DNA from: Chloroflexota bacterium
GTDB taxonomy: Bacteria; Chloroflexota; Anaerolineae; J102
Reading direction: 5' to 3'
NCBI GenBank assembly: GCA_013151415.1
Contig: JAADII010000107.1
Location: forward strand, 1 to 52,633
Length of the DNA: 52,633 bases
Shown here: positions 1 through 52,633 of the stretch, in pieces
Numbering within the stretch: position 1 is the first letter of the stretch
Layout of the letters: each line of letters begins with the position of its first letter
The notes under the pieces: generated by a model
Database searches by the model: none
The model's input: the letters and a program-made list of their open reading frames with translations, nothing else
Told to the model about the DNA's origin: nothing
Program-made: the position numbers and the translations under genes

Positions 1-3000
1 GCGCTGATTCAACGCCTCGGCCCGTTTCAGGCTCTTCTCCCACCACTTTTGGGCCGCGTCGGGTCGGCCGCGCAGCCATTCATAGCGACCGCACAGCCGC
101 CACACCTCCGGCTCCGAGGGTCGAAAGGTCCTCGTCTCTCGCAGCGTCTCGCGCATGGCCTGTTTGGCCGCGCGAAGCCACCGGGATCGGGCGTCGGTTT
201 GATGCTCGGCCGCCCAAAGCGCGGCTTCGAACGCGGCGATTCGATATTTTCCCAAGGCGTCACCCCTGACTTCATGCTCGCTCACAACCTCTTTCGCTGC
301 GGTCAATGTTTTCCTGGCCTGAGACCATCGCCCCAACCGCACCTGGCAACGGGCCATTCCGGCCAGGTTCTCGACTTCACTCATGGCGTCGGGTATCTGT
401 CTGGCTCGCGCGGCCGCCTGTTGGTAATGCGCGGCCGCCTCTTCCCACCGGCCTTGCCAGCGTTCGGTCAGCGCGAACAGAGACGCGGCCGCGCAGCGCG
501 CTTCGAGATCGTTCATTTCCTCGCCCACTTGGGCCAGCTCCCTGGCCCAAGCCCGCACCTGGCCCAAATTCCCGCGATGAACCATCACATAGGCGCGTAA
601 CATCATGGCCAGAGTCCAGCGGTGCGCGTCGCCCACTTGCCGATACTTGGTCGCGGCCAGAGCGGCTTGTTCGAGCACCCCATTTTCATCGCCCCTGAGG
701 TAGGCGTGATAAGCTTGACCGAACGCCACGAATCCTGCATCGGCCGGTTGAGCCACCTCCGCGACCGCCGCTCGCGCGCGGCGATGGAAGTGCTCGGCCA
801 AACCAAACCGGCCCATGAAATCCGCGGCAATGCCCAGCGCGGTCGCGGCCACGGCCACTCCGCGAGCATAGCCCGCCTTTTCCGATGCGTTCAACGCCCG
901 TAGCGAGACAAGCAGATATTCTTCATAGCGAGATTGCAGGCTGTAGATCCAGCCCAGCGAAGTGTAAGCCGCCACCTCTTCGCGCAAGGCCGGCGCGGCT
1001 CGGCTCGCGACCAAAGGCTTTCGGGGGTTCAGGCGATGCGCGATCTGGCGGAGCAACGCCAGGGCCAGGGCCTGATGGAGAGGACGACCGAGCCGGGGAA
1101 AAGGGCGTTGCAACAGCTGCAAAGCTTCTCGGAGATGGCTCTCGGCCTGTTCATAATCGCCTCGACGAAAAAATGCGTCCCCAATCTTGCGCTCCAGAAT
1201 GGCCCGTTCGAATGCGTGCGCCGCGTCATTGGGATATGCGGCCAGCGCGCGTCGGTAATAATCCAGGGCTTCTTTGGTCGCGGCCAGGGCCACAGCCTGA
1301 TCGCCCGCCTGTAAGAGCCAGGGCCGGGCCAGCCGCGGTTCGCCGGCTCGCAGGTAGTGCAGCGCGATGGACGCGCTAAGACCCGGTTCGCCCGCGCGGC
1401 GCGCTTGCAATGTGCGCGCCGCGACCAGGTGCAATTGCCTGCATCGTCGCCGAGGGAGTGTATGATAAACCGCTTCCTGCACCAAATGATGATCGAACTC
1501 GTAATCATGGGCAAACGCGCCCTCGCCTTTTCGCACAAGCCGACGGCGCATGAACTCGTCCAGCGCTTCGAGCGCAGTCTCCTCCTCTTGACCCCACACC
1601 TGCATCCACACATCCAGGTCAAAGGCGCGTCCAATCACGGCGGCCGCGGCCAGCCCCTGTCTTCCCATTGGCGTGAGCGCGGAGAGTCGATTTTCAATGG
1701 CATGACGCACTGTTTCGGGTAAAGGCGGCGAGAACCCCTTTTCTCGCGCCTGGTAGAGGCCATCGATGTAACGTAAATGACCTTGCTCCACCAGAGAACG
1801 CACGGTTTCCAAGATGAAAAAGGGGTTCCCCTCGGTATGGCGGTGGATTTGTTCGATGCTTTCGGCGTCCAAGCCTTGGAGCCAATCGGCGAGCGCTTGA
1901 AGAGAGAGACGAGGGAGGGTTAGGCTTTCCGCCAGGTTTTCGCTCTCTAACCGAGTGACGATTCGTGTCAGGAGACCATCGGGGCTTGTCTCCTCGATGC
2001 GATAAGCGGTTACAAGCAGCAAGGGTTGAGATGCAATTTCGCGAGCCAAAACTGGCAACCAGACCAGGGTCGAATCATGCGCCCATTGCAGATCGTCTAT
2101 CAACAGCAGAAGGGGCGCTTGATGAGCGAGATAAATCAGTAAGCGCGTCAACGCGTTTAGAAGCAGCTTTTGTTCGGCCACAATGCCGGTCATGCGTCGC
2201 GCGTCTTGGGGCAATAGGTCTTGCACTTCGGGCGCAAGTTTGGCCAGGTTGGCCGCTTGCCACGGCGACATATGCGGTATGACGGCTTTTCCGCCAATGG
2301 CCAGAGCGCCTTTCATAACATCCACCAGCGCGCCGTAAGGCTGGCCTTGTTCATATTCGTAACATTGCACTCCGATCACGCGGCCTTCTTGGCGCCGAGC
2401 GCGTTCGGCCAGGCTCATCAAGAGCCGGGTCTTGCCGATGCCGGCCTCGCCGTCTACGAACAGCACGCCACCCCGGCCCTCCATGGCCTGTTGCCAGCGC
2501 GAGTGAAGACGCTCCATTTCTCGCCGCCTTCCCACCAGCGGCGGAGCGCCCGGTTGCTCTGGCTCCGCGATAAACGCGGCCATGGATTTGGCCGCGTTTG
2601 CATGGGAAAACGAGGGCGCGCGTTCCGCCATCTGCAATTGGCGAAATAACTGCTGGGTTTTGGCGGAGGGCGTCGCGGCCATTTCTTTGGCCAATACCTC
2701 CTGGCAACGACGATATTGGGCCAGGGCCGCGGCCTGTTCGCCCATTCGCGAATACGCGCGCATAGCAAGGCGATGGGCCGCTTCGTTGCAGGCGTCTATT
2801 TCCAAGACGCGCTGCGCAATCTTCAAGGCGGATGAGTCGTCAGCTCGGCTCTCATACTCGCGCATCAGCCTCACCAGCGCGTCGCGAAGCAACATCCGCT
2901 GTCGCTCGCGACGTCGAATCACCCAATCTTCGTAGAATCCCGGCAGAAATTCACCCTCTCCAAGGGTCGCGGCTCGTTGCAATGCGGCTGTATCGATCGC

Positions 3001-3360
3001 TTCTCTCAACGCGCTCTCGAATGTCTCCACATCCACCCTTATCTCGGCCGCGGCCCTCAGTTGCACGCTTTGATGATCGCCCTCCAAAGAAAGAAACGGC
3101 GCGAGATCGCGCCGAATGCGCCAAAGCGCGGTGGAGAGCGAGCGCCGAGCGCGTCGCGGCGGGCGTCCGGGCCAGAACATTTCCGCCAAAACATCTCGGC
3201 ATTGCGGCGTATGGCGATGCAGAAGCAAATAGGCCAGCAAAGATTGTGATTTGACCGTAGCAGGCAGGCTGAGTGAGCGTCTCTCCGCGCGCTCCCCGCG
3301 AATCACCTCCGCCCACAGCTCAAACCGCCCCAACATGGTGACGTGAAGACGCGGAAACAT
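1..3360 (-). CDS. SARP/BTAD-type AAA ATPase regulator with TPR repeats (partial, 3' end off window)
   Basis: The frame is open from the ATG at 3360 to base 1, about 1120 codons with no stop, so the C-terminus lies outside the window. The N-terminus (residues about 1-100, LGRFELW, then a winged-helix-like stretch) and the following helical region (about 100-250) look like the DNA-binding and bacterial transcriptional activation (BTAD) domains of SARP-type regulators. An NTPase module follows, with Walker A GEAGIGKT at 304-311 (Lys310) and Walker B LLLLIDD ending at Asp422-Asp423. The rest, from about 650 on, is alpha-helical with TPR-like Ala/Tyr spacing. Such proteins usually activate nearby or distant operons in response to a ligand bound by the ATPase/TPR part. 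No target can be named here. It lies 99 nt downstream of the prsW-like gene, in the same direction. Confidence 0.85.
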   Translation of the reverse strand, partial: MFPRLHVTMLGRFELWAEVIRGERAERRSLSLPATVKSQSLLAYLLLHRHTPQCRDVLAEMFWPGRPPRRARRSLSTALWRIRRDLAPFLSLEGDHQSVQLRAAAEIRVDVETFESALREAIDTAALQRAATLGEGEFLPGFYEDWVIRRRERQRMLLRDALVRLMREYESRADDSSALKIAQRVLEIDACNEAAHRLAMRAYSRMGEQAAALAQYRRCQEVLAKEMAATPSAKTQQLFRQLQMAERAPSFSHANAAKSMAAFIAEPEQPGAPPLVGRRREMERLHSRWQQAMEGRGGVLFVDGEAGIGKTRLLMSLAERARRQEGRVIGVQCYEYEQGQPYGALVDVMKGALAIGGKAVIPHMSPWQAANLAKLAPEVQDLLPQDARRMTGIVAEQKLLLNALTRLLIYLAHQAPLLLLIDDLQWAHDSTLVWLPVLAREIASQPLLLVTAYRIEETSPDGLLTRIVTRLESENLAESLTLPRLSLQALADWLQGLDAESIEQIHRHTEGNPFFILETVRSLVEQGHLRYIDGLYQAREKGFSPPLPETVRHAIENRLSALTPMGRQGLAAAAVIGRAFDLDVWMQVWGQEEETALEALDEFMRRRLVRKGEGAFAHDYEFDHHLVQEAVYHTLPRRRCRQLHLVAARTLQARRAGEPGLSASIALHYLRAGEPRLARPWLLQAGDQAVALAATKEALDYYRRALAAYPNDAAHAFERAILERKIGDAFFRRGDYEQAESHLREALQLLQRPFPRLGRPLHQALALALLRQIAHRLNPRKPLVASRAAPALREEVAAYTSLGWIYSLQSRYEEYLLVSLRALNASEKAGYARGVAVAATALGIAADFMGRFGLAEHFHRRARAAVAEVAQPADAGFVAFGQAYHAYLRGDENGVLEQAALAATKYRQVGDAHRWTLAMMLRAYVMVHRGNLGQVRAWARELAQVGEEMNDLEARCAAASLFALTERWQGRWEEAAAHYQQAAARARQIPDAMSEVENLAGMARCQVRLGRWSQARKTLTAAKEVVSEHEVRGDALGKYRIAAFEAALWAAEHQTDARSRWLRAAKQAMRETLRETRTFRPSEPEVWRLCGRYEWLRGRPDAAQKWWEKSLKRAEALNQR

Positions 3361-3459
3361 GTCTCGACCGAATACGAGGTGCAGAAGCGCGAAACGCAAA
3401 TCGAAAAAACCAAAGATTTGATTGCGCTGTTTTCAGTATACATTCGCCGCGCGCGAGTG

Positions 3460-4440
3460 TCAATGGTTTGTTCGCTTGTCGGCTAAAGCGATGATTTCGG
3501 CGCGAAGGCGTTCGATTTGCTCCGCCAGGTTGCGGTCGCGACGTTCGCCCAGCCGCCGCAGCCTGTGTTTGCGAAAGGCCAACTCCACCAGGAGCTTCAG
3601 GCGTTTGGCCTGATTTGGATCCGTTTTGGCGGGGAGGCGCTGGCCTCGCTTGCGGGCAAGTGTGCGGCGCTCCGATTCACTAAGCAACACGCCCACTTCA
3701 TCGGCCAGCTCTTTTTCTATCCAGACGCGTTCTTGTTGCGCGGCCAGGAGATGAACGATGAAAACAAAGCATGCCGCGGTCGCGGCCATCATCAGGCTGA
3801 GCAAAAGCCAAAAGCCGCTCACCGCGGTGAGGCTTGCACCCAAATTGTGAACCGCGTGAACGAAAACGGCCGCGCCGAATCCCACCCAAGGCCACATGCG
3901 CGCGGCTATTTCGCTTCGACTTTGGCGGGCCAGCCCCAACCCAATGCCAAAAAGACCGGTGTAAAGTGCGTGATTGAGCCCAAAAACGATGGTTCGTAAG
4001 AAATACACCCCCGTAAGCTGGATCAAACCGCCGGTCATATATGCATCGATAAAGTAAAATAGGTTTTCGGTCATGGCGAAGCCAAAACCAATCAGCGCGC
4101 CGTAGGTCAGCCCATCCATCACGCCATCGAATTCGTGACGAAAGAAACGATAAATGCCATACAGAGCCGCGCCTTTGGCCGCTTCCTCAATCAATGGCGC
4201 CAAGATGGCGTTTTCATAGAGGGTTTGGGCCAGCGAATCGGTTGGGCCCAAGAGGCCAGGTCCCAGGCTCAGTTCACCGATCAGGCTAACGATGATTGCA
4301 GGTGCGGCCCCCCAAAAAAATGCGATTGCGATCAGCCATCCCGGTTCTCGTTCGTGGCGGTCGGCCCAATAGAACGCCAGGGCGTAAATGGCTATGGGCG
4401 AGATGGTCGCCAAGAGAATGAAAGGGATGAAAAAGTTCAT
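3460..4440 (-). CDS. PrsW-family intramembrane metalloprotease
   Basis: This is a 326-residue polytopic membrane protein with roughly seven to eight hydrophobic segments before residue 240 and a charged, Arg/Lys/Glu-rich coiled tail (about 245-326) on one side of the membrane. The family signature is visible: Glu85-Glu86 in LIEEAAKG, Glu125 in the MTENLFYF segment, His157 in LNHALYTG and His195/His198 in VHAVHN. These are the expected zinc-binding and catalytic positions of PrsW-type glutamic/metalloproteases of the CPBP clan. PrsW in Bacillus clips an anti-sigma factor, but no anti-sigma gene is adjacent, so the substrate is unknown. The ATG at 4440 lies 6 nt beyond the stop of the dynamin-like gene, so the two are probably cotranscribed. 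The long cytosolic tail is an addition to the core fold. Confidence 0.85.
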   Translation of the reverse strand: MNFFIPFILLATISPIAIYALAFYWADRHEREPGWLIAIAFFWGAAPAIIVSLIGELSLGPGLLGPTDSLAQTLYENAILAPLIEEAAKGAALYGIYRFFRHEFDGVMDGLTYGALIGFGFAMTENLFYFIDAYMTGGLIQLTGVYFLRTIVFGLNHALYTGLFGIGLGLARQSRSEIAARMWPWVGFGAAVFVHAVHNLGASLTAVSGFWLLLSLMMAATAACFVFIVHLLAAQQERVWIEKELADEVGVLLSESERRTLARKRGQRLPAKTDPNQAKRLKLLVELAFRKHRLRRLGERRDRNLAEQIERLRAEIIALADKRTNH

Positions 4441-4446
4441 GCGACG

Positions 4447-6201
4447 CTATGCATTCCGCTCCCGTAAAGCGTGTATCTCGCTACGCGTTTGTCGGAGCTG
4501 AGTGGCAATCGTTTGCAGCTGCGCGTCGATATCCAGCAGACGCTCGCGTTCGACGCGCACAAAGCGGGTGTAAGGGCTGATGGCTTCGCGGATGTCCTGG
4601 ATGGACTGCTCCAGCTCTTGTTCGAAAGTGGCCGAGAGGGCTTTATCCAGCTGTTTCCGCAAAGCCAAAATGTTGCTTTCCAGCGTTTTCTTGGCCGCGC
4701 GTCGTCGCGCGGGCAGGATGAACAACCCGGCGATGGCCACGGCTCCGGCCGCGAGCACGCCTAAAGGATCCAGCGCTCGCGAAAGCACGGCCAACAACAC
4801 AGCGCCCAGGCCCACCGCGCTCACCTCGACCGCGCCCATCGCGGCCAACGCGGTTTGGATGGCTTCGCTCTGTTTGCGGGCTTCGGCTCGCTGGTCGTAG
4901 GTGGCCACCACCTCGCGTGCGGCTCGGCCCACCGAATCGAGCAGTTGCCGACGGTTGATTTCGAAGTCGCCGCCGATTTTTCCTATAATGCGGTCGCGAT
5001 GTTGCGCCGCGCGGCGATTGAGATAATCGGTGATCTCTTGCCATTGGCGATAATTTCGCTCCACCATCCAGTCGATGAGCTCATCCACTTCGCGTTCGAT
5101 GGCCTGAGGCGCATCCGCAATGACCTTTATCTCGAACTCGCTCTGGATTCTTGCGCGATTGAGCAGGTCGAAAAATCGTGAAAGCCGCACCATCTCTTCG
5201 AAAAATTCGTCCCCCCGTTCTCGCACCTGGTGAAGGATGTTATCGATCTTGGCCATTCGAAAGCGAAAATCATGACGCATGTCGTTTGCATAGGCGTCGA
5301 GCTGCGCCTCGACATGTTCGATGGTGTCGAAATCTTCTTCCAAAAGCTTCAAACGCGCACTCACCTGCGCCTGGTAGGCTTGATGCAAGCGTTCGACCAC
5401 GCCCAGCGGACTTTCGAGTTTTAGAACAAGCCTTTGTTGTTCGTCTAACGTGCGCAGAATGTAGTTTTCCAGCTCGGCGAAACGCGAGCGCGCCATGAGC
5501 GTTTCGGCTCTTTCTCCGTTTGCATCGAACCGGGCTTGTTGCGCCCATTTGATGGAGACGGGGAAGATGAGGGGAACGGTTCCCAACACGGCCGCGGCTT
5601 GCTCGCGCACGAAGGCGATGATTTCCTCTAGCTCGGCCTCGCTTTCCAAAATATCGATCTTGTTGAGCACCACCACCACTTTTTTGCCCCAACCACGCAC
5701 CAATTGCAGGAAAAGCCTTTCGCTTTCACTAAAAGGACGATCCACCGAGGTCACGAACAACACCATATCCGCCCGGGGAATGAACGATTCGGTGATCTCC
5801 TGATGGCGCTGGATGATGGCATTGGTTCCTGGCGTGTCGACAATGTTGATTTCCCGAAGCCAATCCACCGGATAATGCACGCGCAACACAAAGGGCTCGA
5901 TCTGTTCGGCTTTGGGCTGCTCGCCATAAACGATGGTGTAAATCTGGCTTGTGGTGGGCGTCACGCCTTCATCGAGAAAACGTTCGCCCAATAATGCGTT
6001 GACAAACGCCGATTTGCCGCTGTTGAACTCCCCCACCACCACCAACAGAAAGAATGCATCCAGTTGGGCTCGGGTGCGAGTCAAAATTTCTCGTTCTTCG
6101 GTCGGCGCGTCTAATTGCGCGGCGATGGCTTCCAGCGCGCTGAGGATGTCTCGTTCGCGTTGGAGAATGGCATGTTGTTGGGGCGTTAGGATGGTGCGCA
6201 A
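4447..6201 (-). CDS. Bacterial dynamin-like GTPase
   Basis: This 584-residue protein has an N-terminal GTPase domain: P-loop GEFNSGKS at 57-64, a TPTTS switch I region, DTPGTN as G3 and NKID as G4. A long helical region (about 260-450) looks like a dynamin stalk. A paired hydrophobic segment (about 455-500, Gly/Ala/Leu/Val rich) ends in PARRRAAKK and is typical of the membrane paddle of bacterial dynamin-like proteins. A C-terminal coiled coil follows. The family fuses, protects or remodels membranes after GTP-driven assembly. The longest frame starts with TTG at 6201, where I see no good ribosome site, so the true start could differ slightly. It lies immediately upstream of the prsW-like gene, suggesting a two-gene membrane-stress unit; that link is inference. 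Confidence 0.85.
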   Translation of the reverse strand: MRTILTPQQHAILQRERDILSALEAIAAQLDAPTEEREILTRTRAQLDAFFLLVVVGEFNSGKSAFVNALLGERFLDEGVTPTTSQIYTIVYGEQPKAEQIEPFVLRVHYPVDWLREINIVDTPGTNAIIQRHQEITESFIPRADMVLFVTSVDRPFSESERLFLQLVRGWGKKVVVVLNKIDILESEAELEEIIAFVREQAAAVLGTVPLIFPVSIKWAQQARFDANGERAETLMARSRFAELENYILRTLDEQQRLVLKLESPLGVVERLHQAYQAQVSARLKLLEEDFDTIEHVEAQLDAYANDMRHDFRFRMAKIDNILHQVRERGDEFFEEMVRLSRFFDLLNRARIQSEFEIKVIADAPQAIEREVDELIDWMVERNYRQWQEITDYLNRRAAQHRDRIIGKIGGDFEINRRQLLDSVGRAAREVVATYDQRAEARKQSEAIQTALAAMGAVEVSAVGLGAVLLAVLSRALDPLGVLAAGAVAIAGLFILPARRRAAKKTLESNILALRKQLDKALSATFEQELEQSIQDIREAISPYTRFVRVERERLLDIDAQLQTIATQLRQTRSEIHALRERNA

Positions 6202-6341
6202 GGTGAAGGTTGTGTCTGGTGTGAGTGGCGTTTATTGAAAACCGGTTGTGCGAAAGGACGCGCAAGCTGTTTTCAGGATGATGCAAAGACGCGCCGAAGG
6301 GATTTTTTATCCCATCGTCTCGTGGCGCGCTCGCGTCTCCC

Positions 6342-7760
6342 TTAAAAATCCAACAGATCGTCGAAAAAAGCGATGCCGTCCCGCTGCAAAAAGTACACCA
6401 TTTGCAACAATTCGTCGGTCGTGAGATGAGGTCGGGGTTCGCGACCGGGGTGGGCTTGCGTCCAGGCCTGAAGCTGGGGAAGATAATCCGCGTAGAAGGC
6501 GATGTCAATGGGCCAACGATCGGGATCCACGCCAATCCAGGTGAGTGGATTCGTCTGCGACGCCACCTGTCCCCAGGCCTGAATGCCGGGCATGTCTGGG
6601 GTGGGTTGAAAGTGCGGGATCAGCGAGAACAGCGCGGGGATGTCTTCGGGGAAGTAAGAGACCATGCGCGCGAGGAATTGCAGGCTGTCATCGCAGAGGA
6701 AGGGAAGCCACAATGGCAGCAAATCCGAACGCCGCGCGGCCGTGGGGTTGAAGGTGTTGAAGCTTTCGATGAGGATGCCCTGGGGCGCGCGTTCGTGCAG
6801 CCGCGCCTCCCAAAGATAGGCCGTATAGGCCAGCGCGCTAAAGTCTTCAGGATGCGCGCCATTGATGGCCTTGAAAGCAAATCCCTGGTTTTTGGCGAAC
6901 GTTTCCACCGATTCGCGAAATGACGGCCAGGCGCTCCATTCCGATTCGCGAGCCAAGACAAGGGGATAGTCGTCCTCCAAAACCCAACCGCCCCGATGCT
7001 TGCCGCCCTGACGCGCCAACCAATCATCGATCTCCGCATCCCCTTGAAAGTATGTCTGCTCATCATAACCGCCTAACCCGCCAACCTGAAAGTAATGCCG
7101 TTCGGCAATCTGATATTGCCGCCAAGAATAGGTGCAATCGGTGAACAGAATAACGCCCTCAGGGCTCATGCGTTCTTGCAAGAAACGACGGTACGCCTCC
7201 GGCATATCGAGCAGTTTCACGCGCACGTGGTTGATATGACCAACCAGCAACCGGTCGTGGATGGGGTCGAAATGGTTGACCGCCATAAGATTTGGGTTGC
7301 TGTTCAGCAATGCATCGATGATTTTGGAGCCAAAAGCGTGATACGATTCGATGTCGTCGGGATGGCTATGATGCGTGAAACTAAAGAGAAAATAAGCGGG
7401 AAGCAGAGGCGCGTCGAGAAGCGCGGCCAGATAGGCCGCACCGCCGTTGGCCGCGCCAATAACAACCACCGGATATCGCCTGTTCTCCTCGGTCTCGTAC
7501 GCGCGCAATGCTTGCTGCGCCAGGCCCTCGCTGCGTATGTGGACGGCCAATGCGGGATCCAGCCCCATCTCTTTGATCTCCCTGTTCACAAACCGCTGCA
7601 CCAGGCCATTGGGCAGCCGCCTGGCCAATCTTGCCATCCGCGCTCGTTCCGGACTCAAGCGAAAGGGTTGATGCCAGGCGTCTTTCAATGCCGCTGCGAC
7701 CGCATGCACAGCTGCGGCCGAACTGGATTCAGGGGATTCTCGAATGCGTGAATAGGGCAT
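6342..7760 (-). CDS. Uncharacterised protein, 472 aa
   Basis: I do not recognise the family. The frame is long, uses codons like its neighbours and starts at ATG 7760 without an obvious Shine-Dalgarno site. The sequence is soluble, with no signal peptide and no clear membrane span. After a helical N-terminus there is a beta-strand/glycine turn at about 96-106 (PVVVIGAANGG) that resembles the first strand and nucleotide loop of a Rossmann-like fold. Next come THHSHPDD (about 129-136), a strand ending ILFTDCTYSW and a Trp/Tyr/Phe-rich second half with many DD and HPE motifs. Alternatives are an unusual alpha/beta hydrolase or an SAM-type enzyme, but neither signature is complete. It is separated by 140 nt from the dynamin gene and by about 210 nt from ctaB, so it may be monocistronic. 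Confidence 0.7.
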   Translation of the reverse strand: MPYSRIRESPESSSAAAVHAVAAALKDAWHQPFRLSPERARMARLARRLPNGLVQRFVNREIKEMGLDPALAVHIRSEGLAQQALRAYETEENRRYPVVVIGAANGGAAYLAALLDAPLLPAYFLFSFTHHSHPDDIESYHAFGSKIIDALLNSNPNLMAVNHFDPIHDRLLVGHINHVRVKLLDMPEAYRRFLQERMSPEGVILFTDCTYSWRQYQIAERHYFQVGGLGGYDEQTYFQGDAEIDDWLARQGGKHRGGWVLEDDYPLVLARESEWSAWPSFRESVETFAKNQGFAFKAINGAHPEDFSALAYTAYLWEARLHERAPQGILIESFNTFNPTAARRSDLLPLWLPFLCDDSLQFLARMVSYFPEDIPALFSLIPHFQPTPDMPGIQAWGQVASQTNPLTWIGVDPDRWPIDIAFYADYLPQLQAWTQAHPGREPRPHLTTDELLQMVYFLQRDGIAFFDDLLDF

Positions 7761-7972
7761 GACGCTGACTGATTGCCGTCTTTTCGTGGAAGAATAACGC
7801 CCGTTTAAGGTTTATGTCTGGCGTTCATATGGATTGGGTGACGAGACCAGACGCCAATGGGGCGATGAGCGGAGGGACGGCGGGCCGGATGTTCTCTACG
7901 TTTGACTATCTTGCTTTATGTGGTGCGGCGCAAACCGCTTTTCTATGCGTAAGAGCCAAGGGATCGCTGCAT

Positions 7973-8941
7973 TCACCACAAGGGCGGCAATTGCACGTCA
8001 ATGATCATGGCAAGAAACAGGAGGGCGAGGTGGAGCAGAGAATACTTATATAGTCGTCTGGCCGCGGCTTTGGTCTTTTCGCGACGAACCTCATAGGCTT
8101 TGTGCATCCAGATGGCACCGATCACCAGGGCGACCAGCAGGTAAAGCCATCCCATAATGCCCAATGCGGTGAGCAGCAAGGTGAATACAATATACACCCA
8201 CGAGTAAATCACAATCTGCCGCCGCGTCTCTTCCTCGCCCTTGACCACAGGCAACATGGGCACATCCACTCGGGCGTAATCGCGTTTCACCACCAGGGTG
8301 AGCGCCCAAGTGTGGGGCGGCGTCCACAAGAAAACAATGCCGAAAAGCGCCCAGGCCGTCAGCGACAGTTCTCCGGTTACGGCCGCCCAACCCACCAAGG
8401 GAGGGATCGCGCCGCATACGCCGCCGATGGTGATGTTGTGATAGGTGGAGCGTTTGAGCCAGATGGTGTAAATGAAAATGTAATAAAGCGCGCCGATGAG
8501 GGAAAGCGCGGCCGCGAGGGGGTTCACCATCACATAAAAGAGGATGAACGAGACAAGAATCAAAATGATTCCAAAGATAATCCCCGCGGTGGGCGAGACA
8601 TGACCGGCGGGGACGGGACGGCGATTGGTGCGATACATGATGGCGTCGATATCGCGATCGAGCACATGGTTCACTGCATTGGCCCCACCTGCGGATAGCG
8701 CGCCTCCTAGCATGGTCCAAAAGACCAGCGCTAAAGAGGGTAGCCCTTTGGCCGCGACCATCATCGCTCCCAATGTCGTCACCAGCAAGAGCGAGATGAT
8801 CTTGGGTTTCATCAATGCCAGGTAGACGGCGAACACATTGGGGCTGGTCGCGAGCGCGCGACCGCCCGTTTCTGGCAACGCAGGTTCATCGACCGCGCCG
8901 GCGTTCGTCTCGACCTTTGAAGAAGAGCTGGCTAAGGACAT
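7973..8941 (-). CDS. ctaB: Protoheme IX farnesyltransferase (heme O synthase)
   Basis: This 322-residue UbiA-family prenyltransferase has about nine membrane segments. The first Asp-rich motif is in NHVLDRDIDAIMYRTNRRP (about 106-124), and the RPVPAG that follows is characteristic of CtaB/CyoE. A second Asp site lies in the KRDYARVDVPMLP segment (about 217-229). The enzyme transfers farnesyl from farnesyl diphosphate to heme B to make heme O, the precursor of heme A, in the cytoplasmic membrane. It fits the heme-A-type oxidase encoded at 21261-25272, but no heme A synthase (ctaA) is seen in the window. The ATG at 8941 lies 10 nt after the stop of the small membrane-protein gene, and the two probably share the promoter at 9223-9251. 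The N-terminal 30 residues are a variable Ser/Ala/Glu-rich tail. Confidence 0.95.
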   Translation of the reverse strand: MSLASSSSKVETNAGAVDEPALPETGGRALATSPNVFAVYLALMKPKIISLLLVTTLGAMMVAAKGLPSLALVFWTMLGGALSAGGANAVNHVLDRDIDAIMYRTNRRPVPAGHVSPTAGIIFGIILILVSFILFYVMVNPLAAALSLIGALYYIFIYTIWLKRSTYHNITIGGVCGAIPPLVGWAAVTGELSLTAWALFGIVFLWTPPHTWALTLVVKRDYARVDVPMLPVVKGEEETRRQIVIYSWVYIVFTLLLTALGIMGWLYLLVALVIGAIWMHKAYEVRREKTKAAARRLYKYSLLHLALLFLAMIIDVQLPPLW

Positions 8942-8951
8942 GATGAACGGC

Positions 8952-9149
8952 CTATTCCACGACCCCAGCTTTGAAAATCATGTCGCCGATCAAGGCCAAC
9001 GCCGGCGTGAGCACGATAATATTCAAAATATGATATTTCATGGGGACGCGGGAGTAAGGGGTGTCGAGCAACACGGTGAATATGAATGCATCTGCAACAA
9101 CGGCCAGAATAAACGCGAGCGTGATGACAATGTAACGTTTGGTTCCCAT
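8952..9149 (-). CDS. Small two-span membrane protein, unknown function
   Basis: This 65-residue protein has two predicted membrane helices, about residues 6-27 (IVITLAFILAVVADAFIFTV) and 39-59 (ILNIIVLTPALALIGDMI), joined by a short loop with DTPYSRVP. The ATG at 9149 follows AAGGAG with 11 nt spacing on the minus strand, and a consensus-like promoter lies just upstream (9223-9251). It is the first gene of an apparent operon with ctaB, so a role in heme or oxidase biogenesis is possible but is only a neighbourhood argument. I cannot assign it to a named family. Confidence 0.65.
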   Translation of the reverse strand: MGTKRYIVITLAFILAVVADAFIFTVLLDTPYSRVPMKYHILNIIVLTPALALIGDMIFKAGVVE

Positions 9150-9222
9150 GCTTGGGTCAACTCCTTTGCTTGGTTTGTGGGATGTGGATTGACGGAAAAC
9201 GTCGCATTGCGATTGGCTTCAC

Positions 9223-9251
9223 ATTTTAGGGGCAATGGTTTTTGCTGTCAA
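9223..9251 (-). promoter_or_regulatory. Sigma70-type promoter for the small membrane protein-ctaB operon
   Basis: On the minus strand, TTGACA (9251-9246) is followed after exactly 17 nt by TAAAAT (9228-9223), pointing at the ATG at 9149. The spacer contains ACCATTGCCC, a 10-mer that also occurs in the spacer of the suf-operon promoter at 52595-52624. Confidence 0.7.
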
Positions 9252-9331
9252 CTTGGGGCTTGCACGCCGCGCGCCCGCCCTTGGGTCTTGTCGCCCCCCC
9301 GCTCCCTCGCCCCTCTCGCCCTCGTCGCCCC

Positions 9332-9360
9332 TTGCGGCTACAATTTTCTTATGCGATAAT
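9332..9360 (+). promoter_or_regulatory. Probable promoter for the thyX pair
   Basis: TTGCGG (9332-9337), a 17-nt spacer and GATAAT (9355-9360) precede the TTG start at 9440 by about 80 nt. The match to consensus is partial, but position and spacing are good. Confidence 0.45.
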
Positions 9361-9385
9361 GCCGGCCGTTGCACAGACAAGATCA

Positions 9386-9420
9386 CCGTCCTATCGTCTT
9401 ATCGTCCATCGTCCATCATT
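9386..9420. repeat. Tandem TCGTCC-type intergenic words in the thyX leader
   Basis: Five imperfect copies of a 7-8 nt word (consensus TATCGTCY or CATCGTCC) run head to tail between the promoter and the thyX ribosome site. The same word, mostly in its complementary form GACGATGG, recurs at 6310, 10740-10840, 32925-33000, 45712-45780, 46420-46500, 47905-47975 and 52450-52470. Confidence 0.7.
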
Positions 9421-9439
9421 CACCAAAGGAGCGCCTCGT

Positions 9440-9892
9440 TTGAACGTTACGCTTTTATCCTACACCCAACTCGATATGGCCGCGCTGGCCGATAGCCCCA
9501 TCGCGCGCGGCGCGGGAACCATGCAGGAGAATCTCATTGAATATGCAGGCCGGGTGTGCTATCGCTCGGACGCCAAGATGGGCTACAATCCCAAATTCAT
9601 CCACGCCCGCGTGCGCGAAGGCCACGAAGACATCATCGAGCACGTGCGTTTTATTTTCCGCGCCGAGGGCGTGGCCCTGGATGAGACGGTTCTGGCTCTG
9701 GTGCATTTGCCCACGGTCGAGTATACGAACCTGGGCGAGGGGAGGTGGATTTTCAGCATGAACGCCCGCAATGTGCGGGATTTCTGGCGCAATAGCCGCT
9801 CGCAACTGGCCGAGGCCATGATCCGGCTGGCCAACCAAGTGCTGCCATCGGTGTATTTCGATTTGGAGCCTGTGCAGGAGGTGACGAAATGA
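9440..9892 (+). CDS. ThyX-like subunit A (FAD-site half; lacks the RHR signature)
   Basis: The TTG start at 9440 is chosen because AAAGGAG sits 8 nt upstream and the resulting N-terminus ([12 protein letters not shown]) matches that of the next gene; the frame extends further 5' but only into repeats. The 150 residues resemble flavin-dependent thymidylate synthase: CYRS at 40-43, GHED at 61-64 and EH at 67-68 (equivalent to the Thermotoga ThyX GHETPFEH block), then FSMNAR at 105-110. The central segment with RHRx7S is deleted. From memory of the T. maritima structure, the residues kept (His53, Glu58, Asn163, Arg165 equivalents) line the FAD side, while Arg174 is replaced by Ser119. Alone it should not bind dUMP normally. 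It overlaps subunit B by 4 nt (ATGA), implying coupled, roughly equimolar translation. Confidence 0.75.
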
Positions 9893-10407
9893 AGGTGACG
9901 TTGCTCGGTTTCACGCCCATCGACGGCATCCCCGAGCCGGAGAAGCACGGCTCGGCCACGTTCCTCATCGAGGGCGTTTCGCGCACATGCAGTCATCAGA
10001 TCGTGCGGCATCGGCTGGCCTCGTTCAGCCAGGAGTCGCAACGCTATGTGTCGCTGGAAAAGGGCGGCTGGCAGGCCGTGGTCCCGCCGGCCCTGGCCGC
10101 GAACGCCGAAGCCAAAGCGGTGTTGGATGAAGCGTGGGACGATTTGCAGGCGGCCTACGCGCGGCTGCGCGAGTTGGGCATCCGCAAGGAGGACGCGCGT
10201 TTTCTGTTGCCCAATGCGGCCGAGACCAAGCTGGTGATGAGCCTGCATTTCCCCGGTTTGCGCCATTTCTTCTGGTTGCGATTGGACAAGGCCGCGCAGT
10301 GGGAAATTCGCCGCGTCGCGGCCGAGATGTTGCGGTTGGTCTATCCCCTGGCGCCGCAGGTGTTTCAGGATATTTGGGACGTCTACGGCGAGGAGGCGGG
10401 GGGATAG
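9889..10407 (+). CDS. thyX: ThyX-like subunit B (dUMP-site half; lacks the N-terminal block)
   Basis: This 172-residue protein starts at the ATG overlapping subunit A's stop. It has the ThyX signature RHRx7S as Arg40-His41-Arg42 to Ser50, with Gln37 and Arg52 flanking, [13 protein letters not shown] at 102-114 (Arg104) and [11 protein letters not shown] with Arg131. These correspond to the dUMP-binding residues of T. maritima ThyX (Gln75, Arg78, Ser88, Arg90, Arg147, Arg174). The usual N-terminal block with the Cys/Ser-rich strand and the GHxxxxEH motif is absent: the protein goes from [12 protein letters not shown] straight to [15 protein letters not shown]. The Asn-Ala-Arg FAD motif has become His120-Phe121-Pro122. 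It is therefore the mirror image of subunit A and probably pairs with it to make dTMP from dUMP with methylene-tetrahydrofolate and NADPH. Confidence 0.85.
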
Positions 10408-10560
10408 GGGGAGAGGTGGACACGAATTTGGCGAATTATCACGAATTTTTCTTTTTTGGCTATTTCCACCGCATAACACCGATTACCCGCGCATATATAG
10501 CCATTAACCTGCGAGCTGAGTAACTAACACAGCAATCTTGTGCTAGTTTGCCATAATTGC

Positions 10561-10611
10561 CGTGAAACATGCGTGAAACATCGTGAAACATCAATAATTG
10601 GCGTGAAACAT
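10561..10611. repeat. Four direct copies of CGTGAAACAT
   Basis: Exact copies lie at 10561-10570, 10572-10581, 10582-10591 and 10602-10611. The first and last are each preceded by ATAATTG plus one or two bases. There is no hairpin and no spacer regularity like a CRISPR. The clustering resembles protein-binding iterons, but no partner protein is identifiable. Confidence 0.8.
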
Positions 10612-10738
10612 TAATTTTATTGAGAAGAGTGAATTCATCGCAAAGGCGCGGAGGGCGCAGAGAAAATTGTTTGGGGTTGCGCCATGTGCGACTTTCTGGC
10701 GGTCATAGCGAGCCATCTCGCCCTATTTCAGCAAACAA

Positions 10739-10838
10739 AGGGACGAACATGGACGAAAAATAGACCAAGATAGACGATAAAGGGTGGATGTCGCCTCGAT
10801 TTCATGGTCTATCTTCGTCCTATCGTCCTTTGGTCTAC
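10739..10838. repeat. Imperfect hairpin of GACCAA/GACGAT words
   Basis: The left arm (10761-10783) reads TAGACCAAGATAGACGAT and the right arm (10804-10838) carries ATGGTCTATCTTCGTCC and ATCGTCCTTTGGTCTA, so the arms are complementary in overlapping registers. It belongs to the same family as the copies at 33061-33140 and 45870-45920. Confidence 0.65.
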
Positions 10839-11027
10839 TCGTCAAGGGCGAGTTTTCCTACTGACAAACGAAAGGCGTCGATAAGCGGTTATGCGCATTT
10901 TACACAAATTGTATCATTTATTGCAATCATCGTGTTCTGTAGTCATGGCAAAGCCCGCAAGGGCTGAAGCAATCTCCAAAGGGCATGGCGGCCGCGGGTG
11001 AATGTCGCGGAAAACGAGGGTTGGTGT

Positions 11028-11033
11028 TATAAT
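11028..11033 (+). promoter_or_regulatory. Candidate -10 element of the glcDEF promoter
   Basis: A perfect TATAAT lies 118 nt before the glcD ATG. No good -35 hexamer is present at the right distance, so an activator may be needed or the call may be wrong. Confidence 0.4.
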
Positions 11034-11049
11034 GGGCGAACGAAGCGGT

Positions 11050-11150
11050 AGAGGTTAGAGTAGCAGAGGTCAGAACTTCAGATATCAGAGCCATAGATCG
11101 ACCAAACGACCACACGACCAACAGACCAAGCGACTACGCGACTAACAGAG
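11050..11150. repeat. glcD leader built of CAGAG and CGACCAA words
   Basis: From just after the TATAAT to the last base before the ATG, the sequence consists of CAGAG-containing words followed by about seven 7-8 nt words of the type CGACCAAM/CGACTANC. A 20-nt block (11115-11134) is identical, in the same orientation relative to the gene, to 52494-52475 in the leader of the suf-operon regulator. No Shine-Dalgarno site is seen, and the words run directly into the start codon. Confidence 0.75.
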
Positions 11151-12551
11151 ATGCCTGGATCCGCCTTTTTTTCGGCCCTGGAAGAAATTTACCCGCCGGA
11201 GCGGTTGTTGCGCCGGCCGGCCGCGCTTGCCGCCTATGAATCGGACGCGCTGACCGCGTTTCGGGTGCGACCGCTGGCCGTGGTGTTGGCCGAGTCGCAG
11301 CAGGAGGTGATCGATACGGTGCGAGCGTGTTATGAGCACGGGGTTCCGTTCGTGGCGCGGGGGAGCGGGACGAGTCTTTCGGGCGGGTCGTTGCCCATCG
11401 AGGATGGGATCGTGATCGCGCTGAATCGTTTGAATCGGATTTTGCTGGTGGACCCGGCGCGGCGCGTGGCCGTGGTGGAGCCGGGCGTGGCGAATCTGGC
11501 CGTGTCGCAGGCGGCCGAGCCGTTTGGGCTGTATTATGCGCCCGACCCGTCGAGCCAGCCGATTTGCACCATCGGCGGGAATGTGGCGTTCAATTCAGGG
11601 GGCGCGCATTGTCTGAAGTATGGGATGACGACCAACCATGTGTTGGGCTTGAAGGTGGTGTTGCCGGATGGCGAAGTCGTGACGCTGGGCGGGGATAGTC
11701 TGGAAAGCGTGGGCCCGGACCTGGTGGGGTTGTTCGTGGGAAGCGAGGGGCTTTTTGGCATTGCGCTGGAGATCACGCTGCGCCTGTTGCCCAGACCGGC
11801 CTCTTTTCGCACGATTTTGGCCGCTTATCGCAGCATGAAGCAGGCGGGCGAGGCCGTGGCCGCGGTGGTGGACTCGGGTTTGTTGCCGGGCGCGATCGAG
11901 ATGATGGACGCGTTGGCCATCGAAGCGGCCGAGGCGTCGGTGCAGGCCGGGTATCCTGAGGGCGCGGCCGCGGTGTTGATTGTGGAGTTGGAGGGCGAGG
12001 AGGCGCAGGTGGAGGCGGAGTTCAAGACGCTGGTGCAGGTGATCGAGGCCTCGGGCGCGTATGAGGTGCGGGTGGCGCAGGACGTCGCGCAAAGGGCGCG
12101 CATCTGGAAGGGGCGCAAGGGCGCGTTTTCCGCGGTGGGTCGGCTCAGCCCGGATTATGTGGTGCAGGATGGGGTGGTGCCGCGCACGCGCCTGGGCGAG
12201 GCCATGGCGGAGATCGAGCGGTTGAGCAAGGCGTATGGTTTGCGGGTGGCGAATGTGTTTCATGCCGGCGACGGGAATTTGCACCCGCTGATTTTGTATG
12301 ATGGCCGCGAGGAGGGCGCGCTGGAGCGGGCCGAGGCGCTGGCCGCGGAGATTCTGGCCATGTGCATCGATATGGGCGGGTCGATTACGGGCGAGCATGG
12401 CGTGGCCATCGAGAAACGCGCGTTTTTGCCGAAGATGTACGGCGAGGTGGATATGGATGTGATGGTCGAGTTGCGCGAGAGCGTAGACCCGAAGGGGATC
12501 GCGAATCGGGGCAAGATGTTGGAGGTTGGACCTTGGAGGCGGGAAGGATGA
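11151..12551 (+). CDS. glcD: FAD-linked glycolate/D-lactate oxidase subunit GlcD
   Basis: This 466-residue member of the vanillyl-alcohol oxidase (FAD_binding_4) superfamily has its FAD-binding PP loop in [16 protein letters not shown] (about 66-81). [13 protein letters not shown] (about 139-151) is the second flavin contact. The C-terminal cap ends with [13 protein letters not shown] (about 367-379) and [14 protein letters not shown] (about 408-421), both conserved in GlcD. With GlcE and GlcF it oxidises glycolate or D-lactate at the inner face of the membrane and passes electrons to quinone. The start is the ATG at 11151 directly after the repeat-word leader. Its stop overlaps the glcE start (ATGA at 12548). 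Glycolate and D-lactate oxidases of this family cannot be told apart by eye. Confidence 0.93.
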
Positions 12552-13669
12552 TTCATTGCCGGACCATCGAGGAGGTGCAAGAGGCGGTGCAGGCGCATCG
12601 GTGGGTGCGGTTGTGCGGCCGCGGGAGCAAGCCGGCGCTGTTTGGCGGCGCGTCGCCCGATGCCGAGACGGTTTGTCTGTCGGGTTTGGTGGGGGTGGAG
12701 CGTTATGATCCGGCCGAGTATGTGTTCACCGCGCAGGCCGGAACGCCGTTGCAGGTGATCGAGGCGATGCTGGCCGAGGAGGGCCAGTATTTGCCGGTGG
12801 ATGCGATGTTCGTGGAGCGGGGCGGAAGTTTGGGCGGTTTGGTGGCCGCGAATCTGGCCGGGCCGGGCCGGTATCGATATGGCGGGGTGCGAGATTTTCT
12901 ACTGGGCGCGCGGTTTGTGGATGGCCGGGGCCGGTTGGTGCGCGGGGGCGGTCGCGTGGTGAAGAATGCGGCGGGGTTTGATCTGGCGCGGTTGATGGTG
13001 GGAAGCATGGGGTTGTTGGCCGCGCTGGTGGAGGTTTCGTTCAAGGTGTTCCCCAGACCGGAGGCGTATGGCTCGGTGAGGGCGCGGTATGATGGTTTGA
13101 AAGGGGCGCTGGCGGCCATGGAGAGGTTGTCGCGGGCGCAGTTCGATATCGATGCGCTGGATCTGGCGCCGGAGGGGTTTCCCTCGGGCCGAACATGGCT
13201 GTGGGCGCGGATGGGAGGTCGGGAGGAGGCGCTGGCCGCGCGGCTGGCGGCGTTTTTGCAGGCGTTGGAGGAGGGGCCGGCCGAGGTGGATGTGGCGTGG
13301 GATGAGGAGGAGGCGCGGTTCTGGCGCGATGCGCGAGAGTTGGCGTGGGTCGAGGAGGGGGAGACGGTGGTGAAGGTTCCGCTGACCCCCAAGCAGGCGT
13401 TGAGGTTGGAGAGGGGCTTTGCGGAGGCGGAATCCTGCGCTCCCCTGGGCGTGCGTTATGGCGTCGCGGGAAATGTGGCGTGGCTGCGATTCGGTCATCT
13501 CCCCAAGGAGAAGATGGTGGAGCTGGATGAGAGGTTGGCCGCGATGGGGCTGGCCGGGCTGGTGGTGATGGGTGAGCCAGGCGTGCGTTGGCTGGGCGAG
13601 CAGGGGTGGCGGAATGTGTTTTTCGACCGCGTGAAGGCGGTTCTGGACCCGGAAGGACGGTTTGTGTAG
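12548..13669 (+). CDS. glcE: FAD-binding glycolate oxidase subunit GlcE
   Basis: This 373-residue, shorter FAD_binding_4 paralogue of GlcD begins at the ATG overlapping the glcD stop; longer in-frame starts inside glcD are not needed. The N-terminal half shows [14 protein letters not shown] (about 21-34), then [23 protein letters not shown] (about 94-116) and [20 protein letters not shown] (about 139-158), which are the flavin-binding landmarks of GlcE. The C-terminal half is degenerate relative to GlcD, as usual for this subunit. It forms a complex with GlcD and the iron-sulfur protein GlcF, and the three genes are tightly packed (overlap, then a 2-nt gap), as expected for one operon. Confidence 0.92.
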
Positions 13670-13671
13670 CG

Positions 13672-14949
13672 ATGCAGCATTCGATTTCTGCGGAGAAGTT
13701 CGGCGCTCGAGGCGAGGCCATGGCCGCGGCCGTGGAGGCGTGCGTGCATTGCGGTTTTTGTCTGGCCGCGTGTCCGACATACGCGATTTTGCAGGAGGAG
13801 ATGGATTCGCCGCGCGGGCGGATTTTTTTGATGAAGGATGTGTTGGAGGGCGCGCTGGATTTGGAGGAGGCGTTGGAGTATGTGGATCGGTGTTTGGGGT
13901 GTCTGGCGTGTGTGAGCGCGTGCCCGTCGGGGGTGGAGTATGGGGCGTTGTTGATGCCGTTCCGGGCGTGGGCCGAGGGCGAGAGGTCGCGCGGGGCGAT
14001 GGAGGGGTTGGCGCGGCGGTTGGTGCACGAGACGTTGCCGCATCCGGCGCGTTTTCGCGCGGCCGCGCGGCTGGGGCGGTTGGCGCGACCGTTGCAGGGC
14101 CTGGCCCCGCGAGCGTTCGAGGGCATGTTGGCGCTGGCTCCCGACGCGTTGCCCGAGCCGCGGCCTTTGCCGGAGGTTTTTCCCGCGCAGGGGCGACGCC
14201 GGGCGCGGGTGGCGCTGCTGGCGGGATGCGTGCAGCAGGTTTTGCGCCCCGAGATCAATTGGGCCACGTTGCGGGTGCTGGCGCGCAATGGGGTGGAGGT
14301 GGTGATCCCGCGCGAGCAGGGGTGTTGCGGCGCGCTGGCCATGCACGATGGCGAGGAGGCGCGGGCGTTGGCGCTGGCCCGGCGTCAGATTTCGGTTTTT
14401 CCCGATGATGTGGATGCGGTGGTGGTGAATGCCGCGGGCTGCGGTTCAGGGATGAAGGAGTACCCGTTGTTGTTCAGGGGGATGCCGGAGGAGGAGGCCG
14501 CGCGGGCGTTGGCGAGGAAGGTGGTGGATGTGAGTGTGTTTTTGGATGAGCTGGGTCTGGTGGAGCCGCGCGGGTTGCCGGAGCCGTTGCGGGTGGCGTA
14601 TCATGATGCGTGCCATCTGGCCCATGCGCAGGGTGTGCGCGAGGCGCCGCGGCGTTTGTTGCGGGCCATCCCCAATGTGACATTGGTGGAGCTCGGCGAT
14701 GATTTGTGTTGCGGGTCTGCGGGGTCGTATAGTTTGGAGCAGCCGGAGATGGCGCGTGCGCTGGGCGAGCGCAAGGCGCGGCGCGTGTTGGACGCGGCCC
14801 CAGACGCGCTGGCCACGGGCAATATCGGCTGTCTGGTGCAGATCGAGATGAGTCTGGCGCGGTTGGGCGGCCGCGCGGCCGTGGTGCATACGGTGGAGTT
14901 GTTGGATTGGGCGTATGGAGGGATGGACGCTGGGACGAAGAGACCGTAG
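13672..14949 (+). CDS. glcF: Glycolate oxidase iron-sulfur subunit GlcF
   Basis: This 425-residue protein starts at the ATG 2 nt after glcE. It has two ferredoxin-type 4Fe-4S motifs, [12 protein letters not shown] (about 24-35) and [12 protein letters not shown] (about 75-86). Two CCG domains follow, with GCCGALA after [13 protein letters not shown] in the first half and DACHLAH plus LCCGSAGSY in the second. These cysteines ligate the additional cluster of the LutA/GlcF/HdrB family. It relays electrons from the GlcD flavin to the membrane quinone pool, and no membrane anchor is evident. A large antisense frame over this gene is a codon-bias shadow. Confidence 0.93.
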
Positions 14950-15003
14950 GACGATTTTCGGTTTTGCCCATCCACGTCAAGAAGTATGGGAGGAGCCAGG
15001 ATC

Positions 15004-15216
15004 ATGAAGGTTATCTATGATCAAGAAACAGACGCTTTGACCGTGATTTTCGCGGATACGCCTGTGGATGAAAGCGATGAAGACAAACCAGGCGTGATTC
15101 TGGATTACGACAAGCAGGGTAATCTGGTGTCGCTAGAGATTCTCGACGCCTCTCGTCGGGTCGGTTCGCCCACGCAAATTGAGTATCAGGTGCGGGCGGC
15201 TGGCGTTTCTTTTTGA
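15004..15216 (+). CDS. DUF2283 family protein
   Basis: This 70-residue protein has the signature of DUF2283: an N-terminal MKVIYDQETDALTVIF, a central acidic turn, GVILDYDKQGNLVSLEILDAS and an Ala/Arg-rich end. The family is small, cytosolic, of unknown role and common in Chloroflexota and cyanobacteria, sometimes near toxin-antitoxin loci. The ATG at 15004 is preferred over 14986 because GGAGGAG ends 9 nt upstream. It lies 54 nt after glcF on the same strand and may be cotranscribed, but a functional link is not implied. Confidence 0.8.
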   Translation: MKVIYDQETDALTVIFADTPVDESDEDKPGVILDYDKQGNLVSLEILDASRRVGSPTQIEYQVRAAGVSF

Positions 15217-15269
15217 CGCAGCGGTTTCGGCCCGCCCACGCCCGGAACGCCGCGGGCCGGTTCACATGG

Positions 15270-15287
15270 AAGGGCCTATCGGCCCTT
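15270..15287. terminator. Hairpin after the DUF2283 gene
   Basis: AAGGGCC (15270-15276), a TATC loop and GGCCCTT (15281-15287) form a perfect 7-bp stem between convergent genes. There is no T-run after it, so it may be a weak or factor-assisted terminator. Confidence 0.5.
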
Positions 15288-15329
15288 GAGCGTGGCGCGT
15301 GCGAGCAGCCCGAAAGGGTTTCCAGTTGG

Positions 15330-15357
15330 TGGCCGGGCGGTTTTCAACCCCCGGCCA
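15330..15357. terminator. Hairpin abutting the end of the Yip1-like gene
   Basis: TGGCCGGG (15330-15337) and CCCGGCCA (15350-15357) form an 8-bp stem with a T-rich loop, immediately beyond the minus-strand stop at 15359. It is a plausible terminator for the minus-strand transcript. Confidence 0.5.
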
Positions 15358-15358
15358 C

Positions 15359-16162
15359 TTAAGAGGGCGAGGACAGAATGGAGAAGAAGATAAGCGCGGT
15401 GAAAAGCGCGGTGAGAAATCCCATAAGCAGCAGGAATGCGATGTAAGGCGACAAAACCGCAAGCACCGCGCGGCCGCGGGTGAGTTGATGGCTCGTCTCC
15501 ACCACCTTGACATGCATGACCAGGCCCCAAATGCTGCCGAGCAGAGCCAAAAGACCGCCGAAGCAGGGGATGAATGCAAACGCGGTCAGAAGATGGGGAA
15601 TAACCGTGAGCGCAGATGCGTTTAGATAAGCCATGAGCGTTCCCCGACCGCCCAACAGTCGCGCGAAGAGCATGATCCAGATGGCCAGGCCCAACCATTT
15701 TGCAAGCAGCGCAAAGGGCGAAGAGAGCCATCCGCCCAGCCAAATGAATAGCCGGTTGAAAAAGGGCGGCAATGGCGTGGGAAGTTCACTGATCTGCTGG
15801 ATGAGCGGGATCATGCCTCCGAGCATCTGCACATAAATATCGAACAATTGCTCCATTTCGGGCGTTGGCGGACTACCAAACTGCCGCATCATGTCCAGGC
15901 TTTGCTCGATTTCGGCGATATCCGCTTCGGTGAGTGCAACCGGGGCCCGAAAAAGCGCAGGTAGGCTAATGAACGCCTGCACCACGCCGATGAACAGACC
16001 CACTGCAAGGACAATGAGCACGCCGCGGCGTATGGAGGGTTTTCCCGAAACCATATTTTGGTAAGGCTCCGGCTTGAGCGCCACCGCGTCGCGAGCCAGG
16101 GAAAGCGCAATCGAAGCCTGAGAGGGCGAAGGAGCCGAGGGGGAGGTGGATGTCTGATTCAT
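15359..16162 (-). CDS. Yip1-like polytopic membrane protein (copy 1)
   Basis: This 267-residue protein starts at ATG 16162, where GAGGTG sits 7 nt upstream; a longer frame to 16306 has no ribosome site. A Ser/Pro-rich cytosolic N-terminus (1-45) is followed by a first membrane span (about 48-68). Next comes an extracytoplasmic acidic stretch containing TEADIAEIEQSL (about 80-91), then four to five hydrophobic segments (about 135-267). The arrangement, and the pattern of short helices with Gly-rich turns, match bacterial proteins of the Yip1/DUF1282 membrane clan. No function is established for the bacterial members. The next gene upstream (16322-17038) encodes a related protein, so this looks like a tandem duplication. 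Confidence 0.65.
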   Translation of the reverse strand: MNQTSTSPSAPSPSQASIALSLARDAVALKPEPYQNMVSGKPSIRRGVLIVLAVGLFIGVVQAFISLPALFRAPVALTEADIAEIEQSLDMMRQFGSPPTPEMEQLFDIYVQMLGGMIPLIQQISELPTPLPPFFNRLFIWLGGWLSSPFALLAKWLGLAIWIMLFARLLGGRGTLMAYLNASALTVIPHLLTAFAFIPCFGGLLALLGSIWGLVMHVKVVETSHQLTRGRAVLAVLSPYIAFLLLMGFLTALFTALIFFSILSSPS

Positions 16163-16321
16163 GGTTTTGCACCTCAAGTGAAACGGTGGACAATGAATTA
16201 TCGACGGTGATCTTTCATGGTAAAAATTCGTTTGGCCTTGCTTCAGGTCCATAGGGCTTGGGACGCTGACTCGCAGCACTACATGCGCAAGGCCATGCAT
16301 TCTCACGTGGAAATGCAGCCT

Positions 16322-17038
16322 CTACATCGACGCGGATACAACAGAGAACAGAAGGAAGAAGGCGAGCATAGAGAAGGCGAAGGCGAAGAGAGCGAGCGCG
16401 ATGGAGGGCGCAAAGAGCGCGATCAGGACGCGCGGCCAGGTGAGATTTTCATGCACCCGGCGCAGGGCCACGTATCGGGTGAGCAGCATCCAGGTTCCCA
16501 CTCCGGCAATGGTGATGTAAGGAATAAAGCCCAAGATATGAAGCAACGCCGGAGCCGACGCCAAGGCTGTGGCGGCCAGTGTTTGTCCAAAACCGCCCTC
16601 GCCGCCGAGCGCTTTGGCCACCAGGTGCGCGATCACCGCGAACCAGAGCCAACCCATGATCAGCCCTAGCGGCGTAAGGATGAGCGCGCCAAACCACTGC
16701 ACGGGCCGCGGCCAAAAGAATCCGGCGATGCGCCATCCCATATCCCATTGTTGGCGAAAGATTTCCGCAGCCTGTGGGTCGCGCATCAATTCTTGGAACC
16801 ACGGCATGGCCTGCAGGCCGTTCAGGACGGTGCTCTCGAGTTGGGCCAGGTCGGGCGTGACGCCCCATTTCAAGATGCCGCCAACGAACGCCGCCGCGGC
16901 CACGGCCAGGCCGATGATCAACACCAAAAACAATCCCTCTACGAAGCCATTTTCTGCGTCCGCGGCCTCGTCGTACGCGTTCGGCTCTAGAAACAAGCCG
17001 CGTTGCAAAAGATTGAACGAATCGATTAGTGCGGTCAT
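16322..17038 (-). CDS. Yip1-like polytopic membrane protein (copy 2)
   Basis: This 238-residue protein starts at ATG 17038 with GGAGG 7 nt upstream. Like its neighbour it has a first span (about 34-58), a loop with an acidic helical section (TPDLAQLESTVL and ELMRDPQAAEIF) and a cluster of four further spans (about 110-238). The third includes GGFGQTLAATALASAPALLHILGFIP, the best Yip1-like stretch. It is 159 nt upstream of copy 1 on the same strand and probably forms an operon with it. The proteins differ mostly in the N-terminal tail and loop. They may assemble together, but this is inference. Confidence 0.65.
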   Translation of the reverse strand: MTALIDSFNLLQRGLFLEPNAYDEAADAENGFVEGLFLVLIIGLAVAAAAFVGGILKWGVTPDLAQLESTVLNGLQAMPWFQELMRDPQAAEIFRQQWDMGWRIAGFFWPRPVQWFGALILTPLGLIMGWLWFAVIAHLVAKALGGEGGFGQTLAATALASAPALLHILGFIPYITIAGVGTWMLLTRYVALRRVHENLTWPRVLIALFAPSIALALFAFAFSMLAFFLLFSVVSASM

Positions 17039-17227
17039 GGCGTTTCCTCCATTTTATGACGCAATGTCGACCAAGATGATCAAAGAGCGATCAGTGGATG
17101 GATTCGTTTTTGCTTTGTTGGGTTTGGGTTGGCTGAGCGCGGAGCGATGCGTCTGCATCTCGGCATATTCGCCCCTTGGAGATCCAACCATTCGAGCGCT
17201 GAAAGGCCGATCGCCGGCGCTTCGCCA

Positions 17228-19822
17228 TCAACTTTCGTTTTGTTCAATGAGCGCTTGGGCCAACGCCTCTTCCTCCGCTCGCGAATGTATCTCACCATCA
17301 AGGCGCGCGGCGCGAATCTGGCGGAAGATGCGACGATAAATGGGCCCAGGCCGCACGCCCATCTTCTTTAGATCGTCGCCTGTCAATTCGATCTTTTGAG
17401 GACGGAGGTGGGTCATGTAGTCGAGTATGCGTTGGCTCAATGACCAATCGTCCGCGTCGATGCGGGCGATGAGCAAAGCCGAATCGCTGAAAGGCGCGAG
17501 GAGCTGATCGAGTCGCGATGGGAGCAGGTCTGGGGCCAGGAGCTCCTTCTCTCGGCCGCGTAGACGGATGCCCTCCTCGATCAATGCCCGCGTGCGCGCG
17601 TTCGCGCGTAGTCGGTCGAGCACTTCGCGTTGGGCTTGTGGTGAAAGGCGATGCAGCCAAAGGGCAAAGTACAACCGTTCGATGGCCTCATCGGCCAAAG
17701 GCGTTTCGCGCAGCGCGGCGCGCAGGTTCTGAAATTTCACCGCCAAGGCGTCGTTCCAGGTCAGCTCGGGGTGCAGCGCCTGGAATACGCCCAATTCGTG
17801 TAGTCGGGCCATGACCTTTTCTGGCTGGCGCTCCTGGAAGATGAGATCGAATTCGTGGCGAATGCGCGGTCCGCTGACGCGAGCCAACAAATCCACCGCG
17901 TCGTGAATGAGTTCGGCCGTGCGCGACTCGATCTTGAAACCAAAACGTTGCTCAAAACGCACCGCGCGTAGAATTCGGGTGGGGTCCTCGACAAAGCTCA
18001 GGGAGTGGAGGACGCGAATGAGCCCCTCCTCCAGGTCGCGACATCCGCCGTAAAAGTCCAACAATTCGCCCCAGTGCGGGCCATCCAGGCGAATAGCCAG
18101 CGTGTTGATGGTGAAATCGCGGCGGTGCAGATCGAGTTTGATATTGGAGCTTTCCACCACGGGCAGTGCGGTGGCCTCTTCATAGAATTCGGTGCGCGCG
18201 GTGGCGAAATCAAGGCTGGCCGGGGTCTGATCGGGCAAAGGCTTGCCGGCCGCGAACGCCTTTTCGTCGCGGATCCATTTGGCCGTGCCAAACCGCTTAT
18301 GGGTGCGAACGCGGCCGCCGAAACGTTTGGCCAAAGTATGCGCCAATTGGGCCGCATCACCCTCGACGACCAAGTCCACATCATAGTTGGGTCGTCCTAA
18401 AAGAAGGTCTCGCACAAAACCGCCCACGGCGTAAAGGGAATAATGGAGTTCGGTGGCGATGTCGCCAATGTCGCGCAGCAACTTTAACAGGCCTTCCGGC
18501 AAGGCGGCCTCCATTTTCAATGCCACCGAAGGCGGCGCCAATCTTTCTTCGGCCGCTCCCCAAAGCTTGAGCAGATCGGTGCGCGTAACGATGCCCACCA
18601 TGCGCCCTTGTTCATCCACCACCGGCACTTGCCCCCAGCCCGACTCCATCATGACCTTTTGCAAAGTTTGCACCGAGTCGTCTGGCCTTACAGTAACCTG
18701 GCCCGCGCGCATGACGCGACGAATAGGCTCTTTATCGAAATGGTGATGCAATGCGCGATCAATGTCTCGCCGGGTGACCAGGCCCACAAGACGACCATTT
18801 TCGACCACGGGAAAGCCCTCGTGTCCCAATCGCTTCATTTCTCTATCAGCCCGGATAACGCTCATATTGGGGGAAAAGGTCTTGACCTCCCCTTCGGTCA
18901 TAATGTTTCTCACCGTCAGAGGCGGCCGCACGTGGGTTTTGAGGATCTCCAACAGTTTTTCGCGCACTTCGGACAATGTCATATGGGTGATGGGCGCGGC
19001 CGCGGCGCGAGCATGTCCGCCGCCTCCCAAGGCTTCGGCAATGCGCCCTACATGGATATGATTGGTGGTGGAGCGCGCCACCAATTGCACGCGATCATCC
19101 AATTCGACGATCAGGAAGAGCCCATCTGGATCGAAAAGATCGCGCAATTTGTGGGCCAGGGTGCTGATTTCATCGACATACTCTTTGGCCTTGGCGGTGG
19201 CGATAACGATGGTGTGGCCGGCGATCTCAATGGTTTCAGCGTTGTCGCTTAGTTGTTTGAGCAGGGTTTGCTGGGCGGGGGTGAGAGGATGGTGGAGAAA
19301 GCTGTTGGCCACCTCAAGGTTGGCTCCGTGCTCAAGCAGCCATGCCGCGCAGCGCAAGTCGCGAGGCGTGGTGCTGGCGTAGGTCAGGCCGCCTGTGTCT
19401 TCGTAGATGCCAAGAAGCAACAGCGTGGCCTCGATAGGCGAAAGGGGGATGCCGCGATTGATGATCTGTTCTAACAAGATGGTGGTGGTCGCGCCCACGG
19501 GTTCGCCCCAGAAGTGCGCGTTTTCAGGAAGCTCTCGCTCCAATCGGTGGTGGTCGATGATGAGCAGCCGGGTGTCTTGCGTCATGCCCTTCACGGCTTG
19601 CGCCGTCTGCGTATCGACCAAGATGGCCATTTCCACCTTGCCGCGTGGCAGTTCATCCGCTTGTTTGAACGGCAGACTACTGCGATAGAGCACGAGAAAG
19701 TCTCGCAGGTTTCGATTGAGCTTGCGCGGAAGCACGGGCGTGGCCTCATAAAGCTTGCTGGCCGCCAGCAAGCTGGCCAGCGCATCGAAATCCGCGTGTT
19801 CGTGCGTCAGGATGACATTCAT
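17228..19822 (-). CDS. CCA-adding tRNA nucleotidyltransferase with DHH and CBS domains
   Basis: This 864-residue multidomain enzyme has an N-terminal DHH phosphoesterase-like domain (MNVILTHEHADFDA at 1-14, IDHH at 89-92) and a DHHA1 part ending in GGGGHARAAAA (about 267-277). A pair of CBS domains follows (about 307-425). The class II nucleotidyltransferase comes next, with YAVGGFVRDLLLGRPNYDVD near 465-485 and the ARTEFYEEA and RRDFTINTLA blocks. The C-terminal part is helical tRNA-binding. The architecture matches the long poly(A) polymerase/CCA enzymes of Aquifex, cyanobacteria and Chloroflexota, some of which add only A or only CC. The ATG at 19822 is chosen over the GTG at 19828 because family members begin at this motif. 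Only one such gene is visible, so whether it is a full CCA or a partial-activity enzyme cannot be told. Confidence 0.92.
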   Translation of the reverse strand: MNVILTHEHADFDALASLLAASKLYEATPVLPRKLNRNLRDFLVLYRSSLPFKQADELPRGKVEMAILVDTQTAQAVKGMTQDTRLLIIDHHRLERELPENAHFWGEPVGATTTILLEQIINRGIPLSPIEATLLLLGIYEDTGGLTYASTTPRDLRCAAWLLEHGANLEVANSFLHHPLTPAQQTLLKQLSDNAETIEIAGHTIVIATAKAKEYVDEISTLAHKLRDLFDPDGLFLIVELDDRVQLVARSTTNHIHVGRIAEALGGGGHARAAAAPITHMTLSEVREKLLEILKTHVRPPLTVRNIMTEGEVKTFSPNMSVIRADREMKRLGHEGFPVVENGRLVGLVTRRDIDRALHHHFDKEPIRRVMRAGQVTVRPDDSVQTLQKVMMESGWGQVPVVDEQGRMVGIVTRTDLLKLWGAAEERLAPPSVALKMEAALPEGLLKLLRDIGDIATELHYSLYAVGGFVRDLLLGRPNYDVDLVVEGDAAQLAHTLAKRFGGRVRTHKRFGTAKWIRDEKAFAAGKPLPDQTPASLDFATARTEFYEEATALPVVESSNIKLDLHRRDFTINTLAIRLDGPHWGELLDFYGGCRDLEEGLIRVLHSLSFVEDPTRILRAVRFEQRFGFKIESRTAELIHDAVDLLARVSGPRIRHEFDLIFQERQPEKVMARLHELGVFQALHPELTWNDALAVKFQNLRAALRETPLADEAIERLYFALWLHRLSPQAQREVLDRLRANARTRALIEEGIRLRGREKELLAPDLLPSRLDQLLAPFSDSALLIARIDADDWSLSQRILDYMTHLRPQKIELTGDDLKKMGVRPGPIYRRIFRQIRAARLDGEIHSRAEEEALAQALIEQNES

Positions 19823-19834
19823 AACCACGTGTCT

Positions 19835-19903
19835 CGTATTGCGTATGGCCGCGCTTTTCGCGAGGGGAAAACCGCGACCAGATGATGAAAAATGCGCAAT
19901 ACG
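19835..19903. repeat. CGTATTGCG / CGCAATACG inverted repeat
   Basis: CGTATTGCG (19835-19843) and CGCAATACG (19895-19903) are perfect 9-nt complements flanking a GCGCTTTTCGCG sequence. The word is that of the larger arrays at 33731-33757 and 43975-44070. It fills the gap between arsM and the CCA gene. Confidence 0.6.
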
Positions 19904-19918
19904 TCACATGCGCCAGAT

Positions 19919-20695
19919 TCACTTCTCGCCCACAAGCGTGATGCTGAGAAGTCCGTAATTATTGGGGTCGGTGTTGCTCAGCGCTTCTCGCTTTTCCAAG
20001 GGCAACATGTCGGCGCCGTAGCGAACTTCTTTTTCGACGCGTACATTGCGAAAACCGGCTTCGTTCAGCATCTTCAGGTATTCGTCCCGATCGATGGCTC
20101 CGGCCACGCAACCCGCCCATAGTTCCATGTCCCTGCGGATCGCTTCGGGAACCTGGCCAAAGGTCACGATATCGGAAATCGAGAACCGTCCGCCCGGTTT
20201 GAGCACGCGATGCATCTCGCGAAAAACCTGCATCTTGTCGGGCGTCAGGTTGATGACGCAATTGGAGAGAATGACATCGATGCTTTCATCTTCGATGGGC
20301 ATGTTCTCCAACTCGCCCAATCGAAACTCGACATTTTCATACCCCCCTTTCCGCGCGTTTTCGCGCGCGCGGGCGATCATTTCCGGGGTCATGTCAATGC
20401 CGAGCGCGCGCCCTGTAGGGCCGACCGCGTTCGCGGCCAAAAACACGTCGATCCCCGCCCCGCTGCCCAGGTCCAGCACAGTCTCTCCGGGTTGCAGCGA
20501 GGCGAATTGGGTGGGCGCGCCACAGCCAAGACCAAGATCGGCTTCTTCCGGTATCTGATCGGTCAACTCGCCATAGTCCACCAGCGAGATCACATCGTCC
20601 GTTGTTGGCCCGCAGCAAGCGGATGCCTCACGAGCGATGTTGGCGTAGCGTTCTCGCACTCGTTTTTTGATTTCCTGCGCGGCGTGTGTCGTCAT
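19919..20695 (-). CDS. arsM: Arsenite S-adenosylmethionine methyltransferase
   Basis: This 258-residue protein has a class I SAM methyltransferase fold: motif I VLDLGSGAGIDVFLAA (about 73-88), GIDMTPEMIARAREN (about 98-112), and NCVINL (about 148-153). ArsM-type cysteines are present: ACCGP (27-28), GLGCGAP (58), the NCVINL Cys and AGCVAGAIDRDEY (about 195). The RYGADMLPLEK end resembles ArsM of other Chloroflexota. It methylates arsenite stepwise to volatile or less toxic species in the cytosol. The start has GGGGAGG 7 nt upstream. No arsR, arsB or arsC gene is adjacent, so regulation by arsenic is not evident here. Confidence 0.88.
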   Translation of the reverse strand: MTTHAAQEIKKRVRERYANIAREASACCGPTTDDVISLVDYGELTDQIPEEADLGLGCGAPTQFASLQPGETVLDLGSGAGIDVFLAANAVGPTGRALGIDMTPEMIARARENARKGGYENVEFRLGELENMPIEDESIDVILSNCVINLTPDKMQVFREMHRVLKPGGRFSISDIVTFGQVPEAIRRDMELWAGCVAGAIDRDEYLKMLNEAGFRNVRVEKEVRYGADMLPLEKREALSNTDPNNYGLLSITLVGEK

Positions 20696-20710
20696 GAGAG
20701 CGCCTCCCCT

Positions 20711-20983
20711 TCATTTTTTCTTGGCCGATTGAAATTTTCGAATTTGTTCGCGCGGGGTGATGGCGGCCTGTTTTTCCTCTTGGGCGCGTTTGGCGGCCCT
20801 TTCATTGGGCGTAAGGCCTCCTAGATCACCCAAAAGCGTCACCTGCGAGACGACGCGTTCGGTTAAACCTTGGCCGCAAAGCGGGCATTCGGGCGTAGGC
20901 GCTTCTTGCGCACGTTGGATGGTGCGCCAAAAGCGACTGAATTCATGGCCGCAGACGCGGCATCGATAATCATAAACAGGCAT
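20711..20983 (-). CDS. FmdB-family zinc ribbon protein
   Basis: This 90-residue protein begins MPVYDYRC, the hallmark of the FmdB/CxxC_CXXC_SSSS family, with CRVCG (8-12) and CPLCG (about 33-37) forming one zinc ribbon. The ATG at 20983 is preferred over the upstream start because GAGG sits 8 nt before it. The C-terminal half is charged and probably disordered (NERAAKRAQEEK, ending SAKKK). FmdB proteins are proposed regulators, but no mechanism is settled. It is 15 nt upstream of arsM on the same strand and probably shares its transcript. Confidence 0.82.
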   Translation of the reverse strand: MPVYDYRCRVCGHEFSRFWRTIQRAQEAPTPECPLCGQGLTERVVSQVTLLGDLGGLTPNERAAKRAQEEKQAAITPREQIRKFQSAKKK

Positions 20984-21160
20984 GGCCAAAACCTCGCGCG
21001 GCGGCATTGCGAAATTTCCTATGGAGGCAAGACGCCACCATCTCGCAAGTCACTCACTCCATCAGTATGCCAGAGAGAGCGCGCTCGTGCAATGTGGCGT
21101 GAGGTCGGTCAATCGCCTTTCACAAGGTCTCAACTTGGAATTAAGCTTACGTTTATGTTT

Positions 21161-21189
21161 TTGACAACGCAGGGCTGCCTCATTATGAT
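21161..21189 (+). promoter_or_regulatory. Strong sigma70-type promoter of the cox operon
   Basis: TTGACA (21161-21166), exactly 17 nt, then TATGAT (21184-21189). It lies 72 nt before the coxB ATG and matches five to six positions in each hexamer. Confidence 0.75.
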
Positions 21190-21260
21190 GGGCGCGCTTT
21201 TATTCTAGCGATATCGTTCCATTTTGCATCAGGCGGCCGCGCGCCTGAGGAGGAGATTGC

Positions 21261-22289
21261 ATGAAGCATGCCCGTAATGTCATTATTCTGATTGTTGTTG
21301 GCTCAGCCGTTTTGCTTTTCGGCGTCAATGTGATGGATCTGGCCCCTATTGTGGCAAGCGCTGAAGCCCAGCAGGTGGATTGGTTGTTTGGGCTGCACAT
21401 GAATGTCATTGCCTTCCTTTATGTATTGGTCAATGGCATCATGCTTTACAGCGTGTTTGCGTTTCGCCGAAAACCGGATGACGATAGCGAAGGCGCATAC
21501 TTCCATGGAAACACAAAGCTGGAGATCGCCTGGACCATCATCCCCCTGATCACCGTGCTCTTTTTCGCGTTTTTGGGTTCAGTGGTGTTGCGCAATGTTT
21601 CTCTCGCCGCACCCAATTCCATGGATGTAACCGTTACCGGACGGCAATGGTCCTGGACGTTTGAATATCCTGAATATGGCATTGTTTCGACCGAATTAAA
21701 CCTGCCGGTGGGTCGACAGGTCAATTTCAAGTTGCAATCCGAAGACGTGATCCACTCGTTTTGGGTTCCTGAGTGGCGCCTCAAACACGACACCGTGCCG
21801 GGGCAAGACAAATATATTCGTCTAACGCCTTCCGAAGAGGGCGTCTTCAAAGTGCGTTGCGCTGAAATGTGCGGCACCTCTCATGCCTATATGTTGGCCA
21901 CCATCAATGTCATGTCGCAGGAAGACTTTGACATTTGGGTGCAGAAGAAGTTGGGCGTGTATGAAGGGCCGGAAGGCGGCGAAGAGGGCGAAGTCGACCC
22001 GGTGGCCGAAGGGTTCGCGCTTTCTCAGAGCGGCGGTTGTTTGGCCTGTCATTCGGTCGATGGCAGCCCGTTGGTCGGCCCAACCTGGAAAGGGCTTTAC
22101 GGCAAGACCGAAACGCTGACCGACGGTAGCACCGTGGTGGTGGACGAGGCCTACTTGTATGAGTCCATCGTCGATCCCTCGGCCTCTATTATCCAAGGCT
22201 ACGCCGACGTGATGCCCAAGAACTTTGGCGACATCTTCTCCGATCAGGAAATTGGCTACATTATCGAGTATATCAAGTCGTTGCAATAA
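21261..22289 (+). CDS. coxB: Cytochrome c oxidase subunit II with fused cytochrome c (caa3 type)
   Basis: This 342-residue protein has two N-terminal membrane spans (about 5-25 and 43-65, with a third hydrophobic stretch at 92-110), then the periplasmic cupredoxin domain. The CuA ligands are His165 (VIHSFW) and the CAEMCGTSHAYM block with Cys200, Glu202, Cys204, His208 and Met211. A C-terminal cytochrome c domain carries CLACH (Cys260, Cys263, His264) and a likely axial Met318. Electrons from a soluble cytochrome or complex III equivalent enter here and pass to subunit I. GAGGAGGAG lies 7 nt before the ATG. The fused heme domain marks the enzyme as caa3-type. It is the first gene of the operon. 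Confidence 0.95.
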   Translation: MKHARNVIILIVVGSAVLLFGVNVMDLAPIVASAEAQQVDWLFGLHMNVIAFLYVLVNGIMLYSVFAFRRKPDDDSEGAYFHGNTKLEIAWTIIPLITVLFFAFLGSVVLRNVSLAAPNSMDVTVTGRQWSWTFEYPEYGIVSTELNLPVGRQVNFKLQSEDVIHSFWVPEWRLKHDTVPGQDKYIRLTPSEEGVFKVRCAEMCGTSHAYMLATINVMSQEDFDIWVQKKLGVYEGPEGGEEGEVDPVAEGFALSQSGGCLACHSVDGSPLVGPTWKGLYGKTETLTDGSTVVVDEAYLYESIVDPSASIIQGYADVMPKNFGDIFSDQEIGYIIEYIKSLQ

Positions 22290-22373
22290 ACGTTTATTCT
22301 TAACATTGGCGTCGCCGCCTTTGGTTGTCTGGAGCCATCGGCGGCGATGCATCCGCCAGCAGGAGCAATGTTT

Positions 22374-24407
22374 ATGAACAGAATTGTTCGCATTCTTCTT
22401 GGATTTATCGTAGGCTTTGTAGCCGGCATCGCGGTGCTTGTCGCGGTGCGGGTTCTCTTGGGGCTTACGCCCATGCCAGCCACGCTTGCTCCCGTCCTCT
22501 TCTCGGGCATTGGCTTCGCCATTTTGGGCCTGTTATATGGTTTCGAACCCTCGCTTGGCCTGACGCGCGGGTTCATTGGCATGGCCATCGCCATGATTGT
22601 GGGCGTGGTCGCGGTGACGCATTTCCGCCGGGCTATGGGGTTAGATCCGGCCTATGCGTTAGAGCCGGCCTGGACCATGGCCGCGGTGTTGGGTCCTATT
22701 GGCTTCATGTTGGGCGTGGGCGCGGTCACCGATTGGCTCAAGTGGATCTTCGGCATCCACACGCCCGACCAGCATGGACCGCCCGAAGGCAAACCGGCCT
22801 GGACCCGTTACTTTGGCTTCGACCAAAACCATAAGGTCATCGGCATTCAATACACGGTGACCGGCATTGTTTTGATGGGTCTGGCCGGTATATTTGCGCT
22901 CATCTTTCGTAGCGAGCTGGCCATTCCCGGCATTCAGTTCCTGGCGCTTGACATGTTCAACAGCCTGGTGGGCTTGCATGGCATTGTCATGATCGCCGCC
23001 ATTCTTTTGGGCATTGGCGGTTTTGCCAATTATCTGGTGCCCTTAATGATCGGCGCCAGCGATATGGCGTTTCCGCGTTTGAATGGCTTCGCCTTCTGGA
23101 TCGCCGTGCCCAGCGCGTTGCTCATCGTGGCCGCCCTTTTCTTCGGCGGTTGGGACACAGGCTGGACCGGGTATGCCCCGCTCAGCGTGCGCGGAGCCAT
23201 GGGCGTGAATTTCTTCATGATTGGCGTGTTCTTCTTCGGCTTCTCATCCATTCTCGGTTCGATGAACCTGATCACCACGACGTTATATATGCGCGCGCCG
23301 GGGATGGGGCTGTTTCGAATGCCTATTTATGTTTGGGCCGTATTGGCCACGGCGTTAATCCAGCTTACGGGCACGCAGTTCATCGGTCTTTCCTTCCTGA
23401 TGGTGGTGCTGGAGCGTCTATTCGATCTGGGATTCTTCAACCCGGCCGAAGGGGGCAACGTCATCCTCTTCCAGCATTTGTTCTGGTTCTACTCGCATCC
23501 CGCCGTCTACATTTTCATCCTGCCGGGGTTGGGCATTGTCAGCGAGCTGCTGCCGGTGTTCGCGCGCAAGCCGCTTTTCGGTTACAAATGGATCGCACTC
23601 TCCAGCATGGCCATCGCTTTAATGGGTTTCTTGGTGTGGGCGCATCATATGTTCGCGGCCGGCATGGAGGAGGCGTTGCGGGTGCCCTTCATGTATAGCA
23701 CCATGCTTGTGGCCGTGCCCACGGGAGTGAAATTCTTCAGCTGGTTGGGAACCATGTGGCGGGGCAAACTCTCTTTCCCCACGCCCATGCTCTTCGTGCT
23801 GGCCTCCATTGCCGTCTTCTTGATCGGCGGTCTCACAGGGCCGCCTTTGGCCACTGTGCCCACCGACTTGTTCTTGCACGATTCCTACTTCGTGGTGGGG
23901 CATTTCCATGCCACCATGTTTGGCGGATTTGTATTCCCCTTCTTCGCCGCCCTTTACTTCTGGTATCCCAAGATCACCGGGCGCATGTACAACGAGCGTC
24001 TGGGGCAGATTCACTTCGCGCTGCAAACGGCTGGTTTCTACATCATGTCGCTCACCATGGCCCGCACCGGCCTTTTGGGCATGCGACGCCGCATCGCCGA
24101 TTATGATCCCGATTTGGGCATCCAAAACCTGCACATCATCATGACGGTGGCCGGTTTTGTCATCTTCTTCGGCGTGCTCGTGGGCGTTTATAATCTGATT
24201 GTCAGCGCGCGTAAAGGCGAGGTGGCGGCCGCGAATCCGTGGGGCTCTCGCTCCCCCGAATGGCAGATCCCTTCGCCTGCGCCCGAACACAACTATGAAG
24301 AGCCCTTCGAAGTGGTGGGCGAGCCTTATGATTACGGCCTGCCCGGCTCGGTGTACGTGGACATGCATCCCAGCGGTTCGAAAACGGCCGCCTCGCCTGC
24401 TCATTGA
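22374..24407 (+). CDS. coxA: Cytochrome c oxidase subunit I, A2-type, with N-terminal membrane extension
   Basis: This 677-residue heme-copper oxidase subunit starts at ATG 22374, 8 nt after AGGAG. Ligands are visible: His202 (heme a), His375-Tyr379 (CuB His and cross-linked Tyr), His424-His425 (CuB), His510 (heme a3) and His512 (heme a). At the Glu278 position of mitochondrial-like enzymes there is Ala377, preceded by Tyr373-Ser374 (FYSHPAVY), the YS motif that defines A2-type oxidases and replaces the Glu in proton delivery. The K-channel segment VPTGVKFFSW is present. Ahead of the core (FDQNHKVIG, about 143) lie some 140 extra residues with about four hydrophobic spans. An 8-bp stem (TCGCCGCC/GGCGGCGA) lies between coxB and this gene. 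Confidence 0.95.
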   Translation: MNRIVRILLGFIVGFVAGIAVLVAVRVLLGLTPMPATLAPVLFSGIGFAILGLLYGFEPSLGLTRGFIGMAIAMIVGVVAVTHFRRAMGLDPAYALEPAWTMAAVLGPIGFMLGVGAVTDWLKWIFGIHTPDQHGPPEGKPAWTRYFGFDQNHKVIGIQYTVTGIVLMGLAGIFALIFRSELAIPGIQFLALDMFNSLVGLHGIVMIAAILLGIGGFANYLVPLMIGASDMAFPRLNGFAFWIAVPSALLIVAALFFGGWDTGWTGYAPLSVRGAMGVNFFMIGVFFFGFSSILGSMNLITTTLYMRAPGMGLFRMPIYVWAVLATALIQLTGTQFIGLSFLMVVLERLFDLGFFNPAEGGNVILFQHLFWFYSHPAVYIFILPGLGIVSELLPVFARKPLFGYKWIALSSMAIALMGFLVWAHHMFAAGMEEALRVPFMYSTMLVAVPTGVKFFSWLGTMWRGKLSFPTPMLFVLASIAVFLIGGLTGPPLATVPTDLFLHDSYFVVGHFHATMFGGFVFPFFAALYFWYPKITGRMYNERLGQIHFALQTAGFYIMSLTMARTGLLGMRRRIADYDPDLGIQNLHIIMTVAGFVIFFGVLVGVYNLIVSARKGEVAAANPWGSRSPEWQIPSPAPEHNYEEPFEVVGEPYDYGLPGSVYVDMHPSGSKTAASPAH

Positions 24408-24433
24408 GCTGAGTATTTTACGGAGTGTGTGAT

Positions 24434-24661
24434 ATGACAGAAGAAACCCGCTCGAAACTGGAAAGAAAGAAAGCGAAGATGCGACTGGGTCTTTATGTGC
24501 TCATCGCCCTGATGGTGCTGGAGGTCTTCGATGTGATAGCCGCCAACTACCTCAAAGGCTCGGTCACCGTGCTCTTCGTCCTGGCCGCCATCAATGCCGC
24601 ATTCATCGTTTACTATTACATGCATATTTCCACCGTGCTTTCTGATGAGGGAGGTCACTAA
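24434..24661 (+). CDS. Cytochrome c oxidase subunit IV-like small membrane protein
   Basis: This 75-residue protein starts at ATG 24434, 8 nt after GGAG. It has a charged Lys/Arg/Glu N-terminus (1-18) and two membrane spans (about 19-38 and 44-66). The second ends in INAAFIVYYYMHIS, a pattern typical of the prokaryotic COX4-like subunit (caa3 subunit IV), where the His/Met-bearing end faces subunits I and III. Its position between coxA and coxC and the stop/start overlap with coxC (TAATG) support the assignment. It probably stabilises the complex and has no catalytic residues. Confidence 0.8.
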   Translation: MTEETRSKLERKKAKMRLGLYVLIALMVLEVFDVIAANYLKGSVTVLFVLAAINAAFIVYYYMHISTVLSDEGGH

Positions 24662-25272
24662 TGGCTGCTGACACCCATGCTCACGAACATCCTGGGGCCA
24701 TTTCCCCGGCCAAGCGGTTGAAGATGAACCGCGTCGGTCTATGGCTATTTCTGCTTTCCGAAACCTTCCTCTTCGGCGGCATCCTTGTCTCGCGTTTCTA
24801 TCTCTGGGGCGCAACCCGTCCTGAGCTCAATCAGAACCTTGGCCTGGCTGTCACGCTTATTCTGCTCATCAGCAGTTATTTCATGTATCGGGCTGAAACG
24901 GCCATCAAACATGATGATCGCGGCGATTTCCTGCGCAGCATTTCGGTCACCATTATTTTGGGCATTCTCTTCGTAGCCGGCGTGGTGGGTTTGGAATGGC
25001 AAGAGGCCCCCATCAAGCCCTTCACCGGTGGCGAATTTGGCATCTATGGCGACATCTTTTTCTTCATGACGGGCATGCACGCCTTTCATGTGGTCACCGG
25101 CGTGATCCTGCTGATGATTGTCGCCTATCGCGGTTACAAAGGGCACCTCTCATCAGAGAACTTCTGGCCGGCCGAGGCCGCGGCCATTTACTGGCACTTT
25201 GTCGATGTGGTCTGGGTCTTTTTCTTCCCCGCGCTTTATCTGATGGGCTCTGTGGTTGGGCCCGGCCACTAG
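24661..25272 (+). CDS. coxC: Cytochrome c oxidase subunit III
   Basis: This 203-residue member of the CoxC/CtaE family has five membrane spans (the short bacterial form). The conserved stretches are LWLFLLSETFLFGGILVSR (about 28-46), the TGMHAFHVVTGV block (about 138-149) and EAAAIYWHFVDVVWVFFFPALYL (about 178-200). The last carries the WHFVD(V/A)VW motif. GGGAGG precedes the ATG by 6 nt, and the ATG overlaps the previous stop by one base. Subunit III binds lipids and supports proton uptake into subunit I. It is the last gene before the terminator at 25301-25332. Confidence 0.95.
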   Translation: MAADTHAHEHPGAISPAKRLKMNRVGLWLFLLSETFLFGGILVSRFYLWGATRPELNQNLGLAVTLILLISSYFMYRAETAIKHDDRGDFLRSISVTIILGILFVAGVVGLEWQEAPIKPFTGGEFGIYGDIFFFMTGMHAFHVVTGVILLMIVAYRGYKGHLSSENFWPAEAAAIYWHFVDVVWVFFFPALYLMGSVVGPGH

Positions 25273-25300
25273 CGTTTAGAGCCAAATCAATGTTAGAATT

Positions 25301-25332
25301 GCGGGATGGTCCGAATGGGCCATCCCCTTTTT
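25301..25332 (+). terminator. Rho-independent terminator after coxC
   Basis: GGGATGG (25303-25309) pairs with CCATCCC (25320-25326), with an inner CC/GG extension and a GAAT loop, followed by C and TTTTT (25328-25332). The ctaG gene beyond it must rely on read-through or its own promoter. Confidence 0.75.
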
Positions 25333-25450
25333 CCGTTCTGTGGTTGGTGGGATGGCCTATGCCGTTTATCGTTCAGTTTCGGTCAAGTTTTTTCCCGGAC
25401 CTTGACGCCGCATATTCCGGTTTTGTGGAAACACCCATCAGGATCGCGCC

Positions 25451-26440
25451 ATGAACCCTCTCCTGCAAATCTTGTTCACCTGGGAATTTCGACCCGAGGT
25501 CCTCATATTGCCGTTGATTTTCGCCGCGCTCTATTTGCGAGGATGGCTGCGCGTTCGCGAAATGAGCATGAATCAGGGAGCGACGCGTTGGAAAACCACT
25601 GTGCTTCCCGATGGCCGCATCGTTCGCGGCGCGCGGCGCGATTTTTTGAGCGGATGGCGTCCCGTCGCCTATTATTCGGGATTGCTGCTTTTGCTTTTCG
25701 CCTTGCTTTCAGGCCTGGACGCGTTTAGCTCTATGCTATTTGTGGTGCATATGATTCAGCACCTGCTCTTGATGATGGCGGTCCCCGTATTGATCTGGCT
25801 TGGCGAGCCTTATCCGTTCATTGTTTGGGGTCTTCCTAAAAGGTGGCGCATGGGCGTGAGCCGGCTTATGGCCTCGCCCTCTTCTTTTCGTCGGCTTCTG
25901 GTTCGCATAACCGCGCCCGGCCTTGTTCTTTTCTATCTTGTGGCTGCGCTTTGGGTGTGGCACGACGGCGAGGTTTATAGTTTGGCGTTGCGTTATGCCT
26001 GGGTGCATGATCTCGAACACCTCAGCTTTTTCACCACGGGCTTGCTCTTTTGGTGGCACGTGACCGCCGCCGCGCCGCGACTTCATCGTCGCATGAGCTA
26101 TCTCAAACGCGCGGTGTACGCCATAGCGCCCGCGCCTTTCAATATGGTGTTGGGCGTGGCCATTACGTTTTCGGAGGAGCCCTGGTACGATTATTATGTG
26201 GGCGTGCCCCGCGTTTGGGGCGTTTCGGTGCACGACGATCAGGTGTATGGGGGCGTGCTCATGTGGTTGGTGGGCACCATGATGTTTCTCATGGCTGTAT
26301 TTGTGCTTATCGCCCAGTATTTGCGTCTCGAGGAGCAAAAGGCGCCGCTGCATCACGCCCGCTGGGCCAAGAAAGAGCGTTTGATCGCGCCGGGTTTGGA
26401 GAAGCGCGTGGATTCGTCATTACGAAGCCCCAAAAGCTGA
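25451..26440 (+). CDS. ctaG: caa3-type oxidase assembly factor CtaG
   Basis: This 329-residue, seven-span membrane protein belongs to the caa3_CtaG family. Landmarks are the loop VVHMIQHLLLMMAVPVL (about 97-113), LWVWHDGEVYSLALRYAWVHDLEHLSFFTTGLLFWW (about 167-202), and EPWYDYYVGVPRVWGVSVHDDQVYGGVLMW (about 244-273). The repeated His residues in these segments suggest copper handling. The family is needed for assembly of the caa3 oxidase in Bacillus and is thought to deliver copper to subunit I. It lies about 180 nt after coxC, beyond a terminator, on the same strand. Confidence 0.88.
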   Translation: MNPLLQILFTWEFRPEVLILPLIFAALYLRGWLRVREMSMNQGATRWKTTVLPDGRIVRGARRDFLSGWRPVAYYSGLLLLLFALLSGLDAFSSMLFVVHMIQHLLLMMAVPVLIWLGEPYPFIVWGLPKRWRMGVSRLMASPSSFRRLLVRITAPGLVLFYLVAALWVWHDGEVYSLALRYAWVHDLEHLSFFTTGLLFWWHVTAAAPRLHRRMSYLKRAVYAIAPAPFNMVLGVAITFSEEPWYDYYVGVPRVWGVSVHDDQVYGGVLMWLVGTMMFLMAVFVLIAQYLRLEEQKAPLHHARWAKKERLIAPGLEKRVDSSLRSPKS

Positions 26441-26529
26441 AGTCGTCACCATTGTCCGCCAGAGACGACGCCCGCGAGACGCGTCGAAGAGGCGGTGTGC
26501 GGCGCTCGTTTTCTGCATGTATGTGCTCA

Positions 26530-27072
26530 ATGAAGCCCTTTTCAAGATCGTTGACGCTTATGATTGCCGCGCTGGCCGCGCTTTTGCTCGGCGGTCGCGT
26601 GTGGGCGCATGGCGGCGGCGCGCCGCAGTTGACCAATGAGCCTGCCGGGCCTTACACCATTTCCGCCTGGACCAACCCCGATCCACCCGCGGTGGGCGCG
26701 CTTCATCTCACCGTGGGCGTGGCCCTGGCCGACACCGGCGAAGCATTGACCGAACCCCAAGTCGAGGTGATCGCGTTTCCTCCGGACGGCGCAGCTCCGC
26801 AACGCGTGGCCGCCACCCATGAAGGCGCGCTCACCCCCTATTTTTACGAAGCCGATCTGCTCTTCTCGGCTCCGGGTGCATGGCGCATCCAAATCGAAGC
26901 GCGCGGCGTTGAAGGCGAGGGAAACGCGGCCTTCATGCTGACCGTGCGCGAGGCGACGCCAAATTACCTCCTTTGGGGCGCTGTTGGCTTGGGTTTGGTG
27001 GTCGCGCTTTGGCTGGGATGGATATTGTTTGGCCAACCGGCTTCGAAAGATGAAAAAACGCGGATGGGATAA
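26530..27072 (+). CDS. Secreted, membrane-anchored YtkA/FixH-like protein
   Basis: This 180-residue protein has a signal peptide (1-26; MKPFSRSLTLMIAALAALLLGG, cleavage after VWA). A beta-rich Ig-like domain (about 27-145) has the pattern of YtkA-like proteins: LHLTVGVALADTGE, an EVIAFPPDG strand, YFYEADLLFSAPGAWRIQI. A C-terminal membrane anchor (about 148-168) follows. The mature N-terminus, AHGGGAPQ, has a single His that could bind metal. The start is set at 26530 (26521 is a possible alternative); the long in-frame extension overlapping ctaG lacks a ribosome site. Proteins of this type sit in oxidase clusters and are suspected of helping copper or oxidase assembly. Confidence 0.72.
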   Translation: MKPFSRSLTLMIAALAALLLGGRVWAHGGGAPQLTNEPAGPYTISAWTNPDPPAVGALHLTVGVALADTGEALTEPQVEVIAFPPDGAAPQRVAATHEGALTPYFYEADLLFSAPGAWRIQIEARGVEGEGNAAFMLTVREATPNYLLWGAVGLGLVVALWLGWILFGQPASKDEKTRMG

Positions 27073-27090
27073 AACGCCATCCGCGTTTCT
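27053..27090. terminator. Bidirectional terminator
   Basis: AAACGCGGATGG (27056-27067) and CCATCCGCGTTT (27077-27088) form a perfect 12-bp stem with a 9-nt loop that contains the stop codon of the upstream gene. An A-run before it and T's after it let it serve both convergent transcripts. Confidence 0.8.
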
Positions 27091-27114
27091 GTTTCTCGGG
27101 GCCAGGCGCGAGGC

Positions 27115-27645
27115 CTATTTCCACTTGATCGTGCAACCCACCGGCGGCGTCCAGTCCACGGGCGGCTCCTTTCCCGCCAGCAGCGCTTCGATGGCGTCTC
27201 GCAAATAAGGCTCTTTCACCGCGGCCGGGTTCTCAAAGTTGTCATCGATGGCTCCGTGATAACGCAGACGGCGCTCTGCGTCGAAGAGAAACACCTCGGG
27301 CGTGCGGGTCGCGCCATATGCTCGCGGCGTTTCTTGACTTTCATCGTAGAGATAAGGGAAGTTGAAACCCTTCTCGGCCGCGCGGATTTTCATGTTTTCG
27401 AAGCTATCGTCCGGATATTTCTTGACGTCGTTGGCGTTGATCGCGATGAGTTGCACGCCTTTATCGGCATAATCGGCCTGGATTTGCACCATGCGGTCCT
27501 CCCAGGCGCGCACATAGGGACAATGGTTGCAACTGAATATAATGGCCAGCAAGGGCTTGTCATCGTAATCGGAAAGCGCGTGTGTTTTGTCATCCACGCC
27601 GGGCAGCTTGAACGGAATGGCTTTATCACCAATGCGTAAACTCAT
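27115..27645 (-). CDS. Thioredoxin-family (AhpC/TSA-like) redox protein
   Basis: This 176-residue protein has no signal peptide. The fold landmarks are an AhpC/TSA-type start (SLRIGDKAIPFKLPGVDDKTH), the strand LLAIIFSCNHCPYVRAW with a CNHC redox motif (about 39-42), YADKGVQLIAINAND, and TRTPEVFLFDAERRLRYHGAIDD with the cis-Pro before Glu. It resembles the cytosolic thioredoxin family protein common in Chloroflexota, cyanobacteria and Bacteroidetes, thought to reduce peroxides or disulfides. GGAGG is 6 nt upstream of the ATG. It is convergent with the cox cluster across the terminator. Confidence 0.85.
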   Translation of the reverse strand: MSLRIGDKAIPFKLPGVDDKTHALSDYDDKPLLAIIFSCNHCPYVRAWEDRMVQIQADYADKGVQLIAINANDVKKYPDDSFENMKIRAAEKGFNFPYLYDESQETPRAYGATRTPEVFLFDAERRLRYHGAIDDNFENPAAVKEPYLRDAIEALLAGKEPPVDWTPPVGCTIKWK

Positions 27646-27664
27646 CGTTGACCTCCTGTGAATT

Positions 27665-27778
27665 GTTAATGATTGGGTATTTAGATATTAGATATTGATT
27701 ATGTGGGCGTTTTTGCTAAAAATACTCACTATCCGATACCCAATATCCAGTATCAGGTAACCAATACCCAATATCTAT
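27665..27778. repeat. GATATTG-type word array with complementary arm
   Basis: The left part (27670-27705) repeats TAGATATT/GGGTATT words. The right part (27728-27775) carries complementary forms such as AATACCC and AATATCC, so the two arms can pair. The same words are at 51655-51712 and 52433-52450 around the suf operon. Confidence 0.65.
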
Positions 27779-28095
27779 CGACTCTGTATGATTTGTCTCA
27801 ACGCCTCGCGAATCATGTCTGGCGAGGGCAACGGCGATATGCGCCCGTCTGGCCATTGGTAGACGCGACACGTTAGTGCGGGCTGCGCGGCGGGAGGCGG
27901 CGGGACGATGTCTTCGCCATTGAGGAGGATCGTGGGCGAGCCGATGAAACGCCATTTCCTGGCCTGCTCCTCGGTTTCCACTTTGATCACTTCGATCGGT
28001 TCGTCCACGCCCTCCTCGGCCATGACGCGCTGCAATCGCTGCAACGCCTGCTCGTGTGAAGGGCAATCTTCATAATAAAGGAATTGGATTTTCAT
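27775..28095 (-). CDS. Small thioredoxin-like protein with CPSH motif
   Basis: This 106-residue protein starts at ATG 28095. The beginning MKIQFLYYEDCPSHEQALQRL is a thioredoxin-fold first strand and helix with a single-Cys motif (CPSH, Cys11). A later strand carries GSPTILLNGEDIVPPPP, which includes the cis-Pro position. It resembles the short thioredoxin-like proteins often found near mercury, arsenic or redox genes. With only one N-terminal Cys and another at about 81 (LTCRVYQ), classical dithiol exchange would need that distant residue. It shares its orientation with the redoxin gene, but the repeat array separates them. Confidence 0.7.
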   Translation of the reverse strand: MKIQFLYYEDCPSHEQALQRLQRVMAEEGVDEPIEVIKVETEEQARKWRFIGSPTILLNGEDIVPPPPAAQPALTCRVYQWPDGRISPLPSPDMIREALRQIIQSR

Positions 28096-28205
28096 GTCAT
28101 TATTTTACACGATGCCGCGACGATCGAGAAAACACCAATAAGAGAAGCGCAACAGCTCTTACCCATGATGGAAAAATGCGTGAAAAAATCCACCCTTGCT
28201 CTTTC

Positions 28206-29111
28206 CTAGCGGTTCAGAGTGCGAATGGCTTTGTTCAAGTTTTCGGGCGTGGCCGGCGCGCCGCCAACCTGGCGCTTGCCGCCCCCTCGCCGACCGGTCT
28301 TGGGGTCTCGCAGGCTCTCGCATAGTTTGCCGATGTGGGCAGTGGGCCTGCCCCAAGGGTTATAACCAATGGTCATATGGCCGTTGGGCTTAAGCCGTAT
28401 GGTGTAATCGGCCTCAGGGAAGACCGCGCAGAGCAAAAAGGGATTGATGGCCGAGGGCCGGACCCCGCTTTCGATGAGTGGGCTGCTATCCCATATGGCC
28501 ACCCGGCCCTCGATGCGTCCGTTGGTTTCAATATGGCGTTGCACGCGTTCTAATAGGCGTCGCGCTTCATCCACCCGGTCGCGATGGCGGTTGACGAAAG
28601 CTGCTGCATCCGGCTCTCGCCATAGCTCGGCCAAAACGCGTTCATGCTCCAGCGCATTATACGCGGCCAAAAACTGTTGGCCCAGGCTTTCCAATCCCAC
28701 GGCCTCGGCCGGGCTAGGATACGCGCCCGAATCCATCCAGTCCACATGCCGAATCACATCTTCCGGCCAGTCTTCTCGTCCCCCAACCGTATCCAACATC
28801 AAGCTGAAGCAAGAAAGCGCGGTTAGTTCGAGGATGTGTATGCTGGGGTCGAACCATGGCTCTGAGCTGTCGTGATGGTCCATGCCGGGGACGCCGGGGT
28901 AAAGCCGCACGTCTACGGTGAAGAAGTTCGGGTTGAGCACTGCGAGATCATGCAGATTGTTGGCCACTCGGTCATGATAATCGGCCCGCGCCAAAGGCGC
29001 CACGCGGCCCGTCCTTCGCTGCACTGCTCGCCGCAGCGCCAACGCGGCCAATCCGCCATCTGGATCATCGTGGTGGAGGATAAGATGAATGGCGTGCAAG
29101 TTCATATTCAT
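28206..29111 (-). CDS. DHH-superfamily phosphoesterase-like protein
   Basis: This 301-residue protein starts at ATG 29111, 25 nt after the lutC stop; the longer frame starts with TTG inside lutC. HHDDPDGG at 13-20 and DHHDSS at 78-83 are the metal-binding motifs of the DHH superfamily, and LNPNFFTVDVRL supplies the strand between them. The C-terminal part ends in TGRRGGGKRQVGGAPATPENL, in the place of the DHHA1 GGGH motif but with Lys for His. Relatives hydrolyse oligoribonucleotides, cyclic dinucleotides or pyrophosphate. The substrate here cannot be read. It appears to be the last gene of the tyrS-lutABC transcript. Confidence 0.75.
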   Translation of the reverse strand: MNMNLHAIHLILHHDDPDGGLAALALRRAVQRRTGRVAPLARADYHDRVANNLHDLAVLNPNFFTVDVRLYPGVPGMDHHDSSEPWFDPSIHILELTALSCFSLMLDTVGGREDWPEDVIRHVDWMDSGAYPSPAEAVGLESLGQQFLAAYNALEHERVLAELWREPDAAAFVNRHRDRVDEARRLLERVQRHIETNGRIEGRVAIWDSSPLIESGVRPSAINPFLLCAVFPEADYTIRLKPNGHMTIGYNPWGRPTAHIGKLCESLRDPKTGRRGGGKRQVGGAPATPENLNKAIRTLNR

Positions 29112-29136
29112 TGAAGCCCAAGCGCTCCGAGCGGAG

Positions 29137-29709
29137 TCAATCAAAATCGTCGAAAAGAATCACGTGAATGTTGCGCGGGCCAAACATGCCAAAGTGAGGA
29201 ACCAGTTCGATATCGCGGCTCACGCTGGGCCCGCTTACGATAAGCGCGCGCTCGCACGCCTCGGCTCGCCCTTCCTTCTGCCAGGTTTCGCGCCAGGCGG
29301 TCATGTCTGGATACAGTTCCGACGTGGGTAAGACCACAATTTGCCGGCCCGAGAGGATGTGCACAAGCCAATCGCGCGGGGATGGCGGCGAAAAGACCAA
29401 TGAGCCGGTGGCAGCCAAACCCGCGTGCGCGCCGCTGACCGCAAGCGTGACTTCTTCCAGAGGCCCGCGTTCTTCTGGCCGCACAAGCACGATGTTGGCG
29501 TCGCGAAAAGCCTCGGTCAGGCCCGGAATGGGCAATGTCTGAGGCGCGGGCGCGGCCACGCGATGCACGCCGCCTTCGCGTATGCGCAATAGCAAGGCCA
29601 ATCGCGCGGAGATGGGATCGGGCTGATGCTCCCAGCTGCCGCCAACTCGCTGCCATGCCCGCGCGAACCTTTCAATCGTTTCGGGTCGGGTTGGATCGAA
29701 ATTCACCAT
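29137..29709 (-). CDS. lutC: LUD-domain lactate utilisation protein LutC
   Basis: This 190-residue protein is made of one LUD domain. Landmarks are the central strand NIVLVRPEERG, LAVSGAHAGLAATGSLVF (about 89-106) and the IVVLPTSELYPDM strand. The end carries ALIVSGPSVSRDIELVPHFGMFGPRNIHVIL (about 155-185), the typical LutC SDIE and GVHGP-like region with Phe-Gly-Pro here. It is the third component of the LutABC L-lactate dehydrogenase complex, which contains Fe-S proteins but no flavin. It starts 17 nt after lutB. Confidence 0.88.
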   Translation of the reverse strand: MVNFDPTRPETIERFARAWQRVGGSWEHQPDPISARLALLLRIREGGVHRVAAPAPQTLPIPGLTEAFRDANIVLVRPEERGPLEEVTLAVSGAHAGLAATGSLVFSPPSPRDWLVHILSGRQIVVLPTSELYPDMTAWRETWQKEGRAEACERALIVSGPSVSRDIELVPHFGMFGPRNIHVILFDDFD

Positions 29710-29725
29710 GCTGGAGTCTCAATTT

Positions 29726-30964
29726 TCAACGAAGGTGGGCGATCGCTCGCAGAAAACGCGTAAAAAGCCGCGGGCGTTTGAGCATGCGCCGCCAGAGCCA
29801 GAGCAGCGTTCGTTCCCGCGAGATGTTGGGAGCCAGGCGAACGCGTTGTCGTTGCAACAAACCGGTTAGATCGATATCCACAGGGCAGGCTTTATTGCAA
29901 GCGCCGCAATCTGTGCTGAGAAAGGGTTGTTCACTGGCAACGCCTGGTCGGAGCAAAAGCGGGTTGAGCACAGCGCCGATAGGTCCGCTGTAAGGGGGAA
30001 CGCGGCGAGGGTCGGGGCTGTAGCCCGAGATCGCGATCTGTCGGAATACGGGGCAGGCTGTATGACAGGCTCCACACTGAATGCATCGCAGCGCCTCTTC
30101 AAAACCCTCGGCCAATGCTCGCGTTCGGTTGTTGTCCACAATGACCAGATCGATGTCGGGGCCGCGTCCCTCCATACGGGTTGGGCCCAGTATTTGAGCC
30201 GTGTAAGCAGGCATGGGCGCGGCCCAGGCGCCAAATGCATAAGCCTTTATCAAGATATGAAGATCGGCCGAGCTGGTCACAACCTGTTCGATGCTCATCA
30301 CGCAGATGAGATGTTCCGCCTGGGCCATAAGATTGGCGTTGTGTCCGTCATTATCCAGGCAAACCAACGCTCCGCTTTCGGCCACCGCAAACTGGAGCCC
30401 CAGGATGGCTGTTTTGGCGCTGAAAAACGCGGCGCGGGTCCGGCTGCGCACATGGCTATCGAGAATATGGACGTCGAATGTAGCGGGCACGCGTAGCCTC
30501 GCCTGCATGGTCTCGCTCACATCGGCCAGGCGAAGATGAATAGCAGGCCAGATGGGATGTTGGGGCGTGGTTTCGCTGAGAGCAACGAGAAAATCGCCGG
30601 GGTGAACGCGAGTCAATGCAATGCGATTGACGGCTGCGGCTTCATCCAGCGCGATTTCGTCGAGCAGAGGCGCTCGATTGCGCAAAGCCTCGAACGCGCC
30701 GCGCTCGCGCATTAGCGCAATAATGATGCGGTTGGCCTCTTGTGCGGTTTCGGCTCGGTGCACGCGCGCGCCATTGGCGGTTGCGCTCTGTTCGAGTTTT
30801 TGCAGGTGTGAGGCCAGATCGTCCAACACCCTTTGCCTGGCTTCGCCCGCAAGCCTGCGCTCTCGCTCATGCGTCTCTTCAGAGCGAACATGTCGTCCGG
30901 CCTCGCGGGTCTGCTCTCTCAGGCGTTCCAAAGCCTGGCGCGTGTGTCGTTCGGCAAGCATCAT
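29726..30964 (-). CDS. lutB: Iron-sulfur L-lactate oxidation protein LutB
   Basis: This 412-residue protein has a LUD domain in its first two-thirds (FFSAKTAILGLQFAVAESGALV, about 180-200). Two ferredoxin-type segments follow: CIQCGACHTACP (about 294-305) and STDCGACNKACPVDIDL (about 351-367). The latter has three cysteines preceded by Ser, as in Bacillus LutB. The characteristic YSGPIGAVLNPLLL linker lies between them. It overlaps lutA (ATGA), indicating coupled translation. At 412 residues it is shorter than Bacillus LutB, mainly at the C-terminus. Confidence 0.9.
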   Translation of the reverse strand: MMLAERHTRQALERLREQTREAGRHVRSEETHERERRLAGEARQRVLDDLASHLQKLEQSATANGARVHRAETAQEANRIIIALMRERGAFEALRNRAPLLDEIALDEAAAVNRIALTRVHPGDFLVALSETTPQHPIWPAIHLRLADVSETMQARLRVPATFDVHILDSHVRSRTRAAFFSAKTAILGLQFAVAESGALVCLDNDGHNANLMAQAEHLICVMSIEQVVTSSADLHILIKAYAFGAWAAPMPAYTAQILGPTRMEGRGPDIDLVIVDNNRTRALAEGFEEALRCIQCGACHTACPVFRQIAISGYSPDPRRVPPYSGPIGAVLNPLLLRPGVASEQPFLSTDCGACNKACPVDIDLTGLLQRQRVRLAPNISRERTLLWLWRRMLKRPRLFTRFLRAIAHLR

Positions 30965-31662
30965 GGCAGAGAGAGGGCGATGAATTCGGCTAAATGCACC
31001 ATGGGCGGCCCCTCCGCCGCTTTGAGCATCGGGGCCAACCGGATCACGCAGCCCACGTCGTCGCTCAAGACCAAATCGGCCCGGCTGTTAAGAAGCGCGC
31101 GGGCCGCGGCCGCGGCGATGGCGCGGCTCACATCGGGATGACGCCAGACCAGATTGCCGCCAAAGCCGCAGCACGTCTCGCTTATGGCGGGCAATATCTG
31201 CGCGCCTTGAATGCGCGTGAGTAATGTCGATGCGCCGCGGTCATGGTCCACAGAGCAGGGTCGGAAATAGAGGATGCGTCCCTCGAAGCGCAGGTCGATC
31301 TGGTCGATTCCTCCGCTTTCGACAAGAAAACGAGTCCATGTCGATGTCTTCTTGGCCATATCATGCGCGGCTGCGGCCCGCTCGGAGCCGGCCAACAGCT
31401 CAGGGATGCGCTGCTGTATCATGTGCAGGCAAGAAGGCGAGGCCGCGACCACTGCCTCGAAGCCAGTGAACGCGTCCACTGTGCTTCGAGCAGCCTCTTT
31501 CGCTCCGAGCACATCTCCGGCCTGCCAGGCGGGAAGACCGCAACACGCGTGCGCGGGCGCGACCAGGTCTAGGCCAAGGAACGCGGCCGTCTGGAGCATG
31601 GCGTCGATAAGTCGAGGCCGGAAGGCTTGCGCCCAACAGGAGGCGAGAAGACCAATGCTCAT
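30961..31662 (-). CDS. lutA: L-lactate oxidation protein LutA (CCG-domain)
   Basis: This 233-residue protein has two cysteine-rich CCG domains: HACCGLPAWQAG (about 38-49) with SPSCLHM (about 75-81) in the first half, and FRPCSVDHD with ETCCGFGGNLVW in the second. These bind an Fe-S cluster as in heterodisulfide reductase HdrB. LutA, LutB and LutC together oxidise L-lactate to pyruvate and deliver electrons to the respiratory chain. The ATG at 31662 follows the tyrS stop by 1 nt, so the lut genes appear transcribed with tyrS. No LutR-type regulator is seen nearby. Confidence 0.9.
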   Translation of the reverse strand: MSIGLLASCWAQAFRPRLIDAMLQTAAFLGLDLVAPAHACCGLPAWQAGDVLGAKEAARSTVDAFTGFEAVVAASPSCLHMIQQRIPELLAGSERAAAAHDMAKKTSTWTRFLVESGGIDQIDLRFEGRILYFRPCSVDHDRGASTLLTRIQGAQILPAISETCCGFGGNLVWRHPDVSRAIAAAAARALLNSRADLVLSDDVGCVIRLAPMLKAAEGPPMVHLAEFIALSLP

Positions 31663-31663
31663 C

Positions 31664-32890
31664 TTACGCCGACAAAAGACGCACGAAACGACGCTTTCCC
31701 TTTTGCAAAACCGATCCTTCTGCTTTTGGCCTGGGTTGTAGTTGGGGGTCGGTCACGACCTGGCCATCCAGCCGCACCCCGCCCCCACGGATGTCGCGCT
31801 TGGCCTGACTGCGGCTGGACGAAAATCCCGCTCGCGTGAGTAGATCGACCACGGTTTCGCCGGGTTGCACGGTTAGGGTGGGCATGTCTTTGGGCAGTTC
31901 TTTCTTCTGAATGGTGCGAACGAAGTGCTCCTCCGCGGCTTGCACTTCTTCGGGCGGATAGAACAACCCAACGATTTCCCGAGCCAAAGCCATTTTTAGG
32001 TCGCGAGGATGCAACTTGCCCTCTTCGAGTAGGCGAAATTGCTTTTCGATGTATTCAGGATGCCAAGTGGTGACCAGCTCAGCATAGTTGCGCATGGCGT
32101 GGTCGGGTATGGACATGAGTTTGCCATACATTTGCTCGGGCGGTTCGGAAATGCCGATATAGTTGCCCGTGCTCTTGCTCATGCGCAGATGACCATCCGT
32201 GCCCACCAGGATGGGCAAGGTGAGCGCAATTTGGGGTCGCAGGCCAAACACCTCCATGAGCTTGCGACCAGCCATCAGATTGAACAGTTGGTCCGTTCCG
32301 CCCAGTTGGACATCGGTGCGCAAAGCCACCGCGTCGTAGCCCTGCATGAGCGCGTAGAAGAATTCGTGCAGCCAAATGGCTTCGCCCTTGGCGTAACGCT
32401 TGGCGAATTTGTCGCGCGCCAGGAATTGTTGCACAGTGAAATGGCTGGCCAGATTGATCACATCTTTGAAGGTGAGCTTGCTCAGCCATTTGGCGTTGTA
32501 TTCGACGATGGTGCGTTCGGGATCAAGGATTTTGAAAGCCTGTTCGGTGTAGGTGCGGGCTTTGGCCTCGATCTCCTCTTCGGTTTGCTGCGGACGGGCG
32601 CTGTCGCGGTCGCTGGGATCGCCGATGAGCCCCGTAAAGTTGCCGATGAGGAAGATGGCCTGATGTCCGAGATCTTGGAATTGGCGCAGCTTGCGCATGG
32701 TTACGGTGTGGCCGAGGTGGAGGTCGGGCGCAGTTGGATCGTAACCGCAGTAAACGCGCAAGGGCCGACCGGTCTCCACGCTTTCTTGCAGGCGTTCGCG
32801 CAGTTCGGCCTCCATATGTTTGTAGATTTGAGGGTCGCCGAAATCGACCCCGCGCATGAGAATGGTGAGTTGTTCTTCGACGGGCAGCAT
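31664..32890 (-). CDS. tyrS: Tyrosyl-tRNA synthetase
   Basis: This 408-residue class I synthetase has the HIGH equivalent HLGH near residue 57 ([10 protein letters not shown]), the tyrosine/ATP region [22 protein letters not shown] (about 185-206) and the KMSKS equivalent RMSKS near 235. A C-terminal S4 RNA-binding domain is present ([14 protein letters not shown] onward). The sequence resembles the TyrZ-like branch. It charges tRNA-Tyr in the cytosol. No T-box leader was found upstream; the upstream gap holds intergenic repeats instead. The lut genes directly follow. Confidence 0.95.
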
Positions 32891-32924
32891 GGTGAGCTAT
32901 GAATGGAAGAGGAAAGAAGAATGA

Positions 32925-33170
32925 TGGAAGGGACGATGGGATCATAGGACGAAGAGACCATGGCCGAACCTAACCCCATCGTCCTATCGTCTTATGGTCT
33001 TATCGTCTATTTTCAAAGCACTCCGACGGCGGGCTTGTCCGCTCCGACACGGACTTGCGCCGACCAAAGTAGACCAAAGTAGACCAAGATAGACGATGGG
33101 CCTTTTGGTCTATGTTGGTCCTATGGTCTATGTTGGTCTGAGCGCTCATCAAGGCCTGTATTGGACATTG
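32925..33170. repeat. Composite intergenic repeat element (orientation opposite to the 45712 copy)
   Basis: Read on the minus strand, the element consists of a GACCAA/TTGGTC hairpin (33061-33140), a GC-rich CGGGC/GCCCG section (33025-33060), and a GACGATGG-type hairpin (32925-33010). The segment 33053-33118 matches the reverse complement of 45862-45930 almost base for base, except for AAAG versus AACG differences. An 18-nt block of the GTCTATGTTGGTC type is present twice here and once there. No gene is visible in 32891-33175. Confidence 0.8.
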
Positions 33171-33175
33171 GACGC

Positions 33176-33682
33176 TTATTTTCGAAGCAGCTTTTCGGCC
33201 ACCCCGCGCGCGGTGGCTGCGTTCATCTCGCCATCGATACGGCCGCGCAGAATGCCGTTGGCGTCTACGAACCAGGTGGTGGGCATGGCGCGCAGGCCAA
33301 AAATAGGGTTCACGGTGCCGTCATCCGAAATGACAATGGGGAAGGTGACGCCATGCTCTTGCGTCCAGGCTCGAACCTTTTCGGGCTCTTCCTCCACATT
33401 GACGCCCAACACCATCAATCCGCGGTCGGCATACTCTTCGTAAAGAGCTTGCAAAATGGGCATTTCTTTCACGCAGGGAGGACAATATGTTCCCCAAAAA
33501 TTGATGAAGACCGCCTGGCCCCGAAAATCGGAGAGCGCGAGCAGGTCGCCTTCAGGTGTGGGCAGCACAATGTCAGGCGCGGGCTCTGTTCCATCCAGCG
33601 AAGGCAATGGCACAGCTACAGGGCTGCACGCCGCCAGATTCAACAGCAAAATGGGGGCGATGAGAATCAAGAGGCGTCGCAT
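33176..33682 (-). CDS. TlpA/ResA-like thioredoxin lipoprotein
   Basis: This 168-residue protein has a signal peptide with lipobox LAAC and Cys19 as the lipidation site. It also has a thioredoxin-like AlkylHPR/ResA domain: FRGQAVFINFWGTYCPPC with the redox pair Cys67-Cys70, VLGVNVEEEPEKV and the cis-Pro in LRAMPTTWFVD. Such proteins reduce disulfides in apocytochrome c or prepare the CuA site on the outer face of the membrane. That role would fit the caa3 oxidase here, though the gene is not in that operon. A short G-rich ribosome site lies 5 nt upstream of the ATG. Confidence 0.85.
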   Translation of the reverse strand: MRRLLILIAPILLLNLAACSPVAVPLPSLDGTEPAPDIVLPTPEGDLLALSDFRGQAVFINFWGTYCPPCVKEMPILQALYEEYADRGLMVLGVNVEEEPEKVRAWTQEHGVTFPIVISDDGTVNPIFGLRAMPTTWFVDANGILRGRIDGEMNAATARGVAEKLLRK

Positions 33683-33730
33683 GATTCCCCCATTTTACCG
33701 CAGCCGTGCTAAAATCGGTAACATTCTGGC

Positions 33731-33757
33731 ATTGCATATTGCGTATCGCGTATCCCG
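33731..33757. repeat. ATTGCGTATCGCG-type words
   Basis: Three imperfect 8-9 nt words of the CGTATTGCG family lie head to tail between tlpA and the DUF368 gene. This is a smaller copy of the array at 43975-44070. Confidence 0.5.
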
Positions 33758-33871
33758 GGTTGCAATTCAACGCTTGCAAGCGGCATCCGCGATGTCATGA
33801 GGCTCGGCCTCACACCATCCCACCCATTCCCCTTCTCAACCTTATCCTCAGCCTTAACCTCATTCTCAAAC

Positions 33872-34849
33872 ATGGAAACCACAGTCCCCACCATCGACAA
33901 CACTCCGCAGCAAACTGCTCGCACCTGGAAAGGATACCTGGGCCTGGCGGCCCGCGGGTTCGCCATGGGATCGGCCGATGTGGTGCCCGGCGTTTCGGGC
34001 GGCACTATGGCCTTCATCCTTGGCATCTACGAAGAATTGATTTTCAGCATCCGCGCGGTGGGTCGCAAGGACTTCTGGCAGGCGCTGTTGCGCTTTCGCC
34101 TCAGGGATGCGTTCGCGGCCATCAATTTGCCTTTTCTGGTCACGCTTTTCATGGGCATTCTACTCGCCTTTCTCACTTTGGCGCGCGCGCTAGAATGGAC
34201 CTTGGAAAACAGACCGGTTTTCATATGGAGCTTTTTCTTTGGTCTGGTGCTGGCTTCGGTGATCACCGTGGCGCGGCGCATCAAAAAATGGGCCGTCATT
34301 CTTGTGGCCGCGCTGGCGCTGGCCGCGGTGGGCGCGTATTTGCTGGTGGGCGCGGTGCCCGCTCAGACGCCCAATACGCCCCTTTTCATCTTTCTCAGCG
34401 GCGCGCTGGCCAGTTGCGCCATGATCTTGCCGGGCATATCCGGCGCGTTCATATTGGTCTTGCTGGGCAAGTATGAGTTCGCGCTCAGCGCGGTGAACAA
34501 CATGGACATCGTCAGCCTGATCACGCTGGCCGCGGGCGCGGCCGTGGGTCTGGTCACTTTCGCGCAGGTGTTGGGATGGCTCTTCCGCAAGCATCATGAC
34601 CTGGCCGTGGCCATTCTCACCGGTTTTATGCTGGGCAGCTTGCGCAAGCTGTGGCCCTGGAAAGAGGTGGTGGAATCCATCACCGACGCGAAAGGCGAAG
34701 TCATCCCCCTGGTTGTGAACAATGTTTTGCCCCCCACCCAGATAAACGGTGCGTTCAACACCGAAATCATCTTTGCCCTGCTGTTGGCTGCGGTCGGCTT
34801 CGCGGCCGTCCTGCTCCTTGACCGAATGGCTGTGCAGATCGGTGACTAA
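33872..34849 (+). CDS. DUF368 membrane protein, probable polyprenyl-phosphate transporter
   Basis: This 325-residue polytopic protein starts at ATG 33872; the longer frame begins inside the repeat region. Two related halves are visible: GSADVVPGVSGGTMAFILGIYEEL (about 27-50) and ASCAMILPGISGAFILVLLGKYE (about 179-201). This internal inverted repeat is characteristic of DUF368, with PG(V/I)SG at each half. Members (PopT) were shown to recycle undecaprenyl phosphate across the membrane together with DedA proteins. It is monocistronic and convergent with the PIN toxin gene. Confidence 0.88.
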   Translation: METTVPTIDNTPQQTARTWKGYLGLAARGFAMGSADVVPGVSGGTMAFILGIYEELIFSIRAVGRKDFWQALLRFRLRDAFAAINLPFLVTLFMGILLAFLTLARALEWTLENRPVFIWSFFFGLVLASVITVARRIKKWAVILVAALALAAVGAYLLVGAVPAQTPNTPLFIFLSGALASCAMILPGISGAFILVLLGKYEFALSAVNNMDIVSLITLAAGAAVGLVTFAQVLGWLFRKHHDLAVAILTGFMLGSLRKLWPWKEVVESITDAKGEVIPLVVNNVLPPTQINGAFNTEIIFALLLAAVGFAAVLLLDRMAVQIGD

Positions 34850-34912
34850 GTTGCAGTCGAAAACGATTCCCCCCTTCACCGTGATCGTGAAACGACAGCC
34901 GAAGCCATTTTG

Positions 34913-35341
34913 CTATCCTATTCGTTCGAGAAATTCCCGCACTGTAAGAATGGGGATGCCACGATATGAACGCAGGGTCAAAAGATGCCGATCGCCACTA
35001 ACTATACAATCGGCCATGCCATCGACGGCGCAGGCCAACACGACTTCATCGGACGGATCGTCTGGAATCGCTCCGCTTACGTCGGCATGGCCTGGTACGA
35101 GCAAGGTTTCGTTGTGTAACAGATTCACCAGATCTTCAATGTCTTCGTCGGTGAATGCATATTTTCGTCGAATGCGTGGATAGTTCAAAGTGGACTGCAC
35201 TTCTGCAATAATGGACGGTGAAATAACCAACAGAAACTGGCGCTCTTTCCAGGCATCTATTACTTGCGCCGGCAATCCTTTTTTGATGAGCAAGCTGCTA
35301 ACGAATACATTGGTGTCAAGCACCACGCGAAGCATATCCAT
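34913..35341 (-). CDS. PIN-domain toxin (VapC-like, COG1569 type)
   Basis: This complete 142-residue PIN domain has VVLDTNVFVSS (about 6-16, first Asp), a conserved Glu in PSIIAEVQSTL (about 47), DPSDEVVLACAVDG (about 94-107) and SGDRHLL (about 115-121), so all four acidic residues of the nuclease site are present. The family cleaves RNA; the exact target varies. The gene overlaps the 3' end of the antitoxin gene by 26 nt in the same direction, the usual toxin-antitoxin layout. Compare the truncated homologue at 39445-39657. Confidence 0.88.
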   Translation of the reverse strand: MDMLRVVLDTNVFVSSLLIKKGLPAQVIDAWKERQFLLVISPSIIAEVQSTLNYPRIRRKYAFTDEDIEDLVNLLHNETLLVPGHADVSGAIPDDPSDEVVLACAVDGMADCIVSGDRHLLTLRSYRGIPILTVREFLERIG

Positions 35342-35603
35342 TCCTCACGGCAGCGATGGCTTCGGCGACATCTTTTTCCACTTCATCGGGCGGCGCGTCA
35401 GGCAATTTGCTGCGAATCCGCTCTAGCACCTGAAAACGCGCCTCTCGTTCGGCAATCATACGTTCGTACATGGTCACCGGAATGACGGCGGCAATTGGCT
35501 TGCCAGACTGTTCAATGATTACTTCTTCGTTACTGTCATGAACGTTATCGAGTAGGTGTGAAAACTGATTTTGGGCTTGGCGAGCGCCGATCCGAACAGG
35601 CAT
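35316..35603 (-). CDS. Phd/YefM-family antitoxin
   Basis: This 95-residue protein has an N-terminal PVRIGARQAQNQFSHLLD (about 2-19) followed by EEVIIEQSGKPIAAVIPV (about 27-44), the standard Phd/YefM DNA-binding fold. A helical C-terminal tail (about 48-95) would wrap the PIN toxin. The second ATG (35603) is preferred because GGAGG sits 6 nt upstream. The antitoxin likely represses its own promoter; a TATACT sequence in the 60 nt upstream could be the -10. It overlaps the toxin gene. Confidence 0.87.
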   Translation of the reverse strand: MPVRIGARQAQNQFSHLLDNVHDSNEEVIIEQSGKPIAAVIPVTMYERMIAEREARFQVLERIRSKLPDAPPDEVEKDVAEAIAAVRNGYASRGA

Positions 35604-35701
35604 CATTCACCTCCATCAAAAACTTGATTGTTTGTCCAGTATAGCATACGCACGACCTAGACGTCTATTTGCCTCGCCGCACTCTCCACCCATATCGCGT
35701 C

Positions 35702-36319
35702 ATGGCCCTATCCATTATTCAGGACAAGAGCGCGCTCGGCCCCGCACCCGACCGGATGCGATGGGACGAACGCTATCGAGCCGGACACCACGCGGAAAGA
35801 AGCGAGATCAGCTCCTGGGTGCTGGAACAGGCTCGTTATTTCACAGGCGGTCGCGCGCTGGATGTGGCCTGCGGCGCGGGGCGGCATTCGCTGTGGCTGG
35901 CGTCCCTGGGCTATGATGTGGATGCGGTGGACCTGAGCGGCGAGGCGTTGAAAAAGCTGGCTCGCGAGGCCGAAAAAGGGGGTTTCGAAGACCGCATCCG
36001 CATCATTCAGGCCGACCTCACCGTGTGGCGACCTCCCGCCGGGCAATATGACCTGGTGTTCGTGGTGCGTTACCTCAATCGCGATCTGTTCCCGGCCCTC
36101 ATCGCGGCCTGTCGCTCCGGCGGCCTCCTCCTCTATCGCACCTTTCACACCGACCTGCTCCGTCTCCGACCTGAATTCAATCCCGAACATCTTCTGGAAC
36201 CGGGCGAATTGTTCCGCGCGTTCGCTTCATTCGAAATCCTGGCCTATGAAGAACGGCGCTGGCATGAAGGCTGCGATTCGCCCCTCTGCTGCACCAGCTC
36301 GATCCTGATTCGGATATAG
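35702..36319 (+). CDS. SAM-dependent methyltransferase (class I)
   Basis: This 205-residue protein starts at ATG 35702; an earlier start adds only a basic 11-residue tail. It has motif I ALDVACGAGRHSLWLASLGYDVDAVDLS (about 52-79), then IRIIQADLTVW (about 100-110) and YDLVFVVRYLNRDLFPAL (about 117-134). The VRYLNR segment is typical of a branch related to tellurite-resistance TehB-like methyltransferases. It ends in WHEGCDSPLCCTSS, with three Cys of unknown role. The substrate is unknown. It stands divergently from the toxin-antitoxin pair and just upstream of the M24 peptidase. Confidence 0.8.
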   Translation: MALSIIQDKSALGPAPDRMRWDERYRAGHHAERSEISSWVLEQARYFTGGRALDVACGAGRHSLWLASLGYDVDAVDLSGEALKKLAREAEKGGFEDRIRIIQADLTVWRPPAGQYDLVFVVRYLNRDLFPALIAACRSGGLLLYRTFHTDLLRLRPEFNPEHLLEPGELFRAFASFEILAYEERRWHEGCDSPLCCTSSILIRI

Positions 36320-36345
36320 CTCACGGATTCTCTCCTAACAAACTC

Positions 36346-37596
36346 ATGCGCTCTGAACTTCCATCTCTCATGAACGACCGCGACCTCGATGCAATCGTGG
36401 TTGTGGGCAACACCGACCAATGCACTGACCTCGTCTATCTGGTTGGCGGTGGTCTCGAAGGCGCGGCCTACATCTGGCCCCGCGACCGCGATCCCGCGCT
36501 GTTCGTCAGCCCTTTAGAGCGCGAGACGCCCGCGGCCGGCCGGGCGACCGTGCGTTTGTGGAGCGAATACGACCTCCGCGAATACATGGCCCTGCACGAA
36601 GGGGACCGCTTGAAAGCGGTCGTGGCCCAATGGAGCGATATTCTGCGCGACCTGGGCGTCGAGGGTCGGGTCGCGTTCTATGGCCAGGGCCAGACTCATC
36701 GCATCCCTTTCGGCGGCATCGGCTCAGGCCATGTCTTTCTCACAGCCCTGGCCGAGGCGAACCCGCATCTCGAAATCACCGGTGAGGTGGGGGCGACCAT
36801 CTTCGGCCGCGCGCGAGAAACCAAGGACGAGACCGAATTGGCTGCACTGCGTCGCGCGGGCGAGTTGGCCGGTCGGGTGGTGGAGAATGTCTTCGACTTC
36901 CTTTCCTCGCATCGCGCCGCGCAAGATGTGTTGGTGAAATCGGATGGCTCGCCCCTCACCATCGGCGATGTGAAGACCTTTATCCGCCTGGAAACAGCCC
37001 GCCTCAACCTGGAAGAGGTGCATGAAAACATCTTTTCGCAGGGCCGCGACGCGGGCGTGCCCCACAATCGCGGTCAATACGACATGCCCCTTCGAGTGGG
37101 CCAGACCATCATCTTCGATTATTTTCCGCGCGACCGCGAGAGCGGCTATTTCCACGACATGACGCGCACCTTTTTCCTGGGCCATGCGCCCGACGACCTG
37201 GCCGAACGCTGGCGACAGGTGAAAACCATCTTCGACCGGGTTCTCCAATCCTTGCAAGTGGACCAGCCGTGCAGCAAATATCAGGAAATGACATGCGATT
37301 ATTTCGAGTCGTTGGGTTATCCCACCACGCGCAGCGATCGCAAGACCACGGTGGGATATGTGCATGGTCTGGGCCACGGCATCGGCCTGGATATCCACGA
37401 AGGCCCGGCCCTGATTTCCATGCCCGGATATGAGGCCGCGCTCAAGCCGGGTCATGTCGTCACCGTTGAGCCGGGTCTCTATTATCCTGAAGATGGTTGG
37501 GGCGTGCGCCATGAGGATAGCGTCGCGTTCGACGTGGACGGCCGCTTGCTCAATCTGACCACCGCGCCCCATCTTATGGTCGTTCCCGTGCGATGA
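36346..37596 (+). CDS. M24-family metallopeptidase (Xaa-Pro aminopeptidase-like)
   Basis: This 416-residue protein has a creatinase-like N-terminal domain (1-150) and a pita-bread catalytic domain. The metal ligands of the M24 family are visible: Asp in FDYFPRD and Asp in YFHDMTRTF (about 252-270), His in YVHGLGHGIGLDIHEGP (about 340-356), Glu in VTVEPGLYYPED (about 374) and Glu in GVRHEDSVAF (about 390). It would remove N-terminal residues next to proline from peptides in the cytosol; no signal peptide is seen. Its stop overlaps the start of the wall-protein gene (ATGA), so the two are translated together, a linkage I cannot explain. Confidence 0.88.
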   Translation: MRSELPSLMNDRDLDAIVVVGNTDQCTDLVYLVGGGLEGAAYIWPRDRDPALFVSPLERETPAAGRATVRLWSEYDLREYMALHEGDRLKAVVAQWSDILRDLGVEGRVAFYGQGQTHRIPFGGIGSGHVFLTALAEANPHLEITGEVGATIFGRARETKDETELAALRRAGELAGRVVENVFDFLSSHRAAQDVLVKSDGSPLTIGDVKTFIRLETARLNLEEVHENIFSQGRDAGVPHNRGQYDMPLRVGQTIIFDYFPRDRESGYFHDMTRTFFLGHAPDDLAERWRQVKTIFDRVLQSLQVDQPCSKYQEMTCDYFESLGYPTTRSDRKTTVGYVHGLGHGIGLDIHEGPALISMPGYEAALKPGHVVTVEPGLYYPEDGWGVRHEDSVAFDVDGRLLNLTTAPHLMVVPVR

Positions 37597-39125
37597 CGAC
37601 GATTTCCCCGTCCGACGAAGCCCCCGAATCCCAGCCCCGCCGCCCCCTGCGGCCCCGAAAAGCGTTGTTGGTCGCGGCGGGCCTGGCGCTGGCGTTGTTG
37701 TTGAGCGCGTGGCAATATCAGGACCGGTTGACGCCCATCACCATTGTGGTGGATGGCCGCGCCTATGCCACGCGCACGATCGCGCGCAGCGCCGACGAGG
37801 TGCTGGAGAGGGCGGGATTCTTGATTTTTCCGCATGATCGCGTGCTCGCGCCGCAGGGCGAGTTGGAACCCGGCGCGCGGATTGTGGTGGAGCGAGCGCG
37901 GCCGGTTTGGGTGACCGAGGGAAACTCGGCCCCGCGTGCATATTACACCCTGGCTACAACCGTGGGCGAATTCCTGGCCGAGCAGAATCTGGCATTGGGA
38001 TGGAAGGACCGGGTGTGGGTGGAGGGCGTTCTCGTGGACGAAAACATGGCTTTGCCGGCCATCGAGTGGATCGAGCCGCCGGCCGGCTTGCCGCGCCGGC
38101 CCTGGGATTACCGGGCCAAGCCCATCGAGTTACGCATCGAACGCGCGATATCGGTGGTTCTGCTGGATGACGGGGCCGCGCCCGCGATGATCCGCACGCG
38201 GGGCAAGACCGTGGCCGATGCGCTGGCCGAAGGCGAGGTGGAGATTTTCCCCGGCGACGAGGTGTTTCCACCCCTCGATGCGGCCCTTCGGCCCGGCCAA
38301 CGCATCGTCATCCAACGCGCCACACCCATCCAAATCGTGGTGGACGGCGAAACCCTGGACATCCGCACCCGCGAAGAGACGGTGGCCGCGGCCTTGGCCG
38401 AGCAAGGGATCATGCTCTTCGGGCTGGATCGCGTATCCCCGCGACTGGATACTCCACTCCAAGACCACACTATTATCCGCATCACGCGCGTGCGCGAGGA
38501 TGTGATCTACGAAGATGAGCGCATCCCCTTCCAAACGGTGTGGAGGCCGGATGATGAGTTGCTCATCGACGAGCGTCGCATCGCGCAAAAAGGCGCGTTT
38601 GGCCTGCTGCGACGCCGCTATCGGGTGCGATATGAGGATGGCGAGGAAGTGGAACGCGCGCTGGAGGCCGAGTGGGTGGCGGTCGAGCCGCAAAACAAGG
38701 TGATCGCTTATGGCCGCAAGATCATCCCCCGCACCCTGGAAACGCCCGAGGGAACCATCACCTACTGGCGTAAGATTCGCGCCTACACCACATCTTACAG
38801 TCCCAGGCGTTCGGGCACGCCCAGATCCGCGCCCTGGTACGGCCGCACGCGGCTGGGCATGAAGCTGACCAAAGGCGTGGCCGCGGTCGATCCTTCGGTG
38901 ATCAACATGCAGCAGAAAATGTATATTCCCGGATACGGCATCGCCATTGCCGGCGACACGGGCGGGGGCGTGCGCGGCCGCTGGGTGGATTTGGGCTACG
39001 ACGACGATAATTATCGCTCGTGGCACTGGTGGAGCGATGTTTACTTGCTTTGGCCCCCGCCTCCCAGCTACGCGATTCGGTATGTGCTTCCCAACTGGCC
39101 CACTTTTCCCGATAAGAGACGATGA
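37593..39125 (+). CDS. DUF348/G5/3D-domain cell-wall protein (YabE-like)
   Basis: This 510-residue protein has an N-terminal membrane anchor (about 24-42) after a Pro/Arg-rich tail. Three ubiquitin-like DUF348 repeats follow (about 48-95, 172-228 and 246-300, with PITIVVDGRAYATRT, TPIQIVVDGETLDIRT). Next is a G5-like domain (about 303-390) and a C-terminal 3D domain with catalytic Asp residues in GVAAVDPSVI and IAGDTGGGVRGRWVDLGYDDD (about 430-475). Relatives such as YabE and Rpf-like factors act as wall-lytic transglycosylases in peptidoglycan remodelling and resuscitation. In Firmicutes yabE neighbours ksgA; here ksgA follows about 530 nt downstream, which fits that conserved context. Confidence 0.88.
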   Translation: MTTISPSDEAPESQPRRPLRPRKALLVAAGLALALLLSAWQYQDRLTPITIVVDGRAYATRTIARSADEVLERAGFLIFPHDRVLAPQGELEPGARIVVERARPVWVTEGNSAPRAYYTLATTVGEFLAEQNLALGWKDRVWVEGVLVDENMALPAIEWIEPPAGLPRRPWDYRAKPIELRIERAISVVLLDDGAAPAMIRTRGKTVADALAEGEVEIFPGDEVFPPLDAALRPGQRIVIQRATPIQIVVDGETLDIRTREETVAAALAEQGIMLFGLDRVSPRLDTPLQDHTIIRITRVREDVIYEDERIPFQTVWRPDDELLIDERRIAQKGAFGLLRRRYRVRYEDGEEVERALEAEWVAVEPQNKVIAYGRKIIPRTLETPEGTITYWRKIRAYTTSYSPRRSGTPRSAPWYGRTRLGMKLTKGVAAVDPSVINMQQKMYIPGYGIAIAGDTGGGVRGRWVDLGYDDDNYRSWHWWSDVYLLWPPPPSYAIRYVLPNWPTFPDKRR

Positions 39126-39227
39126 GCAGGCGTCGATGGGTTTGGATTGCTCAAGGCGGGCGGTTTGGGTATACTGGTTTTGATTGCATAAACCTTCAAG
39201 ACCACAGATACAAGGAAAAAGTGAGAC

Positions 39228-39455
39228 ATGTCGGCAACCACCATAACCATCCCGCTGGATACAGAAGTCGCCAGTTTATACGTCAATGCCCCCGGAGATG
39301 TCCAGAAAAAGGTTCAGTTGTTGCTGCGCTTGTGGCTTCGCGACCTCGTTATGCCCACGCGCTCGCTCCCGGAGATCATGGACGAAATTAGTGAAAAAGC
39401 GCAAAATCGCGGACTAACCCCTGATATTCTGGAATCTCTGTTAAATGATGAGTAG
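39228..39455 (+). CDS. Putative antitoxin of a PIN-type toxin module
   Basis: This 75-residue protein begins SATTITIPLDTEVASLYVNAP and continues with an amphipathic LQKKVQLLLRLWLRDL-like region (here VQKKVQLLLRLWLRDL). It ends with GLTPDILESLLNDE, typical of small antitoxins paired with COG1569 PIN proteins. The stop overlaps the first codons of the PIN frame by 11 nt, which supports the pairing. AAGGA lies 11 nt before the ATG. Because its partner is truncated, this antitoxin may be an orphan. Confidence 0.7.
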   Translation: MSATTITIPLDTEVASLYVNAPGDVQKKVQLLLRLWLRDLVMPTRSLPEIMDEISEKAQNRGLTPDILESLLNDE

Positions 39456-39657
39456 TCTGCGTTTTGTTCTTGACACCAATGTTGTGATCAGCGCTTTGCT
39501 TCTCAAGCACTCGGTGTCTCGACGGGCTTTTGATAAAGCGAGAGAAAGGGGAGTGTTTCTGATTTCGGAAGCCACCGTTCAAGAGCTCAATGACGTCTTA
39601 AAACGCAAGAAACTTGATCTTGACGCCAGCTCAGTTCATGGAAAGCTTCGGCAGTGA
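39445..39657 (+). pseudogene. Truncated PIN-domain toxin remnant
   Basis: This 70-residue frame has a clear PIN start: LRFVLDTNVVISALLLKHSV (first Asp) and LISEATVQELNDVL with the conserved Glu. It then stops at 39657, whereas a full PIN domain needs about 135 residues and two more acidic motifs, as in the intact copy at 34913. The stop overlaps the GTG start of ksgA (GTGA). The missing half has been deleted, with ksgA sequence following directly. Without the C-terminal Asp residues it should be catalytically dead. Confidence 0.75.
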
Positions 39658-40511
39658 CTGAAGATGCATTCGTCCCTAAAAGCCTCTTACCACGCCTACG
39701 AGAGCGTGGTCTCGCCCCGCGCAAGGGACTGGGACAACACTATCTCACCGACCCCAACATCTTGCGGGCCATTGTGGACGCGGCCGAATTGCCCGAAGAC
39801 GCGGTGGTCATCGAGGTGGGGCCGGGGCCGGGGACCCTGACGGCCGCGTTGTTGCCGCGCGTGGGCCGTCTCATCGCCATCGAACTGGACGACGCGCTCG
39901 CGCCCCTTTTGGCCGAACATTTTCGCGACCAGCCCCATTTCCATCTCATCCACGGCGACGCGCTGAAAATCGCGCCGCGAGACGCGCTGGAGCAGACCGG
40001 CGGGCTTGCGCCCTATTATGTGGTGGCCAACCTGCCTTATTATATAAGCGCAGCTTTATTGCGTCATTATCTCGAGGCCGATCCCCGCCCCGAGCGCATG
40101 GTGGTCACCGTGCAATTGGACGTGGCCCGCCGCATCGCGGCCCGCCCGCCGCAGATGAGCCTGCTTGCGGTTGCGGTGCAGGTCTACGCCGAACCGCGCA
40201 TTGTGCGCCGTTTGCCTCCCGGCGCGTTCACGCCGCCGCCCAAAGTGCATTCTGCGGTGCTGCGCCTTGATCCTTTGCCCGAACCCCGCATCGCGACCGA
40301 GGAGCGGGATCGTTTCTTTGCGGTTGTGCGCGCGGGGTTTGGTCAGAAGCGCAAAACCTTGCGCAATAGCCTGGCCGCGGGGCTGGGCCTATCGAGCGAT
40401 CGTCTCGAGGCTGCGTTCGCGGCGGTCGGCGTCCGCCCGTCCCAGCGAGCGCAGGAATTGGGCGTGAGCCAGTGGGTGGCGCTGGCGCGAGCGCTGCGCA
40501 GGACGGGATGA
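39654..40511 (+). CDS. ksgA: 16S rRNA dimethyladenosine transferase
   Basis: This 285-residue RsmA/KsgA family protein has GLGQHYLTD (about 25-33), VIEVGPGPGTLTAALLPRV (about 48-66, SAM motif I), LIAIELDDALAPLL, and NLPYYISAALLRHYLE (about 122-137, the NLPY catalytic motif). VPPGAFTPPPKVHSAVLRL appears here as RLPPGAFTPPPKVHSAVLRL (in parts). It dimethylates A1518 and A1519 in 16S rRNA. The GTG start at 39654 overlaps the stop of the truncated PIN frame and has only a weak ribosome site, so coupling to that remnant frame is possible. A few more N-terminal residues may have been lost with the rearrangement. Confidence 0.93.
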   Translation: MTEDAFVPKSLLPRLRERGLAPRKGLGQHYLTDPNILRAIVDAAELPEDAVVIEVGPGPGTLTAALLPRVGRLIAIELDDALAPLLAEHFRDQPHFHLIHGDALKIAPRDALEQTGGLAPYYVVANLPYYISAALLRHYLEADPRPERMVVTVQLDVARRIAARPPQMSLLAVAVQVYAEPRIVRRLPPGAFTPPPKVHSAVLRLDPLPEPRIATEERDRFFAVVRAGFGQKRKTLRNSLAAGLGLSSDRLEAAFAAVGVRPSQRAQELGVSQWVALARALRRTG

Positions 40512-40538
40512 CGAGGCGGTCTCTGACCAGCCGCGTCT

Positions 40539-41717
40539 TCATCGCCAGGTGGCGGTGTAAGGATGTTCGCCGCGAAGGGATTCACCCCGTTCAAATCGAT
40601 CCGCCGCGAACGAGCGAATGTCTACGGTTTGGGGCGCGCCGTCCAACATCCATTCGCTCAGACACAATCCAATAGCGGGTGCGATCTTGAACCCTGTGCC
40701 GCTATGGCCGCAATCCAGCCAAAAACCATCCGGTCCGGCTGGGCCCAAGAGCGCGTGCTGATCCGATGAAAGGCCGTCATAGCCTTTGTGCGCGCTGTGC
40801 AATGAGCCTTCCTCCATCACCGGAATGCGGCGACAAATGCGGTCCACGGCTCGTTCGACAAAACCGGGGTGCGCGTGGTCTGTGTCGCCGTCGGGGTCTT
40901 CACCCAGAGGATTTCCGCTTTCCAAGCCGACCAAAGTGAGACCGCCCTGCTCGGGTCGGAAATACATTTCGTTGATATCGTCGATGACCGTGGGATGCGC
41001 GGGGCCGATGACCTGGGGGCGGCGGATAAACATAACATCGTGACTCCAACTGATGATGGGCAAATCCAGACCAACCATGCGCCCAATGCGCTTGGCCCAC
41101 GCACCGGCCGCGTTGACCACCATCCCCGCCCGATACTCGTTTCCATCCGCGGTTTTCACCCCCTCCACCTTGCTGCCATCCGGACTAACCAAAATGTCGG
41201 TTACTGTTGCACGCGTCTTGAGAACGGCCCCGCGCTCGCGAGCTGCGTCCATCAGGCTCATGGCCGTGGCCGTGGGATCGGCATAGCCCGATTCGGGTTC
41301 GTATGCGGCTGCGCGGAAGTCATGAGCGGCCATGTATGGGGCCAGTCGTTTGATATCATCCGCGGTGACAAGCAAGGCGGGGATGCCGATTTCCTGCTGC
41401 ATTTGCACATTGGCCCGCAGGGCATCTTCGTATTTCGGTTCGACCAGACGGATGAAACCGGTGCGCACAAAGCCGCAGTCGCCGCCGACCATATCTTTCC
41501 AGTTGCGAAAATATTGAAAAGATTGCCACGCCAGCTCGCATTCAAGACGAAGATCATAATGCATGCGCACCAAGCCGCTAGAACGACCGGTTGCGCCCGC
41601 GGCTACGAAGGTTTTTTCCAGGACGAGGGAGCGGACGCCGCGCTTTGCGAGATGGAAAGCCAGGCTTGCACCATGCACGCCACCACCGATAATGATGACA
41701 TCTGTTGTATTTGACAT
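40539..41717 (-). CDS. FAD-dependent oxidoreductase of the DAO family (sarcosine oxidase beta-like)
   Basis: This 392-residue protein starts at ATG 41717; family members begin at this point (TDVIIIGGGVHGASLAFHLAKRG, about 5-27, the dinucleotide-binding fold). RSSGLVRMHYDL (about 46-57), the RAGMVVNAAGAWAKRIG stretch and the C-terminal LDCGHSGTGFKIAPAIG block (about 345-361) identify a DAO/GlpD-type amine oxidoreductase close to sarcosine oxidase subunit beta. It would oxidise a secondary amine or amino acid such as sarcosine, proline or an opine-like substrate. No alpha, gamma or delta subunit genes are adjacent, so it may be a monomeric oxidase or dehydrogenase. Confidence 0.85.
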   Translation of the reverse strand: MSNTTDVIIIGGGVHGASLAFHLAKRGVRSLVLEKTFVAAGATGRSSGLVRMHYDLRLECELAWQSFQYFRNWKDMVGGDCGFVRTGFIRLVEPKYEDALRANVQMQQEIGIPALLVTADDIKRLAPYMAAHDFRAAAYEPESGYADPTATAMSLMDAARERGAVLKTRATVTDILVSPDGSKVEGVKTADGNEYRAGMVVNAAGAWAKRIGRMVGLDLPIISWSHDVMFIRRPQVIGPAHPTVIDDINEMYFRPEQGGLTLVGLESGNPLGEDPDGDTDHAHPGFVERAVDRICRRIPVMEEGSLHSAHKGYDGLSSDQHALLGPAGPDGFWLDCGHSGTGFKIAPAIGLCLSEWMLDGAPQTVDIRSFAADRFERGESLRGEHPYTATWR

Positions 41718-41822
41718 AAAGATGATCCTGGGAGGAGATTGCCCCTCCACCGTCGGCTCGTGCCAGATTGCGTTTTGAACGCCCTCGTTGCCATGAGTGG
41801 AATGATATTGGAAATTGATTTA

Positions 41823-42293
41823 TTATCGTTGTGCCGGGCCTGCGGTGGGAGGGAGAAAGGGATTTTCGTAGGTGGGCGAGGGAGCTTGAATAGGCGTGGG
41901 AAGTGGCGGTCGGGTGTAGATGCGAGCGGGCGTCGCGCTTTGTCGGTAGCGCCAGCCCAAAACCAATAGCGCCAAAAGCACCAAAATGGGGACCAGGCGC
42001 GCCAATCGCCGCGCCAGAGGACGACGCCAGGGGAGATCGGGCAGATCGGGTCGTTGACGCGGTGGTGGGAGCGGCTCGACGCGCACGCCCGTGATGTAGG
42101 CGGGCAATGGGCGGTCGGCCTGACGCCGATAACGTGAACATTGTTCGAAGCGTCCTGTCAGGCAAAAGCGCGTCTGTTGGCTACGCGGGAGATGTATGGA
42201 CGCGGCCAGGATGCAATGATTGCCCTCGCCCGGCGTCTCGTCAGGCTGAGGTCCATATCTCCCGCGCAAATATGGGCAAAATGTTTGCGTCAT
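41823..42293 (-). CDS. Single-span membrane protein with Cys-rich N-terminal motif
   Basis: This 156-residue protein starts at ATG 42293. The N-terminus has CPYLRGRYG (Cys at 6), GNHCILA (about 27), QTRFCLTG (about 44) and FEQCSRY (about 52). This CP-L...HC...Q..CL...C arrangement of four cysteines recalls the short N-terminal domain seen ahead of LysM and other modules in Chloroflexota proteins, possibly metal-binding. A basic Pro/Arg stretch precedes one membrane span (about 103-115, LVPILVLLALLVLGW). A Pro/Thr-rich tail (PTPIQAPSPT) would be outside. It lies 32 nt downstream of plsC on the same strand. No function is known. Confidence 0.62.
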   Translation of the reverse strand: MTQTFCPYLRGRYGPQPDETPGEGNHCILAASIHLPRSQQTRFCLTGRFEQCSRYRRQADRPLPAYITGVRVEPLPPPRQRPDLPDLPWRRPLARRLARLVPILVLLALLVLGWRYRQSATPARIYTRPPLPTPIQAPSPTYENPFLPPTAGPAQR

Positions 42294-42325
42294 GATGATC
42301 AATCAAATCGTCATAGATCTCAGAT

Positions 42326-42976
42326 TCATCCATACTCCCCGCGGCGTTCAGGAGGGAGGAGTTCCGCGATTTTGCGCATGATCATATCCGTGTAGATGTC
42401 CATATCGTGGGCGCGGGCCTGGCGCGCTTCGGGGGGCAGCTTGTAGGGTTCGCCCACGCGCATATGCACCACAGGTCGGTGTAAGCGCAGCCAATCCCGT
42501 TCCATGTTTTCGTGGCCCCAAATCGCGATGGGCACGATGGTGGCGTCGGTGCGGGCCGCGAGCCAGGCCGCGCCATCGTGCCCTTTACGCAGGATGCCGT
42601 CGTAGGAGCGCGTGCCTTCGGGCGCAACGCCCAAAACGGCGCCATTTTTCAGCGCGCGAATGGCCGCAAGTATGGCCTTTCGATCGATCTCGCCGCGGTG
42701 AACGAAGATGGCGTTGCCAAATGTTCGGAACAACCAGCCTAAGATGGGACGGGTCTCCCATTTCTCTGCGGCGAATGTGACCACAGGGGACTTGACATAA
42801 GCAAAGATGAAGACCACATCGCTCCACACCACATGATTGGGCGTGAGAATAGCGGGACCGGTTTCTGGAAAGTTTTCCAGACCCTGCGCATCCAGGCGAG
42901 TGAGGACGCGCAGCAAAAAGCGAGCGAGATATCGGCCCAGAATGACGATCAGGGGTTGACGCTGAGGTTGTGTCAT
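42326..42976 (-). CDS. plsC: 1-acyl-sn-glycerol-3-phosphate acyltransferase
   Basis: This 216-residue PlsC-family protein has the catalytic NHx4D motif as Asn47-His48...Asp53 (TPNHVVWSD) and the second motif in [12 protein letters not shown]-like form (here [14 protein letters not shown], about 93-106). The phosphate-binding PEGTRSYDG is near 120, followed by [12 protein letters not shown]. It transfers an acyl chain to lysophosphatidic acid in membrane phospholipid synthesis. The ATG overlaps the stop of the LysM lipoprotein gene (ATGA), so the two are cotranscribed. Confidence 0.9.
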
Positions 42977-43962
42977 GGTGTGGGGGTGGGCGTGAGCGCT
43001 CGTCGCGCACCGGCCGCGACCTCGACGCGGGTGACAGGGCCGCCAAGAGGAATGATGTCGATCTCGAAGTGCGTTTCGCCGCCGGGCGCAATAACGTTGT
43101 GTTCGGGTGCTAGTCGACGAAAGCCGACCACTTGCTCCAGGGCATCATAGAGCGTGACGACCACATAAACGCCCACTGCGTCTTCGGGCCCTATGTTGCG
43201 CACAATACCGCGCACGCTCTCGACGCGATAACGTCGGCTTTCACGAACAATGTTTGTCACTTCGAGATCGCGATAATAAAGCGCAAGAGGTGCAGGCGCT
43301 GCGCTGATGATGCGCGTTTTATAGGCGTCGAACGCGTCTGGCCGTTGGGTGAAGAGAACGCCAAAAGGCGAGCGGTCACCTGGGTCCAGAAGCTCCAATG
43401 CGGCCAGGGCTGTGTCTGTGATGAGAGCAGAGCCAGATGGGTCTAGCAGCGCGATTTCGATGGTCACGCCTTCGAGAGGGGTCTCGCCGCTGTTCATCAC
43501 TTCACCCAAAGCCCACAACCCGCGCCCAGGTTGATTGCCAAAATAGAGCTCACCGATTTTCACGGGCAGGGGCGTGGGGGTGGGCGTGGGAGAACCCGAA
43601 AGGATCTGGGCGTTCGGCTCAGTGGGAATGAAGAGCTGTTGACCCACGCGCAATGCGCGAGGATTGATAATGCCGTTGGCCTCCTGAATGGCCGAGACCG
43701 AGACGCCATAGCGTTGGGCTATGGCGATGAGGGTTTCGCCGCTCTGCACCGCGTGGACGATTGGCGTTGGGGAGATGGTGGGCGTAGGCGTGGGCGCTGG
43801 GGTGTAGGGTTCGGGGGTGGGTGTGGCCGGCGTTGCGGGAGTGGGGGTTGAGGTCGGGAGAGGAGTCGAAGTGGGGGTGTTTGTGGGCGGCGATGGCGTG
43901 GGTTTTGTGATCAGCTGTCCACATGCCGCCAACCACAGCGCGGTTATGAAAAGCGCGGCCAC
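42973..43962 (-). CDS. LysM-domain lipoprotein with FxLYD-like C-terminal domain
   Basis: This 329-residue protein is called from GTG 43962, 7 nt after AAAGG; the frame continues to ATG 44139, but that part is translated repeat sequence. A short hydrophobic signal ends in LAAC with Cys14 as the likely lipidated residue. Next come a low-complexity Pro/Thr linker (about 20-75, TPTPT repeats), a LysM domain (about 78-122, [20 protein letters not shown]) and a second Thr/Pro linker. The beta-sandwich tail has two repeated segments, [22 protein letters not shown] and [22 protein letters not shown], typical of FxLYD domains. It is probably attached to the membrane and bound to peptidoglycan. The signal lacks the usual positive N-terminus, so the true start is uncertain. 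Confidence 0.75.
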
Positions 43963-43974
43963 TTGTAAACCTTT

Positions 43975-44070
43975 CGCATAACGTATTGCGTATTGCGTAG
44001 CCTGGTTGTTGAAAAGCTTGGTGCTCGATGAGAGTATGCGTAATACGTAATACGCAATACGTGTGTGCAT
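43975..44070. repeat. TACGCAATACG word array forming a hairpin
   Basis: The left arm ACGTATTGCGTATTGCG (43981-43997) and the right arm with GTAATACGTAATACGCAATACG (in parts, 44040-44062) are complementary in several registers. The left arm lies directly before the LysM gene's GTG start on the minus strand. Confidence 0.7.
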
Positions 44071-44251
44071 AGGAGAATCCGGGCGCGATTGGTATGGAAG
44101 AGCGTTGACGTGCCAATGGGATTGTTGAGGGGCTATCATTATACACCGACTCGCGCGGCAAAGCTGAATTGCGCGGCGAGCCTCTTTGACGCATAATGAA
44201 GTTGCCTAGTTCGTCATCGAATATTCGTTTGTTTGGCAAAGGATGGCATTC

Positions 44252-45226
44252 ATGAAGCTTCGTATTCTCTCCGCGAATGATGTGCGCGCGGCCTTGCCCA
44301 TCGAGCAAGCCATTGAGGCCATGCGCGTGGCGTTTCGCGAAATAGCGTCGGGCGGCGCGCACATTCCGCTACGCACATCGCTGCGCACGGGCGCTGGCGT
44401 CACGTTGTTCATGCCGGGTTATCTCGAGACCAGCGGCGGCCTGGCCCAGAAGATCGTCTCTGTTTACAACGAAAATCCCTCTCGCGGCCTGCCCGCCATC
44501 TCGGGTTTGGTGATCGTTCTGGACCCGCGCACAGGGTCGCCCCTGGCCGTGCTCGAAGGGGGCGCGCTGACGGCCATACGCACCGGCGCCGCGGCCGGAC
44601 TGGCCACCGACCTGTTGGCCCGCCCCAACAGTCATGTGCTGGCCCAATTTGGGGCCGGAGGCATGGCCTATGATCATGTGGCCGCAGTGGTGGCGGTTCG
44701 ACCTATTGAGGAGGTGCGCATCGTCAGCCGGTCAGGCCAAAGTTGCAAGCGCCTGGCCCAACGTCTGCGCGCAGAGGGGATAAATGCTTTCAGCGTGCAA
44801 GATGCGGCCGAGGCCGTGCGCGAGGCTGATATCATCACCTGCGTCACGCCCGCCGGGCAAGCCCTATTCCGCGACGAGGATGTTAAATCGGGCGCACACA
44901 TTAACCTCATGGGCGCATACACCCCCGATATGCAAGAAGCGCCGGCCGAAACTGTGGCCCGCGCGCATGTATTCATCGATCAGTTGGAGGCTGCGCTGGC
45001 CGAAGCGGGCGACTTGCTCAAGCCGCTGGCCGAGGGTCGCATCGAGCGATCTCATTTTCAGCGCACCTTGGGTGATCTGCTGTTGGGCCGGGTTCCTGGA
45101 CGTTCGTCGAATGAAGAAATCACCCTGTTCAAGAGCGTAGGTTTGGCTGCTCAGGATGTGGCCGCGGCCGCCCGTGCATTGACTTACGCTGAAGCGAAGG
45201 GTTTGGGCGAGATAGTGGCGTTGTGA
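44252..45226 (+). CDS. Ornithine cyclodeaminase / mu-crystallin family protein
   Basis: This 324-residue protein starts at ATG 44252, 8 nt after AAGGA. It has an N-terminal substrate domain with IPLRTSLRTGAGVTLFMPGYL (about 38-58) and GLAQKIVSVYNENPSRGLPAISGLVIVLDPRTGSPLAVLEG (about 64-104). GALTAIRTGAAAGLATDLLARP follows, and then the Rossmann part with LAQFGAGGMAYDHVAAV (about 131-147) and CVTPAGQALF. Members include ornithine cyclodeaminase, alanine and other amino-acid dehydrogenases and ketimine reductases. The Arg/Lys substrate positions are not decisive by eye, so the substrate stays open. It is monocistronic and ends in the terminator at 45317-45358. Confidence 0.85.
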   Translation: MKLRILSANDVRAALPIEQAIEAMRVAFREIASGGAHIPLRTSLRTGAGVTLFMPGYLETSGGLAQKIVSVYNENPSRGLPAISGLVIVLDPRTGSPLAVLEGGALTAIRTGAAAGLATDLLARPNSHVLAQFGAGGMAYDHVAAVVAVRPIEEVRIVSRSGQSCKRLAQRLRAEGINAFSVQDAAEAVREADIITCVTPAGQALFRDEDVKSGAHINLMGAYTPDMQEAPAETVARAHVFIDQLEAALAEAGDLLKPLAEGRIERSHFQRTLGDLLLGRVPGRSSNEEITLFKSVGLAAQDVAAAARALTYAEAKGLGEIVAL

Positions 45227-45316
45227 GATCGAGAACCATCGATTTCATCTGCGGTTTTTATCCACCTTATTCAGCCGATTTCAAGAAACGCCTCGATATC
45301 CTGATGGAAAAAAACA

Positions 45317-45358
45317 AAAAAACGCGGATTCCGTCCAAGACGTTTATCCGCGTTTGCG
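45317..45358. terminator. Bidirectional terminator between ocd-like gene and sufT
   Basis: AAACGCGGAT (45320-45329) pairs with ATCCGCGTTT (45346-45355) across a 16-nt loop, with an A-run before it. The stem is the same sequence as in the terminator at 27056-27088 (AAACGCGGAT...). Confidence 0.75.
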
Positions 45359-45380
45359 CTCCGGTTGGCTGGGATTTGGT

Positions 45381-45689
45381 TTAGAAAATGCCCAACGCGT
45401 CCTTAGCCTCGTCGCTCATCATGTCGGGATTCCAGAATGGAACCCAAACCAGGTTGATCTGCACATCCTCCACTTCGGGGAATTGCTGCATGATCGCGCG
45501 ATGAGCCTGGTTGATAATCTGAGGGCCGACGGGACACCCAGGGCTGGTTAGGGTCATATCGACCTCGATTTTGTTTTCGGCCTCATCGATTTTGATCTCA
45601 TATACCAAACCCAAATTGATGATATCGAGCATCAATTCGGGATCTTTGACGGTTTTCAAAACTTCGCGAACTTGTTCTTCGGTGGGCAT
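45381..45689 (-). CDS. sufT: MIP18/SufT-like DUF59 Fe-S assembly protein
   Basis: This 102-residue DUF59 protein has EEQVREVLKTVKDPELMLDIINLGLVYEIKID (about 4-35), LTSPGCPVGPQIINQ (about 47-61, conserved Cys) and VQINLVWVPFWNPDMMS (about 76-92). The family (SufT, MIP18, PaaD) acts in maturation of Fe-S proteins. As the last gene of the suf operon it fits the SufT role. The gap to sufU (305 nt) holds a large repeat element, so the two could be partly uncoupled. Confidence 0.87.
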   Translation of the reverse strand: MPTEEQVREVLKTVKDPELMLDIINLGLVYEIKIDEAENKIEVDMTLTSPGCPVGPQIINQAHRAIMQQFPEVEDVQINLVWVPFWNPDMMSDEAKDALGIF

Positions 45690-45711
45690 GGGGGTTACCT
45701 CTTGATTCTGA

Positions 45712-45965
45712 AAATAGACGATGGACGATAGGACGATAGACGGTGGGGCTTAGGCTCAGCGATGGTCCCATCGTCCTTTTATGGGTGTCAGCGGGCGGAC
45801 TGCTTTGACAATAGTCCAACGTCCGAGATCGGTCGGACAGGTCATGTCGTGATGAGCGGCCAGACCAACATAGACCAAAAGGCCCATCGTCTATCTTGGT
45901 CTACGTTGGTCTACGTTGGTCGGCGCAAGCGATTTTCATCCGTATCAAAGCGGGATATCCCGCGG
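45712..45965. repeat. Composite intergenic repeat element between sufU and sufT
   Basis: Three modules lie in order: a GACGATGG/CCATCGTC hairpin with loop core GCTTAGGCTCAGC and a TTTT tail (45715-45780), a GACCAA/TTGGTC hairpin (45861-45921), and TTTTCATCCGTATC followed by a GCGGG/CCCGC stem (45933-45962). No gene is visible in 45690-45994. The second module is a near-identical inverted copy of 33053-33118. Confidence 0.8.
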
Positions 45966-45994
45966 TCGGGCTGCGATGAAAACAGTGTCAAGCC

Positions 45995-46375
45995 TTATTC
46001 CGGCCAATCTTCCAGGCCCCAGGCGCCGGCTTTGAGCACCTTGAGAGGAAGCAGCGCGCATTTCAGGCGCACCGGGCCGATGGGAATGCCGAGCATCTCC
46101 AGGATGTCTTCTTTGCCCATATGCCGGATTTCGTCCAGGGTTTTGCCCAGGATCTCCTCGGTGAGCATGGACGCAGACGCCTGGCTGATCGCGCATCCTT
46201 TGCCATCGAACGCGACATCCACCACGCGGTCGCCGTCCAGTTTCAGCTCCATGGTGATCTCATCCCCGCAAAAGGGATTCACGTCATGGTAATGGATGTC
46301 GGGGTTTTCGAGATGGCCTTTGTTTCGGGGATGACGGTAATGGTCGAGAATGTTGGCTCGATAAAGATCGTCCAT
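45995..46375 (-). CDS. sufU: SufU-type Fe-S scaffold / zinc sulfurtransferase
   Basis: This 126-residue protein starts at ATG 46375, the usual MDDLYRANILDHYRHP beginning. The three conserved cysteines are in NPFCGD (about 36), GCAISQAS (about 62) and VRLKCALLPL (about 107). Asp38 in FCGDEI completes the zinc site. SufU accepts persulfide sulfur from SufS and passes it to SufBCD in Gram-positive-type SUF systems. It is downstream of sufS, separated by a hairpin-rich repeat. The long frame to 46423 begins with TTG in the repeat and is not preferred. Confidence 0.9.
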   Translation of the reverse strand: MDDLYRANILDHYRHPRNKGHLENPDIHYHDVNPFCGDEITMELKLDGDRVVDVAFDGKGCAISQASASMLTEEILGKTLDEIRHMGKEDILEMLGIPIGPVRLKCALLPLKVLKAGAWGLEDWPE

Positions 46376-46419
46376 GTTGATATCGCGTCGCTGATCGGGT
46401 GACACCGATTCGTGAGCAG

Positions 46420-46526
46420 ACAATGGACGATGGACGACAAGACGATGGAAGCTCAGGCTTAGCTATGGTCTCATCGTCTCTCGTCCCATCGTCTTTTTCA
46501 TCGGTATCGGAGCGGGCTTGCCCGCC
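46420..46526. repeat. GACGATGG hairpin element between sufS and sufU
   Basis: Left arm 46420-46453 (GACGATGG words), loop core GCTCAGGCTTAGC (46451-46463), right arm 46463-46493 (CATCGTC words), then TTTTTCATCGGTATC and a GCGGGCTTGCCCGC palindrome (46512-46525). The layout matches the first and last modules of the 45712-45965 element. Because suf is read on the minus strand, the T-run lies upstream of the hairpin in the transcript direction and it is not a classical terminator for suf. Confidence 0.8.
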
Positions 46527-46558
46527 GCAGGATTTGTTTGTATTGGATGTCCTCGAAC

Positions 46559-47821
46559 TTAGAATGCAAAGACGGCTTTGGCTTTGTAGAGTGCATTGAC
46601 CAACTTATCCACCTCTTCGCGCGTGTTGTAAATGTAGAAACTCGCGCGCGAGGTGGCTGGGATGCAGAAATGGTCGTGGATAGGCTGCGCGCAGTGATGC
46701 CCCGCGCGCACGGCCACGCCCTCCATATCCAGGATCGCGGCCACGTCGTGGGGGTGGATGTCGCCCAGCACAAAGGCCAGCAGCCCCCCGCGGCGCTCCG
46801 GCCCAGGGCCGAGAATCCGCAGCCCCTCGATCTCATGCAGTCGCTCCCAGGCGTATTCGGTGAGCTCCCGCTCATGTTGGAGCACCCAATCCATGCCCAG
46901 GTTGCTGAGATAATCCACGGCCGCGGCCAGACCAATGGCCTCGGCGATGGCCGGCGTGCCCGCCTCGAACTTGTAGGGCAAGTCGTTCCAGCGGCTGCCG
47001 CTCATCTTCACTTCGCGGATCATATCGCCGCCGCCCATGAAAGGCGGCATGGCTTCCAGCAGATCGCGCTTGCCGTAGAGCACGCCGATGCCCGTTGGCC
47101 CCAGCATCTTGTGCGAGGAAAAGGCCAGGAAATCTGCGTCCAGCGCCTGCACGTCGGTGGTCATGTGGGGCGCGCTTTGGGCCGCGTCCACCACCGCGAT
47201 CGCCCCCACCGCGTGGGCTTTGGCCACCAGCTCCTCCACCGGATTGATGGTCCCCAACACATTGGACATGGCCGTGAACGCGAACACTTTGGTGCGTTCG
47301 GTTAGCAATGCATCCAGCGCCTCGTAATCCAGCTCGCCCCGATCGGTGATGGGAACATAACGCAACGTCGCGCCTGTGATCTCACAGATGATCTGCCAGG
47401 GCACAATGTTGGAGTGATGCTCCATCTCGGTGATGAGCACCTCATCCCCCGGCCCCAAATTGGCCCGACCCCAGCTATAGGCCACCAGATTCAGGCTCTC
47501 GGTGGTGTTGCGCGTGAAAATCACCTCTTTTGTGCTGCCGGCATGGATGAAGCGGGCGATGCGGCGTCGCGCATCCTCATAGGCCGAGGTGGCCGTTTCG
47601 CTGAGATAATGAATGCCGCGATGCACGTTGGCGTGTTGCTCGCGGTAATAGCGATTCATGGCCTCGATAACCTGGATGGGCTTTTGCGACGAGGCCGTGT
47701 TGTCCAGGTAGACCAGGGGATGACCATGAACCTCGATATCGAGGATGGGGAAATCCGCGCGGATTTCGGCGACGCTGGGCATGGTTTTTACGGGGGGTTC
47801 CGGTAGGGTGCTTATGGCCAT
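46559..47821 (-). CDS. sufS: Cysteine desulfurase SufS
   Basis: This 420-residue PLP enzyme has DNTASSQKP (about 41-49), EHHSNIVPWQ (about 133-142) and the PLP lysine in FSSHKMLGPTGIGVLYG (about 234-250). The catalytic Cys is in AVRAGHHCAQP (about 379-389), followed by SRASFYIYNT. It mobilises sulfur from cysteine as a persulfide for SufU/SufBCD. The ATG at 47821 has no ribosome site; the ATG at 47782 (MPSVAEIRADFPIL) is an equally plausible start. A repeat-filled gap separates it from sufD. Confidence 0.93.
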   Translation of the reverse strand: MAISTLPEPPVKTMPSVAEIRADFPILDIEVHGHPLVYLDNTASSQKPIQVIEAMNRYYREQHANVHRGIHYLSETATSAYEDARRRIARFIHAGSTKEVIFTRNTTESLNLVAYSWGRANLGPGDEVLITEMEHHSNIVPWQIICEITGATLRYVPITDRGELDYEALDALLTERTKVFAFTAMSNVLGTINPVEELVAKAHAVGAIAVVDAAQSAPHMTTDVQALDADFLAFSSHKMLGPTGIGVLYGKRDLLEAMPPFMGGGDMIREVKMSGSRWNDLPYKFEAGTPAIAEAIGLAAAVDYLSNLGMDWVLQHERELTEYAWERLHEIEGLRILGPGPERRGGLLAFVLGDIHPHDVAAILDMEGVAVRAGHHCAQPIHDHFCIPATSRASFYIYNTREEVDKLVNALYKAKAVFAF

Positions 47822-47854
47822 CGTATCATATAAGTGGAGATGTAATCAAGATTG

Positions 47855-48006
47855 CATTGCGTAGTGCGTAGTGCTTGTGACGGCTTAGCGGCGTCTGCTT
47901 TGGAAATGGACGATGGACCATGGACGATGGATGATGGGGGCGTTTGCAAACCTCGTATCCCGTCCATCGTCCATCGTCTTTTCATCGACGCGGGCAAGCC
48001 CGCCGT
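47855..48006. repeat. Word-built hairpin element between sufD and sufS
   Basis: TGCGTAGTGCGTAGTGC words (47856-47876) are followed by a left arm of GACGATGG words (47909-47937) and a right arm of CCATCGTC words (47961-47977). TTTTCATCGACGCGGGC-AAGCCCGCC (in parts, 47977-48005) closes it, again with the GCGGGC/GCCCGC palindrome seen near 46512. Confidence 0.75.
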
Positions 48007-48028
48007 TGCACTACGGACGACGCCGCGT

Positions 48029-49351
48029 CTATTCCAGGCCGACGCGGCGAGCGATCTCGTCTTCCAGCTTGGTGCGCACGCCGGGCACGGGCACGCGATT
48101 GAGCACTTCTTCGAAAAAGCCCTGCACGATCATGCGCTTGGCCGTGCGACGGGAGAGCCCACGCGCCATGAGGTAGAAGATGTACTCCTCCTGCACCTTG
48201 GCGCTGGTTGCGCCGTGGGTGCAACGCACGTCGTCGGCCTCGATTTCCAGGCCGGGAATGGAATCCGCGCGGGCGTGAGGGCCGAGGATGAGGTTATCGT
48301 TCTTTTGGTAGGCGTCGGTCTTCTGTGCGCCCGGCCACACGCGGATGATGCCCTGATACACCGAGCGGGCCTGATCATCCAGCGCGCCCTTGAAGAGCAG
48401 ATCGCTGGTTGCTCGCTCGCGCTTGTGGTTCTGGTTGGTGTGATGGTCTAGATGTTGGTGATCCTGCGGGAAATACAGGCCGAGCAACTCGCCATGGCTA
48501 CCCGGCTGTTCCATTTCCAGGTCGATCCACACCTTGCTCAGCCGGCTTCCCCAGGAGGCCTGAAGATGGCGATAGAGCGCGTCTCGCTGCAAGGATGCGC
48601 GCATGGTCGCGAAATTCCAGGCCGTGTGATCCAGGTTTTGCAGGCGCAAGTAATGCAACCGCGCGGCGTCGTGGGGATAGATCTCGGCCACGCTGTCGCT
48701 CATGCCGTTGGCCGCGCCCATGAAGTCCTCCACCACGGTCAGCTCGCTGTTTTCTTCGCCAATGAGCAAGGTGTGATGAAAATGGGCTTTGCCATCGCTG
48801 AACTGAACAATGACCTGGAAAGGCTTCTCCACGGTGATGTTTTTCGGCGCGTACAGAAACGCGCCGTTTTCCCACAGCGCATAATGCAGCGCGGCGAATT
48901 TGTTTTCGGACGCCGGAACCAACGCGCCCAGATGCGCCCGCACCAGTTCGGCGTGTTCATCCAGCGCGGTGCGCAAGTCGGTGAATATGACGCCTTGGGC
49001 TGCCAGGTCTTCGTCCAGGTCTGCGTAGATGAGTGTGTTGTCGAGAAAGATCAGCGCGCCGCCGCTGTCGATTTTTTCCAGATTGGCGAGTAGATCGGCC
49101 GGGAGAGCGGCGCGAGAGTCGGCGCGAGGATGGGACTCTTGCGCGAGGGTGAAATCATCCAGATTAAAGCCGGTGAGGCGGGTGCGACGCCAGGTTTCTT
49201 CCTTGTAGGTGGGCCAGGGGATGGATTCGAAAGTCTCCCAGGCCGCGCGCCGCGCCTGCCGCAGCCATTCAGGCTCCTCATATCGCTGGCCGATGGCGTC
49301 CACGCCCGCGGCCGTGATGCTGTAAATCGATGTCATTTCCTTAATGGTCAC
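48029..49351 (-). CDS. sufD: Fe-S assembly protein SufD
   Basis: This 440-residue SufD protein starts at GTG 49351, 5 nt after GGAGG; longer frames start with TTG inside sufB. The N-terminal helical part (about 15-90) precedes the right-handed parallel beta-helix with PFQVIVQFSDG and FHHTLLIGEENSELTVVEDFMG (about 195-216). The C-terminal conserved stretch includes CTHGATSAKVQEEYIFYLMARGLSRRTAKRMIVQGFFEEVL (about 388-428). SufD pairs with SufB and two SufC ATPases to form the scaffold complex. It follows sufB by 10 nt. Confidence 0.93.
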   Translation of the reverse strand: MTIKEMTSIYSITAAGVDAIGQRYEEPEWLRQARRAAWETFESIPWPTYKEETWRRTRLTGFNLDDFTLAQESHPRADSRAALPADLLANLEKIDSGGALIFLDNTLIYADLDEDLAAQGVIFTDLRTALDEHAELVRAHLGALVPASENKFAALHYALWENGAFLYAPKNITVEKPFQVIVQFSDGKAHFHHTLLIGEENSELTVVEDFMGAANGMSDSVAEIYPHDAARLHYLRLQNLDHTAWNFATMRASLQRDALYRHLQASWGSRLSKVWIDLEMEQPGSHGELLGLYFPQDHQHLDHHTNQNHKRERATSDLLFKGALDDQARSVYQGIIRVWPGAQKTDAYQKNDNLILGPHARADSIPGLEIEADDVRCTHGATSAKVQEEYIFYLMARGLSRRTAKRMIVQGFFEEVLNRVPVPGVRTKLEDEIARRVGLE

Positions 49352-49361
49352 ATTCGCCTCC

Positions 49362-50777
49362 TTAACCAATGCTTCCTTCCATTTGCAACTGGATCAAGCG
49401 GTTCATTTCCACCGCGTACTCCATGGGCAACTCTTTCACCAACGGCTCGATGAAACCGCCCACGATCATGCTCATGGCCTCTTCTTCGCTGATGCCGCGG
49501 CTCATGAGATAGAAGAGTTGCTCTTCGCCGATCTTGCTCACCGAAGCCTCGTGGCCCACTTCGACATCGTCTTCCGCGATTTCGATGTAAGGGTAGGTGT
49601 CGGAGCGGGATTCGGGATCCAGCAAGAGCGCGTCGCACACAACCTGCGAGCGCGAGTTGTAAGCGCCGCGACCCACTTTCAGCAGACCGCGATAGGACGC
49701 GCGACCGCCGTCCTTGCTGATGGATTTGGAAATGATCTTGGAGGATGTGTTGGGCGCGGCGTGCACCACCTTGCCGCCCGCGTCCTGATGTTGCCCGCGC
49801 CCGGCGAACGCGACCGATAGGATCTCGCCGCGCGCGCCCTCGCCCAGCATGAACACGGCCGGATATTTCATGGTGATCTTGGAGCCGAGGTTGCTGTCCA
49901 CCCATTCCATGGTCGCGCCCTCATAGGCCAACGCGCGCTGCGTGACCAAATTGAAAACGTTGTTCGACCAGTTCTGGATGGTGGTGTAACGACAGCGGGC
50001 GTTCTTCTTGACGATGATTTCGATGACGCCGCTGTGCAGGCTATCTTTGTCGTAGATGGGCGCGGTGCATCCCTCGATGTAGTGAATGCTGGCGCCCTCG
50101 TCCACGATGATAATGGTGCGCTCGAACTGGCCGATGGACTCGGCGTTGATGCGGAAATAGGCCTGAAGCGGGATGTCGAGCTTCACGCCCGGCGGCACAT
50201 AGATGAACGAGCCGCCCGACCACACCGCGCTGTTCAGGGCCGCGAATTTGTTATCGGTGGGCGGCACTACGGTCCCGAAGTATTCGCGAAACAGGTCTTC
50301 GTGATATTTCAATCCGTCCTCGATGCTGACGAAAATCACGCCCAGGCGCTCCCACTCCTCGCGCAACGAATGGTAGACCATCTCCGACTCGAACTGCGCG
50401 CCCACGCCGGCCAGGAATTTGCGCTCGGCCTCGGGAATGCCGAGACGGTCGAACGTCTCTTTGATGTTTTCGGGCACGTCGTCCCAACTGCGGCCGGCTT
50501 CGTCTGTGGGTTTGATGTAGTAATAGATGTCGTCGAAGTCGATTTCGCTCAGGTCCGCCCCCCAGGTGGGCATGGGTTTGGACCAGAAGATGTCCAGCGA
50601 TTTGTGCCGGAACTCGCGCATCCAGTCCGGCTCGCCCTTCAGGTCTGAAATCTGGTCGATGACATCGTGATCCAGGCCCTTGCGAGCCTTGAACGCGTAG
50701 TCCACCTCGGTGGTCCACCCGAATTCGTATTCGTCCTTGATGCCTTCCAGGGCTTTGCGATCCAGTTCTGTCGCCAT
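49362..50777 (-). CDS. sufB: Fe-S assembly scaffold SufB
   Basis: This 471-residue protein has the SufB landmarks [19 protein letters not shown] (about 16-34), [26 protein letters not shown] (about 186-211), [14 protein letters not shown] (about 234-247) and [15 protein letters not shown] (about 267-281). The [38 protein letters not shown] region lies near the end. The Cys in EGCTAP corresponds to the sulfur-accepting position. It assembles Fe-S clusters with SufC and SufD using sulfur from SufS/SufU. GGGAGG lies 8 nt before the ATG, and it follows sufC by 15 nt. Confidence 0.95.
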
Positions 50778-50792
50778 GAGTGTGACCTCCCT

Positions 50793-51617
<825 letters not shown>

Positions 51618-51654
51618 GGGTGTGTTGAGTCTCCTTATGGTGGGATGAGTTCGT

Positions 51655-51712
51655 GTTGGGTGCTGGATAACTGGATACTAGATATTGGATATTGGATATT
51701 GGGTATTGGGTT
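51655..51712. repeat. GGATATT tandem words between sufR-like gene and sufC
   Basis: Seven imperfect 7-8 nt words of the type TGGATATT, TAGATATT and GGGTATT run head to tail. They are related to 27665-27778 and 52433-52450. A CTGCGTTCTCGGCGG-type tract follows at 51730-51745. Confidence 0.75.
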
Positions 51713-51780
51713 TCCTGATTTTTCTTCCCTGCGTTCTCGGCGGTTTTTGCGTTGAACCTTGTGTGCGTGAGAATCCATGT

Positions 51781-52419
51781 CTACTTGGGCCGAACCGCGA
51801 AGGAGCAGCTTGTGTGACCGTCCATAATGCAGGATTGCAGCTCGACCTCCGCGCCGAGCACGTCCGACATCATGGCCTCCTCCATTTCGCAGATTTCGCG
51901 ATGTTCGGCCGCGAGCTCGTGGTAGGGACAATTATACTCGTGCAGGAAGATAATGTCGTCATTGTGAGACACATCAGAAAGGATGCCGCGTTCGTCGAGC
52001 ACGGCCGCGAGTGAGCGAACGCGCTCTTGCAACATCTCGCCCCGCACTTTCTGTTGATATTGGTTCGCCAACCGCGCGCCCACTCGGTCCAATAATTTTC
52101 GCACCACGGCCGGCCCCTGATCGGCCAGCAATTCTTCGTAGAGATTCAAGGCCAGGTCTTCGCAATAACACGCGAACAGGTCGCGCGCTTTGTCGGTCAG
52201 CATATAAACGTAATGCGGTCGCCCCGGCCCGCTCCGCTCAGAGCGCGTCGAAGCGAGGTATCCTTCGGCCATGAGATAGGCGATCTGCTGGCGCACGGCT
52301 GTATCGCTGACGCCCAGTTCGCGGCGCAAATCTTTGATGCCCATCGCGCCCTTGCGCTGCAAGAGCTTGACGATCTGGCCGCCGGGAGAGTTGTCGAGTC
52401 TACGGGAAAGTGCTGGCAT
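51781..52419 (-). CDS. SufR-like Fe-S-binding winged-helix regulator
   Basis: This 212-residue protein has a winged helix-turn-helix (about 15-75, RRELGVSDTAVRQQIAYLMAEGYL). The middle is helical and the C-terminal region is rich in Cys: Cys164, Cys177, Cys197 and Cys205. The first spacing, Cx12C, equals that of SufR, but the next ones are x19 and x7 rather than x13 and x14. SufR proteins hold a 4Fe-4S cluster and repress suf operons when clusters are sufficient. It is the first gene of the operon and has a promoter with an internal palindrome at 52600-52617. No ribosome site is visible before the ATG, and the leader is made of repeat words. Confidence 0.82.
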   Translation of the reverse strand: MPALSRRLDNSPGGQIVKLLQRKGAMGIKDLRRELGVSDTAVRQQIAYLMAEGYLASTRSERSGPGRPHYVYMLTDKARDLFACYCEDLALNLYEELLADQGPAVVRKLLDRVGARLANQYQQKVRGEMLQERVRSLAAVLDERGILSDVSHNDDIIFLHEYNCPYHELAAEHREICEMEEAMMSDVLGAEVELQSCIMDGHTSCSFAVRPK

Positions 52420-52428
52420 GGGGGTGGG

Positions 52429-52550
52429 TTACTGGATATTGGGTATTGGAGGGACGATGGACGATGAGACAATGGTCGCTTGGTCTGTTGGTCGGCTTCT
52501 GACTTCTGAGGCTCTGAAGCTCTGTAGCTCTGAAACTCTGTGGCTCTCAT
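52429..52550. repeat. Repeat-word leader of the suf operon
   Basis: On the minus strand the leader reads CAGAG-type words (52550-52500), then CGACCAA words including a 20-nt block (52494-52475) identical to 11115-11134. CATCGTCC words (52470-52450) and CCAATAC words (52449-52433) follow, up to just before the ATG. It is transcribed if the promoter at 52595-52624 is used. Confidence 0.75.
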
Positions 52551-52594
52551 GCCAAGTCGACGCGAGATAGCGCGTCTGGTGACATGACCTCGGC

Positions 52595-52624
52595 ATTGTA
52601 CCATTGCCCAAAATGGTTTGTCAA
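52595..52624 (-). promoter_or_regulatory. Promoter of the suf operon
   Basis: On the minus strand TTGACA (52624-52619), an 18-nt spacer and TACAAT (52600-52595) point towards the regulator gene at 52419, leaving a leader of about 170 nt. Confidence 0.7.
52600..52617. promoter_or_regulatory. Candidate operator inside the suf promoter
   Basis: ACCATT (52600-52605) and AATGGT (52612-52617) form an inverted repeat with a 6-nt centre, filling the -35/-10 spacer. A repressor bound here would block RNA polymerase, as expected for autoregulation by the SufR-like protein. Confidence 0.5.
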
Positions 52625-52633
52625 ATTTTCACT

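Follow-up and report, generated by a model that had tools for sequence, protein, structure and literature searches.

Two leaders in one genome can share an exact block of sequence because a common signal acts on both, or because the same kind of repeat has arisen in each. This question is raised by a 52,633-nucleotide stretch of Chloroflexota DNA (the window), which is the whole of contig C27 and part of a 4.52-Mb draft genome (G000). An earlier sequence-only reading pointed out that the leaders of glcD and of the suf operon hold the same 20 nucleotides. Because GlcF needs Fe-S clusters, it conceived of a common post-transcriptional input, with random spread of one repeat as the alternative. 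The window does encode both a GlcF-like protein and Suf proteins. The features of the two leaders are as follows.

11025 to 11033, + strand: putative extended -10-like element TGtTATAAT upstream of glcD, found by eye.
11064 to 11090, + strand: CAGAG-type words at 8-nt spacing in the glcD leader.
11099 to 11146, + strand: period-8 CGACYANN array of the glcD leader, six units.
11115 to 11134, + strand: 20-nt block identical to 52494-52475.
11151 to 12551, + strand: glcD, FAD-linked oxidase, glycolate oxidase subunit D-like (Pfam PF02913/PF01565; NCBIfam glcD matches under curated cut-offs).
51781 to 52419, - strand: sufR-like regulator, first gene of the suf operon (NCBIfam SufR_cyano, E 6.6e-22, under the curated cut-off).
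52428 to 52470, - strand: ATCGTCC and CCAATATCC words between the suf array and the ATG (TRF row 52452-52475).
52473 to 52494, - strand: period-8 CGACYANN array of the suf leader, three units, holding the 20-nt block (52494-52475).
52497 to 52540, - strand: six CAGAG-type words at 8-nt spacing in the suf leader.
52595 to 52624, - strand: suf promoter TTGACA-18-TACAAT, which matches the consensus and is conserved in relatives.
52619 to 52633, - strand: operator half AGTGAAAATTTGACA, cut by the contig end; the operator-like sequence is conserved in relatives.

Direct comparison confirmed the block, its coordinates and its common sense. The sequence CGACCAACAGACCAAGCGAC occurs in exact copies at 11115-11134(+) and 52494-52475(-), each reading toward its downstream gene (glcD start 11151, sufR-like start 52419). 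The flanking bases differ on both sides, and the identity does not extend further. The genes sufB and sufS lie downstream of the sufR-like gene (NCBIfam), for whose protein Pfam at 1e-8 gave no family. The claimed order of CAGAG words, CGACCAA words and ATG is present in both leaders, and the suf promoter agrees with the consensus. The promoter claimed for glcD fared less well: a consensus scan of this leader found none, and only the extended -10-like element was recognized by eye.

Both word classes step by 8 nt in both leaders. Within 70 nt upstream of the array, and ahead of the CGACCAA words, there are four CAGA[AGT] words for glcD and six for suf. The array that follows in the glcD leader has six GACYA units. 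For suf, the leader divides into CCACAGAG TTTCAGAG CTACAGAG CTTCAGAG CCTCAGAA GTCAGAAG CCGACCAA CAGACCAA GCGACCAT, followed by ATCGTCC and CCAATATCC words that make up ∼50 nt extra between array and ATG. The absence of a Shine-Dalgarno (SD) site, also claimed, is borne out, as zero SD-like tetramers are present ∼4-20 nt before the glcD and sufR starts. This absence is ordinary, because 62% of 606 sampled G000 genes lack such a tetramer in the same test.

The arrangement is not confined to these two genes. When the 20-mer was matched with up to three mismatches, 30 genome sites were found versus 0 for a reversed control pattern, which places these sites beyond chance. A separate set of 30 candidate loci, chosen from several pattern searches, was viewed, and 20 of these are start-directed by eye. 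To be counted as a strict tract, a locus had to contain three GACYA words spaced by exactly 8 nt, which left 17. This strict pattern has 45 exact matches in G000 (21 forward, 24 reverse) versus 0 for the control; they are the complete set and fall in 17 loci, all of which were inspected. Fifteen of the 17 tracts, in a draft genome with home-made gene calls, run in sense toward a start codon (binomial p 0.0012). Without the two leaders originally noticed, the count is 13/15 (p 0.0037). The exceptions are C24 and C186, the latter having no gene within 800 nt ahead and its next start at 957 nt. The orientation expected for the block itself also holds in G000: all five sites with at most one mismatch (C27 twice, C88, C149, C181) are in sense and precede a start codon.

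The start-directed tracts lie close to their genes. In 14 of the 15, the tract ends at most 58 nt before the called start, and in the fifteenth (C138) the distance to rpmJ, a gene overlooked by the caller, is 26 nt. ATG is absent from all 15 and present in both of the other tracts, which hints at selection. At least two CAGA[AGT] words occur within 70 nt upstream of the tract at 6 of the 17 loci, two of these being glcD and suf, and downstream at none of the 17. Only 1.2% of 4972 background windows contain that many. The start bias and the CAGAG-then-CGACCAA order in G000 exceed the orderliness expected of plain neutral slippage.

Another period-8 word of this genome, ATCGTC, provides a comparison. 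In an 893-kb sample of G000, its arrays are start-directed in 14 cases, stop-directed in 16, inside genes in three and at edges in two. The ATCGTC family therefore does not share the start bias, and the orientations of the two families differ (Fisher p 0.006).

The genes that follow the 15 tracts have no visible functional theme. They encode an ABC ATPase, a glycosyltransferase, GlcD, the SufR-like regulator, ribose-phosphate diphosphokinase (PRPP synthase), an RND transporter, a CODH/ACS subunit, a ComEC-type competence protein, SelB, L36, a LysR regulator, a ProV-type ATPase, RbfA, an alpha/beta hydrolase (MetX by eye) and a Uma2-like protein (named by eye; NCBIfam gave nothing). Nor is the tract always a promoter leader, since several tracts, at least those of C6, C70, C79, C103 and C182, occupy the short gap after a co-directional gene. 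The C6 tract (L202 ∼1876-1926) is not even a leader-only element, because its CAGAG/CGACCAA sequence doubles as the 3′ end of the gene preceding the ABC ATPase, specifying that gene's C-terminal ∼16 residues. In five relatives this upstream gene has a different ending, with no period-8 tract in the 150 nt inspected by eye. The same kind of ABC ATPase follows a C6-type upstream gene in G003, G005 and G006, also by eye.

Is an exact match of 20 nt between two such leaders remarkable? The unit has the consensus C/A-GAC-Y-A-N-N at 8-nt spacing, and among 89 pooled units the commonest, CGACCAAC, appears 17 times. The units are degenerate rather than near-identical, as units of a slippage-type simple sequence repeat would be. 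Exact stretches of at least 20 nt are shared by 4 of the 136 pairs that 17 tracts can form, and arrays simulated from the pooled units gave a mean of 5.1 such pairs. For two arrays of glcD and suf size alone, the simulated chance is ∼1%. Since four pairs were observed versus about five simulated among many pairs, the shared 20-mer is explained as a product of a limited vocabulary of units.

The 8-nt step was also sought in bulk sequence. In the intergenic DNA of the 893-kb sample (61 stretches), GACYA words are spaced by 8 nt in 17 pairs and by 10 nt in 36, the 10-nt spacing being largely due to a separate palindromic element. ATCGTC words in the same DNA are spaced by 8 nt in 54 pairs and by 7 nt in 27. 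In the coding sequence of the sample, 8 nt is absent among the GACYA spacings listed, and ATCGTC has six pairs at 8 nt and four at 7 nt. A lag-identity analysis of pooled intergenic sequence gave a weak signal. Period-10 GACCAA elements and the GACCATAGGACGAAGAGACCA repeat were considered as tracts and set aside, as they lack the strict pattern and belong to other dispersed families.

Several such families are visible in G000. The palindromic element, ∼95 nt long (GCGCCGACCAACGTAGACCAAAGTAGACCAAGATAGACGATGGGCCTTTTGGTCTATGTTGGTC...), is found in the window at 33059-33145 (+) and ∼45924-45835 (-). It has 13 regex matches in the 893-kb sample, ∼10 with the full palindrome, and the first window copy has a predicted fold of -45.4 kcal/mol. 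A second dispersed repeat (ATGGTCTATCTTCGTCCTATCGTCCTTTGGTC...), at 10796-10862 of the window, has copies of 64-65 nt with 88-92% identity in four other sampled contigs. The third is the word GACCATAGGACGAAGAGACCA, which with close variants occupies at least ∼33 sites on many G000 contigs (e.g. C78, C134, C150).

Orthologous leaders indicate when the suf tract was acquired. The closest named sufR relatives, in records that may leave out the host's own, belong to Caldilineales and other Anaerolineae MAGs, with 70% identity at best, so the host is probably one of the Caldilineales. Leaders were compared in 15 relatives (10 genomes and 5 MAGs); the remaining named loci appear to duplicate these contigs or do not reach far enough upstream. 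By eye, the TTGAC[AG] promoter box upstream of sufR is kept in all 15, and some form of the operator-like sequence TTTTCACTATTTTTATAGTGA is kept in all but CAG2. This palindrome, with variants, adjoins the sufR -35 in L033-L042, L092, L096, L098 and L100. Two GACYA words 8 nt apart were found within 240 nt upstream of sufR in none of the 15 relatives, and in none of five glcD relatives' leaders. With CAG2, which is not measurable this way, left out, the distance from TTGAC[AG] to the matched sufR start is 60-91 nt in 13 relatives, 131 nt in S139_26 and 205 nt in G000. Because the relatives keep the promoter and have no array, the tract was evidently gained in this lineage between a conserved promoter and sufR.

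The start of an ABC-transporter gene, compared across 11 genomes of the family, reveals different words before one orthologous start codon. G000 has two CGACCACG-type units there and G012 has nine, the final 21 nt up to ATGGG being shared. The units of G004 are of the CGACCGCA type, G001 has AACCAACC-type words, and G003 has TTGGTTAG-type words in the opposite strand sense; six genomes have no tract. The start codon is the same, and the gap is not, because G004 and G012 have a different small upstream gene. The change in copy number, two units versus nine, therefore comes from a single locus, compared between genera and with a differing upstream neighbor.

Within the class, CGACYANNCGACYANNCGACYA was found in 43 of 298 genomes. 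The reversed control pattern also scores in some genomes (185 matches in G081, 80 in G203), which indicates that other period-8 words exist; its strength in G081, G203, G018 and G198 suggests arrays of such words. Period-8 words, these or different ones, are present in other Anaerolineae genomes. A class-wide set of 100 distinct tracts was assembled, counting both arms of inverted pairs and drawing loci non-randomly, many of them from incomplete lists of pattern matches. In this set, start-directed tracts number 8/12 in G005, 3/11 in G016, 4/17 in other genomes of the family (f1) and 18/43 in the rest of the class. Of the remaining tracts, 12 lie within called genes, three are at an edge and the others are stop-directed. 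In the other genomes, tracts are directed at stops roughly as often as at starts; both orientations and gene 3′ ends occur, which is the outcome that the sequence-only reading named as refuting it. Mixed orientations over 100 tracts led to rejection of a class-wide rule that arrays point to starts.

A different regularity does extend across the set. Measured on the GACYA strand, the distance from the tract's 3′ end to the next gene boundary is at most 30 nt in 31/44 start-directed and 25/30 stop-directed tracts, and the 5′ end is this close in 9/44 and 3/30 (Wilcoxon p 0.007 for start-directed and 5e-6 for stop-directed tracts). In a narrower set of 81 tracts, the 3′ end is at a boundary in 28/36 and 22/25, respectively. 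These counts depend on simple-script gene calls and non-random loci, and the 5′ border hinges on the definition of the word, as other words often continue upstream. Two G005 distances (L253, L303) are wrong in the count, the next ATG being ∼10 nt away by eye, and G005 L251 is a different word, GACCAGTA. The unit contains CTA, which supplies the opposing gene with a TAG stop, and for this reason many stop-directed tracts have their end at -3; these tracts therefore seem to have run into gene ends.

Arrays in G005 reach 44 units, the longest being a GACYA array of ∼350 nt between convergent genes (L255 9505-9853). Several G005 contigs (L253, L303, L311, L318) start or finish within arrays, so assemblies probably break at them. 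In other families of the class, L273, L274, L276, L290 and L291 hold inverted array pairs, (TAGTCGNN)n..(CGACTANN)n by eye, which would form long hairpins beside gene starts.

The RNA that would be made from the start-directed tracts is predicted to be open. For the 60 nt before the 15 starts, the mean predicted fold is -3.6 kcal/mol, versus -11.4 kcal/mol for 400 sampled genes and -13.1 kcal/mol for 345 GC-matched genes. Low structure follows from the base composition of the tracts (40% C, 38% A, 17% G and 5% T) and is therefore no proof of function. A riboswitch or other known leader RNA was rejected for lack of an Rfam match (none in the whole window at the gathering score), and the array leaders are predicted to be weakly structured. 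An SD site precedes 5 of the 15 array genes versus 38% of 606 background genes, and SD use in Caldilineae is tabulated as 42% (PMC10783764). Because the rate for array genes resembles the background, a role in replacing the SD site is unsupported. As far as these predictions go, the tract appears compatible with translation, with no sign that it substitutes for an SD site.

The closest known system is that of the TAACTGA heptamers of marine Beggiatoaceae. The portions of MacGregor 2015 (PMC4679880) devoted to them place these repeats mostly forward and just upstream of start codons, with few SD sites, no common function among the genes and orientations that differ in other lineages, and propose a regulatory role at the RNA level. 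The tracts described here are likewise short direct repeats over the ribosome-binding region, mostly forward and nucleotides from the start codon. As in the heptamers, most units contain a single G, the genes behind them lack a functional theme, the distribution is patchy, and orientations differ elsewhere. The forward orientation typical of TAACTGA repeats is seen in G000 (15/17) and not in other f1 genomes or G016. Further differences are the host, a member of the Chloroflexota, and the unit, which in G000 is 8 nt and degenerate (C/A-GAC-Y-A-N-N) rather than an exact heptamer. In addition, a second class of period-8 words often lies ahead of the tracts, the tract words vary between related genomes, and SD sites are not clearly depleted beside the tracts.

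Other repeats are more distant. As summarized in the same source, the long simple sequence repeats of Mrazek 2007 have 5-11 nt units, are phylogenetically scattered and were proposed to arise by slippage, and the AGAT repeats of the Moraxella catarrhalis uspA2 gene lie in its 5′ UTR, between promoter and start codon (PMC4679880). Judged by these summaries, the tracts differ from the long simple sequence repeats in that their units are degenerate and mixed and they abut gene boundaries with polarity. They resemble the uspA2 repeat as tandem repeats between promoter and start codon; unlike that exact 4-nt unit at one phase-variable gene, they precede many unrelated genes, with no evidence of phase variation. 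The STRR sequences of cyanobacteria, heptanucleotide repeats, are degenerate, short and intergenic like the tracts, and are set apart by description, having 7-nt units instead of 8. In the sections available from a survey of repeat patterns over prokaryotes, purine runs and alternating patterns are given for Chloroflexi, and not such tracts (PMC4060949). None of the open-licence PMC titles and abstract openings listed describes these tracts in Chloroflexota.

The explanation that we consider probable is that the glcD and suf leaders contain a lineage-specific, degenerate, fast-turnover period-8 tract of gene gaps, of the slippage type, that supplies an unstructured leader. A tract with the unit C/A-GAC-Y-A-N-N, often after a period-8 CAGAG tract, would grow in intergenic gaps, most likely by replication slippage together with unit mutation, and would turn over rapidly. 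In G000, the tracts would mostly be retained in the orientation that reads CGACCAA.. into the start codon. A start-directed tract would give the mRNA a C/A-rich, unstructured leader without internal ATG, and ribosomes may tolerate or use such a leader much like other SD-less leaders. The translational role would then be permissive, and a dedicated trans-acting factor is probably absent. The glc and suf genes would share the tract because both gaps were colonized, and not via a common regulator. Spread of one repeat, the alternative offered by the sequence-only reading, is nearer to the evidence than its glc-suf link.

An account that dispenses with any benefit to translation is unlikely. The tract would be a purely neutral repeat whose polar growth halts at coding sequence, and the start bias in G000 would be a small-number or founder effect. 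In its favor are the 3′ ends at gene boundaries in both orientations (31/44 and 25/30, versus 9/44 and 3/30 for the 5′ end), the run into coding sequence at C6 and the inconsistent orientation across genomes. Against it are the 15/17 bias in G000 (p 0.0012) and the ATCGTC repeats of the same genome, which show no such bias.

It is quite unlikely that the tracts define a post-transcriptional regulon, in which a modular RNA-binding protein (S1-, Csp-, Hfq-like or other) reads the 8-nt units, (CGACCAAN)n, and sets translation of glcD, suf and ∼13 other genes. Sense orientation and start proximity in 15/17 tracts, predicted unstructured leaders, the repeated CAGAG-CGACCAA order and the lack of ATG in 15 start-directed tracts would all suit such a protein, and the role proposed in the TAACTGA portions of PMC4679880 is a close precedent. 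However, its targets would have no functional theme, the tract is missing from orthologous sufR and glcD leaders, relatives carry different words before one start codon, and start preference is absent in other genomes with the same unit (four start versus eight stop in other f1 genomes; three versus six in G016).

A further proposal is speculative and, in our judgment, decidedly doubtful. The tracts may belong to an Anaerolineae family of polar tracts whose words are interchangeable while the 8-nt step is kept, with a favored order of words and, in either orientation, a 3′ end abutting the next gene boundary. A dedicated polar process would lay them down, and start-reading tracts would be recruited as generic SD-free ribosome landing leaders. 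If this proposal is true, then the process might rely on an enzyme acting by template switching or terminal addition, or on slippage confined to one strand.

A specific glc-suf co-regulatory element tied to Fe-S supply for GlcF, as originally conceived, is highly improbable and was rejected: the identical 20-mer in the same sense and the presence of GlcF-like and Suf proteins in one window speak for it, but the same vocabulary precedes 13 other, unrelated genes, several arrays are intercistronic, shared 20-mers are expected from the vocabulary, and relatives lack the array at these genes (0/15 sufR, 0/5 glcD).

Whether they arose by slippage, as we favor, or otherwise, the tracts are real and orderly, and are best read as an 8-nt counterpart of the start-proximal TAACTGA repeats of Beggiatoaceae. 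Repeat words common to two leaders need not mean co-regulation, and the glcD and suf leaders serve as a warning in this respect. Degenerate 8-nt tracts in Chloroflexota, with differing words at one orthologous start, form a natural comparative series in which a translational effect can be set against tolerated products of slippage.
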